Made by a program: the position numbers and the translations under genes. A stretch of 64,000 nucleotides of DNA from Alkalicoccus daliensis (lineage in GTDB: Bacteria > Bacillota > Bacilli > Bacillales > Salisediminibacteriaceae). Positions 1 through 64,000 of the stretch are shown here, piece after piece. Under the pieces are notes generated by a model that worked only from the letters and a program-made list of their open reading frames with translations, searched no databases and was not told the origin of the DNA. The stretch lies in assembly GCF_900103955.1 (NCBI RefSeq), contig NZ_FNIL01000005.1, positions 62,001-126,000 on the forward strand. Direction: 5' to 3'. The stretch's first letter is position 1, and every line of letters starts with the position of its first letter.

Positions 1-3000
1 CGATGCAGACATTAAGTGCGCCAGCTGCAGAAGCAGTGGAAGCAGCAGAATTGGAAGTAAGCAGATCTCTTTTTTCGTTAACCGAAACCCGCACGGTGGA
101 AGTGAAAGCTGACCTCGGAGAAAGCGTCAATCCAGAGAACATTGCGTTTCAGTTCGGCGGGAAAAACATTTCTGAGTGGAGGCAGTGGACGAGCGGCACG
201 AATTACAACGGAAACCAGTTTATCCGGGTGGTGGACGGCCCGGTCGTCAATGAAGAAACGAATGAAGTAACAGCGACCCTGGAATTCGGGCTGCTGTATA
301 ATCGTTCGAATCTATCAAACAGAACGATCCGCACACAGTATCAGCAGTTTATCGGAGATTACGAGCTTGCGATGATCGATAATACGACAGGTGCAAAAGC
401 AGCGACAGAAGTCACGTGGAACGTATACGATGAATTTTTAACATATGATGAACTCAAGCCGGCAATTGATGACGTGTTTGCCGAAGCAGAGGGGAACGGC
501 CGCTATCTGGAATATCAGAGCGCCGGGCAGTCTGTGGAAGGACGCGACATTCATTTTGCGATTCTGGCGAAAGACGAGGAAGCAGTGGATACATATCTTG
601 AGGAGACACTGCCGACCGCGTTGGAAAATCCGGAAAGCCTGATTGAAGAGCTGGAAAACGGCACGATGGAAGACTATCAGATTCCGGTATGGTTCAACAA
701 CATTCACCCGGATGAAGTAGAAGGCGTAGATGCTCAGGTAGAGCTGTTCCGCAGCTTTGCGCTGGAGGAAGAAGTCGAATTCACGAACACAAATGAAAGC
801 GGCACGGACGAACTGGTGACACTCGACGTGGATGAGGTCCTCGACGATGTGATCTTCCTCTATATGTTCACATCTAATCCGGACGGCCGTGTGGCGAATA
901 CCCGGGCAAATGCCGAAGGGTTTGATTTAAACCGTGACAATGCGTACCAGACGCAGGTAGAAACGCAGCAGGTAAACGAGCTCGTCTCCAAGTGGACGCC
1001 GCTTTCGTTTATTGATTTTCATGGCTACGTAAACGGGTTTTTAATTGAGCCGGCGACACCGCCGCACAATCCGAACTTTGAATACGATCTGCTTATCGAT
1101 AACATGATGGGCCAGGCAAATGCGATGGGACGCGCAGGTATCGGAAGCTCCGATTTAACTTCCTACTTTATCGCAAAGCTCGGCTACGGCTCGGGCTGGG
1201 ATGATATGACGCCTGCTTACACGGCGATGTACGGTATGCTGCACGGCTCCTACAGCCATACAATTGAGCTGCCGACGCTGAGCCAGAACTCCTACAACGC
1301 AGCGGTAGGAAGCGGACTGGGAGCAACCTGGTTCGTATCAGAAAATAAAGACGAGCTTTACAGAGATCAATTGGAAATCTTTAAGCGCGGGGTGAATAAC
1401 GAAGATAACCGTGCCGTGGATGAGTATTTCGTCAACGCAGCCGGCGAATCCATCGGCCGCGTGCGCGGAGACAACGAAAACTTCTTCCCGGACTACTATG
1501 TGATTCCGGCAGCGGAAGAAACACAGAAAAACGTTCTGGAAGCATACAACATGGCAGACTATCTGCTTCGTAACAGCATCGATGTCGAAAGAACGACGCA
1601 GGAAGTGGAAATTGACGGCACAATCTACCCTGCCGGCACGTTCGTCGTACCGATGAACCAGGCAAAGCGGGGACTGGCAAACGCCGTGCTTTATGAAGGG
1701 GATAATGTGTCCGACTGGAACGCGATGTATGACCCGATTGTCGTGAACTTCCCTGATTTACGCGGCTTTGACGTACTGGAAGTAAGGGAAGCAGGACTAT
1801 TTACAGGCCTTACGGAGGAAATTGAAGAAGCATCTGTTCCGGACGGCAGCATGACGGGCAATGCGCCAAGACAGATTTTGAAAAATAACACGAATGACAC
1901 GATCAAAGTCGTCAACGCACTGCTTGCAGACGGCAAGACAGTAGAAGTATTTACAGAAAGCAAAGGCAAGGCAGAACAGGGCGACTATGCAGTTGCGACA
2001 AATGATCTGCGTGCTTACGCAGACGATTACTATTTCAATACGGAAGCACTCGGAAACGGCCAGAGCGCCAAATCAAGCGTGATTACCCAGCCGAAAGTAG
2101 CAGCAGCAGGATCGGCGCAGCTGCGGTTCTCTCTGCGTCAGCTCGGCTTCCAGCTGACAGATGTAGCAGAAGCAGACGTTGTGGTCAGCGACAGCACATT
2201 TAACGCAAACCAGTTTGCGGGCAAGGACTACATTGGCATCGGGATTTATCCGCTGAACGCTGTCCGTAACAGCGGCCTGCTCCCGGGATTCAACTGGAGC
2301 TACACCGGTGTAAGCCATGAAGGACTCGTCGAAGCAGTCGTCGAGGATCATCAGCAGACTGCTGGATATGAAGAAGAGGAACGACTGTATGTCACAACCG
2401 GCTCCTGGATTACGAGCGTGCCGGAAGAAGCAGAAGTGCTCGCTTCCTTCAAAGACACAGAGGACTTCTACGTGGCAGGCTGGTGGCCGAATAACCAGCG
2501 CGCCCAAGGACAGACGATGGCATTTACCGTAGATAAAGAAGATACGACCTACACGATGTTTGCCAATGAGCTTGCATTCCGTGCCCACACCGAGCACAGC
2601 TACCGCCTGCTTTCCAACAGCATCTATGCATCTGTAACGGCGGAAGAAAGTGCGAAGGGCAATAAAGGCAACAACGGCAAAGGCAAGCAGAATAACGTGA
2701 AAGTAGATAAGAATCAGCTGAAAACAGACCGCAGCGCAGATAAAGTGAAAGTCATCGTCGCAAACAACGGTCTGGCAAAGGCTGCAAAAGTGAATGGACT
2801 GGATAAGGTAACGATCGCTTCTGACCGCGGGGAAAATGAAGATAAAATTGAACTTTCTATCCCGGCAAAAGCAGTGAAAGACCTGAAGAAGGCACAGCCG
2901 GACGCAGCGATTGACCTGCAGTTTGGAGGCACTTCCTATGTTGTTCCAGTCGCAGACATCGATCTCGACAGCCTCACCAAAGTGAGCGGCAATAACTATG

Positions 3001-3149
3001 AAGTTTCGATTGAAGTAACAGAAGAAATCGAAGAAATCGGCGGACGTGATCTTGAGCCGAAGAAAGTGAAAACAGGAAAAGTGAAAGTACAGGCAAAAGG
3101 AAATGGCAAGAGCGAAGAGATTTCGAGCTTTACTTCGTTTGAGGAGTAA
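1..3149 (+). CDS. Secreted M14 zinc carboxypeptidase, 5' partial
   Basis: Large M14-family metallopeptidase; the reading frame is already open at the left edge, so the true start and probably most of the signal peptide lie outside the window (the first residues, ending APAAEA, resemble a signal-peptidase site). Counting from the ATG at 3, zinc ligands H235 and E238 are in an HPDE motif, H340 is in DFHG, and E422 in HTIELP fits the catalytic glutamate; NPDGR and DLNRD are also family motifs. Roughly residues 890-1048 form a separate C-terminal region starting with a Gly/Asn/Lys-rich linker. The protein is acidic, as expected for an exported enzyme of a salt-adapted organism. It probably trims extracellular peptides; the substrate cannot be read from the sequence. 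A strong terminator follows. Confidence 0.85.
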   Translation, partial: MQTLSAPAAEAVEAAELEVSRSLFSLTETRTVEVKADLGESVNPENIAFQFGGKNISEWRQWTSGTNYNGNQFIRVVDGPVVNEETNEVTATLEFGLLYNRSNLSNRTIRTQYQQFIGDYELAMIDNTTGAKAATEVTWNVYDEFLTYDELKPAIDDVFAEAEGNGRYLEYQSAGQSVEGRDIHFAILAKDEEAVDTYLEETLPTALENPESLIEELENGTMEDYQIPVWFNNIHPDEVEGVDAQVELFRSFALEEEVEFTNTNESGTDELVTLDVDEVLDDVIFLYMFTSNPDGRVANTRANAEGFDLNRDNAYQTQVETQQVNELVSKWTPLSFIDFHGYVNGFLIEPATPPHNPNFEYDLLIDNMMGQANAMGRAGIGSSDLTSYFIAKLGYGSGWDDMTPAYTAMYGMLHGSYSHTIELPTLSQNSYNAAVGSGLGATWFVSENKDELYRDQLEIFKRGVNNEDNRAVDEYFVNAAGESIGRVRGDNENFFPDYYVIPAAEETQKNVLEAYNMADYLLRNSIDVERTTQEVEIDGTIYPAGTFVVPMNQAKRGLANAVLYEGDNVSDWNAMYDPIVVNFPDLRGFDVLEVREAGLFTGLTEEIEEASVPDGSMTGNAPRQILKNNTNDTIKVVNALLADGKTVEVFTESKGKAEQGDYAVATNDLRAYADDYYFNTEALGNGQSAKSSVITQPKVAAAGSAQLRFSLRQLGFQLTDVAEADVVVSDSTFNANQFAGKDYIGIGIYPLNAVRNSGLLPGFNWSYTGVSHEGLVEAVVEDHQQTAGYEEEERLYVTTGSWITSVPEEAEVLASFKDTEDFYVAGWWPNNQRAQGQTMAFTVDKEDTTYTMFANELAFRAHTEHSYRLLSNSIYASVTAEESAKGNKGNNGKGKQNNVKVDKNQLKTDRSADKVKVIVANNGLAKAAKVNGLDKVTIASDRGENEDKIELSIPAKAVKDLKKAQPDAAIDLQFGGTSYVVPVADIDLDSLTKVSGNNYEVSIEVTEEIEEIGGRDLEPKKVKTGKVKVQAKGNGKSEEISSFTSFEE

Positions 3150-3165
3150 GCGGGAAGTATAAGAG

Positions 3166-3202
3166 CCGAACCTGGGGAGGAATTCTCCGGGTTCGGTTTT
3201 TT
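3166..3202 (+). terminator. Rho-independent terminator of the M14 peptidase gene
   Basis: CCGAACC (3166-3172) pairs with GGTTCGG (3190-3196), the stem continues inward with G-C and G-U pairs to about 13 bp, and six T follow. It lies 16 bases after the stop codon. Confidence 0.85.
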
Positions 3203-3208
3203 GGGTTG

Positions 3209-3345
3209 GCTCAAAAGCGCCAGCGTCGTTCCCGGGATGACGCTTTCCCGAGGGCACGATCTCAGCTAAATCGCTCCTCTCGGATCGATTGGATCTTCGA
3301 TTCGTGCTATATCCTCCGGGAGTCGCATCCCTTCACTCTGCCGGC
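3209..3345. repeat. Intergenic inverted-repeat element (REP/BOX-like)
   Basis: This gene-free stretch is much more GC-rich than the flanking DNA after 3350. It contains imperfect inverted arms, for example GGGCACGA near 3253 against TCGTGC near 3300, and CCCGGGA near 3229 against TCCGGGAG near 3330. Its texture resembles intergenic palindromic repeats I have seen in Bacillaceae genomes; that resemblance is from memory, not from a search. It has no credible ORF. Promoter signals for rlmH should lie in the AT-rich remainder, 3350-3480. Confidence 0.4.
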
Positions 3346-3498
3346 TGGTATCATTTTTATAATAAAAAATCAGTTTAAAAACTTACTTCTTTTAGTATGG
3401 GACACTCTTTTTTCTAAAGAAAATTGGCTGGGAAAATCTCCTTATTAAAGCGATTCCTATGATATGCTGAAGGTACTATATTTATGGAGGAAAAGGTT

Positions 3499-3978
3499 AT
3501 GCAGATTATGATTATCAGTGTTGGAAAGCTGAAGGAAAAGTACTTAAAGCAAGGGATTGCGGAATTTGAAAAGCGGCTGACAAGCTACTGCAAGCTGCAG
3601 TTTATTGAAGTGAACGATGAACAGGCACCGGAGAGCATGAGCGAGAAAGAAGTGGAACAGGTAAAAGATAAAGAGGGAGAGCGCATCCTCGCAAAAATAA
3701 AAGACAACCAGCACGTTATTGCACTTGATCTTGGAGGGAAGCAGCGAACATCGGAGCAGTTTGCAGGAGAATTGGAGAAACTCTCCATCCACGGCAAAAG
3801 CCAGATTGCTTTTATTATCGGTGGATCCAATGGCTTAAGCAGTCAAGTATTGAAGCGGGCGAATGATACGATCAGCTTTTCTAAGATGACCTTTCCGCAT
3901 CAGCTGATGAAGCTGATTCTCGTGGAGCAGGTGTATCGGGCGTTTCGGATAATGAAGGGGGAACCTTATCATAAGTAA
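3499..3978 (+). CDS. rlmH: 23S rRNA (pseudouridine1915-N3)-methyltransferase RlmH
   Basis: SPOUT-class methyltransferase of 159 aa that methylates N3 of pseudouridine 1915 in helix 69 of 23S rRNA, acting on assembled 70S ribosomes. Family features are visible: the [13 protein letters not shown] start, [10 protein letters not shown], the glycine-rich FIIGGSNG loop of the trefoil-knot cofactor site, and the C-terminal [20 protein letters not shown] block. An ATG at 3484 is also in frame, but it overlaps the Shine-Dalgarno GGAGG (3486-3490); the ATG at 3499 sits 8 nt after it and gives the usual family length. It ends in GEPYHK, the conserved C-terminus. In Bacillus this gene lies in the origin-proximal part of the chromosome, in keeping with the parS-like sites in this window. 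Confidence 0.97.
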
Positions 3979-4278
3979 TTATGGTTTTACTAAACTAAAA
4001 AGATTAAATTCGAAAAATTGTAGTGTGTTTATTTGTGATAACAAGAACATTTAGTAAGAGCGTTTGATTGGTTTATAACTTAAATTATCTCCTAATATTT
4101 AATCAAGCCGTTTTCTGAATTTTAGTAATATATGGTATTATTGGATATGAGTAGATATTTAGAATTATTACAAAAACCGCGTATAGAATAATTCCAAGAT
4201 TTTCGACAATCCTTAAGAGTTATTAATATCTTGTTATAAATTTATATGCAAAAATGTTTCAAAAAGGTGGGAACAAGT
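3979..4278. other. AT-rich non-coding tract upstream of the SLATT-RT module
   Basis: No ORF with a ribosome binding site is seen in these 300 bases. Base composition drops sharply to AT-rich right after rlmH, marking the edge of the acquired block. A weak promoter may exist: TCGACA at 4203-4208 as -35 with poor -10 candidates near 4221-4229. TTGATT near 4069 can pair with AATCAA near 4102 over a 30-base loop. No rho-independent terminator for rlmH is evident. A regulatory or substrate RNA of the RT system could sit here, but nothing proves it. Confidence 0.35.
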
Positions 4279-4920
4279 ATGCCTCTTGATTATAAAGATA
4301 TAAATATAATTGACGAAATTGATAAGAAAATTAAAACATTTAATAAAACTAGAAATACAAGAATTAAAATGAGTTTACGTTTGAAGGGATATGCAGATAA
4401 ATGGAAGTTAGTAATTTTCATACTAAATATTGAAGCAGTAATTTTTATATTATTATCTCTCGGAGCGCATGAAATTCATCCAATATTTAGTGGTACTATG
4501 TTTGCTGTAATATCAGGAATTTTTGCTATATACGTTATTTTGATTCAGTATTATATCAATGAACTTAATTATAACGAAAGAGCTTTAAAAGTTCACTATC
4601 ATCAATTAGATATCGAAGATTTGACTCTTAGATTAAAGGAATTATTAACTAAAAGTAATAGTGCAGAAGATACAATGAGTGAAAAAAATCTTATAGTTAA
4701 TTTTAATACTATTATGTTCGAATATCAGACCATATTAAAAAATAACGAGAATCATCATCCAGTTGATTATAAAATGAGTATGTTTGAAATGTCTTCTAAT
4801 AAGGATAAATTGAAAACTCCTAAAGACTGGACCATAGACAATATTATTTTTTATTTTAATAGTGGTCTTTGCTTATTAATTCTTATTTGCACAACACTAA
4901 CTCTTATACTTAGGGGGTAG
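4279..4920 (+). CDS. SLATT-like membrane protein (predicted effector of an RT defence module)
   Basis: A 213-aa protein with an N-terminal soluble helix, two adjacent hydrophobic segments (about residues 38-57 and 64-85), an amphipathic helical stretch after the second one ([16 protein letters not shown]), and a third hydrophobic segment at the C-terminus (about 187-209). Two close membrane helices followed by a charged coiled helix match the SLATT superfamily, 2TM proteins proposed as pore-forming effectors in nucleotide-signalling and RT-linked conflict systems. The start at 4279 follows AGGTGG with good spacing; the in-frame ATG at 4246 lacks one. The stop is 8 bases before the reverse transcriptase start, so the two are almost certainly co-transcribed. 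Codon use is far more AT-rich than flanking genes, suggesting transfer. Family assignment rests on architecture and local motifs, not on a search. Confidence 0.65.
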
Positions 4921-4928
4921 ATCTTGTA

Positions 4929-6389
4929 ATGGATAATGACTTAAAAGTTAAACATTTAGCATATAACTATGTATTAGCCGTGTCTAATAATAAGTACAAA
5001 CCTCAAACGATTGCTAATCTAAAAATTTTAGAAAGTTTGGGCAAAGAAAACATCATTAATATTTTATCAATGTCTATAGAAGATTTTTGCCATCAATATA
5101 AGCCAATCAAAGTAAGAGATTTTGTTTATAAAAGTGATTTTTTTACTCCGAGAAATGTTTATCTTATTAATCCACTTTATTATACTTACTACACATATTT
5201 AGTTTTTTTATTAGTATCCAAATTATCTGAGGAAAAAATGGATTTTTCAAAAAAAAAAATGAAAGTTTTTTATTCGGGTATATTTGATAGTACATTGAAT
5301 GAAAAGCAGATAAAGAAATGTGGTGAATACAAGACAAGTTATACTTTGTTCCAAAAAGAAAGAAAGAAACATCTTGGCCGGGCAGCTTTAAAAATTGATG
5401 TACAGGACTTCTTTAATTCAATAAAAATACCGAATTTAATTGCAAAGTTAAAGGAAATTTTTGGAGTTAATCAAATTATATTGGATTTAGAATATTTATT
5501 TGAATATTGCGAATTAGATAGTTTACCTCAATTTCATTATTCTATAGCCTCATCAATACTATCTCAAATTTATCTTACCGATTTTGACTCGAAAGTATCA
5601 GATTTGTTGGTTAGAGAAGATTTACAACTTATACGTTATGTAGATGACATTTATATTATTTACAACAGTGGAAATTATGATAAAAAAAAGAATAATAGAG
5701 TATTAAATGAGATAAGTCATTTTTTATGGGAAGATTTTCTAGTTTTGAATACATCTAAGACAAAAATGTTAAGTCCAGACGAGTATAAAAGTATAATCGA
5801 ATTATATGTTTCTGAATATGATGAGGACAATTTCAATTCATTTTCAAGTGAAAAATTGATAGAAGATAAAGCTTTAAACGTTGTAGAAGATGGGTTTTTA
5901 AATATACTGATCAAAGAATTGAATGAGATAGAAAAGAAAGATGGAGTGGATTTAGACCAATATATAAACTTAACTCACGAATATCTTTCTATTAATGGTG
6001 ATGATAGTGGTAAAGTAATTAACAATCTCATATTCTCTAAAAAATGGATGTATTTAGAAGATGAAGATTTAAAAGCTTTAATTTACAATTGGAAGTATAT
6101 ACTATTTAATCCCGCACAGTTTACCATTCTATATATATTAATATACAGACATTTGGAAAATGAAAGAATTATAAATGATGAAGATGTGAGAATTAAAAAT
6201 ATACTTAATTACTTATATAATAATGATTTGTTTACTTTTCGTGATAGTTTAGTCGCTGTATCTTATTTATTTCAAAGTAATATAAATAATCAAGATTTAT
6301 TAGATAAGATAAAATTAGTTAATCCAGAATATGTATATTATTTTGAATTATATATTCAAGACACTTCCAATAAATATTACTCTTCTTAA
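4929..6389 (+). CDS. Reverse transcriptase of a SLATT-associated defence module
   Basis: A 486-aa protein with an RNA-dependent DNA polymerase palm. Motif A is KIDVQDFF (D157), a motif-B-like segment is SIASSILSQIYL (about 205-216), and motif C is YVDD (237-240) inside LIRYVDDIYIIY, so all catalytic aspartates are kept. The roughly 140 residues before motif A and 200 after the palm are helical and have no maturase or endonuclease motif I can see, which argues against a group II intron enzyme and for the Abi/DRT-like (unknown group) RTs involved in phage defence. It follows the SLATT gene by 8 bases, with GGGGG overlapping the SLATT stop as ribosome binding site. No retron msr/msd pair was recognised. 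The exact RT class cannot be assigned by eye. Confidence 0.85.
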   Translation: MDNDLKVKHLAYNYVLAVSNNKYKPQTIANLKILESLGKENIINILSMSIEDFCHQYKPIKVRDFVYKSDFFTPRNVYLINPLYYTYYTYLVFLLVSKLSEEKMDFSKKKMKVFYSGIFDSTLNEKQIKKCGEYKTSYTLFQKERKKHLGRAALKIDVQDFFNSIKIPNLIAKLKEIFGVNQIILDLEYLFEYCELDSLPQFHYSIASSILSQIYLTDFDSKVSDLLVREDLQLIRYVDDIYIIYNSGNYDKKKNNRVLNEISHFLWEDFLVLNTSKTKMLSPDEYKSIIELYVSEYDEDNFNSFSSEKLIEDKALNVVEDGFLNILIKELNEIEKKDGVDLDQYINLTHEYLSINGDDSGKVINNLIFSKKWMYLEDEDLKALIYNWKYILFNPAQFTILYILIYRHLENERIINDEDVRIKNILNYLYNNDLFTFRDSLVAVSYLFQSNINNQDLLDKIKLVNPEYVYYFELYIQDTSNKYYSS

Positions 6390-6544
6390 AATAACTTTGT
6401 TTTAAACACACAATAAAAAGCTAGAGTACTATTAAACAAAGTTTTGAAAAATACGATTTCTATAAAAATTAAATATTTGTTTATATAATGTCAAATCTCA
6501 TTTTATTAAAAATATAAAAAACATTTAAAAATAAATTTCAGTTC

Positions 6545-6806
6545 AATAAGAAAAGTTTTCTAATTAAGAGAACGAATACGATTGTTGTAATCGTCAAGTA
6601 GTCTAGCAGTTACATCAAATCAAGAGTAGATGTCATTACACCTGTTGAGATGTTTAAACTTAATAACTTTTTTCAGTATTCATAAAGGGTCCACCCGAAC
6701 TGTACTAGTAGTAAAGGTTAGTATAAGTGATAAGAAGCAGGAGATGGTTAGGAAATATTTTGTAAATTTATAAAGAGGTGAGATCCGATAGCTTTTATCG
6801 GATCTC
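6545..6806 (+). ncRNA. Candidate structured RNA downstream of the RT gene
   Basis: The 451-base gap between the convergent RT and DUF4145 genes is much longer than a terminator needs. From about 6545 it is less AT-rich than the sequence before it and ends in a perfect 11-bp terminator hairpin. Local hairpins include ACGATT-gttgt-AATCGT (6578-6594) and ACATC/GATGT (6612-6633), plus palindromes GTTTAAAC and TACTAGTA (6703-6710). A TATAAT at 6484-6489 could serve as -10 but has no good -35. Phage-defence RTs frequently use a cognate non-coding RNA, hence the suspicion; there is no ORF here. The stretch 6390-6544 is A/T-rich with nothing recognisable. Confidence 0.25.
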
Positions 6807-6811
6807 TCTTT
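6780..6811. terminator. Bidirectional terminator between RT and DUF4145 genes
   Basis: GAGATCCGATA (6780-6790) and TATCGGATCTC (6796-6806) form a perfect 11-bp stem with loop GCTTT. It is followed by TCTTT on the plus strand and CTCTTTATAA a few bases beyond on the minus strand, so it could serve both convergent transcripts. Confidence 0.7.
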
Positions 6812-6840
6812 AAGAAGAAAAAATTCTATAAAATAAGGTT

Positions 6841-7527
6841 TTAATCCTTAGGCATTTCTTTTAATAGCCTTTCGCTAGTTATCTCTAGAGATATATGATG
6901 CTGAATGATCTCAATAAGTGTTTTTAAATCACTAATATCTTTATCTTTCCATTTCCTAATATAATGAGCCTCATCGTTTCCAAGCCAAGCAGCTCGATCT
7001 GCCATGAGTTTTATTTTTTCATTTTCAATATTCTTAATGCATTGACCCAAAGTTGTTCTCTTTGTTTTTTCTATATTATCTGGATCTAGATATATTAAAT
7101 AATCCTTCACTAAAAACTCCATCGCTTTTCGGTACCCTATCCCAGCTATATGATTGAGACCATTTTGCTCAGCGGCATATGACTGATCATATATTTCAGT
7201 AAACATTTTAGAAATTTCAAAGATTTCTTCAGAGAAATCTCTTTTTTTATAGTGAATTGGAGCAGACCTTGAAAGCTCGTAATAACTAGTTCCATTTATA
7301 ACATTAGCATATTCAAAATAACTTATAAACATACTCCGACAATCTCTAGATGTGCATTGAAATGCAATTTCCATAGTACTTGGTAAACTTTGTACTGATT
7401 CCACATAGTTAGCATGTACTAGGTAAGGAGAGATTTTGCTTTTACAAATAGGGCATTGATCTGCATAGTGATCAATCTTGATATTAATTGAAGTTCCAGA
7501 TATATTTTTGATGGATAAAGTCCTCAT
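6841..7527 (-). CDS. DUF4145 domain-containing zinc protein
   Basis: A 228-aa protein. The N-terminal part has CPIC (about residues 25-28) and a later CTSRDC pair, a plausible four-cysteine zinc ribbon. The C-terminal helical part, with EQNGLNHIAGIGYRKAMEFL followed by AAWLGNDEAHY, matches the DUF4145 pattern, a domain found alone or fused to restriction and helicase proteins and of unknown biochemical role. GGGGG precedes the ATG at normal distance. It converges on the RT gene and shares the same AT-rich composition, so it was probably acquired with it, but the opposite orientation and own promoter mean it need not belong to the RT system. Confidence 0.7.
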   Translation of the reverse strand: MRTLSIKNISGTSINIKIDHYADQCPICKSKISPYLVHANYVESVQSLPSTMEIAFQCTSRDCRSMFISYFEYANVINGTSYYELSRSAPIHYKKRDFSEEIFEISKMFTEIYDQSYAAEQNGLNHIAGIGYRKAMEFLVKDYLIYLDPDNIEKTKRTTLGQCIKNIENEKIKLMADRAAWLGNDEAHYIRKWKDKDISDLKTLIEIIQHHISLEITSERLLKEMPKD

Positions 7528-7671
7528 ATTCTTACCCCCTTACGAAATCAATTCCACATGAATAAGTAAAATCCTTTTTTATCCTCCATCTAAGTAAAAA
7601 AATGTCTATTGTTTAATTTATCCTGATCTTTAATTGATCTTATAAGGATTTAAAATGTATACATGGCTTCT

Positions 7672-7687
7672 CGTTTCACGTGAAACA
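7672..7687. promoter_or_regulatory. parS-like site (Spo0J/ParB binding)
   Basis: CGTTTCACGTGAAACA matches the 16-bp Bacillus parS consensus TGTTNCACGTGAAACA at 15 positions; only the first outer base differs. It is intergenic, upstream of the two-component system, and is the first of four such sites in the window. Confidence 0.8.
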
Positions 7688-7813
7688 TGTTAACCGGTTT
7701 TCAAAAACGTGCACTTCCTTAAAAAGTTATCTTTTAAATAATTACATTTACTTCTCGCTTCCAAAAATGTATATTATGTGTGTTTACTCCAACTTGAGTG
7801 AGGTGAGGGGAAA

Positions 7814-8491
7814 GTGAAGATTTTACTGGTGGAAGATGATAAAACGATTGCTTCGGGGCTGGAATATTCGCTGCAGGATCAGTTTGAAACGGTGCTCTGC
7901 TTTGATGCGGCTTCTGCGGAGAAAGTCATTAAAGAAGAAATACATACGATAGATTTATGTCTGTTTGATTTGTCGCTTCCGGATGGGAGCGGCTATGACT
8001 TATGCAGACAGGTGAAAGCGGCGGGGGATATTCCCGTCATTTTTTTAACGGCAATTGATGACGAAGTGAACGTCGTTATGGGGCTTGATATGGGAGCGGA
8101 CGACTACATTACGAAGCCGTTCCGGATCCGGGAGCTGCTTTCCCGCATCCGTATGGTGCTGCGGCGCCACCAAAAACATACGCCCAACACGGTGATTACG
8201 CTGCAGCACGTGCAGATCAATACGCTGGAGGGAAAAGTATATAAGCACGGCGAGGAAGTGTTCGTTACTGCGCTCGAATACAGGCTGCTGCTGATCTTTG
8301 CCAATCATATCGGGCAGGTGCTGACGAGATCGCAGCTTTTGGAGCGTATCTGGGACGTAGCAGGGGATTTTGTGAATGATAACACGCTCACTGTATACAT
8401 CAAGCGGCTGCGGGAGAAGCTGGAAGACAATCCGCAGCAGCCCCAGATTATCAAAACCGTGCGCGGCCTTGGCTATAAGGTAGGTGAGTGA
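7814..8491 (+). CDS. OmpR-family response regulator
   Basis: A 225-aa two-domain response regulator. The receiver domain has the acidic pair E7/D8/D9, phospho-acceptor D52 in LCLFDLSLPDG, a conserved T in LTA and the lysine of TKPF. The C-terminal winged helix carries the usual VFVTALEYRLL, LTRSQLLERIWD and VRGLGYKV motifs. The start is GTG at 7814 after AGGTGAGGGG. It overlaps or abuts the following sensor kinase gene and is separated by about 90 bases from an ABC exporter; in Firmicutes such groups usually sense and expel peptide antibiotics or other envelope toxins. The phased GTCAC repeats at 9514-9540 are the probable target. Confidence 0.93.
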   Translation: MKILLVEDDKTIASGLEYSLQDQFETVLCFDAASAEKVIKEEIHTIDLCLFDLSLPDGSGYDLCRQVKAAGDIPVIFLTAIDDEVNVVMGLDMGADDYITKPFRIRELLSRIRMVLRRHQKHTPNTVITLQHVQINTLEGKVYKHGEEVFVTALEYRLLLIFANHIGQVLTRSQLLERIWDVAGDFVNDNTLTVYIKRLREKLEDNPQQPQIIKTVRGLGYKVGE

Positions 8492-8493
8492 AT

Positions 8494-9495
8494 ATGTTCC
8501 GGAACCGGGAGATACAGCTCCTTATACTAGCGATGGCAGGGGTAAGCACGCTCGCTGTCGTGCTGGCATTTTTCCTGCCTTCCGCAGCGCCTGCGATTGT
8601 GCTCATCCTTGCAGTGCTGTTAATTACGATTACGCTCCTGTTCACCAGCTGGCGCTATCAAAAAATCCGCACGCTGTCCGGCTATTTAAAAAGAATCAGC
8701 GGGGGAGACTATACGCTCGACGTGCGCGATAACGCCGAAGGGGAACTGAGCATTTTAAAGAATGATATTTACAAGGTGACGGCCATGCTGTCCGAGCAGA
8801 GCTCCGGCCTCCAGCAGGAGAAGACAATGCTCACAGAAGCAATTTCAGATATTTCCCATCAGCTGAAAACGCCGGTCACCTCAATGGTGATTATGGCTGA
8901 TCTGTTAAGTGAGCCTGAATTAGCAGAAGATAAACGAAAAGAATTCACGAACAATATTTCCGTCCAGCTGGAGCGGATTGAGTGGCTCGTTTCTTCCTTA
9001 CTGAAGCTGTCCAAAATAGATGCCGGCTCGATTCAGTTTAAACAGCAGCCCGTTTTACTCAAAGAGCTCGTGCACAAGTCCCTGGAACCGCTGCTGATTC
9101 CGATGGAAATCAAGCAACAGTCACTTACCGTAAACGGGGAAGACGATGCAGGCTATCTCGGGGACATGAACTGGACGTCGGAAGCGCTGATCAATATGTT
9201 AAAAAACTGCGTTGAGCACACACCTGAAGGCGGCAGTATTACCATCAATATTGCAGAAAATGCCTTATTTTCGGAAATAATCATTCAGGACACTGGCAGA
9301 GGCATTCCGAAAGAGGACCTGCCGTATATTTTTCAGCGGTTTTATAAAGGGAAGCATGCAGGAGAGGAAAGTGTCGGCATTGGCCTTGCCCTGGCAGAGA
9401 AAATCATTAAAAGCCAGCAGGGAAGTGTGGATGTGCGGAGTGAAGCGGGAAGCGGCACCACTTTCCATATTAAATTTTACAAACAGATTGTTTAA
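8494..9495 (+). CDS. Sensor histidine kinase, two-helix intramembrane type
   Basis: A 333-aa kinase that should phosphorylate the preceding regulator. Two hydrophobic helices (about residues 8-28 and 34-52) are joined by only a few residues, so there is no extracellular sensor domain. Then come a HAMP-like linker, the H-box SDISHQLKTP with phospho-acceptor H122, an N-box (NMLKNCVEHT), a G1 box (DTGRGIP) and a G2 box (GIGLALAEKI). Such short-loop kinases often depend on their neighbouring transporter for signal input. AGGTGA (8482-8487) lies 6 bases before the ATG at 8494; a GTG at 8488 overlapping the regulator stop is the alternative start. Confidence 0.92.
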   Translation: MFRNREIQLLILAMAGVSTLAVVLAFFLPSAAPAIVLILAVLLITITLLFTSWRYQKIRTLSGYLKRISGGDYTLDVRDNAEGELSILKNDIYKVTAMLSEQSSGLQQEKTMLTEAISDISHQLKTPVTSMVIMADLLSEPELAEDKRKEFTNNISVQLERIEWLVSSLLKLSKIDAGSIQFKQQPVLLKELVHKSLEPLLIPMEIKQQSLTVNGEDDAGYLGDMNWTSEALINMLKNCVEHTPEGGSITINIAENALFSEIIIQDTGRGIPKEDLPYIFQRFYKGKHAGEESVGIGLALAEKIIKSQQGSVDVRSEAGSGTTFHIKFYKQIV

Positions 9496-9502
9496 GAGGA
9501 AT

Positions 9503-9540
9503 GTGACTAACTTGTCACTTTAGAGTCACCGGATAGTCAT
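9503..9540 (+). promoter_or_regulatory. Phased direct-repeat operator upstream of the ABC exporter
   Basis: GTCAC at 9514 and 9525 and GTCAT at 9536 recur with an exact 11-bp spacing, and GTGAC at 9503 forms an inverted pair with the first. Direct repeats one helical turn apart are the typical binding arrangement of OmpR-family regulators, and the regulator gene lies just upstream. Confidence 0.55.
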
Positions 9541-9588
9541 ATGAGAAAGATAAGCTGAGGCTATCAAAGTAAAAGTGGAGGTTATCAC

Positions 9589-10272
9589 ATGGATATATTA
9601 AAAATAGAAAATCTGTCAAAAGTGTACGGAAAAGGTGATACAGCAGTAAAGGCCCTGGACGATGTGTCCTTCAGCGTGAAAAAGGGAGAGTTCACCGCAA
9701 TCATCGGTCCCTCCGGCTCCGGGAAATCCACACTGCTTCATTTACTCGGCGGGGTCGACCGCCCGACGAGCGGCAAGGTTTTTGTCGATAACACGGATAT
9801 ATATGACTTGAACGAAACGCAGCTGGCAATTTTCCGCAGGCGGCAGATCGGGTTAATCTATCAGTTTTACAATCTGATTCCGATCCTGACAGTAGAGGAA
9901 AACATTACGCTTCCGATTCTGCTGGATGAGCATAAGGTCGATCAGAAGCACCTGCAGCATATTGTAAAAGCATTGGGGCTGGAGAATCGTTTGTCGCATC
10001 TGCCGAACCAGCTTTCCGGAGGCCAGCAGCAGCGTGTTTCCATCGGCCGGGCGCTGATCAGCAACCCGGCGGTCATTCTTGCAGATGAGCCGACGGGAAA
10101 CCTTGACAGTAAAAACAGCGGCGAAATTATGGACCTGCTGAAAATGTTCAACAAAACGTTCAACCAGACGCTGCTCGTGATTACCCACGACGAGCAGATC
10201 GCGCTCCAGGCCGACCGGGTGATTGCCATAGAGGATGGCAGAATCGCCAAAGACGAGGTGATTCGATCATGA
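9589..10272 (+). CDS. ABC transporter ATP-binding protein (MacB/LolD type)
   Basis: A 227-aa ATPase subunit. Walker A is GPSGSGKST (residues 40-48), the signature is [15 protein letters not shown], and Walker B is [11 protein letters not shown] followed by the H-loop VITHDE. The [14 protein letters not shown] segment and the total length are those of exporters paired with FtsX-type permeases. AAGTGGAGG precedes the ATG. Its stop overlaps the permease start by 4 bases (ATGA), implying translational coupling. Together with the permease and the upstream two-component system it forms a likely toxin- or peptide-responsive export unit. Confidence 0.95.
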
Positions 10273-12872
10273 ACGTCATCAATAAGCTCACGATCCGGCA
10301 CTTAAAGGAGAACAAACGAAGAACGCTCGTTACGATTATCGGAACGATCATTTCTGTTGCGATGATTACCGCAGTTGCAACGCTCGCTGTTTCTTTTTTG
10401 GATCTGCTCCAGCGGCAGACAATTGCGGACGAGGGAGAATGGCACGTACAGTACTTTAACATTGATGAAGCGCAGGCAGCTGCCATTGAAGACGATGAGG
10501 AAACAAAAGAATTTATTCTTTCCGGAGATCGGGGATATGCGCACTTTGAGGAAAGTGAAAATTTTTATAAGCCGTATATTTATGTGCGGTCTTTAAATCA
10601 GAGCGGCTTTGAAAATGTTCCTATTACATTAACAGAAGGAAGACTCCCGGAATCACCGGAGGAAATTGTGCTTTCCGAAGAAATTGTCTCCAGCGGCAGG
10701 GCGGACTATGAGATTGGCGACGAGCTGTCGCTGGAAGTGGGGGAGCGGGTATTTTTAAATGAAGCGGCACAGGAAGAGCCCGTAACCCAGCAGTACTCCA
10801 TTAACGTGGTAGACGAGCAGCTGATGGAGGAAATCCAGGACCCGCAGGAAGAAACATATACCGTGGTAGGGCTTATCGAACGGCCGATGTGGGAGCCTGC
10901 CTGGGCGCCTGGCTATACTGCCATCACTTATACGGATGAAACAATGCTTTCCGAAGATTCTCCGGCCAGCGGCCTCGTCATTTTGGAGGATGTCGATCGT
11001 TCACTCTACGCGAATTCACAGGAGCTTGCAGAAGCGGTGGGGCACGATCCGGAAAATATCAGATACAACAGCGAGCTGCTGCGGTTTTATGGGGTATCGA
11101 GCAATGATAACTTGACCTTCACGATGTATTCACTTGCAGCGATCATTATGGCGGTTATCATCTTCGGTTCCGTGGCATTAATTTATAACGCATTCGCGAT
11201 TTCCGTTTCTGAACGGGCGCGGCACCTGGGGATGCTGGCAAGCGTCGGCGCAACGAAAAAGCAGAAGCGAAATTCCGTGTTTTTCGAAGGGGCACTGATC
11301 GGGCTGATGAGTATCCCGGCAGGCGTGCTTTCCGGTATCGGGGGAATAGCCGTGACCTTCTGGTTTGTGAACCGGCTGATGCATGACGCCTTAAATGTGT
11401 CTGTGCCTTTAACTGTTGCGCTCACGCCAATGTCCATTCTGACAGCGGTATTGATCTCAGCGTTTACAATTTTCATTTCTACCTATCTGCCGGCGCGGAA
11501 AGCTTCCCGGATTTCTGCGATTGAAGCGATCCGCCAGACGACAGACATTAAGCTGACGGAAAAAGCGGTCCGCACCTCCAGCATTGTGCGCCGCATCTTC
11601 GGGACGGAAGCAGAGATCGGCCTGAAAAACTTAAAGCGCAATAAAAGAAAATACCAAATAACTGTGTTTTCTCTTGTGGTGAGTATCGTCTTATTTCTCT
11701 CTGTCTCTTTCTTTACAGAATCACTGGAAAGATCCCTCGCCATTTCCAGTGAGAGTCTGGACTACGATATTCAGCTGATGCCCAATAATGGAGAGCTGGA
11801 GGAAGAGATGGTGCAATCTGCAGCAAGCCTGCCGGAAGTAACCAATTCTTCTGTAGTGCAGGAAGCATACTATACCGCCTGGATCGACGAGGAAGAAATT
11901 CCAGCACCGCTGCAGGAAGAAGTGGAAGAATATCCGGAGCTGCTGGAGGAAGGGAAATTTCCTTATTATGTGAACCTTTATTCTATCGGGGATGAAAACT
12001 TAGCGGACTATGCCGCAGCAAACGGGATGGAAGAAGCAGACTTATTTAACAGTGCCGAATTTCCAGCGGTAGTAATTGATACTACCGTGTATGAAGAAGG
12101 GACACCGAGAAGGCTGGTGGAAGCAGCAACGATTCATACTTCCCCAGGAGAGCAGCTCGGATTATTTTATGAAGACTTTGAATCCGGAAAAACAGAACCT
12201 GTCAGTGCTGTGACGATTGCAGCACTTACCGACAAGCTGCCGACAGGGGTTTCTTCCGGGACCGGGATGGGCTCATTGACAATGATCGTTTCAGAGGAAG
12301 TATATGAAAACCTGCTCGCACGCGGAGAGGGAATACAGTCCAACAGCTATATGTATCTGGACAGCACAGATCCTGTAAAGACCCAGGAGGATCTTGAAGC
12401 CATGGATACTACCATGCATATTCAAAATGTGTACCAGAACCGGCAGCAGAATGAGCAGATCATGCTGCTGATGTCAGTATTCATCTACGGCTTCATCACA
12501 TTAATTACGCTGATATCCGTGGCGAATATTTTTAACACAATTTCCACCAGCATCGCGCTGCGGAAAAGAGAGTTTGCTATGTTGAAGTCGGTGGGGATGA
12601 CATCGAAATCCTTCAATAAAATGATTAACTATGAAAGTATGTTTTATGGAATAAAGTCGCTGCTGTACGGCATTCCAATCAGTATCGGTATTATGTACCT
12701 GCTTCATCTATCCGTGACAAACACCTTTGAATACGGCTTTGCACTGCCGTGGATGAGCCTGCTGTATGTGGTGATTGCAGTGTTTGTTATCGTAGGGTCA
12801 GCGATGCTGTATTCGATTTCCAAGATTAAAAAGGATAATATTATTGAGACGCTGAAGCAGGAGAATATATAG
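10269..12872 (+). CDS. ABC transporter permease, duplicated FtsX domains
   Basis: An 867-aa permease with an internal duplication: a transmembrane helix near residues 20-42, an extracellular region of about 230 residues, an FtsX domain with three helices (about 285-415), then again one helix (about 465-485), a second extracellular region and a second FtsX domain (about 735-860). The motifs [16 protein letters not shown] and [16 protein letters not shown] are equivalent cytoplasmic coupling segments of the two halves. This 4+4 helix plan is that of MacB/LolCE-like exporters rather than the 10-helix BceB type. The ectodomains are strongly acidic. Substrate unknown. Confidence 0.92.
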
Positions 12873-12876
12873 GAGA

Positions 12877-12916
12877 AAAAGATGGCGGGGAAGAGGATCC
12901 TCGTCATCTTTTATTT
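12877..12916 (+). terminator. Terminator of the ABC exporter operon
   Basis: AAAAGATG (12877-12884) pairs with CATCTTTT (12905-12912); the inner loop also contains the palindrome GAGGATCCTC. It starts 4 bases after the permease stop codon. Confidence 0.75.
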
Positions 12917-12919
12917 AGA

Positions 12920-12978
12920 TTACCTGGGAGGAAGCCGAACCCCCGACCGACGCCTTAGAAGGGCGTTGCTGATTGCAC
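12920..12978 (-). pseudogene. tRNA-Arg (TCT) 3'-half remnant
   Basis: Read on the minus strand this is the 3' part of a tRNA: a D-arm tail (GCAATCAGC), a perfect anticodon stem ACGCC/GGCGT around loop CTTCTAA with anticodon TCT, a CGGTC variable region, a T arm GGGGG-TTCGGCT-TCCTC, and an acceptor-like CCAGGTAA. The matching 5' acceptor strand and D stem are absent; unrelated AT-rich DNA is found there. Three-prime tRNA halves are typical scars of integration at tRNA genes, and AT-rich accessory genes begin right beside it. The rest of the gap to 13267 shows no gene. Confidence 0.5.
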
Positions 12979-13267
12979 TTCTTAAAAGAATTTCCTTCAT
13001 TAAAAGCCACTCTTTTATTCTTGCCACTTTCCAGCAGACAGAACAGCACATCTTTTTCCTCTTAAGTAAAACTTTAATGAAGATCTTAATTCATAGAACT
13101 ATGGTGGTGCACTTTATTAATAATGATCCGTGTTCTCAGTACATTGCTACAATATTCATCTGTTATTTAATAAATCGCTCTTCATGTTGAATAAGTATTG
13201 AAGAAAGCAGATTTTTTTGTAATAATTTGTTTATAAATAACAGGAAAATATTTGAAAGGATAATTAT

Positions 13268-14107
13268 ATGTATTCAATCGGAAGGTTTTCTGCATTATGT
13301 AATGTGCCTATAAAAACATTGAGATATTATGATGAGATAGATTTACTAAAACCTTCATATATCGATGCAGAAACGAATTACCGTTATTATGATTATGATA
13401 AATTAGAGGCTGTTAAATTAATATTGCTTCTAAAAAGTTTGCATATTCCATTAGGAGAGATGAAACAAATTATTGAGAGCGCGGCCCCAGTACAGTGGAA
13501 AAGCATTATCGATCAAAAGATTTCTGAGCTGGAAAAGCAAAAAGAACAAATTACTGAAGAAATTGAAGAAATGAAACATTTGAAAATTAAAGTAAATAGT
13601 GGTATTCCGCTCATTCAGGAACCAAGTTTCTCTGATTGTTATTATGAAACTCATGATGAGGTGCTTGTGTACACTTTGCGTAAAAAGATTCCGATTAAAT
13701 TTATAGATACACTCGTGCAGGACTTATTTAACCAAGTATATGCTTACAATCTGGAAGTGAATGGACATCTCAGGGCTATTTTTTATCATCGGGATGTAAA
13801 GACGAATGAGGCAGAGGTTGAATTGCTTATACCAATAAAAAATTCAAATGATATAGGTGGATGCAGAATGCTGGTTGGTGGAAAATACGCCTGCATTAAA
13901 GTGAAAGGTCCTTACACAGGTTTGCCGATGGGATATGAAATATTAAAAAAGTGGCTTGTAGAAAAGAATCTTACACAAAATGGAAATATGATAGAAATAT
14001 ATGAAAAAGGGCTTGTACCTGACAGTTCAGATCCACGTGATTTACGTCCGGATTTAAGCATAAATCCATTGGATTTTCTAACAAAAATATGTGTACCTGT
14101 GACCTGA
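13268..14107 (+). CDS. MerR-family regulator with GyrI-like ligand domain (BmrR type)
   Basis: A 279-aa transcription factor. The N-terminal MerR winged helix reads YSIGRFSALCNVPIKTLRYY and DEIDLLKPSYID, followed by a coiled-coil dimerisation helix (about residues 75-115). The C-terminal part (about 120-275) resembles the GyrI-like/AraC effector-binding domain of BmrR, which binds cationic drugs. Length matches BmrR (278 aa). Its natural target is often a neighbouring efflux gene; none is adjacent here, although an acyltransferase gene follows. Codon use is more AT-rich than the ABC operon upstream, consistent with separate acquisition. A terminator follows. Confidence 0.88.
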   Translation: MYSIGRFSALCNVPIKTLRYYDEIDLLKPSYIDAETNYRYYDYDKLEAVKLILLLKSLHIPLGEMKQIIESAAPVQWKSIIDQKISELEKQKEQITEEIEEMKHLKIKVNSGIPLIQEPSFSDCYYETHDEVLVYTLRKKIPIKFIDTLVQDLFNQVYAYNLEVNGHLRAIFYHRDVKTNEAEVELLIPIKNSNDIGGCRMLVGGKYACIKVKGPYTGLPMGYEILKKWLVEKNLTQNGNMIEIYEKGLVPDSSDPRDLRPDLSINPLDFLTKICVPVT

Positions 14108-14141
14108 AATATCATTAATTAAATTGTATAAAATTCCGGGT

Positions 14142-14175
14142 AAACTCTCCATTCACTGGAGGGTTTATTATTTTT
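14142..14175 (+). terminator. Terminator of the MerR regulator gene
   Basis: AAACTCTCCA (14142-14151) pairs with TGGAGGGTTT (14157-14166), one G-U pair, loop TTCAC, then ATTATTTTT. Confidence 0.8.
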
Positions 14176-14216
14176 GTGAGGAGAAATTTTACTTAACATT
14201 AAAGGAGGAAGAGAGA

Positions 14217-15209
14217 ATGTATCATCCAAGGTTAAAAGGAAATCCATACGAAGCAGGAAAACATTATGCGGAAATCTTATTTAAAAATGGGTTTCGCTTT
14301 CCCAAGGTTACAAAAGAAAAATTAAATTACGGGAAATTATGCATACCTTTACTGACAGAGTTTGATAAAGATGCTGTAAAGGAAATCCAAGGTTTTGCTG
14401 ATGGGTGTTCTGCTTCTTTTGAGGAAGTAAGTTCGTTTCTATTGAGTATAGGGGTTTTTGAGCCGGCTGGTCAATGCAGTATCTTTGCAGCATTTAACGG
14501 CAAGGAAGTTATTATCGGACGAAACTATGATATGCTCTTTGCTTTTAAAAAAATTACAGAAGCGTCCTTTGTTGGTTTTGAGAACAAAAATAAATACCTG
14601 GGGCACTCGGATTGTTTTATTGGCAAAGTTGACGGGATTAATGAACACGGTTTATTTATAGGCATTACATCAGTCCCTCATGAAGGAATAAAGCCGGGGT
14701 TAAATTTTTATTTTGCATGTAAATATATATTAGAGAATTGCATGACTGTGGAGGAGGGAATCCATGTATTGAGAAGGTTTCCTAGTTCAGTAGCCAATAA
14801 TTATTTAATAGCTGATCCATCGGGAAAAATGGCAGTTGTTGAAGTTAGTCCAAGTGAATGTGATATTCGGCTTCCTAAAAATAATTACATTCACTGTACA
14901 AATCATCATACGGTTTTATCAGCTAAGAGTTGGAATTGGAGCAAATCGAAAGATCGTTTTGAGACTTTAAATAAAGTTCTTGCAGAACATACAGCTGAGA
15001 TGAATCTTTTCATTGCTCAATCAATCATGTCTGAAACAAAGGGACATGTTTGTTTGAATTTAGCAGAGCATAAATTCGGCACTCTTTACTCAGTGACAGC
15101 AAACTTATCTACATTAGAGATAACCAGGGCTGAAGGACAGCCGAATAAAGCAAAGTACAAAGCAGATCAAAGACTGAGGGATATTGTTATAAAAGAAAAA
15201 AAGCAATAG
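14217..15209 (+). CDS. C45-family autoproteolytic acyltransferase/hydrolase
   Basis: A 330-aa protein of the Ntn-hydrolase fold related to isopenicillin-N acyltransferase and bile-salt hydrolases. The likely nucleophile is the cysteine of QCSIFAAF (about residue 87), followed by IIGRNYDM, the conserved arginine/aspartate region of the active site, and NEHGLFIGITS. In this family the precursor is cut just before the cysteine to free the catalytic N-terminus. The start at 14217 follows AAAGGAGGAAGAG; the longer in-frame ORF from 14124 runs through the preceding terminator and is not credible. The physiological substrate is unknown; amide or acyl-amino-acid hydrolysis is plausible. Confidence 0.8.
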   Translation: MYHPRLKGNPYEAGKHYAEILFKNGFRFPKVTKEKLNYGKLCIPLLTEFDKDAVKEIQGFADGCSASFEEVSSFLLSIGVFEPAGQCSIFAAFNGKEVIIGRNYDMLFAFKKITEASFVGFENKNKYLGHSDCFIGKVDGINEHGLFIGITSVPHEGIKPGLNFYFACKYILENCMTVEEGIHVLRRFPSSVANNYLIADPSGKMAVVEVSPSECDIRLPKNNYIHCTNHHTVLSAKSWNWSKSKDRFETLNKVLAEHTAEMNLFIAQSIMSETKGHVCLNLAEHKFGTLYSVTANLSTLEITRAEGQPNKAKYKADQRLRDIVIKEKKQ

Positions 15210-15240
15210 ATTGTTTAATAGCGTTTCATAAAAGGAATGT

Positions 15241-15369
15241 TCATTTCCGTTCTGCAAGTATTTCTAATAATCGTTTATTGTCTTCTTTAATTTCTTTGAT
15301 TTCTTTTGTTAAATTCCAAATAAATACTGCAGGTACAATTCCGGCAAAAAAGATCGCAAAAGTTAACAA
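15241..15369 (-). CDS. Small membrane protein, 42 aa, TTG start
   Basis: A short ORF with one hydrophobic helix (FAIFFAGIVPAVFIWNL) followed by a lysine/glutamate-rich amphipathic helix (KEIKEIKEDNKRLLEIL). Translation would start at TTG (15367-15369), 8 bases after a good AGGAGG. An ATG closer to that site is followed by a stop after three codons, so it cannot be used. The plan (one membrane helix plus a charged tail) is common in uncharacterised Bacillus small proteins. Function unknown. Confidence 0.5.
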   Translation of the reverse strand: MLTFAIFFAGIVPAVFIWNLTKEIKEIKEDNKRLLEILAERK

Positions 15370-15452
15370 GTCATTATCCTCCTTTATTTATTGGTTTCTT
15401 TCTTAGTATATCCTATTTGTTAAATGCCTTTTTACTAAAATGATGGTATAAA

Positions 15453-15599
15453 GTGGAAATTACATTTCACAGCCACCACTATATGTTATATGTGAATGGG
15501 GACGTTTTAGATATCGTAGCGATTGACGAAAAACACATTGAAAGAATTAAGGAAATTATTCCTAACTGGATTATATATGAGCAAGAGCATGCTTATTAA
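15453..15599 (+). CDS. Small hypothetical protein, 48 aa, GTG start
   Basis: The reading frame 15453-15599 encodes a mixed, protein-like sequence (VNGDVLDIVAIDEKHIERI near the middle) with no membrane helix. The ribosome binding site is weak (GATGG), so the start is uncertain; an internal ATG at residue 11 is an alternative. I do not recognise it. The real-gene case rests on amino-acid composition only. Confidence 0.35.
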   Translation: MEITFHSHHYMLYVNGDVLDIVAIDEKHIERIKEIIPNWIIYEQEHAY

Positions 15600-15653
15600 A
15601 TACTTGCATTAATTTTATTACATATTTATTTAGTAATACAAAATGCGATTAAC

Positions 15654-15689
15654 GAAAAAGGAGCTGCCCATTATACTAGGACAGTTCCT
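15654..15689 (-). terminator. Terminator of the sodium channel gene
   Basis: On the minus strand AGGAACTGTCC (plus 15679-15689) pairs with GGGCAGCTCCT (plus 15659-15669) with one mismatch, followed by TTTTTC. It lies just after the channel stop codon. Confidence 0.75.
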
Positions 15690-15696
15690 CTTCACC

Positions 15697-16509
15697 TTAT
15701 TTTTTCTCTTTCTGCTGGGCAATCAGCAGCTCTTTAATTTCCTGGACATCTTTCCGAAGCGCCTCGTTTTCCTCGTACATTCTTTCCATATGTCTTCGCT
15801 GGACTTCCTCTTCGTCATGACCGAGATAGTCGAGGATAACTGCAACCACGAGGTTTAAGATAACAAGTGCTCCAATAATAATAAAGGAAACAAAGTAAAA
15901 CCAGGCCCATGGGATTTCTGCAATAATAGGACGTGCTACCTGGCTTGCCCACGACTCAAAAGTCACTACCTGCAGGAGGGTAAACAGAGAGTTATGAAAG
16001 CTTCCGAAAAATTCAGCAGGAAGCACTCCTCTGAAAAACGTCGTGCCGATAATCGCATAGATAGAGAATATCAAGGTAGTGAGACCGAGAATACCGGTAA
16101 GTGCCGGTACAGAGCGCATGAGCGAGTCGATAATTTTCCGCAGTGCCGGAATCGCCGGGATCATGCGGATAAGACGGAGCACCCGGATCAGACGCAGCAC
16201 GCTGACAAGCGGCGTATTATAAAAGATGAGGCTGAGTGCTACGATGGAAAAATCAAAGATATTCCACCCTTCTGAAAAATAACTCTTCACACCGAGACCG
16301 GTGATCTTCAGCACAAGTTCGACCACAAAAATCCATACAATGATCGTATCAAGGAGCAGCAGAAGATCATTCCCAGGCTGATAGGATTCTGCCACGATAA
16401 CAAGCCCATTTAACATAATGATGGCAATAATTGTCGGCTGAAAAGCCGGATGCAGCACAATGTGTTGTATTTTTTCCCGGAACGTCCGGGATGTTTCCGT
16501 AGTTGTCAT
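15697..16509 (-). CDS. Voltage-gated sodium channel, NaChBac/NavBp family
   Basis: A 270-aa six-helix channel subunit that should assemble as a tetramer. S4 contains four arginines at three-residue spacing (R106, R109, R112, R115; LRLIRVLRLIR). The pore filter is TFESWAS (183-189), very close to TLESWAS of NaChBac, indicating Na+ selectivity; the residue after it is Q where I recall G in NaChBac. The S6 tail continues into a charged C-terminal coiled coil (about 232-268) used for tetramer assembly. In alkaliphilic Bacillus this channel supports Na+ re-entry for pH homeostasis and motility. The upstream in-frame ATG at 16653 has no ribosome binding site; the start at 16509 follows AAGGGA. Confidence 0.92.
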   Translation of the reverse strand: MTTTETSRTFREKIQHIVLHPAFQPTIIAIIMLNGLVIVAESYQPGNDLLLLLDTIIVWIFVVELVLKITGLGVKSYFSEGWNIFDFSIVALSLIFYNTPLVSVLRLIRVLRLIRMIPAIPALRKIIDSLMRSVPALTGILGLTTLIFSIYAIIGTTFFRGVLPAEFFGSFHNSLFTLLQVVTFESWASQVARPIIAEIPWAWFYFVSFIIIGALVILNLVVAVILDYLGHDEEEVQRRHMERMYEENEALRKDVQEIKELLIAQQKEKK

Positions 16510-16795
16510 AATAATTGATGTCCCTTTCTGTCCTGAATCACAAATTCGATTATAGCACGTTTTTCTGTATCTTAATAATGGGCGATTTTTGCGTAAGACC
16601 TGCACGGAAGCTTCTTCCCAATGTTCAACGGAAGGGGAATTATTTGAAAACAAAGAAATCTTTCAGTATACTTAGTTTCCACGCTGAACAAAGTTTATTT
16701 CTGCTTTTTTTGTGGTATTTAGAAAGCCTTTTCATCGTGAAGAGATGAAAGGAGCGGTAAGTTTATTTAAAAATTTGATTAAAGGAGTGACAGAC

Positions 16796-17635
16796 ATGGC
16801 GAAAAATATTCAAAGCACGACGACTTTACATAATGGGGTAAAAATGCCGTGGCTCGGCTTAGGTGTGTTTAAAGTAGAAGACGGCCAGCAAGTAGTAGAT
16901 TCTATAAAAGCTGCTCTGGAAACCGGATACAGAAGCATTGATACTGCAGCGATTTACGGAAATGAAGAAGGTGTCGGCAAGGCGATTGGGGAAACAAGTG
17001 TGCCGCGGGAAGAAATATTTATTACTACAAAAGTCTGGAACGCGAATCACGGCTATGAGGCTGCGCTGGCTGCTTTTGATGAAAGCATGGAAAAGCTGGG
17101 GCTGGATTACCTGGATCTGTATTTAATTCACTGGCCGCTTCCATCAAAGGGAAAATTTGTAGAGACGTGGAAAGCATTGGAGAAACTGTATAAGGACGGC
17201 CGTGTCCGCGCGATTGGGGTAAGCAACTTTAAAGCGCACCACCTGGAAGAAATTATCTCCCACTGTGAAATCGTGCCGATGGTCAACCAGGTGGAATATC
17301 ATCCGCGGTTCAATCAACGGGAAGTGCATGATTTCTGCAAAAAACACAGCATTCAGCTGGAAGCTTGGTCCCCGTTAATGCAGGGCGGGCTTTTCGAGGA
17401 TCCAACGCTGAAAGAAATTGCAGAGAAATATAATAAATCGATCGCCCAGATTATTATCCGCTGGGACATTCAAACGGGAGTTGTGACCATTCCAAAGTCC
17501 GTAAAATCCCATCGGATTGCTGAAAATGCAGATGTGTTTGATTTTGAAATTGCACAGGAAGATATGGAAAAAATTAATGCGCTGAACACGGATGAGCGGA
17601 TGTTTGCGGATCCAGATGAATTTGACCGCACTTAA
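16796..17635 (+). CDS. Aldo/keto reductase (YvgN-like)
   Basis: A 279-aa NADPH-dependent oxidoreductase of the AKR5 type, reducing aldehydes such as glyoxal and methylglyoxal. The catalytic tetrad is visible: D49 and Y54 in YRSIDTAAIYGNE, K79 in TTKVW and H112 in LIHWPLP. The C-terminal IPKSVKSHRIAENADVFDF segment binds the 2'-phosphate of NADPH. The start at 16796 follows AAAGGAGTGACAG; an earlier in-frame ATG (16712) lacks a site. It is a single-gene unit closed by a strong terminator. Confidence 0.95.
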   Translation: MAKNIQSTTTLHNGVKMPWLGLGVFKVEDGQQVVDSIKAALETGYRSIDTAAIYGNEEGVGKAIGETSVPREEIFITTKVWNANHGYEAALAAFDESMEKLGLDYLDLYLIHWPLPSKGKFVETWKALEKLYKDGRVRAIGVSNFKAHHLEEIISHCEIVPMVNQVEYHPRFNQREVHDFCKKHSIQLEAWSPLMQGGLFEDPTLKEIAEKYNKSIAQIIIRWDIQTGVVTIPKSVKSHRIAENADVFDFEIAQEDMEKINALNTDERMFADPDEFDRT

Positions 17636-17646
17636 AGATGAAATGA

Positions 17647-17682
17647 AAAAGATGATGGGGGAGAGGACCCATCATCTTTTTT
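17647..17682 (+). terminator. Terminator of the aldo/keto reductase gene
   Basis: AAAAGATGATGGG (17647-17659) and CCCATCATCTTTT (17668-17680) form a perfect 13-bp stem followed by more T. Confidence 0.92.
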
Positions 17683-17700
17683 GTGTCTATGAAAGAGTAA

Positions 17701-17730
17701 TTCCGAACTGCCGCTTAGGAGGCGGCTGCT
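17701..17730 (-). pseudogene. tRNA-Arg (CCT)-like anticodon-arm remnant
   Basis: On the minus strand, AGCA is followed by stem GCCGC, loop CTCCTAA (anticodon CCT) and stem GCGGC (plus 17710-17726), then AG-TTCGGAAT resembling a collapsed T loop. The T stem, acceptor and D stem are missing. It mirrors the better-preserved fragment at 12920-12978, which also directly follows a terminator. Confidence 0.3.
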
Positions 17731-18470
17731 TATAAATCCTCCACATACTCAAGTACTTCGTTTATACTTTCCACCCGGTGGGGCTCTTCATCATTCTGAT
17801 AGATGTAATAGGAGGGGTAGGAAATTTCATCACCGGCGATCGCGTCCGCTATGTCCTGGCTGACTTGCCAGAAAAACCAGCGTCCTTCTCCCTGGAAACG
17901 TGTATTTATTTCCTCATGAAACTTCTGCTGCTGCGTGGCAAATTTCAGTGCTTCTTCTGAACCTTCTGCCAGAAGTACAGCAACGGTTCCACCCGCACTG
18001 TCTGCTGATAAAAAATCCTGCGCATAGGTATGTATATTCTCCAGGCTTGTAGCTTCAATTTCAATGCGCTCTGCGTGTAGCACCGGGAGAAGCGTAGGAT
18101 CTTCGAAAATATGGCCTTCCCGGTTCCGGGAGACCTGAGGCTCGAATTCTTTATGCGGAACCACCCGAATTTCCTGATAAAGGGGAGCTTCCAGACGGCT
18201 GGTATCCTCGACTTCTTCCCCAGTGCCCAGATAAACAATTTCTGTGCTTTCATCGTATTCTATTTTATATGCTTCCACTTCATACTCCTCTGCATCGAAA
18301 GAAGGATCAGGAATACCAGGCAGTTCCTCTCCATTCAGATTATCTTCCACAAACATAATAATCGGTCCCCCGTCCGGCGGAACGCCAAGATTCAATCCGG
18401 AAATCTCTTCCGCTTCCTCCTCAGCACCGCAGGCAGCAAGCAGCAATAAAAATGGTATCAGTTTTTTCAT
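17730..18470 (-). CDS. Hypothetical lipoprotein
   Basis: A 246-aa protein with a short signal peptide and lipobox LLAAC (C14), so it should be diacylated and anchored on the outer face of the membrane. The mature part starts with a run of glutamates and is strongly acidic; a segment near residue 130-200 looks alpha/beta. No known domain was recognised. GGAGGG precedes the ATG. It is monocistronic: the DUF4188/PadR pair upstream on the same strand has its own terminator in between. Confidence 0.75.
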   Translation of the reverse strand: MKKLIPFLLLLAACGAEEEAEEISGLNLGVPPDGGPIIMFVEDNLNGEELPGIPDPSFDAEEYEVEAYKIEYDESTEIVYLGTGEEVEDTSRLEAPLYQEIRVVPHKEFEPQVSRNREGHIFEDPTLLPVLHAERIEIEATSLENIHTYAQDFLSADSAGGTVAVLLAEGSEEALKFATQQQKFHEEINTRFQGEGRWFFWQVSQDIADAIAGDEISYPSYYIYQNDEEPHRVESINEVLEYVEDL

Positions 18471-18548
18471 TATGTATCCCTCCGAATCTTCTTTCTTTTA
18501 TACGGAAATAAAGGGAAAAAGTTCCTGTGATTCTGATGAAAGTAAAAA

Positions 18549-18590
18549 AGAAGCACTTTTCCTGTAAGGAAGGGAAGTGCTTCTTTTCCT
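18549..18590 (-). terminator. Terminator of the PadR-DUF4188 operon
   Basis: AAGAAGCACTT (18549-18559) pairs with AAGTGCTTCTT (18575-18585); on the minus strand the stem is followed by a T-rich run. It sits just past the DUF4188 stop codon. Confidence 0.8.
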
Positions 18591-18595
18591 CGGCG

Positions 18596-19075
18596 TTATT
18601 TTGCGTCCATTCTTTCACTGGCGGAATCCTGGCTTGGTATTACCGGGCCATGCTTTACTGCGCTGCCTAGACCGTACTGCGGCATATTCACATAAATAGA
18701 TTCATAATCGCCATGTTTCACGTGAAACGTTTCATGATAAAAACCTACAGCATGGTTGTTCCTTGCTTCTTTATTAAATTTTTTCCATGCAGTTAAGTGT
18801 TTTTTACCTCTCGAATAAGAGAGAAGGTCATCCATTGATCGCCAGTACTGAATCATTGTCGTAGTGCGCAGCCCAAAATAGCTTTCCATCGAAAGAAATC
18901 CCAGTTCTTCTTTATTCGTATAAAGCTCCTTAATCATCCCAGGCATCGCACTGAATACAGGAAACCACTTCCGGACAGCAAGCCGGTTGTTCACTCTCAT
19001 TCCAATAATAAAAACGACTACATCCTCCTGGTTTTCTGCCGTGAAACGACCGGGATAAAGCTGCTTTTTCATCAT
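18596..19075 (-). CDS. DUF4188 domain-containing protein
   Basis: A 159-aa protein with the DUF4188 pattern: VVFIIGMRVNNRLAVRKWFPV at the start, SYFGLRTTTMIQYWRS in the middle and VGFYHETFHV near the end. The fold is related to small dimeric alpha/beta-barrel monooxygenase-like proteins; activity is unproven. It overlaps the PadR gene stop (GAATGATG), with AGGAGG inside the PadR gene as binding site; the second ATG (19072) is an equally good start. Co-transcription with PadR suggests that PadR controls it. A parS-like site lies inside the coding sequence at 18714-18729. Confidence 0.8.
   Translation of the reverse strand: MMKKQLYPGRFTAENQEDVVVFIIGMRVNNRLAVRKWFPVFSAMPGMIKELYTNKEELGFLSMESYFGLRTTTMIQYWRSMDDLLSYSRGKKHLTAWKKFNKEARNNHAVGFYHETFHVKHGDYESIYVNMPQYGLGSAVKHGPVIPSQDSASERMDAK
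18714..18729. promoter_or_regulatory. parS-like site inside the DUF4188 gene
   Basis: TGTTTCACGTGAAACG matches the 16-bp parS consensus at 15 positions; only the last base differs. Intragenic parS sites also occur in B. subtilis (including one in spo0J itself). Confidence 0.75.
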
Positions 19076-19632
19076 TCTTCCTCCTCAGGAGTAAATTTTT
19101 TATGCGCTTCTTCACACCATTCAATTGCAGCTCTCGTTGTCCTCTTTCCATAATCCAGTGTCAGCAGCCAGTACATCGCGTCTTTATCTTCCTTGCTGTG
19201 TTCCTGAATGCCCTGCTCAATTGCTGTATACGTGTCATAGCGTATTTCCAGCTTTTGCTGATAATCGCGGAGGAGAGCTGAAGTTTGTTCCCTCGACTGG
19301 TAAGAGCCAAAGAACAACTTCAGCAGCACTTCATTCCGCTCTACCGGCACCTGTTTTACAGGCTGTTCCAGCCAGTTTTTCAGCGTATTCAGTCCTTTGT
19401 CTGTGAGCAAATATTCGTTTCTGTCTGCTCTTCCTGAAGCAGAAGAGGTTTTTACCTCAGCCAAACCTTCCTCGACAATCAGCTTCAGGGCAGGATAAAT
19501 CTGGCCGTAGCTGATCTTCCAGAAATGATTCAGGCTCTGATCAATAAATTGTTTGATGGCATAGCCGGAATTACAATTTGTCGTTAATATTCCTAAAATC
19601 GCGTACGTAGTATCGTTATATGGTTTCATCAT
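19072..19632 (-). CDS. PadR-family transcriptional regulator
   Basis: A 186-aa repressor. The N-terminal winged helix (TYAILGILTTNCNSGYAIKQFI, then WKISYGQIYPALKLIVEEGL) is characteristic of PadR, with the wing RADRNEYLLTDKG. The C-terminal part (about residues 95-180) is the helical Vir_act_alpha_C dimerisation domain, making this a PadR subfamily-1 member. An 8-bp inverted repeat directly upstream of the start codon is the likely operator, so the gene is probably autoregulated along with the overlapping DUF4188 gene. PadR proteins typically respond to phenolic acids or antimicrobials; the ligand here is unknown. Confidence 0.92.
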   Translation of the reverse strand: MMKPYNDTTYAILGILTTNCNSGYAIKQFIDQSLNHFWKISYGQIYPALKLIVEEGLAEVKTSSASGRADRNEYLLTDKGLNTLKNWLEQPVKQVPVERNEVLLKLFFGSYQSREQTSALLRDYQQKLEIRYDTYTAIEQGIQEHSKEDKDAMYWLLTLDYGKRTTRAAIEWCEEAHKKFTPEEEE

Positions 19633-19640
19633 TTCACACC

Positions 19641-19668
19641 TATCTAAAAGATATATATCATTTAGATA
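19641..19668 (-). promoter_or_regulatory. Operator of the PadR-DUF4188 operon
   Basis: TATCTAAA (19641-19648) and TTTAGATA (19661-19668) are perfect inverted arms separated by 12 bases that are themselves A/T-alternating. The repeat begins 8 bases upstream of the PadR start codon, where it would block the promoter or the ribosome. Confidence 0.65.
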
Positions 19669-19988
19669 TATAATAAGCTGTTAAAGATAAATAAGCAAGA
19701 CATTTCGCAAACAATCATAGGGGTGAATGGGAAAGTATCACTAAAGTATGGAGACTTTTTATTCGCAGCGGATGTGGAGCTGGGGAGTAAAAGCGTTCCA
19801 CGCAGCTGCGTGAGGTAAATAAGTAAAAAGAACTACCTTTATTATATCTATAGTGGTATTATAGGATTAATATTAGAAGAAGAGTATTTAATAAGCATTA
19901 CAAATGCAGGGGGAAAAAATGATCATTAATTTTTCCTCGATAGCTTAAAGCTTACAGAATTGCAGTTATCAGACGGAGAGGGATTACT
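19669..19988. other. Intergenic region with a perfect 14-bp palindrome
   Basis: No gene seen. CACGCAGCTGCGTG (19799-19812) is a perfect palindrome within a degraded GC-richer patch (about 19770-19815) that may be the remains of an intergenic repeat. The sequence from 19830 to 19975 is AT-rich and should hold the promoter of the GGDEF-EAL gene. I looked for a c-di-GMP riboswitch here and saw none. Confidence 0.3.
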
Positions 19989-22253
19989 ATGCTGAAGATT
20001 GGACGTTTACCTATATATATTCTGATCATCAATATTGCTTTGTTTTTTATCTGGAATCTTATTTTTACAGAAGATGAATGGATGAGGTCGGTGGGTGGCT
20101 GCGTCCTGCAGCTGATTGCAGCAGGATTCAGCTTTGTCTGGGTGTGGCAGGCCTGCCGGAAGGTGACTGAGAAGCAAAAAAAGTTCTGGCTGCTGCTGAG
20201 TATCGGCCTGGGCCTGTATTTCTTGGCAAATACTCTATGGCTGCATTACCTGATCGATCAAAGGGAAGTCGATTTTAATGATTCTTCATATCTGATCTGG
20301 CTGCTGGCATATATTTTCTTTTTGGCAGCGTTAATTATTAAAACAAAGGAGATAGGCAGAGCTGTATCAAAAACTTCCTATATCTTTGAAACTTCCATCT
20401 TTGTGATTACAGCTTCAGCAGTGAGTCTTCACTTTTTAATAAATCCTATCATTGCTTACGCAGCGGATTCACCGCTTATTACAGCTATCTCACTTATTTT
20501 TATTGTCGTTAGCCTGAGTATTTTATTTGTAGTTACCATTTTGTATTACTTAATTAAAAATAATAAAGAGCACCAGCTGATGCTGTACATTGTTATTGGT
20601 TTTATTTTACAGGTTGCCGCAGACATGGGCAGTGCTTATTTATCTCATACAGGCAGTTTTCAGGGAGGGAATATTGTAGTTCTTTTTTGGCTGCTTGCTA
20701 TATGGATGATCGGGTTTGCAGGATTATATGCAAAAGAAGATGCATCAGAGATTTACTGGGAAATACAGAACCCTTTTAAAACGAGAGAAAACTTTTTCCC
20801 GTATGCCAGTGTAGTTATTATGAACGTGTTAGTTGTCTATTCTTATGATTGGAACTTTAACGCACTGAGCGCAGGCCTCACCATTACTTTTATGATGATG
20901 ATCGGCCGGCAGCTTTACATTATGAATAAAAACAAAAAGCTGATAAATGAATATCGATTTCTGGCATATCATGATCCATTAACCGGATTGAAAAACCGGG
21001 CAAGCTTTAATAAAGATGCAGCAAAGTTTAAAGAAGCAGTGCACCACAATACGATTGCTTTTGTACTGCTTGATCTGGACCGCTTCAAGGTCATCAATGA
21101 TACGCTGGGTCACTTTTTCGGTGATAAAATATTGATTCAAACTGCGGAACGTTTGAAAAATGTGTCGGATAATAACACCTCTATCTACCGCTTAAGCGGA
21201 GATGAATTTGTAATTATACTGCTCAAAACCAGTGAAAAGAAATGCAGAGATTATGCGGAAAATCTGCTGGAGGAATTTAAAGTGCCATTTTCCGTAGATG
21301 GGCATGAAGCAGCTGTAACACCGAGTATAGGAATTAATATTGTTTCAGGAAAAGAAAATCAGGTGGAAGATTTTCTGAAGCATGCGGATGTGGCGATGTA
21401 TCATGCCAAGGAAAATGGGAAAAATAACTACAGTTTTTATACAGCAGCACTCAGTGAAACTGCTGCAAGAAAAATGATGATAGAAAACGAACTGCAGAAA
21501 GCGGCAGGAAGAGAGCAGCTTTTTCTCGTATACCAGCCGAAAGTAAATTTGTTAACGAAGGAAATTGTTGGAGTGGAAGCGTTGCTGCGATGGAAGCATC
21601 CGGAGCTGGGCTTTGTTTCCCCCGGTGAATTCATTCCGGTGGCAGAAGATACAGGACAGATCGTTTCCCTTGGCAGATGGGTGATGGAGCAGGCCTGCGA
21701 GCAGCAGAGAGTTTGGCTGAACAGGGGGATGCCTTCCTTGGGTATATCGGTAAATGTCTCTGTCCGGCAGTTCCAGCATAGTGAGTTCTTAAAGGATGTA
21801 AGAGAAATTCTCAAAAAAACAGGAATCAAACCTTGTCAGCTGGAGCTGGAAATCACTGAAAGTATTATGCAGGATATTGAAGAAAGCACAAAGATTTTAG
21901 CAGCACTAAAGAAATTAGGAATTCAGACCTCCATCGATGATTTCGGTAAAGGCTATTCCTCGCTGCTGATTCTGCAGAAACTGCCGATCGACGTCTTGAA
22001 AATTGATAAGTCATTCATTGATGATATGGAAAACGATGGGCAGCAGTCGATTGTAAAAACAATCATTGCGATGGGACTCAATTTAAATCTCGGTGTCATC
22101 GCGGAGGGGATTGAAAACGAACTGCAGCTGAAAACGTTGATAGAGTATCAATGCAGCATGGGGCAGGGCTATCTGTTTTCAAAGCCGGTGCCTCCGGAAA
22201 ACATTGAAGAAATGCTGCTAGGAAAAAAATCCAGAGGCTCTCAAACCGGATAA
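19989..22253 (+). CDS. Membrane-bound GGDEF-EAL protein
   Basis: A 754-aa protein with eight or nine N-terminal membrane helices (about residues 5-310), a GGDEF domain (about 325-485) and an EAL domain (about 500-745). The cyclase signature is degenerate (RLSGDEF instead of GGDEF), though first-position S is tolerated in some enzymes. The EAL domain looks complete: EALLRW, the metal-binding IDDFGKGYSSL loop, KIDKSFI and EGIE. It therefore probably degrades c-di-GMP at the membrane, with the GGDEF domain as a GTP-binding regulator or a weak cyclase. It is transcribed alone and closed by a terminator, but another EAL protein gene follows. Confidence 0.93.
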   Translation: MLKIGRLPIYILIINIALFFIWNLIFTEDEWMRSVGGCVLQLIAAGFSFVWVWQACRKVTEKQKKFWLLLSIGLGLYFLANTLWLHYLIDQREVDFNDSSYLIWLLAYIFFLAALIIKTKEIGRAVSKTSYIFETSIFVITASAVSLHFLINPIIAYAADSPLITAISLIFIVVSLSILFVVTILYYLIKNNKEHQLMLYIVIGFILQVAADMGSAYLSHTGSFQGGNIVVLFWLLAIWMIGFAGLYAKEDASEIYWEIQNPFKTRENFFPYASVVIMNVLVVYSYDWNFNALSAGLTITFMMMIGRQLYIMNKNKKLINEYRFLAYHDPLTGLKNRASFNKDAAKFKEAVHHNTIAFVLLDLDRFKVINDTLGHFFGDKILIQTAERLKNVSDNNTSIYRLSGDEFVIILLKTSEKKCRDYAENLLEEFKVPFSVDGHEAAVTPSIGINIVSGKENQVEDFLKHADVAMYHAKENGKNNYSFYTAALSETAARKMMIENELQKAAGREQLFLVYQPKVNLLTKEIVGVEALLRWKHPELGFVSPGEFIPVAEDTGQIVSLGRWVMEQACEQQRVWLNRGMPSLGISVNVSVRQFQHSEFLKDVREILKKTGIKPCQLELEITESIMQDIEESTKILAALKKLGIQTSIDDFGKGYSSLLILQKLPIDVLKIDKSFIDDMENDGQQSIVKTIIAMGLNLNLGVIAEGIENELQLKTLIEYQCSMGQGYLFSKPVPPENIEEMLLGKKSRGSQTG

Positions 22254-22292
22254 GATGGAAAGGTACCAGCTAGACACATAAATGAATTTCTA

Positions 22293-22325
22293 AGCGCGGA
22301 AGGAATGACTCTTCCCCGCTTTTTG
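22293..22325 (+). terminator. Terminator of the GGDEF-EAL gene
   Basis: AGCGCGGAAG (22293-22302) pairs with CTTCCCCGCT (22311-22320) with one C-C mismatch, then TTTT. Confidence 0.8.
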
Positions 22326-22510
22326 TATGCTTCAAAAAAGTACTTGCTGTTATCTTCAGATATTGAATTTTATAAATAATTTGTCATGTGTAATAGTGTG
22401 ATATATATGAACTTTTTCGGGTAGTTATTGTTAAAGTCTTATGCATTGTGTACTATAAATTTATTAATATTTAATAACAAAAAATAAATAGATAGAAGAG
22501 GTTGCCGCCC

Positions 22511-24559
22511 ATGTTTTCCTTACCAGATTCTCCCACAGTCGCCATTTTGGACGGGGAGTATTTACATTGGATTGTCATATTGTCTGTAATTATTGCCTGC
22601 TGTGCCGCATATACTGCTCTTTCCATGAATCAGCGCATGCAGCAGAACAGCTTTTTTCACAAAAATTTCTGGCTGATGCTTTCTTCTTTCGCTATGGGAC
22701 TCGGTATCTGGTCGATGCACTTTGTAGGAATGAGCGCATTCATGCTTCCGGTGGAGATGGAGTACAATTTGCTTCTCACAATAGTTTCTGTCGCGCCTGC
22801 TATATTGGCTTCCTATCTGGCGTTTTATTTTTCCAATAAAGCACATACCTCATACTATCCGATTGTGGTTGCCGGAATCATTATGGGGCTTGGTATTTCT
22901 TCAATGCACTATGTGGGAATGGCTGCGATGGAAATGGAAGCACAGTATGTCTATCGTCCATGGATATTTCTCAGTTCAGTGCTCATTGCAATTGTTGTTT
23001 CTTACATTGCGCTGTTTACCTTTTCCAGGCTGCAGCGGTATATGGATAACCAGCTGATTAAAATCGTCTCCTCTATCCTGATTGGGTTAGCTATTACGAG
23101 CATGCATTATACAGGTATGGCGGCTGTAGTGTTCTATACAGAGGAGCCTCTCGCCGCACATATGCATATGCACGAAATGGACGTATTTGTAATTGTCAGC
23201 TTCGTGTCAACTGGAATTGCGCTGCTGCTGTTGATTTCAGTACTCACAAGCATGCTGGACCGGTACGTGGACCACCGTATCAATTTCGTCGATGCTCTCA
23301 CCATGTTTCCCAACCAGCGGACCTTCGAGAAGGAGATCCGCCGGGGATCTATCGATGGAAGCCTTGCTGTCATTCACCTTCATCATCTGGAAAAACAGCA
23401 CAGTACGCACGGATATGAGTTTGGTGACCAGATTATTAAGGCGGCCGGGGATATTATTCAAAGCTTAAAGCCTGCCGGTGCCAAGGTGTATCGGATTGAG
23501 GAAGGCCGCTTTGCTATTCTGCAGCCCCGGGAACAACCGCAGGAAAACATGATAACCAGCTTGGAACGGATGCTGATGCTGTTTACAAAACCGCTGAAAA
23601 TTGGGGAGCATCACGTCGGAATTGAAGTTGCAGGAGCCGTGTCTTTTGCAGAGGAAAAGAAAGAAGGCAGGCAGCTGTTTTCAGAAGTAATGGCTGTGCT
23701 GCAGCACCCGTCGATACGCTACAATCATGAGCTCACAGCATACGACCCGGCAGTGCATACCTACAGCTTTGAAAAGCAGCTTGTCCAGGATCTCAGTCAA
23801 GCAATGACCAGTGGGGAATTGTTTCTCGTGTATCAGCCGAAGGTGTGTTCTAAAACACTGCAGGTGACAGGAGCGGAAGCACTGCTTCGCTGGCAGCATG
23901 CGCAGCACGGTATGATTTCTCCGGGTGTGTTTATCCCGGTGCTGGAGGAAAGTGAAAAGATATTTGATGTAACGGACTGGATTATAGAAGAAGTGTGTCA
24001 GCAGCTCTCCCGCTGGAGGCAGGAGGGGATGCAACCGGGCCCGGTCTCGATCAACATTCCGGGGGCGTATATTACTTCCTCGAGGTTGCTGCGGGTCTTA
24101 AAAGAAAATTTAATCAAATATAAACTGGAAAGCAGGCTGCTGGAGCTGGAAATTACAGAAACGAGCGTGATTGACAATATTGAGAATGCGATCACCGCAG
24201 TAAACGAGTTCAGACAGCTCGGCTTATCAGTGGCGCTGGACGACTTCGGAACCGGTCTGTCTTCTTTATCCTATTTAAAGCGGCTGCCTGTCTCTACGAT
24301 AAAAATTGATAAATCCTTTGTAGACAGTATTCCGGCCTCGGCGAGGGACGCTGCGCTGCTGAGTGCCATTATTACACTCTGCTACTCGCTGCAGCTGCCA
24401 GTCGTGATTGAGGGAGTGGAAACGCAGGAGCAGGTAAGTTTTATAAAGACAATGATAGAAGATCCGAAAATTCAGGGCTATTACTTTTCCCGTCCACTTC
24501 CTGCAGATGAATTTGCAGCATGGGTCCAGGAGAAAGTGAAGATAGCGCTTGTAGAATAA
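22511..24559 (+). CDS. MHYT-GGDEF-EAL protein, probable c-di-GMP phosphodiesterase
   Basis: A 682-aa protein. The N-terminal seven-helix sensor has three MHYT-type repeats (SMHFVGM, SMHYVGM, SMHYTGM), proposed to bind a metal and sense gases such as O2 or NO. A GGDEF domain follows (about residues 265-410), but its signature is lost (YRIEEGRFAIL), so cyclase activity is unlikely. The EAL domain (about 420-675) keeps EALLRW, LDDFGTGLSSL, KIDKSFV and EGVE, so hydrolysis is expected. The plan matches B. subtilis YkoW. The ATG at 22511 lies 10 bases after GAAGAGG; an upstream in-frame TTG (22502) is too close to that site. Confidence 0.92.
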   Translation: MFSLPDSPTVAILDGEYLHWIVILSVIIACCAAYTALSMNQRMQQNSFFHKNFWLMLSSFAMGLGIWSMHFVGMSAFMLPVEMEYNLLLTIVSVAPAILASYLAFYFSNKAHTSYYPIVVAGIIMGLGISSMHYVGMAAMEMEAQYVYRPWIFLSSVLIAIVVSYIALFTFSRLQRYMDNQLIKIVSSILIGLAITSMHYTGMAAVVFYTEEPLAAHMHMHEMDVFVIVSFVSTGIALLLLISVLTSMLDRYVDHRINFVDALTMFPNQRTFEKEIRRGSIDGSLAVIHLHHLEKQHSTHGYEFGDQIIKAAGDIIQSLKPAGAKVYRIEEGRFAILQPREQPQENMITSLERMLMLFTKPLKIGEHHVGIEVAGAVSFAEEKKEGRQLFSEVMAVLQHPSIRYNHELTAYDPAVHTYSFEKQLVQDLSQAMTSGELFLVYQPKVCSKTLQVTGAEALLRWQHAQHGMISPGVFIPVLEESEKIFDVTDWIIEEVCQQLSRWRQEGMQPGPVSINIPGAYITSSRLLRVLKENLIKYKLESRLLELEITETSVIDNIENAITAVNEFRQLGLSVALDDFGTGLSSLSYLKRLPVSTIKIDKSFVDSIPASARDAALLSAIITLCYSLQLPVVIEGVETQEQVSFIKTMIEDPKIQGYYFSRPLPADEFAAWVQEKVKIALVE

Positions 24560-24576
24560 AAAAACAGCCATCTATG

Positions 24577-24623
24577 AAAAGCGAGGCAGACCTTTTCCAA
24601 GTGAAAAAATCTGCCCCGCTTTT
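24577..24623. terminator. Bidirectional terminator between convergent genes
   Basis: AAAAGCGAGGCAGA (24577-24590) and TCTGCCCCGCTTTT (24610-24623) pair with one mismatch. A and T runs on either side allow it to act in both directions; it overlaps the stop codon of the MazG-like gene. Confidence 0.85.
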
Positions 24624-24924
24624 ATTTTACTGGGTATTTTACTGCATTCTTTTTCAGTTTTTCCTCAATAATTTCCTGGACGTCGAGATCTAGCTCGGAA
24701 CAGAGCATGAGTGCGTATATCATTACGTCTGCAATTTCTTCCCGAATGTTTTCTGCGTTGCTCCTGACAGCTTCCTTGCTGCTCCTCCACTGAAAGTCTT
24801 CCAGCAGCTCTGCGGCTTCTATAGAAAGAGAGATGGCAAGGTCCTTTGGATTATGATACTGGCGCCAGTCCCGGGCATTCCGAAAATCATCTATCTGTTT
24901 GATTAGTTTCTCCCAATCATTCAT
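24622..24924 (-). CDS. MazG-like nucleotide pyrophosphohydrolase
   Basis: A 100-aa all-alpha NTP pyrophosphatase. The metal-binding EAAELLEDFQW helix and the second acidic helix EEIADVMIYALML are the MazG/dCTPase signature (EExxE...ExxD). Such single-domain enzymes hydrolyse nucleoside triphosphates to monophosphates and are used for house-cleaning, and in defence settings to change nucleotide pools. Its start overlaps the stop of the GIY-YIG/DUF2075 gene by 4 bases (ATGA), so the two are translated as a pair. Confidence 0.88.
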   Translation of the reverse strand: MNDWEKLIKQIDDFRNARDWRQYHNPKDLAISLSIEAAELLEDFQWRSSKEAVRSNAENIREEIADVMIYALMLCSELDLDVQEIIEEKLKKNAVKYPVK

Positions 24925-26564
24925 GCATTTTCCTCCTGTAAGATAAGCAGTCTTCTGCGCAGCTCAGGGTCGGTTGGATACAGATAAAGACCATGAATTC
25001 CCCGCTTCATTAATACGTTTAATGAGTTGAGAATAATCTGTTCCTTAATTCTTTCATTCTCTTCTTTGCTGAGGTCACTTCGGGAAGCAAATGCTCCGCG
25101 GTCCTGATACGCAGCTGGATCAATGAAAAGCTGATCGTTTTCTTCATCATATTTTATAGAGGGTCCGAGAACGACACCAACATAATTTAAGTCAAACCCC
25201 TGGACTGTATAAATAGAGCCCACTTCTTTAATAGTCCCTGACTGCTCTGCCCACGTCAGATTATCCTGCGTCTGATTCCAGGGCATATGGAGTCCGTCTT
25301 CATCCACATAATAAGTGTTCTTATCTTTTTTGTGCAGATAGTCAAATGTAGAGACGATACGGGAAAGTCCATATTGTTCATTTTTTTCCTCGATCGTTTT
25401 TCGGAATTGTGCAGGAGAATCAAACACTTTCAGTTCAAAATCCTTTGGTTTCCTTTCAGGAAGGGGGCGCAGCTGTTTCGTCAGAAATGCTTCAAGCCAG
25501 CTTCGTGCTTCCTCATCTATATTCATCCGCATCTGATTGGTTAAGTGCATCGTGTCTGCCTGGTAATGACTCGTGATTTCTTGCATAAGCCGTTCATTCC
25601 AGTAGCTTTTCAGCTTTAACACCTGCCGCCGGTCAAAAATGACAATCGTGATTCGGCTGCGTTTAATAATTTCGTCCAGATGATTGTCATAATGAAAATT
25701 ATTATAAGTATCAGGTTTGGACAGCAGCAAGTGTGCTTCATCAACCAGCGTAATATCTGCCATCCGTCCCTGTTTGTCCAGCTGGTTTACAAACGAAGTG
25801 GGCTTCACAAAGTTCTTCTTTTTTAAATTCGGGAGACTTCCTGCCATGCTTTTGTAAGTTTTCAGCATTTCTCCGTGATTTACCAGCAGGTAGTTATCTG
25901 TCTGGTAAAGAGGAGAGAAAGCTTCTGCAGCTGAATCCTGAATCGTGTTGAAAAGTGAACTCAGCAGGACGCTTTTTCCTGTCCCGGCGTCTCCTTCCAC
26001 GATAAAGACATGCTGGCCGGATGCCATCATGCGCTCGCGGCAAAAAGCAAGAATCCGCTCTTTGACCTCCACCTGCTCCGGGGTTAATTCTTTGTAAGGA
26101 GAAAGTTTATAGACATCTTTATTTTCGAGGGCGTCAATAGAGCCTTCTGCAATGTTTTCCTGACGAAGATGTTCCCAGATTTGATGAAAAAGATCCTCGT
26201 TGTAATACGCTTTATCATAGTAATTATGCATTTGCCGGGAAGCTGTCTGGCTTACGTTCTGCAGCCGGTAGCGGTTATCGGCAATAAACAGATTAATCAA
26301 TTTTGATTCTATATTATACGTCGCGGACTGGTTCAGCCGTTCATGTCCGATAAGAATAAAGCGGTCAAGTTTATGCCGCTTATTGTCCTTCAGATGCTGT
26401 TTCATGCGGCGTGATGCCTGCACCGTCTGGCCGATATAAGCATCCGGACGCCGTTTTTCGTTATGTAAAATATAGACGATTGGATAGTTGGAAAGGTGTT
26501 CTTCCTGCACTGCATTGACGGCAGCTGTATGGAACGGCAGCTGCTTAATAATTAACTTCTGCAT
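24921..26564 (-). CDS. GIY-YIG nuclease fused to DUF2075 P-loop ATPase
   Basis: A 547-aa fusion. Residues about 27-100 form a GIY-YIG endonuclease domain: PIVYIL, YIGQT (43-47), a conserved arginine nearby, and E86 in NIESKLINLF as the metal-binding glutamate. From about 165 on there is a DUF2075/Schlafen-like superfamily 1 helicase ATPase: Walker A EGDAGTGKS (190-198), Walker B LVDEAHLL (273-280), then motifs near RITIVIFDRRQ and SIYTVQGFDLNYVGV, where SF1 helicases bind nucleic acid. It probably cuts and translocates on nucleic acid. The tight overlap with a MazG-like gene marks a two-gene module that I suspect is defensive; no function has been shown here. Confidence 0.88.
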   Translation of the reverse strand: MQKLIIKQLPFHTAAVNAVQEEHLSNYPIVYILHNEKRRPDAYIGQTVQASRRMKQHLKDNKRHKLDRFILIGHERLNQSATYNIESKLINLFIADNRYRLQNVSQTASRQMHNYYDKAYYNEDLFHQIWEHLRQENIAEGSIDALENKDVYKLSPYKELTPEQVEVKERILAFCRERMMASGQHVFIVEGDAGTGKSVLLSSLFNTIQDSAAEAFSPLYQTDNYLLVNHGEMLKTYKSMAGSLPNLKKKNFVKPTSFVNQLDKQGRMADITLVDEAHLLLSKPDTYNNFHYDNHLDEIIKRSRITIVIFDRRQVLKLKSYWNERLMQEITSHYQADTMHLTNQMRMNIDEEARSWLEAFLTKQLRPLPERKPKDFELKVFDSPAQFRKTIEEKNEQYGLSRIVSTFDYLHKKDKNTYYVDEDGLHMPWNQTQDNLTWAEQSGTIKEVGSIYTVQGFDLNYVGVVLGPSIKYDEENDQLFIDPAAYQDRGAFASRSDLSKEENERIKEQIILNSLNVLMKRGIHGLYLYPTDPELRRRLLILQEENA

Positions 26565-26743
26565 ACTGAGGGACTCCTTCTGGTTATTTATTTTTATCCT
26601 ACCATAGACCAGAAAACAAAAGAGAGAAGAAATAAGTAAGAATTTTCATTCTATTGTATAATTGAAAATGTAAAACGAAATTTTCGCCAGTAAAAAATAG
26701 CATTAAAGAGTAATTTCAAAATAAAAAAAGAAAGCAGTGATTT

Positions 26744-27139
26744 ATGATGATCAAAGGAATACATCACAAAGCATTTCATGTAGTAGATATGGATCGATCG
26801 CTGGAGTTTTACTGCGATACGCTTGGTTTTCAAAAAGCATTTGAGCTGCATGAATCAGACGGCTCGCCCTGGATTGTCTATATTAAAATAGCGGAAGGCA
26901 GCTTTATAGAGCTTTTTTACGGCGGCACAGAAAGTGAGAAGCCTCAGCTCGATCACATCTGCTTTGAGGTGGAGGATATTCGTACTTTGGCTGAGCAGTT
27001 AAAGGAGCAGGGCATTCCTTTTGCAGCCGACCTTTCTCAGGGAAAAGATTTAAACTGGCAGTTCTGGATCAAAGATCCCGATGGGAATTGGCTGGAATTC
27101 ATGGAGATAAATCCGGAATCTCCGCAGATGAACAGCTGA
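26744..27139 (+). CDS. VOC (glyoxalase/bleomycin resistance) family protein
   Basis: A 131-aa vicinal-oxygen-chelate protein with two beta-alpha-beta-beta-beta modules. The metal-ligand positions look kept: H near residue 7 (IHHKAFHVVDM), E in FIELF, H in LDHICFEVED and E in WLEFMEI. It could be a lyase, dioxygenase or antibiotic-binding protein; sequence alone does not decide. The ribosome binding site is modest (AAAGAAAGCAG), and an ATG one codon later is also possible. It stands alone upstream of the broken PH-domain gene. Confidence 0.85.
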   Translation: MMIKGIHHKAFHVVDMDRSLEFYCDTLGFQKAFELHESDGSPWIVYIKIAEGSFIELFYGGTESEKPQLDHICFEVEDIRTLAEQLKEQGIPFAADLSQGKDLNWQFWIKDPDGNWLEFMEINPESPQMNS

Positions 27140-27178
27140 GGGTTTCAACAGGTGGAGGCTGGAAAGGGGGGAATACAT

Positions 27179-27539
27179 ATGGCAGAACTAAGCGCAATTA
27201 TGACATGGACCTTTACAGGGGAAACTTCTATTCCAAAAGAAATCAATGAAATACTGGTGGACAGGGAAGTGCCTGAAATTGCCTACAAAACCGTCCGGGA
27301 TGTGGCAGTCGTAACAAATAAGCGATTTATTATTGCAGATAAGCAGGGCATCACTGGAAAGAAAGTGGAGGTCTATACGATTCCGTTTAAATCAATTATC
27401 ATGTATTCAAAATGCAGGGACACTCGACTTTAATGCAGAGCTGGAACTTTGGACGAAAGCAGGTACCTTCAAGCTGAATCTGAACAAAAAGGTGGATATC
27501 CGAAAATTGGACCGGCTGATCGGAAAGCATATTTTATAA
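27179..27539 (+). pseudogene. Bacterial PH-domain protein, frameshifted
   Basis: The frame starting at ATG 27179 (after AAAGGGGGG) reads a bacterial PH-like protein up to IPFKSIIMYS, then a shift around the A run at 27409-27412 leads to an early stop at 27433. The next frame continues at once with NAGTLDFNAELELW and KVDIRKLDRLIGKHIL, the expected second half. Removing one base, or adding two, restores a protein of about 120 aa typical of the bPH_1 family. This is either a real recent mutation or a sequencing error. Family members are small cytosolic proteins of unclear role. Confidence 0.8.
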
Positions 27540-27576
27540 ATAAAGAATTAAGAAGTACATAAACAGCAGTACTACA

Positions 27577-27616
27577 CCTCGTTTTCCTGTCTCTATTCAG
27601 GAGAACGGGGTTTTTT
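27577..27616 (+). terminator. Terminator after the PH-domain gene
   Basis: CCTCGTTTTCCTG (27577-27589) pairs with CAGGAGAACGGGG (27598-27610) with wobble pairs, followed by six T. The next 220 bases (27617-27835) contain no convincing gene. Confidence 0.85.
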
Positions 27617-27835
27617 GAAAGGTTGCCGTTGGTCTGTTCCATGGAGTTGTTTTATAGTTGCAAGTATAAAAACTATGAATTCTCCCTCGAATGATTCGTG
27701 TCTCTCTTCATATTTTCCCATCTCATGTTTCATTTGTTTGAAGAAAATTTCTTTTTTCTCCCATCCTTCTTCTCCCTGCATGCAATATCACTTTTTTTAC
27801 CTGGGAAAATAGTTTATAATTAATATTCAGAGAAT

Positions 27836-27849
27836 AGAAAACGCTTTAA
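27836..27849 (+). promoter_or_regulatory. Candidate cre site upstream of mqo
   Basis: AGAAAACGCTTTAA matches the CcpA consensus TGWAANCGNTNWCA at all but two positions. It lies about 155 bases before the mqo start; catabolite repression of this TCA-cycle enzyme would be sensible. The leader between it and mqo has a small GGTG/CACC hairpin near 27940-27965 with no clear meaning. Confidence 0.35.
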
Positions 27850-28004
27850 TACATTATATAAGCAGAGTGATTTCTTTTGTCCAAGCAGTTCGAAAGAATT
27901 TGAATGAAACTGAGACACATTTCATAAGCATGAGAAGCAGAGGTGGGCGTCCTGAAGTGCACCTGTTTCTTACTGTAAATTTCATGATATAAGGATGGTC
28001 ATAG

Positions 28005-29510
28005 ATGAGCAACCAAGATTACAAATCAGATGTTATTTTAATCGGTGCTGGAATAATGAGTGCCACTTTAGGCACCATTTTAAAAGAACTTGTGCCGGAG
28101 TGGAAAATTACGATACTTGAAAAGCTTCCCAAAGCGGGAGAAGAAAGCTCGAATGAATGGAACAATGCCGGAACCGGGCATGCTGCACTATGTGAATTAA
28201 ATTACACAAACGAAAAGCCGGATGGTTCTATCGACCTTTCCAAAGCGGAAAAGATTAACGAGCATTTCCAGATATCCAAGCAGTTCTGGTCCTACCTCGT
28301 CGATCAAAAGAGAATCCGCAATCCGCATGAGTTTATTATGCCGCTTCCGCATATCAGCTTTGTACACGGGGACGATAACGTTACTTTTCTGAAAAAACGG
28401 TACGAGGCAATGAGAGCACATCCTTTGTTCCGCAACATCGAATACAGCGAAGATCCACAGACGCTGAAGGACTGGTTCCCGCTGATGATGGAAAAGCGTG
28501 ATCCGCAGCAGCCGGTTGCGGCAACGAAAATAGACGGTGGAACGGATGTGAATTTCGGTGCCCTGACGTTGAAACTGACAGATCACCTTAAAGCACAGAA
28601 CGTTTCCATCCAGTATAACCGCCGTGTGGACAACCTGACCCAGCAGAAAGACGGCTCCTGGGAACTGAAAGTGAAAAATGAAGAGAGTGGACAGGATGAA
28701 AGCCATGGCGCCCGGTTTGTATTTATCGGCGGCGGCGGAAAAAGCCTGCACCTATTGCAGAAATCCGGTATCCCTGAAGGAAAGGGTATCGGTGGCTTCC
28801 CGGTCAGCGGCCAGTTTATGGTCTGCAAAAACCCGGATGTCATTCAGCGGCATAATTCCAAGGTATACGGGAAAGCGCCTGTAGGAGCTCCTCCGATGTC
28901 TGTACCTCACCTGGATACCCGCTATATCGAAAACAAGCGGACGCTTCTGTTCGGGCCGTTTGCAGGTTTCTCTCCGAAATTCCTGAAAACCGGGTCCATG
29001 TTTGATTTGTTTACTTCAATTAAACCGAACAATGTGCTGACAATGCTTGCGGCGGGCGGAAAAGAAATGGCACTGACAAAGTACCTTATCGGGCAAGTGC
29101 TGCTGTCCAAAGAAAAGCGGATGGACGCTCTGCGTGAATTTGTGCCGGATGCGAAAAGTGAGGACTGGGAACTTGTTGTATCCGGACAGCGTGTTCAGGT
29201 CATTAAGGATACTGAGGAAAATGGGAAAGGAACGCTCCAGTTCGGAACAGAAGTAATTACTTCAGAAGACGGTTCGATTGCAGCACTTCTCGGTGCCTCG
29301 CCCGGCGCTTCTACTGCCGTGCACGTGATGCTGGATATATTAAACAGATGCTTCCCGGAAGAGATGAAAGAATGGGAGCCGAAAATTAAAGAAATGATCC
29401 CTTCCTATGGACATTCGCTGATCGAAAACACAGATCTCCTGCAGGAAACAGAACGATTTGCCTCAGAGAAGCTGGGATTATCAGTGGAAGAACAGCTGGA
29501 TCATGCCTAA
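28005..29510 (+). CDS. mqo: Malate:quinone oxidoreductase
   Basis: A 501-aa FAD-dependent peripheral membrane dehydrogenase that oxidises malate to oxaloacetate and passes electrons to quinone. The N-terminal Rossmann motif is [15 protein letters not shown], followed by the family-specific [21 protein letters not shown] block; GGGGKS and a C-terminal [11 protein letters not shown] segment complete the FAD site. The length is normal for the family. The gene is preceded by AAGGA about 10 bases upstream and closed by its own terminator, so it is monocistronic. Confidence 0.96.
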
Positions 29511-29523
29511 GAAAAATTAATGA

Positions 29524-29562
29524 AACACCCTTCTGTATAAATGCAGGAGGGTGTTCTTCTTT
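29524..29562 (+). terminator. Terminator of mqo
   Basis: AACACCCTTCTG (29524-29535) pairs with CAGGAGGGTGTT (29544-29555), then CTTCTTT. Confidence 0.8.
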
Positions 29563-29580
29563 AGGGGTGCAAGGGAGTTG

Positions 29581-29769
29581 GATGTGAGCATAGCGGGCCG
29601 GGAGTTCAGTATAGAGGAGTTAGATGTTATTATAGAATGTTTGGATGTTAGTATAGCGTGTTTAGATGTTAATATAGGGCATTTGGATGTCAGTATAGCC
29701 GGATCGGAGTAAAATAGCGGCCGCGGGAGTAAAATAAGCGGGCACGAACGTAAATTAGCTGCTCTATTT
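29581..29769. repeat. 21-bp periodic array, copy 1
   Basis: About nine degenerate units start at exact 21-bp steps: 29581, 29602, 29623, 29644, 29665, 29686, 29707, 29728 and about 29748. Each begins GATGT or GAGTN and carries TATAG or AATAG eight or so bases later, for example GATGTTAGTATAGCGTGTTTA at 29644 shortened here to its unit length minus one. There is no spacer diversity as in CRISPR, and no palindrome within a unit. Because 21 is a multiple of three, one frame reads as a heptad LDVSIAC-like repeat, but no gene structure supports coding. Confidence 0.85.
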
Positions 29770-29850
29770 TGCAGTTTCTATAGGAAGCGGTCTGAAGTGA
29801 AGCAGGTAATATGCTCTGTAAAGGTTTTGCGTGCTGGAAGGCTGGAGAGA

Positions 29851-30018
29851 AGAGACAGCATAGCGGGCCGGGAGTTCAGTATAGAGGAGTTAGATGTTAT
29901 TATATGGTGTTTGGATGTTAGTATAGCGTGTTTAGATGTTAATATAGAGCATTTGGATGTCAGTATAGCCGGATTGGAGTAAAATAGCGGCCGTGGGAGT
30001 AAAATAGCACCCTGAAAA
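29851..30018. repeat. 21-bp periodic array, copy 2
   Basis: A second array with the same phase and unit order as copy 1: bases 29857-30006 align with 29587-29736 at an offset of 270 with about six differences over 150 bp. The 120 bases between the copies (29737-29856) are unrelated. The near identity implies recent duplication or gene conversion. Bases 30019-30156 carry the promoter region of the following diguanylate cyclase gene and no gene. Confidence 0.85.
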
Positions 30019-30156
30019 GCACGCTCCCAATGTTGAAATGCCCGCTACACGCAGACAGACACAAAATAATGGAAAAATAATGTAACGAAACTGCTGGATT
30101 TATGTCTTGTTTATGCTACATTAAAGATAAAATGAATATGAAGAGGGAGAAAGCAC

Positions 30157-31725
30157 GTGGACCTGAAATTAACTGCTTATATTACACTTATATGTACGTC
30201 GGGTGTGTTCAATTTATTTTTAGGTACATATGTGTTATTAAAACGCCACTATTTTACGAAAATCGCAAATTTCTTTGTTTTATATACTTTTCTCATTACG
30301 ATTTACTGTTTCGCCGCGGCGTTTGGGTTAATGGCAACTACGCTCGAAGAAATTAAATTCTGGACCACCGTGCAGTATATTGGTCTCGCCTTTTCTCCGC
30401 CAGCAGGGCTTCTGTTTATTAGGTATTATTTAGGTAAGCGGATTACAAAAAGAGGGACGGCGGCCTTAATGAGCTTCTCTGCCGTCACGCTGCTTCTCGT
30501 GGCAACAAATGATGTGCATCATTTTCACTATCGAGTATTCGACGTTCATCCCAGCATGGGGCTGCCTTATATTACTCAGGAAATTGGTATCTGGTATATG
30601 ATATATGGAACCTTTATTTTCTCCTGTATGTTTGCGGCGTTTCTGATGTTAGTATCCCGCTGGAAGGAAACGGAGAAAACTTACAGACCGCAGCTGATCG
30701 CTTTAATGATCAGCCAGCTTGTGCCAATGTGTACAGCATTTGTGTATTTAATTGGAGCAACGCCGCCGGGAATTGATCCAGTGCCGACGGTTTTGTGGAT
30801 TTCCTCCGCGCTGCTTCTCTGGTCTACTACTGCTTCCCGCTTGTTTACGATTATGCCGATAGCCAAGGAATCTATTTTCCACAGCATTCATGACGGTGTG
30901 ATCGTGCTCGACAGCCGGAATCAAATAATTGAATTTAACCAGGCTTCCAGCCGTATGTTTAATTTTTTAAAAAGATCACTGCTCGGCAGAGACTTCTCCT
31001 CTGTGTGGATCGAAGCTTGCGGGGAGCCCTTTCCGGCTGCCATGACGGATACTTCGTGCACGCAGGAATTCGAGTTTTCTGAATTTCCAAAGAAGGTTTA
31101 TCAAATCCGCACTTCTCCGCTGATGCAGGGAAGTGCGAAGAAAGGTATGCTGCTTATTTTCAGCGACTTTACTGAGCTGAAGCAGCTCCAGTGGAAACTG
31201 GAACATCAGGCGTATTATGATGAACTCACGAATGTTTATAATCGCAGAGCTTTCTTTCAGCATAGTGAGAAAATGTTCATCGAAGCACAAAAGAATGCAG
31301 TCCCTTTCACTGTCATTTTAACTGACATTGATTTTTTTAAATCTGTAAATGACACCTATGGTCATGATACAGGGGACGAGGTGTTAAAACACGTAGTAAA
31401 CAGCTGTCAGGAGCAGCTTTCGGAAGATATACTGTTTGCCAGGTATGGCGGGGAAGAATTTGTGGTTGCAGTAAGTGGAAAAACGCTGCTGGAAGTAGAA
31501 GCACTGGCCAATCAGCTGCGCGAGAACTTAGCGTGTCAGCCTGTATCTTTTCCCACTGGTCCCATTACTGTGACATTAAGCAGCGGCGTCGCTGCAGTGA
31601 CTGCTGAAGATAAGACTCTTTCCCAGTTATTAATAAAAGCAGACAAAGCACTTTACCAGGCAAAGGAAGCTGGAAGAAATAAAGTGCACGTTTATACAGC
31701 GCTTCAAGCTGAAAGCAGCATTTAA
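30157..31725 (+). CDS. Diguanylate cyclase, 7TM-PAS-GGDEF
   Basis: A 522-aa membrane protein. Seven N-terminal helices (about residues 5-235) look like the histidine-kinase-type 7TM sensor, followed by a PAS domain (about 243-345; SIHDGVIVLDSRNQIIEFN) and a GGDEF domain (about 355-515) with intact active site RYGGEEF, so it should make c-di-GMP from two GTP. The RxxD inhibitory site expected just before the signature is absent (LSED), so product inhibition may be missing. The start is GTG at 30157 after GAGGGAGA. It is followed about 80 bases later by a second cyclase gene on the same strand. Confidence 0.92.
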   Translation: MDLKLTAYITLICTSGVFNLFLGTYVLLKRHYFTKIANFFVLYTFLITIYCFAAAFGLMATTLEEIKFWTTVQYIGLAFSPPAGLLFIRYYLGKRITKRGTAALMSFSAVTLLLVATNDVHHFHYRVFDVHPSMGLPYITQEIGIWYMIYGTFIFSCMFAAFLMLVSRWKETEKTYRPQLIALMISQLVPMCTAFVYLIGATPPGIDPVPTVLWISSALLLWSTTASRLFTIMPIAKESIFHSIHDGVIVLDSRNQIIEFNQASSRMFNFLKRSLLGRDFSSVWIEACGEPFPAAMTDTSCTQEFEFSEFPKKVYQIRTSPLMQGSAKKGMLLIFSDFTELKQLQWKLEHQAYYDELTNVYNRRAFFQHSEKMFIEAQKNAVPFTVILTDIDFFKSVNDTYGHDTGDEVLKHVVNSCQEQLSEDILFARYGGEEFVVAVSGKTLLEVEALANQLRENLACQPVSFPTGPITVTLSSGVAAVTAEDKTLSQLLIKADKALYQAKEAGRNKVHVYTALQAESSI

Positions 31726-31811
31726 GAGCACCGTATCGCTTTATTTTAAAAAGATCGTTTATAATGATACTCAGCTGAAGAGGAAATCCATTTATTTTAG
31801 GAGTGTTCTAT

Positions 31812-32915
31812 TTGCTCATCGATGACTTATTAATTAATTTATGTATTCTTGTAGCACTGATATTTGGATATCAGCAAATAAGGTGGAAATTAAATGTAGG
31901 AAAGAAAAGCGCGACTTTTTCTTTCCTTTTCGACGGCATTGCAGGCGGAGTGCTGGGTATTATTCTGATGAACTACGCAATTGAAGTAACAGAGGGAACA
32001 ATTGTGGACCTGCGTTTTATTCCCGTGATGCTGCTCACACTGTTTATCAGCATTAAGCCCGCTGCCTTAAGTGCAGCAATCATTGTGATCGGACGTTTTC
32101 TGTTCGGCATCAATATATCTTCTTTTGGAGCTTTCTTCTGGATTGCGGGTATCCTGCTTGCTTATTTTATTATTCATAAGAAAATAAAAACGAGGGACGG
32201 TCTTTATAAAAAAGCTGTCTACATGATTATCGCAGCCAATGTGATTTTCTCTCTTATTATCACGTATCTTGTACAAGATGCAGCGATTCTTGCTCTGCTG
32301 CTTCCCGTTTACTGGGCTATTGCGTTTCTCGGGGGACTGATCAGCGTCTTTCTGGTAGATTATCAAAGCAGATCCAATTATCTGCTGCAGCGTTATCAAA
32401 AAGAAGCTTCGGTAGACTTTTTAACTGGACTGAACAACGTACGGCAGTTTGATAAAGTCTGGAATACAATGATGCAGAAAGCAAAAGAGAAAGAAGAACA
32501 AATTGCACTGCTCATGCTGGATATTGATTTTTTCAAAAAAGTAAATGATACATACGGTCACCCCGCGGGAGATAAAATTCTGGCAGAATTAGGAGAAGTA
32601 TTAAAAAGATCGACCCGTACGATTGATATTGTGTCACGAAATGGAGGAGAGGAGTTTTCTGTAATTCTTCCTGAATGCACCACCTCCCAGGCTGTGGAAA
32701 TCGCAGAACGTATTCAGAAGGCAGTGGAAGAGCATCCCTTTCCTGTTAATGAAGATAAAACAATCCGCCTTACCGTCTCTATCGGGGTTGCGGCTTATCC
32801 GGAGACAGTAAATGATCCGGAAAAAGTGGTGCAGCAGGCGGACGAATATTTATATAAAGCAAAGCATTCCGGCAGAAACAGGGTATGCTACCACAATGAA
32901 GTGCTGTCTCCATAG
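31812..32915 (+). CDS. Diguanylate cyclase, LYT-type 5TM-GGDEF
   Basis: A 367-aa protein with five or six membrane helices of the 5TMR-LYT type (about residues 5-185), as in LytS-like sensors and B. subtilis YhcK, then a GGDEF domain (about 200-365). The active site RNGGEEF is intact, and RTID five residues upstream of it is a complete RxxD product-inhibition site, unlike the preceding cyclase. TTG at 31812 is the likely start, 8 bases after AGGAG; the in-frame GTG at 31803 overlaps that site. The terminator stem reaches into the stop-codon region. Confidence 0.9.
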   Translation: MLIDDLLINLCILVALIFGYQQIRWKLNVGKKSATFSFLFDGIAGGVLGIILMNYAIEVTEGTIVDLRFIPVMLLTLFISIKPAALSAAIIVIGRFLFGINISSFGAFFWIAGILLAYFIIHKKIKTRDGLYKKAVYMIIAANVIFSLIITYLVQDAAILALLLPVYWAIAFLGGLISVFLVDYQSRSNYLLQRYQKEASVDFLTGLNNVRQFDKVWNTMMQKAKEKEEQIALLMLDIDFFKKVNDTYGHPAGDKILAELGEVLKRSTRTIDIVSRNGGEEFSVILPECTTSQAVEIAERIQKAVEEHPFPVNEDKTIRLTVSIGVAAYPETVNDPEKVVQQADEYLYKAKHSGRNRVCYHNEVLSP

Positions 32916-32931
32916 AGGCAGCACTTTTTTC
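32899..32931 (+). terminator. Terminator of the second diguanylate cyclase gene
   Basis: AGTGCTGTCTC (32900-32910) and GAGGCAGCACT (32915-32925) pair almost perfectly with loop CATA, followed by six T; the stem overlaps the end of the coding sequence. Confidence 0.85.
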
Positions 32932-32990
32932 CAATCTATAGTAAAATGCAGGTACTAGGAACTGTGTATTAAGACAGGTGGAGGGATCAG

Positions 32991-35798
32991 ATGGGACAAA
33001 AGCTGCTCGTAAATTCAGCATCAGGAAATTTATTAAAGGAATTGACAGATTCACTGGAAACGTGTGACCGTTTTTATTTCGGTGTTGCTTTTGTGAATTT
33101 CAGCGGGGTGCAGCTGCTGCTGGACACGCTGAAGGAAGCAGAGAAAAGAGGCATTCAGGGGAAAATTATGACCTCTACTTATTTGAATTTCACCGATCCG
33201 AAAGCACTGGAGCGGCTGAAAGCATTTGATCATATAGATTTACGCGTGTTTGTGACGGACCAGCAGACAGGTTTTCACACAAAAGCATACATATTTGAAT
33301 ACGAAGAAAGCTATAAAATCATTATCGGTTCCTCGAATGTGACGCAGTCGGCGTTAAAAAGCAATGTAGAATGGAACGTAGAAATTATTTCCAAGAAAGA
33401 CGGACAGTTTGTAGAAGAGGTGCTCGCAGAGTATGAGCAGCTCTGGCAGAGAAGTACGCAAGCGACAGCTCAGTTCCTGCATGAATATGAAGAGCTGTAT
33501 CGTAATATAGAGAGAATGCAGCGCACCGCGAATCTGGTGTATGAAAAAGCAGAATATATTGTGCAGAATTCGATGCAGCGCAGAGCAATTGAAAATTTAA
33601 CACGGCTTCGCGACCTGAACGAAAAGAAAGCCCTCGTCGTTGCTGCGACGGGAACAGGGAAGACGTATATGGCCGCATTCGATGTGCAGCAGGTCCGGCC
33701 TGTGAAACTGCTGTTCCTCGTGCACCGGGAAGATATTCTGCAGAAGGCGAAGGAAACTTTCGAAACGCTGCTCCCGAATATTCAGCGGAGTTTCGGAGTT
33801 CTTACTGGTACAAGAAAAGACTGGGGAGCCGATTACTTATTTGCTAACATCCGCACGCTTGCTAACCATTACGAGCATTTTTCTCCGGATGAATTTGATT
33901 ATATTATTGTCGATGAAGCGCATCACGCAACTGCCCCGCAGTATGAAAAAGTGCTCGCCTGGTTCCAGCCGAAATTTATGCTGGGGATGACCGCGACGCC
34001 TGAAAGAAGTGACCAGCTTTCTGTATTTGAGCTGTTCGATCATAACGTAGCACTGGAAGTGAGGCTGCATGAGGCACTGGAAGATGATATCGTCGCTCCG
34101 TTTCACTACTTCGGAATTACCGATATCGCAGAGATCGATTTGCAGCAGGTGCGGCTGGAAGATACAGCAGAATTAGCAAAAAAACTGCAGGTGCATAAGC
34201 GCGTCGATTTTATTATGGAACAGATGAATTTTTACGGAAATGACGGCCAGTTTCGAAAGGGACTCGGGTTTTGCGTGAATCGGGAGCATGCAGCCTTTAT
34301 GGCGGAAGAATTTACGAAAAGAGGCATTCCCAGCTTGTATCTATCTGGAGATGATAACGGAGAAACGAGAGCAGAAGCAATCCAGGCACTGGAAGATGAA
34401 AAGAGTCCAATCGAATTTCTATTTACGGTGGATATTTTTAATGAAGGGGTGGATATTCCTTCGGTAAATCAGGTGCTGATGCTCCGCCCGACACAATCGC
34501 CGATCGTATTTATTCAGCAGCTGGGCCGCGGGCTGCGAAAGCACTCGGGAAAGCAGTTCCTGACCGTGCTCGACTTTATCGGCAACCATGCGAAAAGCTA
34601 TTTGATTGCCGTCGCATTAAATGGCCAGCGCTACTATGATAAGGAAAGCCTGAAAGTAGCAGTCGCAACCGGTTTCGCACACGTACCCGGAGCGACACAC
34701 ATACAAATGGATGAAATTTCACAGAAGCAAATTCTGGAGCAAATTGATCAGGAATCCTTTTACAGCATGGCTTACTTGAAGGAGCAGTACATGGAATTCA
34801 AAAAAGTTCGTCACGGCAAACCGCCGTACAAGCTGATGGACTACTATACTTATGATGGGGCACCCGACCCGGTGAAATTTATTCAAAAAGAGGGGAGCTA
34901 TCTTTCCTTTTTAGCAAAAGTGGAAACAGACGATAATATAAGGCTTCTGCTGCACGACCAGGTATGGGCCAAGGTATATAAAGAGCTTTCAAAATTCCTG
35001 CCGCTGAAACGTCCGCATGAAGCAAGTCTGTACCTGGCTTTAATGCATCAAAAAGAATTATCTTGGGAGGAAGCTTCCTATCACATCCGTCACTGGGTGG
35101 AAGAAACAGCAGCAGAAAGTGTCAGGCACGCCATAAAAAACATCGCGAACACGTTTCTCGATCAGCGGGAAAAAGACCGCTTTCCAGCACTGGCCGAATG
35201 GGAAGGGGAAAAAGTAATCCGGACGTCTATTTTAGAAGAGCTGCTGCAAAACAAGGAATATACTTCCTACCTGACCGATTTACTCGAATATGGACTGCAC
35301 CGCTATGAACGCGAATTCGGAAAAACAGATTACGGAATTCCTTTTTTCAAGCTGCACGAGCAGTATCAGATGAGAGACGCCGCGCTGCTTTCGAATGCTT
35401 CGGTGACGCACTCTTCTTTCAGGGGATCGGGTCTGCTTAGAAACGACAAGGACTTATTTTTATTTGTGGATCTTCATAAGGAGGCAGACACAGAGGAGCG
35501 GTTATTGTACAAAGATGAAATACTTTCCCCGGAAAGAGTGCAGTGGGAAAGTCCGAACAATATGGCGCAGCATTCAGGACGGGGACAAAGCATCATTCGC
35601 CACAAAGAGTTAGGAAATAAACTGCATCTGTTCGTTCGCAAATACAAGCATATCGAAGGAAATGTTACCGAGCCGTTTATCTATTTAGGGGAGCTGGAAG
35701 TGGAATCCTGGCAGAACGAGAAGCCAGTAATGTTTCACATGAAACTTCATCATAGAATTCCACCCCAGCTGTACCGGGAGCTGACAGAGAAGGTTTAA
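32991..35798 (+). CDS. PLD-nuclease / DEAD-box helicase / DUF3427 protein
   Basis: A 935-aa multidomain protein. Residues about 1-165 are a phospholipase-D-like nuclease domain with one HxK motif (H96, K98 in FHTKAYIFE) and GSSN (113-116). Then comes a superfamily 2 helicase: Walker A AATGTGKT (218-225), DEAH (308-311), MTATP, and motif VI QQLGRGLRKHSGK. The last 330 residues match DUF3427, often found in this fusion. Such proteins resemble restriction-type helicases and are found in defence or repair settings; whether this one cuts DNA or RNA is unknown. The gene converges on a Nudix gene with a 4-base overlap at the 3' ends. Confidence 0.88.
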   Translation: MGQKLLVNSASGNLLKELTDSLETCDRFYFGVAFVNFSGVQLLLDTLKEAEKRGIQGKIMTSTYLNFTDPKALERLKAFDHIDLRVFVTDQQTGFHTKAYIFEYEESYKIIIGSSNVTQSALKSNVEWNVEIISKKDGQFVEEVLAEYEQLWQRSTQATAQFLHEYEELYRNIERMQRTANLVYEKAEYIVQNSMQRRAIENLTRLRDLNEKKALVVAATGTGKTYMAAFDVQQVRPVKLLFLVHREDILQKAKETFETLLPNIQRSFGVLTGTRKDWGADYLFANIRTLANHYEHFSPDEFDYIIVDEAHHATAPQYEKVLAWFQPKFMLGMTATPERSDQLSVFELFDHNVALEVRLHEALEDDIVAPFHYFGITDIAEIDLQQVRLEDTAELAKKLQVHKRVDFIMEQMNFYGNDGQFRKGLGFCVNREHAAFMAEEFTKRGIPSLYLSGDDNGETRAEAIQALEDEKSPIEFLFTVDIFNEGVDIPSVNQVLMLRPTQSPIVFIQQLGRGLRKHSGKQFLTVLDFIGNHAKSYLIAVALNGQRYYDKESLKVAVATGFAHVPGATHIQMDEISQKQILEQIDQESFYSMAYLKEQYMEFKKVRHGKPPYKLMDYYTYDGAPDPVKFIQKEGSYLSFLAKVETDDNIRLLLHDQVWAKVYKELSKFLPLKRPHEASLYLALMHQKELSWEEASYHIRHWVEETAAESVRHAIKNIANTFLDQREKDRFPALAEWEGEKVIRTSILEELLQNKEYTSYLTDLLEYGLHRYEREFGKTDYGIPFFKLHEQYQMRDAALLSNASVTHSSFRGSGLLRNDKDLFLFVDLHKEADTEERLLYKDEILSPERVQWESPNNMAQHSGRGQSIIRHKELGNKLHLFVRKYKHIEGNVTEPFIYLGELEVESWQNEKPVMFHMKLHHRIPPQLYRELTEKV

Positions 35799-36199
35799 GT
35801 AGCAGCTTTACTCATCAGGCTCTGCACCGCAGGAACGTCTGCAGGAGCCCATTGTAAGGAGGAGAGGAGTGGACGGGAAAGCCAGAGAAGCTTCGCGTGC
35901 TCCGTGGCCGCAGGTTCTCCCTCGGTAAGCACCGCCTGCAGGCAGATTAATTCCACAATCGCTGCATCGTACTCATGCACATGGCGATGGATCACCTCTC
36001 CTGCCTGGATCGTACACCGCAGCTCTTCCTGAATTTCTCTTTCCAGTGCTGCCTGCAATTCTTCCCCGCTCTCCACCTTGCCGCCGGGAAATTCCCATAC
36101 GTTGGGAAGCGCCATTTCCGGACTGCGTAGTGCACAGAGCAGCTCGTTCTGCTCATTTTCAATAACAGCCGCTACCACACGTATTTGCTTTTTCGACAT
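35795..36199 (-). CDS. Nudix hydrolase (MutT-like)
   Basis: A 134-aa Nudix protein. The Nudix box GX5EX7REUXEEXGU is visible as GGKVESGEELQAALEREIQEEL (read in two halves around residues 39-60), and the preceding LPNVWEFPGG segment is that of MutT/CTP-pyrophosphohydrolases that remove oxidised dNTPs. Length fits MutT. It overlaps the 3' end of the PLD-helicase gene tail to tail. A ribosome binding site (AAGGAGCGATT) precedes the ATG. Confidence 0.92.
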   Translation of the reverse strand: MSKKQIRVVAAVIENEQNELLCALRSPEMALPNVWEFPGGKVESGEELQAALEREIQEELRCTIQAGEVIHRHVHEYDAAIVELICLQAVLTEGEPAATEHAKLLWLSRPLLSSLQWAPADVPAVQSLMSKAAT

Positions 36200-36354
36200 A
36201 AATAATCGCTCCTTGGTAATAATTGTATGTAAGTAATATTATGAAGCTATCTTATCATATTTTGAAATGAAAATAGTTAGTATGATGTCTGTTGAATGGA
36301 TGATAGGTTTCTTAATTGCAAAATGAATTTCTGTGCATCTGCCAAGATAAGCTC

Positions 36355-36392
36355 AAAAAAACGATCTCCAGCAGCACGGAGATCGTTTTTCT
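36355..36392 (-). terminator. Terminator of the YitT-family gene
   Basis: AACGATCTCC (36360-36369) and GGAGATCGTT (36378-36387) form a perfect stem; the minus strand continues with a run of T. Confidence 0.9.
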
Positions 36393-36393
36393 A

Positions 36394-37035
36394 TTAGTTA
36401 TGCACCGGTTCTCTGGAAGGATCGCCGGCAGGCATGTAATATTTCTTTTCTTTGACAGGCTTTTTCGCCGCTGTTGGAGCATATTTCCCTTTGAAATAGC
36501 TGATAATCCAGCTGAGCACAAGAACAGAGACAATCGAGTAAAGTCCGTTTAACAGTCCGACGGTGAAAAGACTGAGGGAAATCACCATAAAATCAAACGA
36601 AAAATTTACTTTTCCCGGATTTAAATTAAATTTCTTCTGTAAAAACAAAGCGAGAATGTGCGCTCCGCCGAGGGAAGCACCGTTAATAAATAAGTAGGAA
36701 ACACCCAGGCCGATGATTGCTCCGCCAACTAATGCGCCGGCAAGCGGATGAATGGTAAAGGCGGGGAGCAATATCTCTACACTCGTTAATAAAGAAAGAA
36801 ATGTAATCGCAAAAATGGTATAAGCAGTAAAACGCCAACCCATAGTAATGAAAGAAAAAATATAGAAAGGAATATTGATCAGGAAAAAGAAAAAACTGAA
36901 CGGCATTTGGAAGAAATAAACGAGTCCGAGGGACAGACCGGCAGTTCCTCCTGTTAAAAGTGAGGCATGCTGTAAAATAATTACCCCTGCAGCTACAATA
37001 AAGCAGCCAAGCATAATTTTAAGTGTGTTTGTCAT
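36394..37035 (-). CDS. YitT-family membrane protein
   Basis: A 213-aa integral membrane protein with six hydrophobic helices and the family segment ASLLTGGTAGLSLGL near the start. It contains two similar halves, as in the YitT_membrane family (older name DUF161), but lacks the C-terminal cytosolic DUF2179 domain of the longer members. The tail is basic and cytosolic. Function is unknown for the family. It is divergent from an Lrp/AsnC regulator gene 161 bases away, so that regulator may control it. Confidence 0.88.
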   Translation of the reverse strand: MTNTLKIMLGCFIVAAGVIILQHASLLTGGTAGLSLGLVYFFQMPFSFFFFLINIPFYIFSFITMGWRFTAYTIFAITFLSLLTSVEILLPAFTIHPLAGALVGGAIIGLGVSYLFINGASLGGAHILALFLQKKFNLNPGKVNFSFDFMVISLSLFTVGLLNGLYSIVSVLVLSWIISYFKGKYAPTAAKKPVKEKKYYMPAGDPSREPVHN

Positions 37036-37196
37036 GTTGGTTCCTCCATATAGTAACTATTTTTTGCCAATACTATAATAGTAGAATATAGAGAGAGGAA
37101 TTAGTATATAATAATGAATGTATTTCAATGATTTGTGTGAAACAATGAATGTATTTATGCGAATTAACCTTCGATTTGAAAAAGGAGCGGAATTGA

Positions 37197-37637
37197 ATGG
37201 ATAAAATTGATATCGAAATGCTGCGGCTGCTCCAGGAAGATTCCCGAATGACTGTCAGTCAGTTGTCGAAGCAGCTGGCACTGAGCAGGCCGAGCGTGAC
37301 AGAGAGAATGCACCGGCTGCAGGAAAAAGGAATCATTGAGGAGTTTACTGCTCGTGTATCTCCTGCTGCTATCGGCAGAGCAACAATTATATTTATTCAG
37401 CTGAGTGAATTAAAGATTACGCCGCAGGAATTTGAAAAACGGATTAAAGAAGAAAAAGATATTATCGAATGCCACCGGGTCACAGGACAGACGAGCTACT
37501 TCATTAAAGCAGCAGTAAGTAAAATAGAAGGGCTCGGGATGCTGGTGGACCGTTTGATTCCGTTTGGAAATATTAATACTTCTATCGTGCTGGCTTCTCC
37601 TATTCCATACCGGCATCTGCTGCCGGAGCAGGAGTAA
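37197..37637 (+). CDS. Lrp/AsnC-family transcriptional regulator
   Basis: A 146-aa regulator with an N-terminal helix-turn-helix (DSRMTVSQLSKQLALSRPSVTERMHRLQEKGII) read as the classic AsnC-type HTH, and a C-terminal RAM domain (about residues 65-140) that assembles octamers and binds amino acids (ECHRVTGQTSYFIKA is the diagnostic segment). AAAAGGAGCGG precedes the ATG. It is divergently arranged with the YitT-family membrane gene, a common layout for an AsnC-type regulator and its target transporter-like gene. Confidence 0.93.
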   Translation: MDKIDIEMLRLLQEDSRMTVSQLSKQLALSRPSVTERMHRLQEKGIIEEFTARVSPAAIGRATIIFIQLSELKITPQEFEKRIKEEKDIIECHRVTGQTSYFIKAAVSKIEGLGMLVDRLIPFGNINTSIVLASPIPYRHLLPEQE

Positions 37638-37735
37638 ATAAATCTCTGAATTCGTGGGATTCTCTGCAAACTCGTTTTTGCCTGGTAAAAGAGGGGAAAA
37701 GAAAGAAAAACCAATTTGGAGAGGAGTCTCCTTCT

Positions 37736-38341
37736 ATGCTGGAGATGATCATAGAAACACTGAGGGAGTGGGGGATTACAGGACTTTTCCTTGGAATAGG
37801 AGTGGAAGCACTTTCTATTCCGTTTCCCGCAGCGATCGTATTTTTATTGTATGGATACGTAATTAACCCCGCAGGCTGGGAGCTACTGTGGATCAGTCTT
37901 GCTGCTTCTGCTGTTTACACGGCTGTTGCCTACATACCCTATGCACTGTCAGTCCGCTACCATTACCTTGTAAGCGACCGAATTAAAACAGGACGCGCCC
38001 AGCGCATGGTAAGATTCATGAAAAAATACCGCGGCTGGACCATCGCAGCGGGACGGGTGCTCGGTATGGGGTACATCGTATATGTTGCCGCGTTCTGTAA
38101 GATCACGCCGCTCCGCTATGGATTTTTCACATTTATCGGTGTGTTCCCGGTAGCGCTGTCGATGCTTTATCTAGGCGGGCTTGGCAACGTGGGAGAAGTA
38201 TATGTAGTATTTCAGAATCTGCAGTATGTCATCACTGCAGTTATTTTAGCAGGAATCGGCTACTATATTTATTACCGGGTAAAGCTTAAAAAGAAAAATG
38301 CGGAGAAAAAAACTTTTGTAGAAAGTGCAGAAAAGAGGTAA
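37736..38341 (+). CDS. DedA-family (VTT domain) membrane protein
   Basis: A 201-aa protein with the SNARE-associated/VTT fold: a re-entrant helix motif with ALSIPFPAAIVFLLYG, a conserved basic region (KYRGWTIAAGRVLGMG in place of the usual F/H..R.xPxxR), and membrane helices near 95-170. DedA proteins recycle undecaprenyl phosphate or flip phospholipids; this divergent one keeps the G.R but the canonical proline motif is altered, so the substrate is unclear. GGAGAGGAG precedes the ATG. It is followed by a glutaredoxin-like gene on the same strand. Confidence 0.85.
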   Translation: MLEMIIETLREWGITGLFLGIGVEALSIPFPAAIVFLLYGYVINPAGWELLWISLAASAVYTAVAYIPYALSVRYHYLVSDRIKTGRAQRMVRFMKKYRGWTIAAGRVLGMGYIVYVAAFCKITPLRYGFFTFIGVFPVALSMLYLGGLGNVGEVYVVFQNLQYVITAVILAGIGYYIYYRVKLKKKNAEKKTFVESAEKR

Positions 38342-38380
38342 ACTTCAGGTAGAATTAATCATCTATTTGGAGGAACCTGT

Positions 38381-38623
38381 ATGTCAGAAGTAATCGTGTA
38401 CTCTACGAATGATTGTGTAGAATGCAGTATCGTAAAAAGAATGCTGGAGGCCTATCAAATTTCCTTTGAAGTAAGAGATATTATGAGCAGCCGGCAGTAC
38501 CAGGAGGAAGTAGAGGCGTTTGGGATTATGGGAGTGCCGGTCACCGTATATAATGGAGAAGCAGTAAAAGGTATGACCCCGGAACTGGAAAAGCTGGTAG
38601 AAAAAATTAAAACAGAGCAGTAA
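38381..38623 (+). CDS. Glutaredoxin-like thiol protein
   Basis: An 80-aa thioredoxin-fold protein with the redox motif CVEC (residues 12-15), the cis-proline segment GVPVTV, and a C-terminal helix, as in NrdH/YruB-type glutaredoxins. It should reduce small disulphides in the cytosol using thioredoxin reductase or bacillithiol. GGAGGAACCTGT precedes the ATG. It lies 39 bases after the DedA gene and may share its transcript; a strong terminator follows. Confidence 0.9.
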   Translation: MSEVIVYSTNDCVECSIVKRMLEAYQISFEVRDIMSSRQYQEEVEAFGIMGVPVTVYNGEAVKGMTPELEKLVEKIKTEQ

Positions 38624-38631
38624 ACACATCT

Positions 38632-38674
38632 AAGAGAGAATGAGCCGACTTCATGGAGCATTCTCTCTTTTTTG
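38632..38674 (+). terminator. Terminator of the DedA-glutaredoxin unit
   Basis: AAGAGAGAATG (38632-38642) pairs perfectly with CATTCTCTCTT (38659-38669), followed by TTTT. A parS-like site follows 5 bases later. Confidence 0.9.
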
Positions 38675-38678
38675 ATAA

Positions 38679-38694
38679 TGTTTCACGTGAAACG
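38679..38694. promoter_or_regulatory. parS-like site (Spo0J/ParB binding)
   Basis: TGTTTCACGTGAAACG, 15 of 16 consensus bases, identical to the site at 18714-18729 including its final G. It is intergenic, between a terminator and the Gfo/Idh gene. Confidence 0.8.
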
Positions 38695-38752
38695 TGAAAA
38701 AATGAGAGAACTGCTTGACACATTTTTTGACTTACAAAGGAGGCAGTAAATT

Positions 38753-39736
38753 ATGAAATTAAAGATTGGAATTATTGGCACAGGATGGTTCAGCGGAAAG
38801 CACGCAGATATTATTTCCGCCATGGAGGAAGCAGAAGTAACAGCGATCTGCGGGAGCAGTAAAGAAAAAGCGGAAAAAATGGCAGTGGATTACAACGGGG
38901 CCGCAGGGTACGGAGACATTTCTGATATGATTTCCGCAGAAAAACTCGATGCTGCATACATTTGTGTGCCGCCGATGTCCCACGGCCGCATTGAAGAAGA
39001 ACTGATCCAGGCCGGCATCCCTTTTCTTGTAGAGAAGCCGCTTGCCAATGATTTTGCACTTCCCAAAAATATTGCTGCCAAAGTGAAAGCCGCTTCTTTA
39101 ATTACCTCTGTCGGATATCATTTCCGTTACAGCCCGGCGACAGAAAAGTTAAAAGAAATACTTTCTGAGCAGAAAATCGGGTTAATTACCGGCGCCTGGA
39201 TGGGAGATATGCCGGAAACGGCGTGGTGGAGAAAAGAGGAAAAATCAGGTGGACAGCTGATGGAGCAGACAACGCACATTGTCGATCTGCTCCGGTACAT
39301 AGCCGGAGAAGCAGAAGAAGTGTATGCTGTCACCGGCCATAAAGTCAATCACCTGAGCTACGAAGGAGTTACCGCAGCGGATGTAGGGACAGTAAGTATA
39401 AAAATGACGAATGGAGCTGTCGTTTCTCTTTCCAACACGTGCATCCTGCCGCAGGGAGTGGGGGAAATAGGCTTCACTGTATATTCGGATCGCGGCATTA
39501 CTTCCTGGTCTCCGGAGGAGCTGGTGGTGCAGGACAAGCAGGGAAAGCAGTCAATAGAAATTATGGAGGAAAATCCTTACAAAAAAGAAAGTGAAGCATT
39601 TTTACACGCGTTGAAAACAGGAGATACCTCCCGGATATTGTCTAATTATGAGGATGCGCTTCAGACACAAAAAATAACATATGCTGCTGCAGTATCTGCG
39701 AAAGAGGGCAGGCCGGTGAAGCTTGCGGACATTTAA
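38753..39736 (+). CDS. Gfo/Idh/MocA-family oxidoreductase
   Basis: A 327-aa NAD(P)-dependent sugar or cyclitol dehydrogenase. The N-terminal Rossmann fold starts with IGIIGTGWFSGKHAD, and the catalytic lysine is in the conserved VEKPLAND segment (about residue 96). The C-terminal alpha/beta domain has GGQLMEQTTHIVDLLRY, with the H that usually joins the catalytic site. The substrate cannot be named. AAAGGAGG precedes the ATG; the gene stands alone downstream of a parS-like site. Confidence 0.93.
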   Translation: MKLKIGIIGTGWFSGKHADIISAMEEAEVTAICGSSKEKAEKMAVDYNGAAGYGDISDMISAEKLDAAYICVPPMSHGRIEEELIQAGIPFLVEKPLANDFALPKNIAAKVKAASLITSVGYHFRYSPATEKLKEILSEQKIGLITGAWMGDMPETAWWRKEEKSGGQLMEQTTHIVDLLRYIAGEAEEVYAVTGHKVNHLSYEGVTAADVGTVSIKMTNGAVVSLSNTCILPQGVGEIGFTVYSDRGITSWSPEELVVQDKQGKQSIEIMEENPYKKESEAFLHALKTGDTSRILSNYEDALQTQKITYAAAVSAKEGRPVKLADI

Positions 39737-39852
39737 CCAGAGAAAATCAATTCTTTCAAATTAACCTTGCACAGACAAAGTTGTTTTATAATGTTAAGCA
39801 CCCGGGAAAGTAGGATATAATAAACCTTATACTTAAAAAAGGAGTGGTCCGC

Positions 39853-40668
39853 TTGAGTCTGGAAAACAAAAAAGTAGTACTGGCAGCTTCCAGGAAAACC
39901 GAAGAAATGAGTACGTTGATTCAAAAAAGAGGCGGACAGTCCATCGTACGTTCTCTGCAGGGAACTGTTTTTTTAAATGACACACAGGTGCGGGAAGATT
40001 TGAAAAAAATAGTAGAAGAGCAGTTTGACTGGATGATTTTCACTACAGGCATGGGGCTGAATACGATGCTTGAACTAGCCGAAGAAATGCAGTTGAAAGA
40101 AGAACTGCTGCAAATGATCCAGCAGACACAGACAGGAGCGAGAGGCTACAAGACACTCGCCGCATTGAAAAAAATACAGGCAGCACCCGCCGCAAAAGAT
40201 GACGATGGCACTGTTAACGGGCTGATAGACAAACTCAATGACTTCGATTTTGATGGGAAACGTGTCATGGTGCAGCTGCACGGGGAAAACGCGCCTTCCT
40301 TAATTCAGTATTTGGAAAACAAAGGCGCCACGGTGATGCCGGTGCTTCCCTATAAGCACATAGATCCTGACTTGGAGACAGTAGAACGATTCTGTCAGGA
40401 AGTGATGCAAGAAGAAGTAGACGCAGTCTGCTTTACTGCCGCGATTCAGGTGCGCTCCCTGTTTAAATACGTGGATGAAAAAGGATATCGGGAAAAAATA
40501 CAGAAAGCCTTTCAAAGCAGACCGCTTGCTGTTGCAGTAGGCAAGGTGACTGCAGAAGCGCTTCAGGATGAAGGGATTCATAGAATAATTCAGCCGGAGC
40601 ATGAAAGAATGGGTGCGATGATTGTAGAATTGAGCAATTACTATGAGACACAGGAGAGTAAGCAGTAA
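39853..40668 (+). CDS. Uroporphyrinogen-III synthase-like protein
   Basis: A 271-aa HemD-fold protein with two alpha/beta domains joined by a hinge. Recognisable segments are VLAASRKTEEMSTLI at the start, IFTTGMGLNT, DGKRVMVQLHGE, VDAVCFTAAIQVRSLF and AVAVGKVTAEALQDEGI. True HemD closes the hydroxymethylbilane ring in haem synthesis, but here no other hem gene is near, so this may be a paralogue with another role; some Bacillus have such stand-alone copies. TTG at 39853 lies 8 bases after GGAG; the GTG at 39844 overlaps that site. Confidence 0.82.
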   Translation: MSLENKKVVLAASRKTEEMSTLIQKRGGQSIVRSLQGTVFLNDTQVREDLKKIVEEQFDWMIFTTGMGLNTMLELAEEMQLKEELLQMIQQTQTGARGYKTLAALKKIQAAPAAKDDDGTVNGLIDKLNDFDFDGKRVMVQLHGENAPSLIQYLENKGATVMPVLPYKHIDPDLETVERFCQEVMQEEVDAVCFTAAIQVRSLFKYVDEKGYREKIQKAFQSRPLAVAVGKVTAEALQDEGIHRIIQPEHERMGAMIVELSNYYETQESKQ

Positions 40669-40674
40669 GGTGCT

Positions 40675-41241
40675 TTATTCATCATAAAGCTTTACAAACT
40701 GGACGTAGTGCAGCGGCTGCGTCCTTATTTTGCCGTCCTGGTTTTTTTCAGCAAGCGTGAGTCGCTGCATATCCATTTCTCCCACCGGAATTAACATTTT
40801 TCCCTCCGGGCGCAGCTGATCTAAAAGTGCCTGTGGGATGGCTGCACCTGCAGCGGTCACCATTATCCGGTCAAAGGGAGCCGCTTCGGCCCAGCCTTCA
40901 GAACCGTTCCCATGCTTAAAATGAATATTTGTAAATCCTTTGGCTGTCAGTTTTCGTTTTGCTTCAAGGTACAGCTCCTCAATACGCTCCACTGTATAGA
41001 CCTTTTCTGCATGTGCGGCGAGAATATCTGTTTGAAATCCGCTTCCCGTACCGATTTCAAGCACTTTGTGCTGCGGGTGCAGGTCGAGTGCAAGTGTCAT
41101 ATCCAGAACGAGTGAGGGCTGGGAAATTGTCTGTCCGTGACCAATCGGAAAAGCGCGGTTAAGGTGCGCCTGCTCTTTGTAATCTGTCATATAAAAACTC
41201 CGGTCCATCTGCCTGAAGTATCTTCTGATTTGTTCCTCCAT
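40675..41241 (-). CDS. pcm: Protein-L-isoaspartate O-methyltransferase
   Basis: A 188-aa SAM-dependent methyltransferase that repairs isoaspartyl residues in damaged proteins. Motif I is VLEIGTGSGFQTDIL, preceded by the substrate-binding GHGQTISQPSLV segment diagnostic of PCMT; later motifs are DRIMVTAAGAAIPQALLDQL and GKMLIPVG. It is slightly shorter than the E. coli enzyme at both ends. It converges on the HemD-like gene with only 6 bases between the stop codons, leaving no room for a separate terminator. Confidence 0.93.
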   Translation of the reverse strand: MEEQIRRYFRQMDRSFYMTDYKEQAHLNRAFPIGHGQTISQPSLVLDMTLALDLHPQHKVLEIGTGSGFQTDILAAHAEKVYTVERIEELYLEAKRKLTAKGFTNIHFKHGNGSEGWAEAAPFDRIMVTAAGAAIPQALLDQLRPEGKMLIPVGEMDMQRLTLAEKNQDGKIRTQPLHYVQFVKLYDE

Positions 41242-41477
41242 TTTTCTTCACCTCCCTTGCATATTTCTTTATGTTCCTTATTCCCAGTCGAACTTTTTTC
41301 CATGCTTTTGATTTTAGGAAAAAATCATTTCCCCAACTTTCGATCAGAATCCTGTTTATCAGTTTAATTGAAAATATTTCCAATAAAAATGAAATGAATT
41401 TCCGGACGTTTTGGAATGCCGGGAAGGTGGTACAAGACAATAAATTACAATTAGAAATATTTAAGGAGGAAGTAAAG

Positions 41478-42344
41478 ATGGATCCAAGAGATATGCAGAA
41501 AGGAAGTACACCAAGACAGCGTCAGGACAGACATCCGGGAATTGAATCAGAGATGAATCCTCTTCCGGCGCAGCCGATAGAGTACAAGCCTGCAGATAAA
41601 CTGAAAGGAAAGTCTGCGCTTATTACTGGAGGAGACAGCGGGATTGGCCGTGCCGTAGCAATTCTTTACGCAAGAGAAGGAGCAGACGTAGCCATTTCCT
41701 ATCTTGACGAGCACGATGATGCGGAAGAAACAAAAAAACTTGTAGAAGCAGCAGGAGCAAAATGTCTGCTGCTGCCGGGAGATATTAAAAGTGAGCAGCA
41801 CTGCATCGACCTTGTAGAGAAAACAGTTTCTGCATTCGGCAAGATCAACATCCTCGTAAACAATGCAGCAATTCAATTTGCGAGAGAAGACGTTCTGGAT
41901 ATTTCTACAGAACAGTTTGAGGAAGTATTCCAGACAAATTTCTTTTCCCAGTTTTATTTAACGAAAGCAGCCGTGCGTCATATGCAGTCAGGAGATTCCA
42001 TTATCAGTACATCTTCTGTGAATGCGTATCGCGGCAATCCGATTTTCATGGACTACTCTGCTACAAAAGGAGCGATTACTGCCTGGACACGCAGCATTGC
42101 CCAGAGTCTCGCAAAAAAAGGAATCCGCGCAAATTCTGTGGCTCCGGGACCAGTATGGACCCCGCTGATTCCTTCCTCAATGGATGAAGATAAAGTAGAA
42201 GACTTTGGACAGGACAGTTTATTTGAACGTCCAGGACAGCCTTCAGAGCACGCATGGCCGTATGTAATGCTTGCATCAGATGAATCGTCCTATATGACCG
42301 GCCAGGCGATTCATGTAAACGGCGGAGTCTACACTTCTTCTTAA
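41478..42344 (+). CDS. SDR-family oxidoreductase (YhxC/GsiB-39 type)
   Basis: A 288-aa short-chain dehydrogenase with a 45-residue proline-rich N-terminal extension typical of stress-induced Bacillus members. The cofactor site is ITGGDSGIGRAVA, followed by NNAA, the catalytic serine in STSSVN, and the YSATKGA tetrad (Y and K spaced by three). APGPVWTPLIPSSM is the usual loop. The ATG at 41478 follows AAGGAGGAAGTAAAG; the longer in-frame ORF from 41271 has no site. The role is a general NAD(P)-dependent alcohol or aldehyde reductase; the substrate is unknown. Confidence 0.93.
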   Translation: MDPRDMQKGSTPRQRQDRHPGIESEMNPLPAQPIEYKPADKLKGKSALITGGDSGIGRAVAILYAREGADVAISYLDEHDDAEETKKLVEAAGAKCLLLPGDIKSEQHCIDLVEKTVSAFGKINILVNNAAIQFAREDVLDISTEQFEEVFQTNFFSQFYLTKAAVRHMQSGDSIISTSSVNAYRGNPIFMDYSATKGAITAWTRSIAQSLAKKGIRANSVAPGPVWTPLIPSSMDEDKVEDFGQDSLFERPGQPSEHAWPYVMLASDESSYMTGQAIHVNGGVYTSS

Positions 42345-42373
42345 GTTCAATCGAAAAAATAGGAGGACTATTC

Positions 42374-42787
42374 ATGGATCTTCAGGAACAGTTCTTAATT
42401 AATAAATCAGGCTCGCTGACCGAGGGAGCCGCGGTCATTCTGGAAACGTCGGATAATATGATAATAGATTCTCTCACCTGGGTAGTATGGGGAGAGGGAG
42501 CAGAGGAGAATATACACCTGCAGTTTCGAATCTCAGGAGAGGAGTACAGCGTGATCCGTCCCCGTGCATCAAACGCGTTTGTATCCAATACTCCCTCCAA
42601 TATTTCCCGCTATACTGCACCACAGTGGGAGATTATGGAGTATGATACAGCACAGAACAAATTTGCGTTTCATTTTTCGGAAGCTCCATGCATCCTTCCA
42701 GCAGGCTGCTTTGTAGGGATAGACCATCTCTCACCGGAAGGGGAAGAAATTTTTTACAGTGTAAGAATCCGCGGGAGAAAGCCATAA
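42374..42787 (+). CDS. Hypothetical protein, 137 aa
   Basis: I do not recognise this protein. It is mostly beta-strand-like, with no signal peptide or membrane helix and many aromatic and acidic residues (SLTWVVWGEGAEENIHLQF). Its stop overlaps the start of the M14 peptidase gene by one base (TAATG), so the two are translated together and probably act on the same substrate. AGGAGG lies just before the start. It could be a beta-sandwich partner or substrate-binding module. Confidence 0.7.
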   Translation: MDLQEQFLINKSGSLTEGAAVILETSDNMIIDSLTWVVWGEGAEENIHLQFRISGEEYSVIRPRASNAFVSNTPSNISRYTAPQWEIMEYDTAQNKFAFHFSEAPCILPAGCFVGIDHLSPEGEEIFYSVRIRGRKP

Positions 42788-43626
42788 TGATTACCTTTCC
42801 GCAGACAACGCCGCCTTATTATGATAAAGAATCATATGAGCAGCTTGCAGAAAGAATAAAAGCAGAGTATGAGATTTGTGAGGATCTAGGTGTGTGCAGT
42901 GATGGGAAACGCCATCTTTACGGACTTTGTTTTGGAGACACAGATTCGAAGCCTGTGATTTTTATGAGTGCGTCTATTCATGGAGAAGAATGGGAAGCTA
43001 CGTACTGGACGATGCATTTTTTTAATTGCATTGTGAATCCTGGCCATGCGCTGCCGGAAGTCAGGCACCTGTTCATAAAGCTCAGGGAACGGTACAGCTT
43101 TTATGTGATTCCTGTCGTAAATCCATATGGTTTTCATCATGGCATCCGCTTTACGGAGGATGGAACAGATTTAAACCGGCAGTATGAAAACGATGATCAT
43201 CCGGAAGTGCTGATCGTAAAAAATAAAGTAAAATCCCTGCGGCCGCATATTGTACTTGATAACCATACTTCCAAGCTGCCCAGTGAAACGATAGGCGTAG
43301 GAGGAAGAGGGGACAAGAATATTAAGCTTATTGGTGAATATATTATGAAATCGATGAAGTATATCCGGGGACATAATGACATTACCTGGTACCGGGAACC
43401 TGTGCAGCATAAGCTGGGAATCGGCCGGGGATGGGTGTCCGAACAGGAGTCCAAAAGCGGCAATAAAATCTTCAGTGTGTTAATTGAAGGGGCACGTACA
43501 GGATCTCTCGGTACATTTAAAGATAAAGGAGAATTTGGATTTAATACAATTCTCGCTACCTGTCTCTACGCAGATAACTTTCTTCGTAAAGGTATCTATG
43601 GCGGCAGCAACCAGAATACCCTATAA
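42787..43626 (+). CDS. M14-family zinc carboxypeptidase, intracellular
   Basis: A 279-aa peptidase without a signal peptide. Zinc ligands H65 and E68 are in SIHGEEWE, and H160 is in LDNHTSK; NPYGFHHG and TDLNRQYE match the substrate-carboxylate region of M14 enzymes, and LIEGARTGS supplies a candidate catalytic glutamate. It is coupled to the preceding hypothetical gene by a TAATG overlap. The start at 42787 is the only one consistent with this coupling; the longer frame from 42688 runs inside the upstream gene. Cytosolic processing of a peptide or gamma-glutamyl amide is plausible. Confidence 0.82.
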   Translation: MITFPQTTPPYYDKESYEQLAERIKAEYEICEDLGVCSDGKRHLYGLCFGDTDSKPVIFMSASIHGEEWEATYWTMHFFNCIVNPGHALPEVRHLFIKLRERYSFYVIPVVNPYGFHHGIRFTEDGTDLNRQYENDDHPEVLIVKNKVKSLRPHIVLDNHTSKLPSETIGVGGRGDKNIKLIGEYIMKSMKYIRGHNDITWYREPVQHKLGIGRGWVSEQESKSGNKIFSVLIEGARTGSLGTFKDKGEFGFNTILATCLYADNFLRKGIYGGSNQNTL

Positions 43627-43700
43627 AAAGAGCACACCAGCTATAGAGAACGTTCCCCTGAAGTTTTAGTTTTCCTGGCAGTCGGCGAATAAATACAGTT

Positions 43701-43731
43701 CAGGCCTCCCATGTTGCACACGGGAGGCCTG
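43701..43731. terminator. Perfect hairpin between convergent genes
   Basis: CAGGCCTCCC (43701-43710) and GGGAGGCCTG (43722-43731) form a perfect 10-bp stem. No T run follows on either strand, so termination efficiency is uncertain; its place between convergent genes fits a terminator. Confidence 0.55.
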
Positions 43732-43806
43732 TGTCATGAAGCATCCTATTCTAGTACGTCCAAAAGGACATCTGCACAATGAATAACGTAAGTTTTTTCG
43801 TGACGA

Positions 43807-44448
43807 TCAGCGATGGAGCAGCCAGCTGATTTTTGCAAACAGCAGGGAAGCCACATTTTCATCCAGCATGCCTTCTTTCGTATGAGCAGGGCTGAAACAG
43901 CAGACTCTTCCTTTTTCATAAAGATGTTTCCAGCCTGCAATTGCATCGCCATCCGGTCCTGTGCTCCATAGATCAACATACGTACGGGAAGTATCGCAGT
44001 GAACAAAATACTGCTCATCAGTAATCGTAAATTCTTTTCTCTCATTGTCTTCTTTATATTGATAGGTTACCTGCTGCAAGCCGGGAGGATGATAATCAAA
44101 AGCCCCCCGAAGCATCTGAATGTAGCGGCTCTCACTTGCATAGCCCGCCATACCCGCATGCCAGGCCAGCATGCTGCCGCCGTTTTTTACATATTGGGTT
44201 ACCTGCTGGTCAAGCTCCTCTGTAAGCCACGTAATGACATTTTCATCTTTTGGATTCAAGGGGTCCATTTTCGCATTGATAAAAAGATCGGGTTCGGTCT
44301 GCAGCGCTTCAGCTACTTCTTCGTGGGTCACATACTGCAGGTCGATCTCTTCATTTTCTGGAAATCCTGTAAGTGCATTTTCCAGACCTGCTTCCGCATC
44401 TTCAGCTTTATGCCAGTAATCTCCGAGCAACGCGATAATTTTAACCAT
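43807..44448 (-). CDS. ThuA-like domain protein
   Basis: A 213-aa class I glutamine-amidotransferase-like protein of the ThuA family. The N-terminal IALLGDYWHKAED, the middle GGSMLAWHAGMAGY and the FDYHPPG region are family segments; it lacks the amidotransferase catalytic cysteine. ThuA homologues are linked to sugar (trehalose, 3-keto-glycoside) use. It follows an SDR gene on the same strand with a gap of 14 bases, so the two form an operon that may act in sugar oxidation. Confidence 0.82.
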   Translation of the reverse strand: MVKIIALLGDYWHKAEDAEAGLENALTGFPENEEIDLQYVTHEEVAEALQTEPDLFINAKMDPLNPKDENVITWLTEELDQQVTQYVKNGGSMLAWHAGMAGYASESRYIQMLRGAFDYHPPGLQQVTYQYKEDNERKEFTITDEQYFVHCDTSRTYVDLWSTGPDGDAIAGWKHLYEKGRVCCFSPAHTKEGMLDENVASLLFAKISWLLHR

Positions 44449-44462
44449 ATTTATTTCTCTCC

Positions 44463-45176
44463 TTACCAGTTCATTTTATTTCCTTCGTAATCAATAAACA
44501 TATGTTCTTCCAGCGGCGGAAATTTTAAAATTTCTTTTGTAATTCCGGCAGCAGATACCTCAGCTTCAATGGTAGCTTCATTGTTGAAGTCTCCCATGAT
44601 ATATGTTTTTACATAGCCAGGTTGAAAAGCCATCACTTTAATTCCATGCTCAGCCAGCTGATTTTGTAAAATAGTCAGCTGCATATTGAGTGCCGCTTTG
44701 CTCATAGAATAGCCGTATTCTTTTTTTCGCCAGGAATCAGCAAGACTTCCTGCTTCCGAAGATATGTTTGCGAGCATTTTTCCTTCTCCTTTAAGGAGGA
44801 GAGGAATGACAGACTGCGAAACCCGAAGCGGCCCAAACACATTCGTCTCATACAGCTTCATCATATCTTCATAATGAAACTCTCCATAGATATCTTCTGA
44901 TCGGTCTTTAAATATAGCAGCATTATTAATCAAAATATCCAGCTGCCCGGACCGGGAGCCGATCTGTCTGGCTGCTTCATCTACTGACTGCTGATTATTC
45001 ACATCCAGCGGCAGAATCTCGAGATCTTCAGGATATTCGCTTTGCAGGGTGTCCAGTTCTGTCCAGTCCTGCATGTAGCGGCCTGCAAATACATAATAGC
45101 CTTGTTCTAAAAATGACCTGGAAAGCGCCAGCCCTAACCCTCTGTCGGCGCCAGTAATATAAACAGTCTGCTTCAT
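44463..45176 (-). CDS. SDR-family oxidoreductase
   Basis: A 237-aa short-chain dehydrogenase: cofactor motif ITGADRGLGLALS, NNAA, catalytic S in ANISSEAGS, and YSMSKAALN holding Y and K. The RGLGLALS and GYVKTYIMG features are close to C-factor/CsgA-like carbonyl reductases. It precedes the ThuA-like gene by 14 bases. Divergent from the catalase gene 330 bases away. Confidence 0.92.
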   Translation of the reverse strand: MKQTVYITGADRGLGLALSRSFLEQGYYVFAGRYMQDWTELDTLQSEYPEDLEILPLDVNNQQSVDEAARQIGSRSGQLDILINNAAIFKDRSEDIYGEFHYEDMMKLYETNVFGPLRVSQSVIPLLLKGEGKMLANISSEAGSLADSWRKKEYGYSMSKAALNMQLTILQNQLAEHGIKVMAFQPGYVKTYIMGDFNNEATIEAEVSAAGITKEILKFPPLEEHMFIDYEGNKMNW

Positions 45177-45506
45177 CTTGCGTATTCGCCCCTTCTCTAA
45201 ATGATGAGTATTAGTTTATTCATTAAACTTTCATGTAATACCTATTCTATTTATCTATGGTAATTTCCTTGTTTTTTTAAGAGAAAGATTGTTTAATTTT
45301 AAAACCGTATTAATTTCACCGTTCGTGGGGCAGTTTTTCTGTATGAAGGTCTTCCATTAGGTATGAGTATGCGGCAGATAAGGGAATTTACATCATTCAT
45401 AGGATACGGATGGCTTTGTATGATAAAGGTTTAAACATTGTTTATTGTTTGTAGAAAAAGGGAAGAAAACTTGGGCAGGAAAAAAGTGTAAAGGTGGGAA
45501 TGTGAA
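45177..45506. other. Divergent intergenic region, SDR/catalase
   Basis: No gene. This region must carry promoters in both directions. I looked for a sigma-B promoter (GTTTAA then GGGTAT) and a PerR box (TTATAATNATTATAA) before the catalase; GTTTAA occurs (near 45430 and 45290), but no proper -10 partner follows at the right distance, and no PerR box was found. Confidence 0.3.
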
Positions 45507-47558
45507 ATGAGTGAAGATGCAAAAGTAAACAAGAACCAATCTAAAAAAGAGCAGCTGGAAAAGTTCACGACAGATGACCGCGGGAAGAAAATGACGACGA
45601 ACCAGGGACTGAAGGTATCTGAAGATGAATTTTCTTTAAAAGCCGGTGAACGTGGACCGACCTTGATGGAGGATTTTCACTTCCGGGAAAAAATGACGCA
45701 TTTCGACCATGAAAGAATTCCGGAAAGAATCGTGCACGCAAGAGGGTTTGCAGCACACGGGGAATTTCAGGTTTATGAATCGATGAAAGAATATACGAAA
45801 GCAGGATTTTTACAGGATCCTTCTAAAAAAACAGACGTTTTCGTCCGGTTTTCCACAGTCGCCGGTTCCCGGGGATCAGGAGACCTGGCAAGAGATGCGC
45901 GCGGATTTTCCACTAAATTTTATACAGAAGAAGGAAACTATGACCTTGTAGGAAATAACATTCCGGTCTTCTTTATTCAGGATGCAATTAAATTTCCTGA
46001 TCTGATTCATGCTGTGAAGCCGGAGCCGCATAATGAAATTCCACAGGCAGCTTCCGCGCATGACACGTTCTGGGATTTTGTTGCAAATAATCAGGAATCA
46101 GCGCACATGGTAATGTGGACAATGTCTGACAGAGCAATTCCAAGAAGCTACCGCATGATGGAAGGATTCGGAGTACATACCTTCCGTTTTGTAAATGAAC
46201 AGGGAGTTTCCCACTTTGTGAAGTTTCACTGGAAGCCAGTTCTCGGTACGCATTCTGTAATTTGGGATGAAGCGCAGAAAGTAAACGGAAAGAACCCGGA
46301 CTTTCACCGTCTGGATCTTTGGGAAGCAATTGAAAATGGAGACTACCCGGAATATGAGCTGGGAGTGCAGATCATCTCCAATGAAGATGAATTTTCTCAG
46401 GAATTTGATATTCTGGATCCAACAAAAATCTGGCCGGAAGAAGATATTCCCGTAAAAATTATCGGAAAGATGACCCTGAACCGCAACGTGGAAAATTACT
46501 TTGCAGAAACAGAGCAGGTTGCCTTCCATCCGGGACACGTAGTGCCTGGTATTGATTTTTCTAATGATCCGCTGCTGCAGGGACGCCTGTTTTCCTATAC
46601 GGATACACAGCTGCTGCGCCTGGGAGGACCGAACTTCCATGAGCTTCCGATCAACCGGCCTGTCTGTCCATTTTTCAATAATCAGCGCGATGGCTTTGGA
46701 CGCCAGACTATTAATCGGGGAAAGGTCAGCTATCATAAAAATTCCCTGGCAGATAATACACCGGAGCCTGCGAGCAAAGAAGAAGGCGGATTCGAGCATT
46801 ATCACGAAAAAATTGATGCACATAAAGTACGCGCCAGAAGTGAAAGTTTCAAAGATCATTTTACACAGGCGACACTTTTCTGGAACAGCATGAGCAAGCC
46901 GGAAAAGGACCATCTTATTGAAGCATTCAGTTTTGAGCTTGGAAAAGTAGAAAGCAAGTCCGTCCGGCAGCAGGTAGTGGATATGTTTGGAAACGTAAGC
47001 ATGGAGCTTGCGACAAACTTTGCAGATGCGATCGGGGTGAACCCTCCGGAGGGAGAAGATACTGGATACACGAAATCTTCCCCGGCGCTGAGTCAGGAAA
47101 ACTCCGTGAAAAAGCCGGATACACGAAAAGTAGTTGTAATTATCGGTCAAAACTACAGTGGCGCAGAAGTAAACTATGTGCTGAAGGAATTGAAGAAAAA
47201 AGGAGTGCAGCCGGAAATCCTGAGTAACAAAAAAGGAATGCTGCAGGGGAGCGATGGCAGTGAGCTGGAAGTCGACCACACTTTCCTCACGGCAGATTCT
47301 GTATTGTTTGATGCAGTCTACGCCGTTGGCGGAAGCGAGGAAGATAAAAAATTCTTTAAGCAGGCTGCTTTGTTTATTCATGAAGCATACTCCCACTTTA
47401 AACCGATCGGTGCGACGCAGGAAGGAAGACCGCTGCTTCATCTTGATGAGATGGAAGATGCACCGGGTGTAATTTATGGCGGAGAGATTGAAGAATTTAC
47501 CGATAGATTCATTGAAGCAATTGCAGCTCACCGCTTCTGGGAGCGGGAAGTAGTTTAA
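45507..47558 (+). CDS. katE: Large-subunit catalase with C-terminal amidotransferase-like domain
   Basis: A 683-aa clade 2 monofunctional haem catalase degrading H2O2. Catalytic H77 is in RIVHARGF, N150 is in VGNNIPVFF, and proximal haem ligand Y364 is in [12 protein letters not shown]. Residues about 545-680 form the extra flavodoxin/GATase1-like domain ([18 protein letters not shown]) that separates large from small catalases. In Bacillus such enzymes are stress or spore catalases. GTAAAGGTGGGAATG precedes the ATG. It is a single-gene unit with a strong terminator. Confidence 0.95.
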
Positions 47559-47572
47559 TATATTTTCACAGG

Positions 47573-47602
47573 CGTGAGGGGATTTTCTCCCTCACGTTTT
47601 TT
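47573..47602 (+). terminator. Terminator of the catalase gene
   Basis: CGTGAGGG (47573-47580) and CCCTCACG (47589-47596) form a perfect stem followed by six T. Confidence 0.9.
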
Positions 47603-47686
47603 AATGTGATATCGCTGCGCAAAATTTACATAAAATAGGTAATTGTGCAATTGAAGGAAACATGAGACGATGAGAGCAGCGAAGAA

Positions 47687-47729
47687 AAGCCCTCCGGCAA
47701 GCCTTCGCCGAAAGCGAAGCACAAATATC
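47687..47729. repeat. Dispersed intergenic repeat, copy 1
   Basis: AAGCCCTCCGGCAAGCC followed by TTCGCCGAAAGCGAAGC. The TTCG...GAAAGCGAA part can fold back. Related sequence occurs at 54333-54380 and, more diverged, at 58654-58690. Confidence 0.4.
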
Positions 47730-47798
47730 ACTATTAACATATAAAAGGCAGCTTTGTTTTCCACACAGGCTGTATTATTAAAGAGGGGCGAAGCAGTT

Positions 47799-48389
47799 GT
47801 GAAAAATCTAATCAATAAAATTGATCATGACGACATTGATAAGGTCGTGATTGTAGCAGCAGTCCTGGCAGTAATAATGGCTGTATTTATTCCTATCGTC
47901 ATGGTGATGCTGTTTCAGGAAATATTCTTTTTTGATCGGGAGCAGTGGCTGCTTTCCAGACCGGATCTATCTTACATAGTGGTGATTGCAAGCTTTTTAA
48001 TAGTGCCGCTGGCAGGAATAACTTACTTCTTCACGAAAAAAGTCTGGTATAAACGCCACCCCCTTATCGGCGGAGGCTTTGTTCTGCTGTTGATGCTTCT
48101 TGCTTTTCCAGTGGCCTATATGGGGATGATGCATTATTACTATATGGATGATGAAGGCTTCACTTACAGTCCGATTGCCTCTCTGGAAGAGGAGTTTTTC
48201 CCTTGGAAGGATGCAGAGGAAGTAATTGTGATTACTTCTGAGGGAGATTCTGTCGCTTCTTATGAAGCAATAGAATTTGTATTTTCGGGCGGAAAGAGAT
48301 TTGAACTGGAAGCAAATCATGAAGTTTTTACATATCGCCAGAGAATTTTCCGTGTAATAGAAGAAAACGGCGGGGAAGTAGTAAGATAG
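47799..48389 (+). CDS. Hypothetical membrane protein, 196 aa
   Basis: An unrecognised protein with three hydrophobic helices (about residues 17-41, 62-82, 92-114) and a C-terminal beta-rich domain of about 75 residues that looks like a small PH-like or DUF5381-like fold (FSGGKRFELEANHEVFTYR). GTG at 47799 is taken as start, 10 bases after AGAGGGG; the longer frame from 47754 lacks a site. It converges on the VanY gene across a bidirectional terminator. Confidence 0.7.
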   Translation: MKNLINKIDHDDIDKVVIVAAVLAVIMAVFIPIVMVMLFQEIFFFDREQWLLSRPDLSYIVVIASFLIVPLAGITYFFTKKVWYKRHPLIGGGFVLLLMLLAFPVAYMGMMHYYYMDDEGFTYSPIASLEEEFFPWKDAEEVIVITSEGDSVASYEAIEFVFSGGKRFELEANHEVFTYRQRIFRVIEENGGEVVR

Positions 48390-48403
48390 GCGTAAAAAAA
48401 GAC

Positions 48404-48441
48404 AGGCACGCGGAGGAAATGATTCCTCTGCGTGCCTTTTA
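48404..48441. terminator. Bidirectional terminator
   Basis: AGGCACGCGGAGGAA (48404-48418) pairs with TTCCTCTGCGTGCCT (48423-48437) with one wobble; TTTT follows on the plus strand and seven T on the minus strand. Confidence 0.9.
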
Positions 48442-49305
48442 ATATATAACGGGAAGAGAAAACTCTTCCAGCGTAAGGTCATGTTCATCTATATACTGTG
48501 CATTTTCTACTCCAACATAACGCAGGTGCCACGGCTCATACTGGTATCCTGTAATATCTTCTTTTCCTTCTTCGTAGCGGATAATGTAGCCATAATCACT
48601 CGCATGTTCAGCGATCCATTCCCCTTCAGAGGTGTCACCGAATTTCGTGGAAAGGTAGTCTCCAGATTCAGAGAGCTCCGGACTCGAGACATCCATAGAC
48701 AAGCCGGATTGATGTTCACTTTCCCCCGGTCTTGCACTGAATTCCAACGTTCTCTCCAGGCCGTGCTCGGCTACGTTATTATCAAAAATTTCTTCCTGTC
48801 TGTCATAAGAGCGATAGCCGGAAAGGGCAATAATCTGGAGTCCATCTTCCTCCGCAGCCGCAAACATTTCTTCCAATGCTGCCGCTGCTTCCTCCCGTAT
48901 TTCAGGTTCTCCAAAATTATGCACTTCCGGCACCGTTAAGTCTTCAGGGGAAAAATCTGCAGGTAAGCTTCGTTCTTTGTTTACGAGCATAGTTATTTCT
49001 TCAGGATTGTTTACTTCCGAATGTAAGGAAGGATTCTGGAGCTGATCGAATACTGCATTGAGACGAAGCTGCTGCCAGTCTGGAGGAGATAAAAGCTGCA
49101 CGTCTGTTTCCTGCTCCATAAGCAGCTGCGCAGTGAGGTGCTGAAATTCTCCAGAGGCCCAGTGCGCTTCCGGTACTTCAAAAATAAATGTCATGTTGTC
49201 AGGAATATTCTCTGCTGATATCTCTGGAGCTGCCGAAACTTGGCTGCTGTATGCAAACACAGCTAAACCGAGCACAGCACAGAGAGAAATGTTAACACGG
49301 TTGAT
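48439..49305 (-). CDS. VanY-type D-alanyl-D-alanine carboxypeptidase, non-standard start
   Basis: M15B peptidase trimming the terminal D-Ala of peptidoglycan stems. Motifs are SGYRSYDRQ, the zinc-binding SEHQSGLSMDVS (H and D), and EPWHLRYVG (E and H). A signal peptide ends at SSQVSA. No ATG, GTG or TTG lies at the right place: a strong GAGGAGGAG (plus 49312-49320) is followed after six T by ATC (49305-49303), from which the frame reads INRVNISLC and then the hydrophobic core, giving a proper basic n-region. The first standard codon, GTG at 49275, has no ribosome binding site and removes that n-region. Either ATC is used, or a base was lost in the T run. Confidence 0.85.
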   Translation of the reverse strand: MNRVNISLCAVLGLAVFAYSSQVSAAPEISAENIPDNMTFIFEVPEAHWASGEFQHLTAQLLMEQETDVQLLSPPDWQQLRLNAVFDQLQNPSLHSEVNNPEEITMLVNKERSLPADFSPEDLTVPEVHNFGEPEIREEAAAALEEMFAAAEEDGLQIIALSGYRSYDRQEEIFDNNVAEHGLERTLEFSARPGESEHQSGLSMDVSSPELSESGDYLSTKFGDTSEGEWIAEHASDYGYIIRYEEGKEDITGYQYEPWHLRYVGVENAQYIDEHDLTLEEFSLPVIY

Positions 49306-49676
49306 AAAAAACTCCTCCTCGCAGTCAGGTATATGAAATTCATTCTTATAGATAGCGATAAAGTTATATACAAACTTCTTTTTATATTATAAAGGGTTTC
49401 CTTCTTCTCTTACAGTGATATCTGTAAAGAAATTAAGTACGGCGGAAATTCCTGAATCAGCCTCTGAAAAAAGTAAAAGCTCTCTTTTAAAATGTAAGCG
49501 TTATTAATAGAACATTCTGAAAAAATCACGTTAAATTATCTCTCAAAGATTAATTAAACACCTTTGAATTATGACATAATCGAGAACAAATGAACGAAAT
49601 CCAAGCTGCAGCAGCAGATTTTTTCAACTTTACGACCATCATCTTAAGAAACAATGCATCCTAACGGAGGGAAAAA
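49306..49676. other. Divergent intergenic region, vanY-type gene/nasB
   Basis: No gene. A short inverted repeat TTACAG-tgatat-CTGTAA lies at 49410-49427. I searched for a TnrA/GlnR box (TGTNAN7TNACA) expected before nitrate assimilation genes and saw none. CATAAT at 49575-49580 is a possible -10 for nasB. Confidence 0.3.
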
Positions 49677-52028
49677 ATGACTAAACAAAAACTTGTATTA
49701 ATCGGAAACGGCATGGCCGGAATGAATGCTGTAGAAAAAATTATCAACGCTGCTCCCGAAGCATTCGACATTACGGTTTTTGGAAAAGAACCTCACCCAA
49801 ATTACAACCGTATAATGCTTTCTTCGGTTTTACAAGGAGACACTACCATTCAGGACATCGCGATTCACGACTTCGACTGGTATGAACACCGAAATATACA
49901 GCTGTATACGGGAGAAGAAGTGACAGAGATAGATAAAGAAAATCAGCAGGTAACAACAAATAAAGGTACAACTGCTTCCTATGATAAATTAATCCTTGCG
50001 ACAGGATCGAATCCATTTTTGCTGCCGCTTCCCGGAGCGGATTTACCCGAAGTGATCCCTTTTCGCACACTGGATGACTGTGAACAAATTTTAACTTCTG
50101 CAAAAAGCATGAAGAAAGCTGTTGTTATCGGCGGAGGGCTGCTCGGGCTGGAAGCAGCGAGAGGGCTGCTGAATTTAGGACTGGAAGTAGACGTAGTGCA
50201 TCTTGGCCCATTTCTTATGGAGCGTCAGCTGGATGAGACAGCGGCACATCTGCTGCAGAAAGATTTAGAAGAGCAGGGGATGAACTTCCACCTGGAAACC
50301 CAGACATCGGAAATTCTCGGAGAACATAAAGTAGAGGGCGTTCAATTTAAAGAGGGAACCACTGTTGCAGCAGATATGGTGATTATGTCTGTGGGAGTAG
50401 CCCCGAACGTCACTTTAGCGAAAGAAAATAACATTGAAACGAACCGGGGAATTCTGGTAAATGATTATATGCAGACAAAAGATGCAGATATTTATGCGGT
50501 AGGAGAGTGTGCTGAGCATGAAGGAATGGTCTATGGACTTGTAAATCCTTTGTATGAGCAGGCAGACACGCTTGCGGCCCATATTACACAAACCTCCGGA
50601 GCCTCCAGTTATGCAGGTTCTTTCTTGTATACACAGCTTAAAATTTCCGGGCTCGATGTATTCTCTGCCGGCGATCTTGCTGAATCCGGGGAAACCAGAT
50701 CCGTACAATTTTACGATGAAATTAACCGTGTATATAAAAAAGTCATTCTGCATGACGACAGGATTCAAGGAGCAGTGCTTTATGGAGACGTAAAGCCGCA
50801 GTCAAAACTGCTTTCTTTTATCACAAATAGAAAACTTCTTTCCGATGAAATTCTCCACAGTATGCTGTTTCCTTCCTCCGGCCAGGAAGATCTGGTAAGG
50901 TCGCTTTCTTTAAGTGCGAATATCTGTCAGTGCAATAATGTGCCAAAGGGTGAGATCATCCGGGCAGTCCAGGAAAATGGCCTTGTTACTGCAGAAGAAG
51001 TAAAAAAGCAGACGAAGGCTTCCAGCTCCTGCGGAGGATGCAAGCCGATGGTAAATGAACTGCTTGCTTATATCCAAAGTGAAGAGTTTGATGAAACACT
51101 GGAAGAAAAAACACTTTGCAGCTGTACAGACAAGTCTGAAGAAACAGTGGTAGCCCTTATTCAGGAAAAAGAACTCACAAGTATAAAGGAAATAACCAGG
51201 GAACTGCAGTGGAAAAAAAAGGACGGCTGTTCTGCATGTATTCCAGTACTTCATTATTACCTGAATATGATTTATCCGAAAGATGAAGAATATACAGAAG
51301 GTGCGCCACCCGCAGCAATGCTGCAGCTGGAGCAGGGAGGGACTTATTCTTTCTCCCCGCAAATGTACGGGGGCGTAACAACGCCTGATGAATTAATGCA
51401 CATATCAAGTGTTGCAAAAAAATTCCGTGTTTCTTCTCTCCAGCTGCTTGCAAGCCAGCGAATTCAATTTTCAGGAGTAAAAACAGAAGATCTATCTGCA
51501 TTATACAAAGAATTAAATACAGAACTGGTCCCTATCACTTTCAGCTCTCTTGAACCAATCCAGACCTTTGCACCACCGGCCTGGCCGGTAATGAAGAAGG
51601 CAGAGATGCAGGAGCTGGCGGTCTCCCTGGAAAAACAGTTAGCAAATCTTCTCCTGCCTGCTTATATGCATCTGAGAATCGGCGGCACCCTTCAAATGAA
51701 AGAAAAAGTGCTGCAAAGCGATGTTGGACTGCTTGCAATGGAACATGGCTGGGAAATTTACATTGGCCAGGGTGTTTCCGGAGCGGCAAGCGAGCTGTTT
51801 TACGTAACTTCTTCAACCGAGGAAGTGAAAGAGATGATCGGCGCGCTTTTTCAATACTACCGGGAAGGTGCAAAGTACGGAGAAACCTTCAGCGAGTGGG
51901 CAGAAAGGGTCAGCTTCATTCATTTAAGAGAAGTTCTTTTTGATATGGATGCGAGATTCGTACTGCTGGAAAGTCTGGAAGAAGCCCAGGAAAGAAAGGG
52001 AGCATTTCAGCCGCTTTCCTCTGTGTGA
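49677..52028 (+). CDS. nasB: Assimilatory nitrate reductase electron-transfer subunit NasB
   Basis: A 783-aa flavoprotein passing electrons from NAD(P)H to the catalytic subunit. The N-terminal pyridine-nucleotide disulphide-reductase part has FAD motif LIGNGMAGMNAVE and a second Rossmann motif VVIGGGLLGLEAARGL. Two BFD-type [2Fe-2S] domains follow: CQCNN with CGGC (about residues 415-465) and CSCTD with CSAC (about 480-530). The last region resembles the ferredoxin-like half-domain of NirB. The sirohaem/4Fe-4S cysteines of true nitrite reductase are missing, which distinguishes NasB from NasD. It is followed by nasC on the same strand; no nasDE genes are in the window, so nitrite must be reduced by enzymes encoded elsewhere. 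Confidence 0.87.
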   Translation: MTKQKLVLIGNGMAGMNAVEKIINAAPEAFDITVFGKEPHPNYNRIMLSSVLQGDTTIQDIAIHDFDWYEHRNIQLYTGEEVTEIDKENQQVTTNKGTTASYDKLILATGSNPFLLPLPGADLPEVIPFRTLDDCEQILTSAKSMKKAVVIGGGLLGLEAARGLLNLGLEVDVVHLGPFLMERQLDETAAHLLQKDLEEQGMNFHLETQTSEILGEHKVEGVQFKEGTTVAADMVIMSVGVAPNVTLAKENNIETNRGILVNDYMQTKDADIYAVGECAEHEGMVYGLVNPLYEQADTLAAHITQTSGASSYAGSFLYTQLKISGLDVFSAGDLAESGETRSVQFYDEINRVYKKVILHDDRIQGAVLYGDVKPQSKLLSFITNRKLLSDEILHSMLFPSSGQEDLVRSLSLSANICQCNNVPKGEIIRAVQENGLVTAEEVKKQTKASSSCGGCKPMVNELLAYIQSEEFDETLEEKTLCSCTDKSEETVVALIQEKELTSIKEITRELQWKKKDGCSACIPVLHYYLNMIYPKDEEYTEGAPPAAMLQLEQGGTYSFSPQMYGGVTTPDELMHISSVAKKFRVSSLQLLASQRIQFSGVKTEDLSALYKELNTELVPITFSSLEPIQTFAPPAWPVMKKAEMQELAVSLEKQLANLLLPAYMHLRIGGTLQMKEKVLQSDVGLLAMEHGWEIYIGQGVSGAASELFYVTSSTEEVKEMIGALFQYYREGAKYGETFSEWAERVSFIHLREVLFDMDARFVLLESLEEAQERKGAFQPLSSV

Positions 52029-52116
52029 GCCAGCGGTATTGCTTCTCTTTAGCGAAGCTTTTATTTTCATGGCCGCCTGAAAAAACAGCAGGAAAAAGAG
52101 AGAAAAGGAAGAGGAG

Positions 52117-54276
52117 ATGAATGCATGCATGAAGCACTCGATGCTGAATTATTACAGAGAAAAACAACGGCAGGTAGAGTCAGAAACGATATATAATACC
52201 CAGTGCCCTTTTTGCAGTATGCAGTGTAAAAAGCAGGTGATTGAACAGAAATATGTGAAAAGGAAAAGCTACCTTACCAAAGGAGTAGATAACCCTACTA
52301 CGCACGGAAGACTGTGTATTAAAGGAATGAATGCTTACCAGCACGCTGTTCATAAAGACCGGGTGCTGGAGCCTCTTCATAAGCAGAATGGAGAATTTGT
52401 GCCGATCAGCTGGGAGAAAGCACTGGAAATGATTCGTGAGCAGTTTACTGCGATTCAGGCAGCGCATGGGAAAGATGCTGTCGGCGTATACGGAAGCGGC
52501 TCTATTACAAATGAAGAAGCATATTTACTCGGGAAATTCGCCAGAGTCGGACTGCAGACGAAATATATTGATTATAATGGACGGTTCTGCATGGCTTCTG
52601 CAGCAACAGCGGGCAACGCTGTGTTCGGCCTGGACCGCGGCTTAACAAACTCACTCTCAGAAATTCCGAAAGCCAAATGTATTATATTAGCAGGTACAAA
52701 CCTGGCGGAATGCCAGCCGACCATTATGCCTTATTTTGAAGAGGCAAGAAAAAATGGCAGTTACATTATTGTCATTGATCCCAGGGAGACAGAAACGGCA
52801 AAAATGGCAGATCTGCACTTAAAGGTAAAGCCGGGGAAAGACGCGGCGCTTGCGAATGCACTGCTGAAGGTAATTGAAAAAGAAGGACTCATCAACGAAT
52901 CTTTTGTGAAAGAGAGAACAAACGGATGGGAAGAGATGAAGGCGCATCTTACTTCTTTAAATCTTGAAGAAGCAGCTGCACTGGCAAGTGTGCCGTTAAA
53001 GGATATCGAGCTTGCTGCAAAAGCTTTTGCCAAAGCTCCCACAGGGATGATATTTACTGCGCGGGGAGTAGAGCAGCAGACAGATGGGCACATGGCAGTG
53101 CGAAACTTTTTGAACCTTCTTCTCCTGACAGGCAAAATCGGCCAGGAAGGGAGCGGCTACGGGGCTGTCACCGGGCAGAGCAACGGCCAGGGTGGACGGG
53201 AACACGGACAAAAAGCCGATCAGCTCCCGGGATATCGTTCGATCACGAAAAAGGAAGACAGGGACTATGTGGCTGGAATGTGGGGAGTGAAGGAAGAAGA
53301 TCTTCCGGGAAAAGGTGTGTCTGCCTATGAAATGATGGAAAAAGTGCATGAAAGAGAGATTCGCAGTATGCTGCTCATGTGCTCGAACCCTATTGTTTCC
53401 ACACCGAATGCAAGCTTCGTCAAAGAAGCACTCGCATCCCTCGATTTTTTCGTGGCAATTGATTTATTTATTTCAGAAACTGCACAGATGGCAGATTTGA
53501 TTCTGCCGGCCTCTTCTTATTTAGAAGACGAAGGAACGATGACGAACGTAGAAGGACGTGTAACGCTCCGCGAAGCGAATAAAAAGCCGGAAGGCAAAAG
53601 CAGACATGACTGGCAGATTCTTTGTGATATTGCAAAAGTGCTCGGAAAAGAAGAGTATTTTCCTTTCACTTCTGCAGAAGAGGTATTCAACGAATTAAGA
53701 ACCGCCAGCAAAGGCGGGAGGGCAGATTACTATGGGATCACCTATGATCGTATTCGTGAAGAACAGGGAATTTTGTGGCCGTGTCCTTCTCTCGATCATA
53801 AAGGTACGCACCGTTTGTTTGAGGAGTCCTTTGCAACGGCAGATGGAAAAGCCGTATTAAGCGTCGTGTCGAATGATGCAGAGCTCAAAAAGGAAGCGGT
53901 CAGTGAGGATTATCCACTGTATTTAACGACCGGACGTATCATGTCGCATTATTTAACAGGGGTGCAGACGCGTAAAAGTACAAACCTTGCAGCGCATTTT
54001 TATGAATCCTTTATGGAAATTCATCCGGAAACGGCAGGAGAATACGGGATTCCAGAAAATGAGCTGGTAGAAATACAATCCAAACGGGGTACCATCGTAG
54101 TAAGAAGCAGAATCTCTGAACATATACGAAAAGATACGATCTTTGTGCCGTTCCACTGGGCGGAAGATCAGAACGTAAATATGCTCGTTCCAAAGGATTT
54201 AGATCCAAACTGCGGCATGCCGGGATATAAAGTATCTGCTGTAAAGATCAGAAGGCACGAGCCGAGCTTCGTTTAG
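52117..54276 (+). CDS. nasC: Assimilatory nitrate reductase catalytic subunit NasC
   Basis: A 719-aa molybdopterin oxidoreductase reducing nitrate to nitrite in the cytosol. The N-terminal 4Fe-4S site has C30, C33, C37 and C67 (CPFCSMQC, GRLCIKG). The bis-MGD domains follow, with NGRFCMASAATAGN holding a cysteine at the Mo-ligand position of Nas/Nap enzymes, GQSNGQGGREHG and the C-terminal molydopterin-binding domain (LTTGRIMSHY). It lies 88 bases after nasB, probably in the same transcript. AAGGA six bases before 52117 supports this start. A long terminator hairpin follows. Confidence 0.93.
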   Translation: MNACMKHSMLNYYREKQRQVESETIYNTQCPFCSMQCKKQVIEQKYVKRKSYLTKGVDNPTTHGRLCIKGMNAYQHAVHKDRVLEPLHKQNGEFVPISWEKALEMIREQFTAIQAAHGKDAVGVYGSGSITNEEAYLLGKFARVGLQTKYIDYNGRFCMASAATAGNAVFGLDRGLTNSLSEIPKAKCIILAGTNLAECQPTIMPYFEEARKNGSYIIVIDPRETETAKMADLHLKVKPGKDAALANALLKVIEKEGLINESFVKERTNGWEEMKAHLTSLNLEEAAALASVPLKDIELAAKAFAKAPTGMIFTARGVEQQTDGHMAVRNFLNLLLLTGKIGQEGSGYGAVTGQSNGQGGREHGQKADQLPGYRSITKKEDRDYVAGMWGVKEEDLPGKGVSAYEMMEKVHEREIRSMLLMCSNPIVSTPNASFVKEALASLDFFVAIDLFISETAQMADLILPASSYLEDEGTMTNVEGRVTLREANKKPEGKSRHDWQILCDIAKVLGKEEYFPFTSAEEVFNELRTASKGGRADYYGITYDRIREEQGILWPCPSLDHKGTHRLFEESFATADGKAVLSVVSNDAELKKEAVSEDYPLYLTTGRIMSHYLTGVQTRKSTNLAAHFYESFMEIHPETAGEYGIPENELVEIQSKRGTIVVRSRISEHIRKDTIFVPFHWAEDQNVNMLVPKDLDPNCGMPGYKVSAVKIRRHEPSFV

Positions 54277-54285
54277 TTTATTCAG

Positions 54286-54327
54286 ATAATGGCAGAACAC
54301 AGCAGACCGTGTTCTGCCATTATCTTT
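54286..54327 (+). terminator. Terminator of nasBC
   Basis: ATAATGGCAGAACAC (54286-54300) and GTGTTCTGCCATTAT (54309-54323) form a perfect 15-bp stem, followed by CTTTG; the T run is weak but the stem is very stable. Confidence 0.85.
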
Positions 54328-54332
54328 GAATG

Positions 54333-54380
54333 CCGGTCGGCAAGCTTCCGACGGAAAGCGAAGGAGAACCGATACATAGC
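54333..54380. repeat. Dispersed intergenic repeat, copy 2
   Basis: GGTCGGCAAGCTTCCGACGG followed by AAAGCGAAGG; shares the GGCAAGC-TTC-CG-GAAAGCGAAG core with 47687-47729. It lies between the nasBC terminator and the transporter terminator. Confidence 0.4.
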
Positions 54381-54427
54381 AAATGATAAATAAAATAAAA
54401 GAAATCCCTTATTTCATAAACACGATG

Positions 54428-54460
54428 AAAAGGCTGCTCCGTGAAGGAACAGCCTTTTCT
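54428..54460 (-). terminator. Terminator of the nitrate transporter gene
   Basis: AAAAGGCTGCTCC (54428-54440) and GGAACAGCCTTTT (54446-54458) pair with one mismatch; on the minus strand it follows the transporter stop and ends in TTTTC. Confidence 0.8.
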
Positions 54461-54477
54461 CCGTTAAAATACTCAAG

Positions 54478-55707
54478 CTAAGCGCGAACGGAAGTTTCCT
54501 GCCCTGAAGCAGCTCTTTCGCGCTTCAGTTTCCATTCCTTTTTCCAGCCGAGATGCGCTACATATAATAACCCAAAAGCGCCAAGTGCAGTAAAGGCGAG
54601 AACAAGAAATCCGCTGGAATAAGTGCCAGTCAGCGTTCTCAGCGTGCCGAGCACGTTTGGAAGGAAGAACCCTCCGATACCACCTGCTGCACCAACGATA
54701 CCGGTCACCATCCCAATCTCTTTCTGGAAGCGCTGCGGTACAAGCTGGAACACGGCGCCGTTGCCCATTCCGAGAAAGCCCATCCCGATAAATAGCATAG
54801 CGATTACCAATACAAGCGGGGGCATGAAGCTCACTCCGAGAAAGCATACTGCAACGCCGATAAATAAGAACTGAAGTAACTTTACTCCGCCGATTTTGTC
54901 GGCAATCAAGCCGCCTACCGGTCTTAAAAAGCTTCCGGAAGCAATAACGATAGTAACAAAATAACCTGCCATCACCCCGGAAACACTGTACTGGGAAGCA
55001 AAGAAGTAGCTTAAGAAACTGGCAAGTCCTACAAAGCCGCCGAAGGTAACGCTGTACAATGCACAGAAATACCAGGCGTCTTTTTCTTTCAGCACAAGGA
55101 AATAATCTTTGATCGGCTTTGGCTTCGGCTGATTTGGTGGTTCTTTTGCCAGGAAAATATAAGTGAAGAGCACAAGTGTTAAAGGAATCAGCGCTAAGCC
55201 AAGCACACCGTTCCAGCCGAAAATTTCTGCCAGACCGGGACCAAACAAAGTCGCCAGCAGGGTTCCGCTGTTACCGGCACCGGCAATACCCATTGCCACT
55301 CCCTGTAAATGAGGAGGATACCACCGGCTTGCCATGGGCAGTGCCGCTGAAAAGCTTGCGCCAGCTACACCCAGCAAAATACCGATAAAATAAAGCTCTG
55401 TAACAGAGAATCCAAACAGCCATCCCCATACCAGTGGAATCATCGTAACCAGCATTCCACCGATGGAAGTCTTTTTAGGACCAAACCTGTCGGTCAGTAT
55501 TCCCATAATAACCCGGAAAACCGAACCAGCCAGTATCGGGATGGCTACAATAAAGCCGACTTGACCTGGCGTCAAACCAAAGTCTGCAGTGATGTACACC
55601 CCCAGTGCTCCGAGAAGCACCCAGATCATGAAGCTGATATCAAAGTATAAAAAGGCAGATAACAGAGACGGGGCATGACCACTTTTCCTTAAGTTCGCTA
55701 ATTTCAA
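54478..55707 (-). CDS. Nitrate/nitrite MFS transporter (NarK/NasA family)
   Basis: A 409-aa twelve-helix major facilitator. The nitrate signature occurs in both halves as glycine-rich helices ([26 protein letters not shown], split here around residues 135-160, and [16 protein letters not shown]). Loop motif DRFGPKKT is the MFS A motif. It imports nitrate, and possibly exports nitrite, for the convergent nasBC genes. An Fnr-type palindrome upstream suggests oxygen control, which would fit a NarK role in respiration; NasA would instead be expected to have a TnrA site. AAAGGAG precedes the ATG. Confidence 0.93.
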
Positions 55708-55754
55708 ATAGTAACACTCCTTTGCTGTAGTGACTCTATTATTGCAGGTGCCGT

Positions 55755-55770
55755 TGTGAAAATCATCACA
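55755..55770 (-). promoter_or_regulatory. Fnr/Crp-type box upstream of the nitrate transporter
   Basis: TGTGA-AAATCA-TCACA is a perfect 5-6-5 inverted repeat equal to the Bacillus Fnr recognition pattern TGTGA-N6-TCACA. It lies about 50 bases upstream of the transporter start codon, where an activator of that family would bind relative to a promoter with a short leader. Confidence 0.6.
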
Positions 55771-55878
55771 TGTGTAAGGAAATGTTACGTATTTTTTTCA
55801 AAAATCAGATAATTCATTCGTTTGAAATTTCTCCGTCTTATTTATCTTGGAGAAAGGTAAATACGCAGGGAAAGCCAA

Positions 55879-55920
55879 ATAAAAACAGCCTGTGCTGATT
55901 TTACGCCAGCGCAGGCTGCA
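55879..55920 (-). terminator. Terminator of mgtE
   Basis: CAGCCTGTGCTG (55886-55897) and CAGCGCAGGCTG (55907-55918) pair with one mismatch; the minus strand ends in TTTTTATTT. Confidence 0.85.
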
Positions 55921-55926
55921 GAGAAT

Positions 55927-57285
55927 TTAAACGATCTGTGAAAGAAATGCTGTGGCAATTCCAAAGAAGATCAGGAGAGAAAGTATATCATTAATAGTAG
56001 TAATTAATGGACCGGAGGCAATGGCCGGGTCTACGTTGAGCTTGTATAAAATCAAGGGAATAATCGTACCTGCCAGTGTACCAATAATCAATGTGAGCAG
56101 TAGTGATACTCCTACAACCATGCCAAGGACGATATTTCCCTGCCAGAAAAAGGCAATAATTGAAATGAGAATCCCACAGGTAATCCCGATAAAAATTCCT
56201 ACCCACATTTCACGGAAAATCAGCTTTCCTGCCTGTTTCAGCGTCAGATCTTCAGACACGAGCCCCCGCACGACGACTGCAAGAGACTGCGTACCTGTAT
56301 TCCCAGTCATACCGGCAATCATCGGCATAAAGAAAGCAAGAGCGACTGCGGCATCAAGCGTTTCTTCAAAGCCGCTGATAATCCCCCCGGAAACAAGCCC
56401 GACAAATAACAGAATGATCAGCCAGGGGAGGCGGCGGTAGGCTGCCACCCAGGGCTTCGTATTAAAATCAATCGCCTTACCGGAAGCGGAAAGCATTTCA
56501 ATATCTTCGTTTGCTTCCTGAATGACAACATCAATAATGTCATCGACTGTAATGATGCCGGCAAGCGTGCCGTCTTCTTTAATCACGGGAAGAGAAACGA
56601 AGTCATACCGGCTGATAAGCTTTGCTGCTTCTTCCTGGTCTTCATATACGTCTACTTTTACAACTCGTCCATACATGACATCTTCAATTTTTTGAGAGTT
56701 GTCAGCTAGAAGAAGGTCTCTGTAAGAAACAACTCCGACCAACTTCTTATCTTCATCAATTACATAAAGATAGTTTAAGTATTCTGCAAGCTCTGCAAAT
56801 TCTTTCAGCTTTTCTACCGCTTCACCAATCGTATAATGCTTCTTAATCCATACAAAGCGGTTATTCATGATTCTTCCTGCAGTTTCCGGCGGATAGTTCA
56901 TCAGGTCCTGAACCATCTGCGATTCTTTCGGCTTCATTTCTGATAAAAGCTCTTCAATTTTTTCAGGCTCGAGGTCTGAAAGGAAGGAGGCGAGTTCATC
57001 ATTTTCCATCAAATCAAGTACTTTTGTGGAGCGCTCTATCCCCAGGCGGTGCAGCACATCCAGCTTGTCGTCCAGTTCCAGCTCTTCCATTAATTCTGTA
57101 AGCTGTTCAATCGATAAGTAATAAAGAAATTTATATTTATGTTTAGACGGAATCGCCTGATACTGCTGGTACATATCATATGGCTGCAGCTCATCAATAA
57201 TATCCCGGAAGGATTTTTTCTTTCCTTCCTGCACCGCTTTGATGATTGCCAGCGTGATTTCATTTTCAGTCATATTCATAGGCAT
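55927..57285 (-). CDS. mgtE: Magnesium transporter MgtE
   Basis: A 452-aa Mg2+ channel. The N-terminal helical superhelix domain (about residues 5-130, with VLHRLGIERSTKVLDLMENDELASFLSDL read across repeats) is followed by two CBS domains (about 135-255) that sense cytosolic Mg2+ and close the pore, a long plug helix, and five membrane helices (about 285-450) with the conserved FMPMIAGMTGNTGTQS pore segment. The ATG at 57285 lies 8 bases after GGAGG; a TTG at 57300 overlaps that site. I looked for the ykoK M-box riboswitch upstream and found none. Confidence 0.96.
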   Translation of the reverse strand: MPMNMTENEITLAIIKAVQEGKKKSFRDIIDELQPYDMYQQYQAIPSKHKYKFLYYLSIEQLTELMEELELDDKLDVLHRLGIERSTKVLDLMENDELASFLSDLEPEKIEELLSEMKPKESQMVQDLMNYPPETAGRIMNNRFVWIKKHYTIGEAVEKLKEFAELAEYLNYLYVIDEDKKLVGVVSYRDLLLADNSQKIEDVMYGRVVKVDVYEDQEEAAKLISRYDFVSLPVIKEDGTLAGIITVDDIIDVVIQEANEDIEMLSASGKAIDFNTKPWVAAYRRLPWLIILLFVGLVSGGIISGFEETLDAAVALAFFMPMIAGMTGNTGTQSLAVVVRGLVSEDLTLKQAGKLIFREMWVGIFIGITCGILISIIAFFWQGNIVLGMVVGVSLLLTLIIGTLAGTIIPLILYKLNVDPAIASGPLITTINDILSLLIFFGIATAFLSQIV

Positions 57286-57739
57286 TCTCGCTTCCTCCAA
57301 TCCCGCATAGTTTCATTCAGCCATAAGCTGAATATTTTCACGAGAAGTGTTTACTAGCTTATTCTATTCCCTTTCCCGCTTCCAAGATAACATGTTTACG
57401 TTCATTCAGGGAAGAAGCCTTCAAACAGCAGTGTTAATCTTTTGAAAAACATGGGAATTAATAGGGGTAAATTGACAAAGGTTTCACGTGAAACATAGTT
57501 TGGGTATTAGTTGGGCGGGCGAAGTGAGAGTGATAAAATAGAGGGCGACGTGTCAAGAAAGGAACGTGGTATATAATAAGCGTGGGTTTCCGCAATTTTA
57601 GGAGAGATTTTTAGGGTTTTTGAAAATTGGAGTATTTTCTGTCGTATAGTTTTGTCAGCATATTATTAATAAGCTTATTTAAACAGATTGTCAGGTCTTG
57701 CGCCGGCTGCGCAGAAATCAATCAAAGGGGAGCAGGAAA
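57286..57739. other. Divergent intergenic region mgtE/cysQ with parS-like site
   Basis: No gene. Contains the parS-like site at 57480-57495. The stretch 57500-57600 is GC-richer (GGGCGGGCGAAG, GAGGGCGACG) and may be a degraded intergenic repeat. The promoter of cysQ should lie in 57640-57690. Confidence 0.35.
57480..57495. promoter_or_regulatory. parS-like site (Spo0J/ParB binding)
   Basis: GGTTTCACGTGAAACA matches the 16-bp consensus TGTTNCACGTGAAACA at 15 positions, the first outer base differing. Fourth such site in the window. Confidence 0.8.
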
Positions 57740-58561
57740 ATGCAATTAAAATATATAACAGAGCTTGCGATTCAGGCAGGAGAAGAAATCATGAAAGTAT
57801 ATAATGGGGAGTCAATGGGAATAGAAACAAAAGAGGACGATTCGCCTCTTACACGGGCAGATAAACGTGCGCATGCGGTCATTGCGGCAGGATTGGAAAA
57901 AGCCTATCCGCTGATTCCGATTTTAAGTGAGGAAGGAGAGATGCCGGAAGTGACTGTCCGGCAAGCTTGGAAGCGTTTCTGGTTGGTAGACCCCCTTGAT
58001 GGGACAAAAGAATTTATTAAAAAAAACGGTGAGTTTACGGTAAATATCGCATTGATTGAAGAGGGAAAACCTGTACTAAGCTGTATTTACGCTCCTGCAC
58101 TTGATACACTTTACGTGGCAGAAAAAGGGGCAGGAAGCTGGAAAATTGAGAATGCAGCTTCTCGTGTGCTGCCAGATACAGCCGCTCTTTTAGAAGCAGG
58201 AGATAAACTGCCCAACCAGGAGCCGGACGGAGTGGCAGCAGTTGTGAGCCGGTCCCATCTTTCTGAAGCGACAGAACAAATGCTGGAAGAGCTGGAGCAG
58301 CAATTTGAGCAGGTCACTACTATTTCCGCAGGGAGCTCTTTAAAGCTGTGTCTGATTGCTGAAGGCAAGGCTGACTTCTATCCCAGGATGGCACCTACGA
58401 TGGAGTGGGATATTGGAGCCGGGCAGCTTATCGTAGAGGAAGCGGGGGGAGCGGTAGTAGTCGCAGATTCAAAGCAAAAGATGGAATATAATAAAGATGA
58501 ACTGTTAAATCCGTATTTTATTGCGAAATCAGCTTGGCTCCTTCAGCACAGCAGTATGTAA
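57740..58561 (+). CDS. cysQ: 3'(2'),5'-bisphosphate nucleotidase CysQ
   Basis: A 273-aa lithium-sensitive inositol-phosphatase-fold enzyme that converts PAP (from sulphate assimilation) to AMP. Metal ligands are E64/E65 in LSEEGE and D84, D87 in VDPLDGTKEF; the C-terminal motif EWDIGAGQLIVEEAGG (W223, D224) completes the site. The KNGEFTVNIALIE segment after the DPLDGT motif separates CysQ from inositol monophosphatases. The ATG at 57740 follows AAAGGGGAGCAGG; an earlier in-frame start at 57698 has no site. Monocistronic. Confidence 0.92.
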   Translation: MQLKYITELAIQAGEEIMKVYNGESMGIETKEDDSPLTRADKRAHAVIAAGLEKAYPLIPILSEEGEMPEVTVRQAWKRFWLVDPLDGTKEFIKKNGEFTVNIALIEEGKPVLSCIYAPALDTLYVAEKGAGSWKIENAASRVLPDTAALLEAGDKLPNQEPDGVAAVVSRSHLSEATEQMLEELEQQFEQVTTISAGSSLKLCLIAEGKADFYPRMAPTMEWDIGAGQLIVEEAGGAVVVADSKQKMEYNKDELLNPYFIAKSAWLLQHSSM

Positions 58562-58653
58562 GTGCAGGTATAATCTTAGAATAAAGAAGGATTCTGTTAA
58601 TATTACTTGATGATAATGATCGAAAGCAGCACTTCAATTAAATTGTTCGAAAA

Positions 58654-58690
58654 CAAGCCCTCCAGCAAATATTCGTCTACTAAAAACGCT
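58654..58690. repeat. Dispersed intergenic repeat, copy 3 (diverged)
   Basis: AAGCCCTCCAGCAAATATTC, followed by GTCTACTAAAAACGC, resembles the left half of the repeat at 47687-47729 with several changes. Confidence 0.25.
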
Positions 58691-58777
58691 TTAATAATAG
58701 AAGAATTTTGTTTTAAGTCCAGGAGTATGGTTATTATTAAGAGAGAGCTTTAACTTCGAAAGGGGAGAAACAAAGAT

Positions 58778-59491
58778 ATGACAAAAGACCGTCCTCTAGA
58801 GGCAGAGGTGGGAGGATATATTACTTCCATGCTTCGTACGAATTTTGGGAAAGGGCCGACTTCTGTATATGTTACGCTGAAGCCGCCTTTTTTTACTGTG
58901 CATCTGCGGGGATTTTTGGCCCCTATGGAGAAAATACTATTAAAGCAAAATGAAACGGAGCGAGTGCTGGAAACAAGAGATATGCTGATGCAGGAGATGC
59001 AGCAGGAAATAAAACATCAGTTATGGGATCAGGCAAAGCTGGATGTACGGGAAATTTATGCAGACTGGCAGCTGGAAAATGAGACAGGGGTCATTTTTGG
59101 AGTATTAAAGCAGGGGCAGCAGGAGGAAAAAGAGTGGCCGTGGCCGGAGGATGTTAACCGGGAGGAACTTACTGAGAAATTAAAAAAAGCCAGTAAAAAC
59201 GCGGAAAAAACGCCTGTGGTGACGGAGGTGTTCTGGCTGAATGACCGGACGATATTAGTCAAGCGTTCAGGAATTCTGGTAAGAATCGAAAAAGAGTTAA
59301 TCAAAAGAGGTGTGATTGAAGATCTTAAGCTGGCCAAACGGCCATTGGAACGAAGAGTTTTAATAGAAGTAGGGTTGGAAGAAACATTAAAAAGACATGT
59401 GGACGATTATTTTGTGGATTGGGATTTTGAAAATGATCTTGGCTATACAGTCATCACGCTGCAGACAAAAAAACAGACGCCTAAGGGCTAA
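58778..59491 (+). CDS. Duplicated DUF2294 protein
   Basis: A 237-aa protein made of two DUF2294 (YbcI-like) units, about residues 5-115 and 140-232. Parallel segments are GPTSVYVTLKPPFFTVHLRG with DWQLENETGVIFGVL in the first, and VTEVFWLNDRTILVKRSG with DWDFENDLGYTVITL in the second. Single-unit members are common in bacteria; the function is unknown, though some occur near transporters for anions. No signal peptide. AAAGGGGAG precedes the ATG. Confidence 0.82.
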   Translation: MTKDRPLEAEVGGYITSMLRTNFGKGPTSVYVTLKPPFFTVHLRGFLAPMEKILLKQNETERVLETRDMLMQEMQQEIKHQLWDQAKLDVREIYADWQLENETGVIFGVLKQGQQEEKEWPWPEDVNREELTEKLKKASKNAEKTPVVTEVFWLNDRTILVKRSGILVRIEKELIKRGVIEDLKLAKRPLERRVLIEVGLEETLKRHVDDYFVDWDFENDLGYTVITLQTKKQTPKG

Positions 59492-59532
59492 GGACACTCC
59501 CGTGAATAAGGCGGCTTGTGACATTATTCAGT

Positions 59533-59574
59533 AAAGCAGCTGCTCCAGAGCGGTCTGCAACAGCTGCTTTTTAA
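59533..59574 (+). terminator. Terminator of the DUF2294 gene
   Basis: AAAGCAGCTG (59533-59542) and CAGCTGCTTT (59561-59570) form a perfect stem followed by TT; it abuts the stop codon of the convergent small gene. Confidence 0.8.
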
Positions 59575-59765
59575 CCTATGGCCTGGGAAAAAGCTTCGCA
59601 TTCAGGACATTTGGAATAATTTTTTTCCTTCTCCAATGAAAGAATATATGTGTTGGAATTACTATATTCTCTTTCTTCGGGAGCGGTATCGGTAAAATCG
59701 CACTCTTCCCCCATGCATATGCTTTTATGAATACGACGCTTGTCATGGTCGATAAAAAATATCAT
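59571..59765 (-). CDS. Small Cys-rich protein, paralogue 1
   Basis: A 64-aa protein with two cysteine pairs (C17 and C22 in CMGEEC; C53 and C56 in CPEC), which could form one zinc site. The N-terminal FFIDHDKRRIHKS is basic, the middle acidic. It is closely similar to the next small gene upstream (59946-60140): the same length, cysteine spacing and motifs (FF.DH.K.RIH, CDF, KCPEC/KCSHC). Ribosome binding site AAAGGCTGAG. Its leader contains the hairpin pair described separately. I do not recognise the family. Confidence 0.7.
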   Translation of the reverse strand: MIFFIDHDKRRIHKSICMGEECDFTDTAPEEREYSNSNTYILSLEKEKNYSKCPECEAFSQAIG

Positions 59766-59854
59766 TCAAATCTCAGCCTTTCTGTTCTAGTTATATTGAA
59801 AAGGGAAGTCTGGACAGGAAAGAAAGTTCGTTTCTCTTCATTCGGACTGTAAAT

Positions 59855-59925
59855 CAAAAAAGCCGAAAAGACCCCCTCCGCAGGGAAATCTTTTCGGCTT
59901 TGCATTCAGCGCTATCGTCTGAAGC
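59855..59925 (-). promoter_or_regulatory. Structured leader with terminator, unit 1
   Basis: On the minus strand, a small hairpin TTCAG-9 nt-CTGAA (plus 59905-59923) is followed by a long stem AAAGCCGAAAAGA/TCTTTTCGGCTTT (plus 59859-59871 with 59889-59901) and a T run. It lies about 90 bases upstream of paralogue 1 and has a counterpart at 60172-60246. It may instead serve only as the terminator of paralogue 2. Confidence 0.55.
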
Positions 59926-59945
59926 ATACAACCTTATATTCAGTG

Positions 59946-60140
59946 TTAATCTATCGCAAGAGAAAAGGTTTCGCAGTGACTGCACTTGCTGTACCCTTTT
60001 TTCTCCTCCAAGTCTGTTACATAAGATTTGGAATCTGTAAATTCCCGCTTTTCTGCGGGAGAATCATTAAAGTCGCAGCTGTCACCTGCACAGACTTTTC
60101 GATGAATACGTTGTTTATGGTGATCGACGAAAAATCTCAC
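59946..60140 (-). CDS. Small Cys-rich protein, paralogue 2
   Basis: A 64-aa homologue of the preceding entry with CAGDSC and CSHC pairs at the same positions and the same FFVDHHKQRIHRK start. The start is taken as GTG at 60140, because AAAGGCTGTGAG upstream aligns with the ribosome binding site of paralogue 1 and the protein start then aligns exactly; the longer frame from 60248 would translate the terminator hairpin. Gene, leader and spacing show the two genes arose by tandem duplication. Confidence 0.7.
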   Translation of the reverse strand: MRFFVDHHKQRIHRKVCAGDSCDFNDSPAEKREFTDSKSYVTDLEEKKGYSKCSHCETFSLAID

Positions 60141-60171
60141 ACATCTCACAGCCTTTCGTTCAAATTCAAAT

Positions 60172-60246
60172 AAAAAAAGCCGAAAAGAACCCAGCTCACG
60201 CAAGGGAAATCTTTTCGGCTTTGCATACAGCACAACTGTCTGTAAC
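60172..60246 (-). promoter_or_regulatory. Structured leader with terminator, unit 2
   Basis: On the minus strand, hairpin TACAG-9 nt-CTGTA (plus 60226-60244) precedes the stem AAAGCCGAAAAGA/TCTTTTCGGCTTT (plus 60176-60188 with 60210-60222) and seven T, ending about 30 bases before the paralogue 2 start. Compared with unit 1 the small stem has a compensatory change (T-A to A-T). This position suggests transcription attenuation. The rest of the gap to 60483 holds no gene. Confidence 0.6.
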
Positions 60247-60483
60247 ATTTAACCTACTGGCTCACTATTTTATTCATTACATGATGTTCCTGCCGTACAG
60301 GAAATCTGCTGCAAAATTTTATAAAGTGTTTACCCGGACTTTTTAGAAACGCTAATGTTTTCTAAGTACTTCCTATCCTAAAGCAAAAGTCAGTATAAGT
60401 CAAATAGTTGCCAAACCATAACAATTCCCGGATTAAGAATGTTTAAAACAGGAAATATAAAAAAGTAGAAAAGGAGTGGTAAA

Positions 60484-61506
60484 ATGCAGAAAATGAATGC
60501 AGTTGGATTATTTGAATCTCTGCCGGCAGAGAATGAAGAAAGTTTACAGAATATAGAGGTAGAAAAGCCTTCACCACAAGGAAGAGATATACTGGTAGAA
60601 GTAAAAGCTGTTTCTATCAATCCAGTAGATACCAAGGTGCGGGGGTCTGTAAAAGAAAAATTGGAAGAGCCGAAAATTCTCGGCTATGATGCTGCAGGAG
60701 TAGTCGTTGCGACAGGAGAAGAGGTCTCTCTTTTTTCACCCGGGGATGAAGTTTATTATGCAGGTTCGGTTGGAAGGCAGGGGACCAATAGTGAATTTCA
60801 TTTAGTGGATGAGCGTATCACAGCAAAAAAACCGTCGAATCTTGATTTTGCGGAAGCTGCCGCACTGCCTCTTACGACGATCACTGCCTGGGAAGCGATT
60901 TACGAGCGCATGCATGTATCAAAAGATCCGGAGCAAAATAAAGGGAAAACTATGCTGATTATCGGTGCTGCCGGAGGAGTGGGATCGATTGCCGTTCAAA
61001 TTGCGAAACAGGCGGGACTTCAGGTGATTGGAACTGCTTCCCGGGATGAAACGAAAGAGTGGGTAAAAGCAAGAGGTGCGGATCACCTGATTAATCACCA
61101 TCATAATTTTAAAGAACAGCTGCAGGAACTTTCTATTAATGAAGTAGATTATATTTTCTGTCTCCACAGTACAGATATGCACTGGGAAGCGATGGTGGAA
61201 GTGGCCGCACCGCAGTCTTATATTTGTGCAATTGTAGACACCGCGGAAAAAGTCGACCTGGCGCTTCTGAAACAAAAAAGTATTACTTTTGCCTGGGAAT
61301 TTATGTTTACAAGGCCTCTTTTCACCACACCAGACATGATTGAACAGCATCATCTGTTAACAGATGCCGCTTCATTAGTTGAAAAGGGAGAATTGGCCAC
61401 AACGATGACAGAGCGATTAAAAGGCTTTGATGCAGAGAACTTCCGGAAAGGCCATCAGCTACTGGAAGAAGGTAAAATGATAGGAAAGCTTGTAATCGAA
61501 AAATAA
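60484..61506 (+). CDS. Zinc-type alcohol dehydrogenase-like protein (MDR superfamily)
   Basis: A 340-aa medium-chain reductase. The N-terminal GroES-like domain has SINPVDTKVRG and ILGYDAAGVV; the Rossmann motif is IIGAAGGVGSIAVQIAKQ. Zinc-ligand cysteines are absent, which fits the quinone-oxidoreductase/zinc-independent subgroup often annotated ZADH1-like. It should reduce quinones or enones with NADPH. AAAAGGAGTGG precedes the ATG. The Cof phosphatase gene starts 20 bases after its stop, probably on the same transcript. Confidence 0.92.
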   Translation: MQKMNAVGLFESLPAENEESLQNIEVEKPSPQGRDILVEVKAVSINPVDTKVRGSVKEKLEEPKILGYDAAGVVVATGEEVSLFSPGDEVYYAGSVGRQGTNSEFHLVDERITAKKPSNLDFAEAAALPLTTITAWEAIYERMHVSKDPEQNKGKTMLIIGAAGGVGSIAVQIAKQAGLQVIGTASRDETKEWVKARGADHLINHHHNFKEQLQELSINEVDYIFCLHSTDMHWEAMVEVAAPQSYICAIVDTAEKVDLALLKQKSITFAWEFMFTRPLFTTPDMIEQHHLLTDAASLVEKGELATTMTERLKGFDAENFRKGHQLLEEGKMIGKLVIEK

Positions 61507-61526
61507 AAGAGACACGGGAGGAAGCT

Positions 61527-62336
61527 ATGGCGATAAAAGCAGTGTTTAGTGATATTGACGGTACACTTCTTAATTCCGATGAAAGTATTACTCCGGCTAC
61601 GAAAAAGGCCATCCGAAAAGCAGTAGAGAAAGGCATCTCTTTCGTACTTGTTTCCGCCCGGCTTCCCAGCGGCATGCTTCCTATGCAGGAGGAACTGGAG
61701 ATCGAGACACCGATGATTTCTTATGGCGGGGCGCTGGTCCTCTCCTCTGCTGAAAAAGATGCAGAGATAATTTACGGGGTGAAGCTTTCTCCTGCCTCTG
61801 TGAAGAAGGTTTATCAAACAGTAAAAGAGCAGTGTAAAGACGTGCACTGTGCGCTGTACGGACAGGATGAATGGAGAGTAAATGATCCGGAGAATGAATG
61901 GATGAAACGGGAGGAAGCCACCGTCAATGTGCCTCCCGTAAAAGAAAACCTCGATGAATATGTAGAAAAAGAGCCTCCGGTTTATAAAATGCTCTGTACT
62001 GGAAATGCGGAAGAATTAGCAAAGCTCGAAAAAATATTGAAAGAAGAATTATCAGGGGTAACTGTCCATAAATCGAAAGAAAACAATCTGGAAGTCGTCC
62101 CTGAAGAGGCGTCCAAGGCGACAGCGATAGAAAAAGTACTGGAGAAGCTGGAAATAAGGCAGGAAGAAACACTTGCTTTTGGAGATAACTACAATGATGT
62201 CGATATGCTGAAGTTTGCCGGCATTGGGATCGCCATGGGCAATGCGCCGGACGAAGTAAAACAGGAAGCAGATGAAGTAACTGCAAGCAACGATGAGGAT
62301 GGAATAAAAGACGCAATCGAAAAACATATACTTTAG
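61527..62336 (+). CDS. Cof-type HAD-IIB phosphatase
   Basis: A 269-aa haloacid-dehalogenase-type hydrolase. Motif I is FSDIDGTLLNSD with nucleophile D and acid/base D, motif II is VLVSARLPSG, motif III lysine is in EASKATAIEKVLEKL, and motif IV is FGDNYNDVDML; the C2B cap lies between about residues 80 and 190. Family members dephosphorylate sugar phosphates, PLP or FMN; specificity cannot be read. ACGGGAGGAAGCT precedes the ATG. A terminator follows. Confidence 0.93.
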   Translation: MAIKAVFSDIDGTLLNSDESITPATKKAIRKAVEKGISFVLVSARLPSGMLPMQEELEIETPMISYGGALVLSSAEKDAEIIYGVKLSPASVKKVYQTVKEQCKDVHCALYGQDEWRVNDPENEWMKREEATVNVPPVKENLDEYVEKEPPVYKMLCTGNAEELAKLEKILKEELSGVTVHKSKENNLEVVPEEASKATAIEKVLEKLEIRQEETLAFGDNYNDVDMLKFAGIGIAMGNAPDEVKQEADEVTASNDEDGIKDAIEKHIL

Positions 62337-62341
62337 AAAGC

Positions 62342-62375
62342 AGGTGGGAAGCGTAAAGGAGCTTTCCACCTTTTC
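62342..62375 (+). terminator. Terminator of the MDR-Cof unit
   Basis: AGGTGGGAAGC (62342-62352) pairs with GCTTTCCACCT (62361-62371), one wobble/mismatch, then TTT. Confidence 0.85.
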
Positions 62376-62612
62376 AGGCTGTAAAGAGTTAGCAGATGAA
62401 TACAGGTATCATGTACTCTCTTTACTGAAATTATAATTTGCAGGGGAGCTTGAAAAAAGAAGCAGGGAGTATTTATTTCCTCATTTATATTAAGAAAGAA
62501 TGAGGATATTTGTGTAAGAAAAGCATACACCAATAAATGATTCTTTCTTTTATAATCATCCGTACAGGATAATTTCGTTTCCAAAACGCCTAAAAAAACC
62601 CATTAGTTGTAA

Positions 62613-62918
62613 ACTTATACGTATGACATCTTAAATATTACGTACAAGTAAAAAGAAACTTCTATATTCCTTGCGCAGACAGAACTTGCAGCTGTCTTAA
62701 AGTCTCCTAACCTAAGTACATAAGGCAATGATTAAAATAATTTTAGAAAATTTTAAATACATACTTGCGGATAAATAAATTATAATCTATAATACAAATT
62801 AACTCATACGTATATGTTTCTATTACTTGAAAGCGCTTCATATATATGTTTGTTATTACTAATTTATAACAAATAAAAATTAAGCAGCCTTTGAGCACGG
62901 AACACTCATACGTATGGT
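62613..62918 (+). promoter_or_regulatory. Operator cluster upstream of the sugar-binding lipoprotein gene
   Basis: ATACGTAT occurs at 62617-62624, 62806-62813 and 62908-62915, the last two in the longer context ACTCATACGTAT, and TACGTA recurs at 62639-62644. The TACGTA core recalls AraR-type (GntR/LacI) operators. A promoter TTGCGG (62764-62769), 18 bases, TATAAT (62788-62793) places one operator at the transcription start. TGAAAGCGCTTCA (62828-62840) is a cre-like site. The rest of the 625-base gap (62376-62612) shows no gene. Confidence 0.6.
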
Positions 62919-62961
62919 AGGAAATAACAGAAATAAGATAATTTAATCAGGAGGGGAAAAG

Positions 62962-64000
62962 ATGAAAAAGCATTTATTGATGTTAGCTTCTGTGAGTTTA
63001 GTGTTAGCTGCCTGTGGAGGCGACGGAGGCAATAACGGAGACAATAACGGAGGCAATAACGCAGAGAATAATGGAAATAATGGGAACGCCGGAGGCGGCG
63101 AAGCAAGTGGTGAAGGCGGAGAATTAGATGCCGAAGTTGTAGTAGGTGAGGACATTGAAGGGGCTACGGAATTTACGTTCTGGAACTTCCAGGAACTCCA
63201 CTCGGAATTCTTTGAGGATGCAGTAAACAGATGGAATGAAGAATATCCCGACCGTCCTATCCAGCTGACAGCAGAAACTTATCCATATGACCAGATGCAC
63301 AACAACCTGCTTCTTTCCCTGCAGTCAGGCAGCGGTGCGCCGGACTTTGCTGATATTGAAATTTCTCAGTTTGCAAACTATCTGCAGGGAGATGTTCAGC
63401 TGCAGCCGTTAAACGAACATATTGAACCAGTTATTGATGATTTTGTTGATTCCCGCTTTGAAATCTATGCAAAAGACGGCGAGTATTACGGCATGGATTA
63501 TCACGTAGGAGCAACAATGATGTACTATAACGAAGAAATTATGGAAGAAGCAGGCGTTGATATTGATTCGATCGAAACTTGGGATGACTATGTGGAAGCA
63601 GGTCAGCAGGTAGTAGAGAATACAGACGCAGTGATGACGACGGTAGAGTCAGACGAGCATTTTTCTTTCTGGCCGCTGATCAGCCAGCGTGAATCAGATT
63701 ATTTTGATGAGAATGGCGATGTGATTTTAGACAATGAAGTAAACGTAGAAACGCTTCAGTTTATTTCTGACCTTGTACATGAGCATGAAATTGCACAAAT
63801 TGCACCAGGTGGATTCCATCACGCAGAAGAATATTATGGCTTCATGAATGAAGGCGGTGCAGCTTCCCTGATGATGCCAATGTGGTACATGGGTCGTTTC
63901 CTCGACTACATGGAAGATCTTGACGGCAAAATGCAGATCCGTCCGCTTCCTATGTGGGAAGAAGGCGGCAACCGCTCCGCAGGTATGGGTGGAACAGGTA
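62962..64000 (+). CDS. Extracellular sugar-binding lipoprotein of an ABC transporter, 3' partial
   Basis: The frame is open to the window end (346 codons). A signal peptide ends in lipobox LAAC (C18), followed by an unusually long flexible linker rich in Gly and Asn (about residues 19-50), then a family 1 solute-binding fold: TEFTFWNFQELHSEFF, PDFADIEISQF, GMDYHVGATMMYYNEEIMEEAGV and ETWDDYVEAGQQ are typical of MsmE/AraN-type sugar-binding proteins. It should present an oligosaccharide or pentose to a membrane permease probably encoded just past the window. AGGAGGGG precedes the ATG. Upstream operators suggest sugar induction and catabolite repression. Confidence 0.92.
   Translation, partial: MKKHLLMLASVSLVLAACGGDGGNNGDNNGGNNAENNGNNGNAGGGEASGEGGELDAEVVVGEDIEGATEFTFWNFQELHSEFFEDAVNRWNEEYPDRPIQLTAETYPYDQMHNNLLLSLQSGSGAPDFADIEISQFANYLQGDVQLQPLNEHIEPVIDDFVDSRFEIYAKDGEYYGMDYHVGATMMYYNEEIMEEAGVDIDSIETWDDYVEAGQQVVENTDAVMTTVESDEHFSFWPLISQRESDYFDENGDVILDNEVNVETLQFISDLVHEHEIAQIAPGGFHHAEEYYGFMNEGGAASLMMPMWYMGRFLDYMEDLDGKMQIRPLPMWEEGGNRSAGMGGTG

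What the first reader, a model, noticed from the sequence alone, without database searches (positions are those of the whole stretch)
59855..60246. Paired structured leaders with a covarying base pair before tandem small Cys-rich genes
Each 64-aa paralogue is preceded by the same two-hairpin arrangement: a 5-bp stem with 9-nt loop, then a 13-bp terminator. The small stem is TTCAG/CTGAA in one and TACAG/CTGTA in the other, a compensatory change, while loops and the terminator loop differ freely. This points to selection on RNA structure, perhaps a metal- or redox-sensing attenuator. A plainer reading is that one hairpin is just the upstream gene's terminator.
Basis: partly seen in the sequence, partly recalled or inferred. 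Interest (0 to 1): 0.66.

Follow-up and report, generated by a model that had tools for sequence, protein, structure and literature searches.

The report
Hairpin switch paired with orphan protein
The two small hairpins look like copies of an RNA switch, found in many Bacilli, that decides whether transcription stops before the next gene; a neighbouring protein of unknown function is the likeliest hand on the switch.

Summary
On the minus strand each 64-aa gene follows a 5-bp/9-nt-loop hairpin and an intrinsic terminator. Both belong to an attenuator family without Rfam match. The small hairpin tops a longer antiterminator (GGU – covarying stem – P2 – AA – GCC) whose base uses the terminator's first nucleotides, so the two folds exclude each other, as at BglG/LicT RAT sites. 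The usual loop is RC(N3-4)AGNR (62 of 91 elements). A second hairpin, P1, with that loop often lies near the predicted transcript start; the window has one at 60343-60365. Of 398 Bacilli genomes 31 hold the element (E≤1e-6), 47 a two-domain DUF2294 (MpsC-like) protein, 29 both. Outside the training set 31 of 54 elements (E<1e-7) lie within 2 kb of such a gene, in several orientations. Loop type follows DUF2294 clade. ANTAR proteins are absent from the window's genome and its 7 congeners; BglG/LicT-type proteins are absent from 2 of 20 element-bearing genomes, one with 6 elements. Best reading: RAT-like antitermination governed by two-domain DUF2294. RNA binding and signal are untested.

The parts
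60375..60403 (-). predicted sigma-A-type promoter of the B-A unit: TTGACT, 17 nt, TAGGAT
   Evidence: sequence and coordinates; by eye, similar promoter-like sequences precede the P1 hairpins listed
60343..60365 (-). P1 hairpin TTAGAAA-ACATTAGCG-TTTCTAA near the predicted transcript 5' end
   Evidence: P1-like hairpins in 29 of 65 promoter-proximal leaders, shuffled mean 0.96 (max 3), 0 of 65 on the reverse strand
60216..60255 (-). antiterminator of leader B (GGUU...P2b...P2a-loop...AGCC)
   Evidence: pre-terminator fold -10.4 kcal/mol with GGUU paired to AGCC; R1 hit E 4.3e-13, a training sequence of R1
   Evidence: loop departs from the family consensus by one base
60176..60222 (-). intrinsic terminator of leader B, overlapping the antiterminator
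59946..60140 (-). gene B, 64-aa Cys-containing protein (GTG start); predicted fold weakly resembles the Ada N-terminal zinc domain
59895..59935 (-). antiterminator of leader A
   Evidence: pre-terminator fold -13.1 kcal/mol; R1 hit E 1.4e-13, a training sequence of R1
59859..59901 (-). intrinsic terminator of leader A
59571..59765 (-). gene A, 64-aa paralogue of B (52% identical)
58778..59491 (+). two-domain DUF2294/MpsC-like (PF10057) gene, convergent with gene A; candidate trans-acting RNA-binding regulator
   Evidence: Pfam E 1.4e-23; linkage

Best explanation
Each 64-aa gene is governed by a transcription attenuator. As the leader is made, the P2 hairpin and its base (GGU...GCC) form first, as an antiterminator that uses the opening nucleotides of the terminator. 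Alone it loses to the longer terminator and transcription stops. When a regulator grips the loop, the antiterminator is held, the terminator cannot close and the gene is transcribed. P1, with the same kind of loop near the transcript's 5' end, is probably a second binding site. The regulator is most probably the two-domain DUF2294 (MpsC-like, PF10057) protein encoded next door; its two repeated halves fit, but do not prove, two sites. Supported by comparative evidence: the structure, its covariation, mutual exclusion with the terminator, family spread and linkage to DUF2294. Inferred: RNA binding by DUF2294, the direction of control (binding gives expression), and the signal (a general-stress input is suggested by some target genes).
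For: Covariation, 27 aligned elements, P2 plus terminator: 94.7% of cells paired, 11 pairs with change on both sides, 0 of 500 shuffles reach the score; all three P2b pairs form in one of two registers in 25 of 27 rows (read; registers chosen after the fact). Antiterminator/terminator overlap: GCT-core terminators have AG[TC] upstream in 7 of 12, GCC-core in 0 of 75, Fisher 1.4e-7 without correction for kinship; pre-terminator folds pair the terminator's first nucleotides with the element's start in 87 of 91, against mean 61.9, max 69 in 20 rounds with the first 9 nt shuffled. P1: 29 of 65 leaders, shuffled mean 0.96. Regulator: element in 31 of 398 Bacilli, two-domain DUF2294 in 47, both in 29, Fisher 2e-29 without correction for kinship; 31 of 54 non-training elements within 2 kb of the gene; of all 83 elements with E<1e-7, 23 have the gene upstream on the same strand, 22 downstream same strand, 14 convergent, 1 upstream on the other strand, 23 not within 2 kb; in 18 genomes with the protein but no strong element, 11 of 31 weak genome-wide hits lie within about 220 nt of its genes, in 9 genomes; loop type follows DUF2294 clade, 8 changes against 23.4 for shuffled labels, 0 of 200 as low.
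Against: No direct evidence that DUF2294 binds RNA: its structure prediction failed (pLDDT 52, 3 sequences), Foldseek gave no match with E<=0.001, and its charge is near neutral or acidic in the 6 proteins counted. Clade-loop agreement could be inheritance of a linked locus. P1 is not found in 36 of 65 promoter-proximal leaders nor in any of 18 elements directly behind DUF2294. Two genomes with hits lack the two-domain protein (G190, E 2.7e-7; G398, E 8.1e-7). Of the 18 genomes with the protein but no hit at 1e-6, 9 show none near its gene at E 0.01. 29 of 91 elements, among them leader B of the window, lack the consensus loop. Weaker tests: further pair types reach the observed value in 6 of 500 shuffles; with P2b in a single register, counts of both-side changes and of pair types are not above shuffles (451 and 354 of 500; 58 and 183 of 500); the global permutation of antiterminator pairing is weak (22 of 2000) because GGU/GCC is nearly fixed; 5 of 12 GCT-core elements lack AG[TC]. 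8 of the 27 model sequences were found beside DUF2294, and some non-training elements (G001, G005) are near-copies of one. Four 64-aa homologues lack the element. E-values from R1 are rough.
Confidence: 0.7

Rival explanations
1. The same RAT-like attenuator, but the trans-acting factor is another, unidentified protein, and two-domain DUF2294 is a co-regulated partner of the signalling pathway.
For: No biochemical link; 22 of 83 elements (E<1e-7) precede DUF2294 on the same strand and so could control it as a target; one S. aureus relative, MpsC, had no mutant phenotype (PMC6689103, passages read).
Against: In 14 of 83 the DUF2294 gene is convergent and in 23 of 83 it lies upstream on the same strand, so the element does not control it; loop type follows its clade. 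Other candidates were not searched for systematically.
Confidence: 0.2
2. Riboswitch: the small hairpin binds a metabolite or metal directly.
For: Position before a terminator and a recurring loop; Cys-containing product.
Against: A hairpin of about 40 nt with a 9-nt loop and no Rfam match; a like hairpin near the 5' end; the target genes seen share no obvious metabolite; linkage to one protein family.
Confidence: 0.05
3. Ordinary intrinsic terminators with incidental hairpins; no regulation.
For: 23 of 83 elements lie behind a DUF2294 gene on the same strand and could serve as its terminator.
Against: Covariation outside the terminator, the antiterminator overlap, P1 and genome-wide specificity; B has a predicted promoter but no gene upstream of its terminator.
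Confidence: 0.03
4. Leader-peptide attenuation: the AUG in the 5' side of P2 starts a short regulatory ORF.
For: AUG present in 59 of 91 elements, with a GG-rich stretch before it.
Against: Only 17 of 27 aligned elements keep AUG there; reading frames end at many different places; where AUG changes the 3' partner can change with it (L018 AUA/UAU, L022 ACG/CGU), which is pairing, not coding.
Confidence: 0.02

Closest known systems
BglG/SacY/LicT antiterminators and their RAT RNA sites
   Same: a hairpin whose end overlaps the foot of an intrinsic terminator, so that the two are mutually exclusive; the regulator may act on its own operon, as in nagY-nagE (PMC9981650, passages read)
   Different: no Rfam match over cut-off; CAT_RBD proteins, though present in 18 of 20 element-bearing genomes tested including the window's, are absent from G406 (6 elements) and G206; companion protein is DUF2294; a second hairpin near the transcript start
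ANTAR proteins (EutV, NasR) and their dual-hairpin targets
   Same: two hairpins with like loops, the second at an intrinsic terminator (PMC3369931, passages read)
   Different: ANTAR loops are hexanucleotides with A1 and G4; here the usual loop is 9-10 nt, RC(N3-4)AGNR; ANTAR proteins absent from the window's genome and its 7 congeners
DUF2294/MpsC family (PF10057)
   Same: the window's neighbour is a two-domain member
   Different: the Pfam name goes back, as I recall, to the S. aureus mpsABC operon, where mpsC was dispensable (PMC6689103, passages read); searches of the held papers listed no regulatory or RNA-binding role under these names

Membership tests
BglG/LicT RAT system | antiterminator overlapping the 5' arm of an intrinsic terminator | tested here: met
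   87 of 91 pre-terminator folds; linked changes between the two, Fisher 1.4e-7
BglG/LicT RAT system | CAT_RBD (PF03123) regulator in every genome with the element | tested here: not met
   present in 18 of 20 element-bearing genomes, the window's included; absent from G406 (6 elements) and G206
BglG/LicT RAT system | RAT consensus sequence | not tested
   consensus only recalled; Rfam gave no match over cut-off
ANTAR system | ANTAR domain protein (PF03861) present | tested here: not met
   0 of 8 genomes of the window's genus; 11 of 100 relatives have a match, 9 of 100 over the cut-off, among them the element-bearing G054, G084 and G085
ANTAR system | hexanucleotide loops with A1 and G4 | tested here: not met
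   usual loop 9-10 nt, RC(N3-4)AGNR, 62 of 91; a folding program can close an inner pair and leave a shorter loop; feature from PMC3369931
ANTAR system | two hairpins with matching loops, P2 next to a terminator | tested here: met
   29 of 65 promoter-proximal leaders
known riboswitch or attenuator of Rfam 15 | match at gathering score | tested here: not met
   window 0 hits; leader region best E 0.048, 20 bits against a cut-off of 43; 12 related loci: only Bacillaceae-1, about 1 kb from the element in L075
two-domain DUF2294 as RNA-binding antiterminator (proposed here) | binds P1/P2 loops | not testable with these tools
   only linkage, co-occurrence and clade-loop agreement

The most novel reading that the evidence does not exclude
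Two-domain DUF2294 (MpsC-like) proteins are a new class of RNA-binding antiterminators. One protein, with two homologous halves, grips two like hairpin loops, one near the 5' end of the transcript and one at the antiterminator, and so controls a general-stress-like regulon (RsbT/RsbR-like, EctD-like, Mn-catalase, small Cys proteins and DUF2294 itself) across Bacilli. Different DUF2294 clades use different loop codes, insulating several such switches within one cell.
Probability: 0.4. Interest if true: 0.85.

Novelty: new variant of a known kind. Interest (0 to 1): 0.74.

Why it matters
It gives a concrete, testable function to a widespread orphan family that Pfam labels as a sodium-translocating system although deletion of mpsC in S. 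aureus had no phenotype. It also adds a probably protein-dependent attenuator class, without Rfam match, with up to 6 detected sites per genome. Several loop types within one genome, each beside its own DUF2294, would be a natural set of orthogonal RNA-protein pairs.

Tried and rejected
Rejected: ANTAR as regulator; BglG/LicT as the general regulator; known Rfam families; leader peptide; free variation of the loops. P1 as a mere DNA operator is judged less likely, not excluded: several P1 stems keep G-U pairs (for example CTTGGGAA/TTTCTGAG), the loop is like that of P2, and none occur on the reverse strand.

Led nowhere: structure of DUF2294 (pLDDT 52; no PDB fold match with E<=0.001); sequence searches of the PDB (DUF2294: best E 0.0026, to engineered proteins; 64-aa family: no hit); plasmid search for the 64-aa protein (no match); a global permutation of antiterminator pairing, weak because GGU/GCC is nearly invariant. 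The loop grouping had a letter-case error and was redone.

Dropped rows: alignment A2 leaves out near-duplicates (L009, L010, L014, L016) and homologues without an element (L023, L024, L026, L027). Of 94 hits with E<1e-6 (listed), 92 had a usable locus (G225 and G398 did not) and 91 were parsed (G406:C35 was not); 83 of the 91 have E<1e-7 and enter. Some loci reach only about 1.3 kb to each side; that their elements are not near DUF2294 was read from the gene places. The tree has the 60 different DUF2294 proteins within 2 kb of a parsed element. The PF10057 list was cut by the tool; that all 34 element-positive relatives (E<1e-7) carry a two-domain member was read.

Full report
What is there. 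The two 64-aa genes lie on the minus strand. B (60140-59946) comes first, A (59765-59571) second; they are 52% identical. The next gene upstream runs the other way. So B should have a leader of about 230 nt holding P1, P2 and a terminator, and A has its own P2 and terminator between B and A; no P1 was seen for A.

Homologues. The B protein has matches in 24 of 100 relatives, including all 8 genomes of the window's genus. Of the 27 loci fetched, 23 carry P2 plus terminator upstream by eye or motif; 4 distant ones do not. A strict scan found P1 and P2 hairpins with a shared loop pattern in many of them. Two relatives are named: Salipaludibacillus. No Pfam or NCBIfam family covers the protein; of 20 aligned members scanned singly, no Pfam family matched more than 2 (best E 0.0018, one member). 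Its predicted model (pLDDT 75, 4 sequences) has as its four best PDB matches the N-terminal zinc domain of E. coli Ada (best TM 0.56, E 0.33), a hint only. Three Cys are invariant in the alignment (C22, C53, C56).

Aligning 27 elements shows GGU, a short stem P2b, P2a, the loop, P2a', P2b', AA and then the terminator. P2a (columns 16-18) pairs in 98.8% of cells; over P2 and terminator 11 pairs show change on both sides, none of 500 shuffles reaches the covariation score, and 6 of 500 reach the number of pair types. P2b forms all three pairs in one of two registers in 25 of 27 rows (read), with changes such as UGC/GCA, GCC/GGC and AUA/UAU; forced into one register the score still exceeds all shuffles, but the counts of both-side changes and pair types do not. 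The 5' GGU can pair with the first nucleotides of the terminator. Where the terminator opens with GCT instead of GCC, AG[TC] stands upstream in 7 of 12 elements against 0 of 75 with GCC (Fisher 1.4e-7, kinship not corrected); by eye a few elements change to UGAU/GUCA, GAGU/GCUC or GGUU/AACC. Folding only the part made before the terminator is complete pairs the terminator's first nucleotides with the element's start in 87 of 91, against 61.9 on average (max 69) when the first 9 nt are shuffled. This is the logic of a RAT site: antiterminator and terminator exclude each other. A global permutation of the same pairing is weak (22 of 2000), because most elements share GGU/GCC.

Spread. A covariance model (R1; rough E-values) was run on 100 relatives and 398 Bacilli. 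Hits with E<1e-6 number 94 over both searches (listed). Of 91 parsed, 62 have the loop RC(N3-4)AGNR on a stem of at least 3 bp; the rest have other loops, and leader B of the window departs by one base. They lie in front of different genes: the 64-aa family, HATPase (RsbT-like), STAS (RsbR-like), PhyH (EctD-like) followed by Mn-catalase, a response regulator, GNAT, a membrane protein without Pfam match, and DUF2294 genes themselves (examples of the targets were run against Pfam). RsbT, RsbR and EctD are my readings. P1-like hairpins occur within 320 nt upstream in 29 of 65 promoter-proximal elements, against 0.96 in shuffles and 0 of 65 on the other strand, and in 0 of 18 elements directly behind a DUF2294 gene; by eye they stand just behind promoter-like sequences.

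The companion. A two-domain PF10057 (DUF2294, MpsC-like) gene lies within 2 kb of 60 of 83 elements with E<1e-7: 23 upstream on the same strand, 22 downstream on the same strand, 14 convergent as in the window, 1 upstream on the other strand. Leaving out the 29 elements listed before model building, it is 31 of 54 (36 of 62 at E<1e-6). In 398 Bacilli 47 have the two-domain protein and 31 the element; 29 have both (Fisher 2e-29, kinship not corrected). The two exceptions (G190, G398) are among the weaker hits. In the 18 genomes with the protein but no strong element, a more sensitive search lists 31 weak hits, of which 11, in 9 genomes, fall within about 220 nt of the two-domain genes; in the other 9 none does. 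Loop types (canonical A..G, G..A, long, variant) cluster on the DUF2294 tree: 8 changes against 23.4 for shuffled labels. In G343 three elements with three loops (two G..A, one variant) sit beside three DUF2294 proteins, the variant one in another clade, together with a protein of another genome (G085) that also has a variant loop. Inheritance of a linked locus would also give such agreement, so it supports but does not prove recognition.

Alternatives tested. ANTAR proteins are absent from the window's genome and its 7 congeners, and the loops differ from the ANTAR hexaloop (PMC3369931, passages). CAT_RBD proteins occur in 18 of 20 element-bearing genomes tested, the window's included, but not in G406, which has 6 elements, nor in G206, so they cannot be the general regulator. 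Rfam has no match. A leader peptide is not conserved. DUF2294 is hardly mentioned in the held literature: one unrelated paper for 'DUF2294' and the same one for 'PF10057' and NCBI-style names (listings only). In S. aureus mpsC was dispensable for MpsAB and its deletion had no growth phenotype (PMC6689103, passages). Three surveys of attenuators or structured RNAs were searched by terms in the main text and showed no passage on this element.

Verdict. The attenuator with mutually exclusive antiterminator and terminator is well supported by comparative evidence (about 0.9). That the two-domain DUF2294 protein is its RNA-binding regulator is the best explanation (about 0.7), but no experiment or structure supports it yet. 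That its two halves grip P1 and P2 together is a guess. The signal is unknown; some target genes point to general stress. I rank it as a new variant of protein-dependent antitermination with a new RNA family and a probable new regulator family.

Noticed in passing
window 59533-59570: A terminator-like inverted repeat (17-nt arms, 88% complementary) lies between the convergent gene A and the DUF2294 gene and may serve both.
   Followed up: no
L130 (own genome, contig C10), elements at 1757 and 2355: Two further elements in the window's genome, not near a DUF2294 gene, in front of short unknown proteins; by eye each has a P1-like loop upstream, which the strict scan did not list.
   Followed up: partly
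L079 (own genome, contig C3), element at 1963-2031: Another two-domain DUF2294 locus of the same genome has an element in front of the DUF2294 gene itself, suggesting autoregulation.
   Followed up: partly
L133 (G084), L063/L144 (G083), L136 (G039): Elements with unlike loops (AUAGUAUUG, AUAUGUUAG, AUUGAUACG) beside two-domain DUF2294 genes, in G083 and G084 tandem pairs: a possible separate loop code.
   Followed up: partly
window 62906-63155, minus strand: Short repetitive open frames (LRYCLRYCLRYC; Pro/Ser-rich) hint at a small tandem-repeat stretch.
   Followed up: no
L075 1841-1907: Rfam Bacillaceae-1 RNA about 1 kb upstream of an element in G069.
   Followed up: no
L088, L134, L135, L140, L145, L188: A DUF2294 gene, the element and an RsbT-like kinase gene recur as a cassette (Pfam run only on the L135 protein), linking this switch to stress-response partner switching.
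   Followed up: partly
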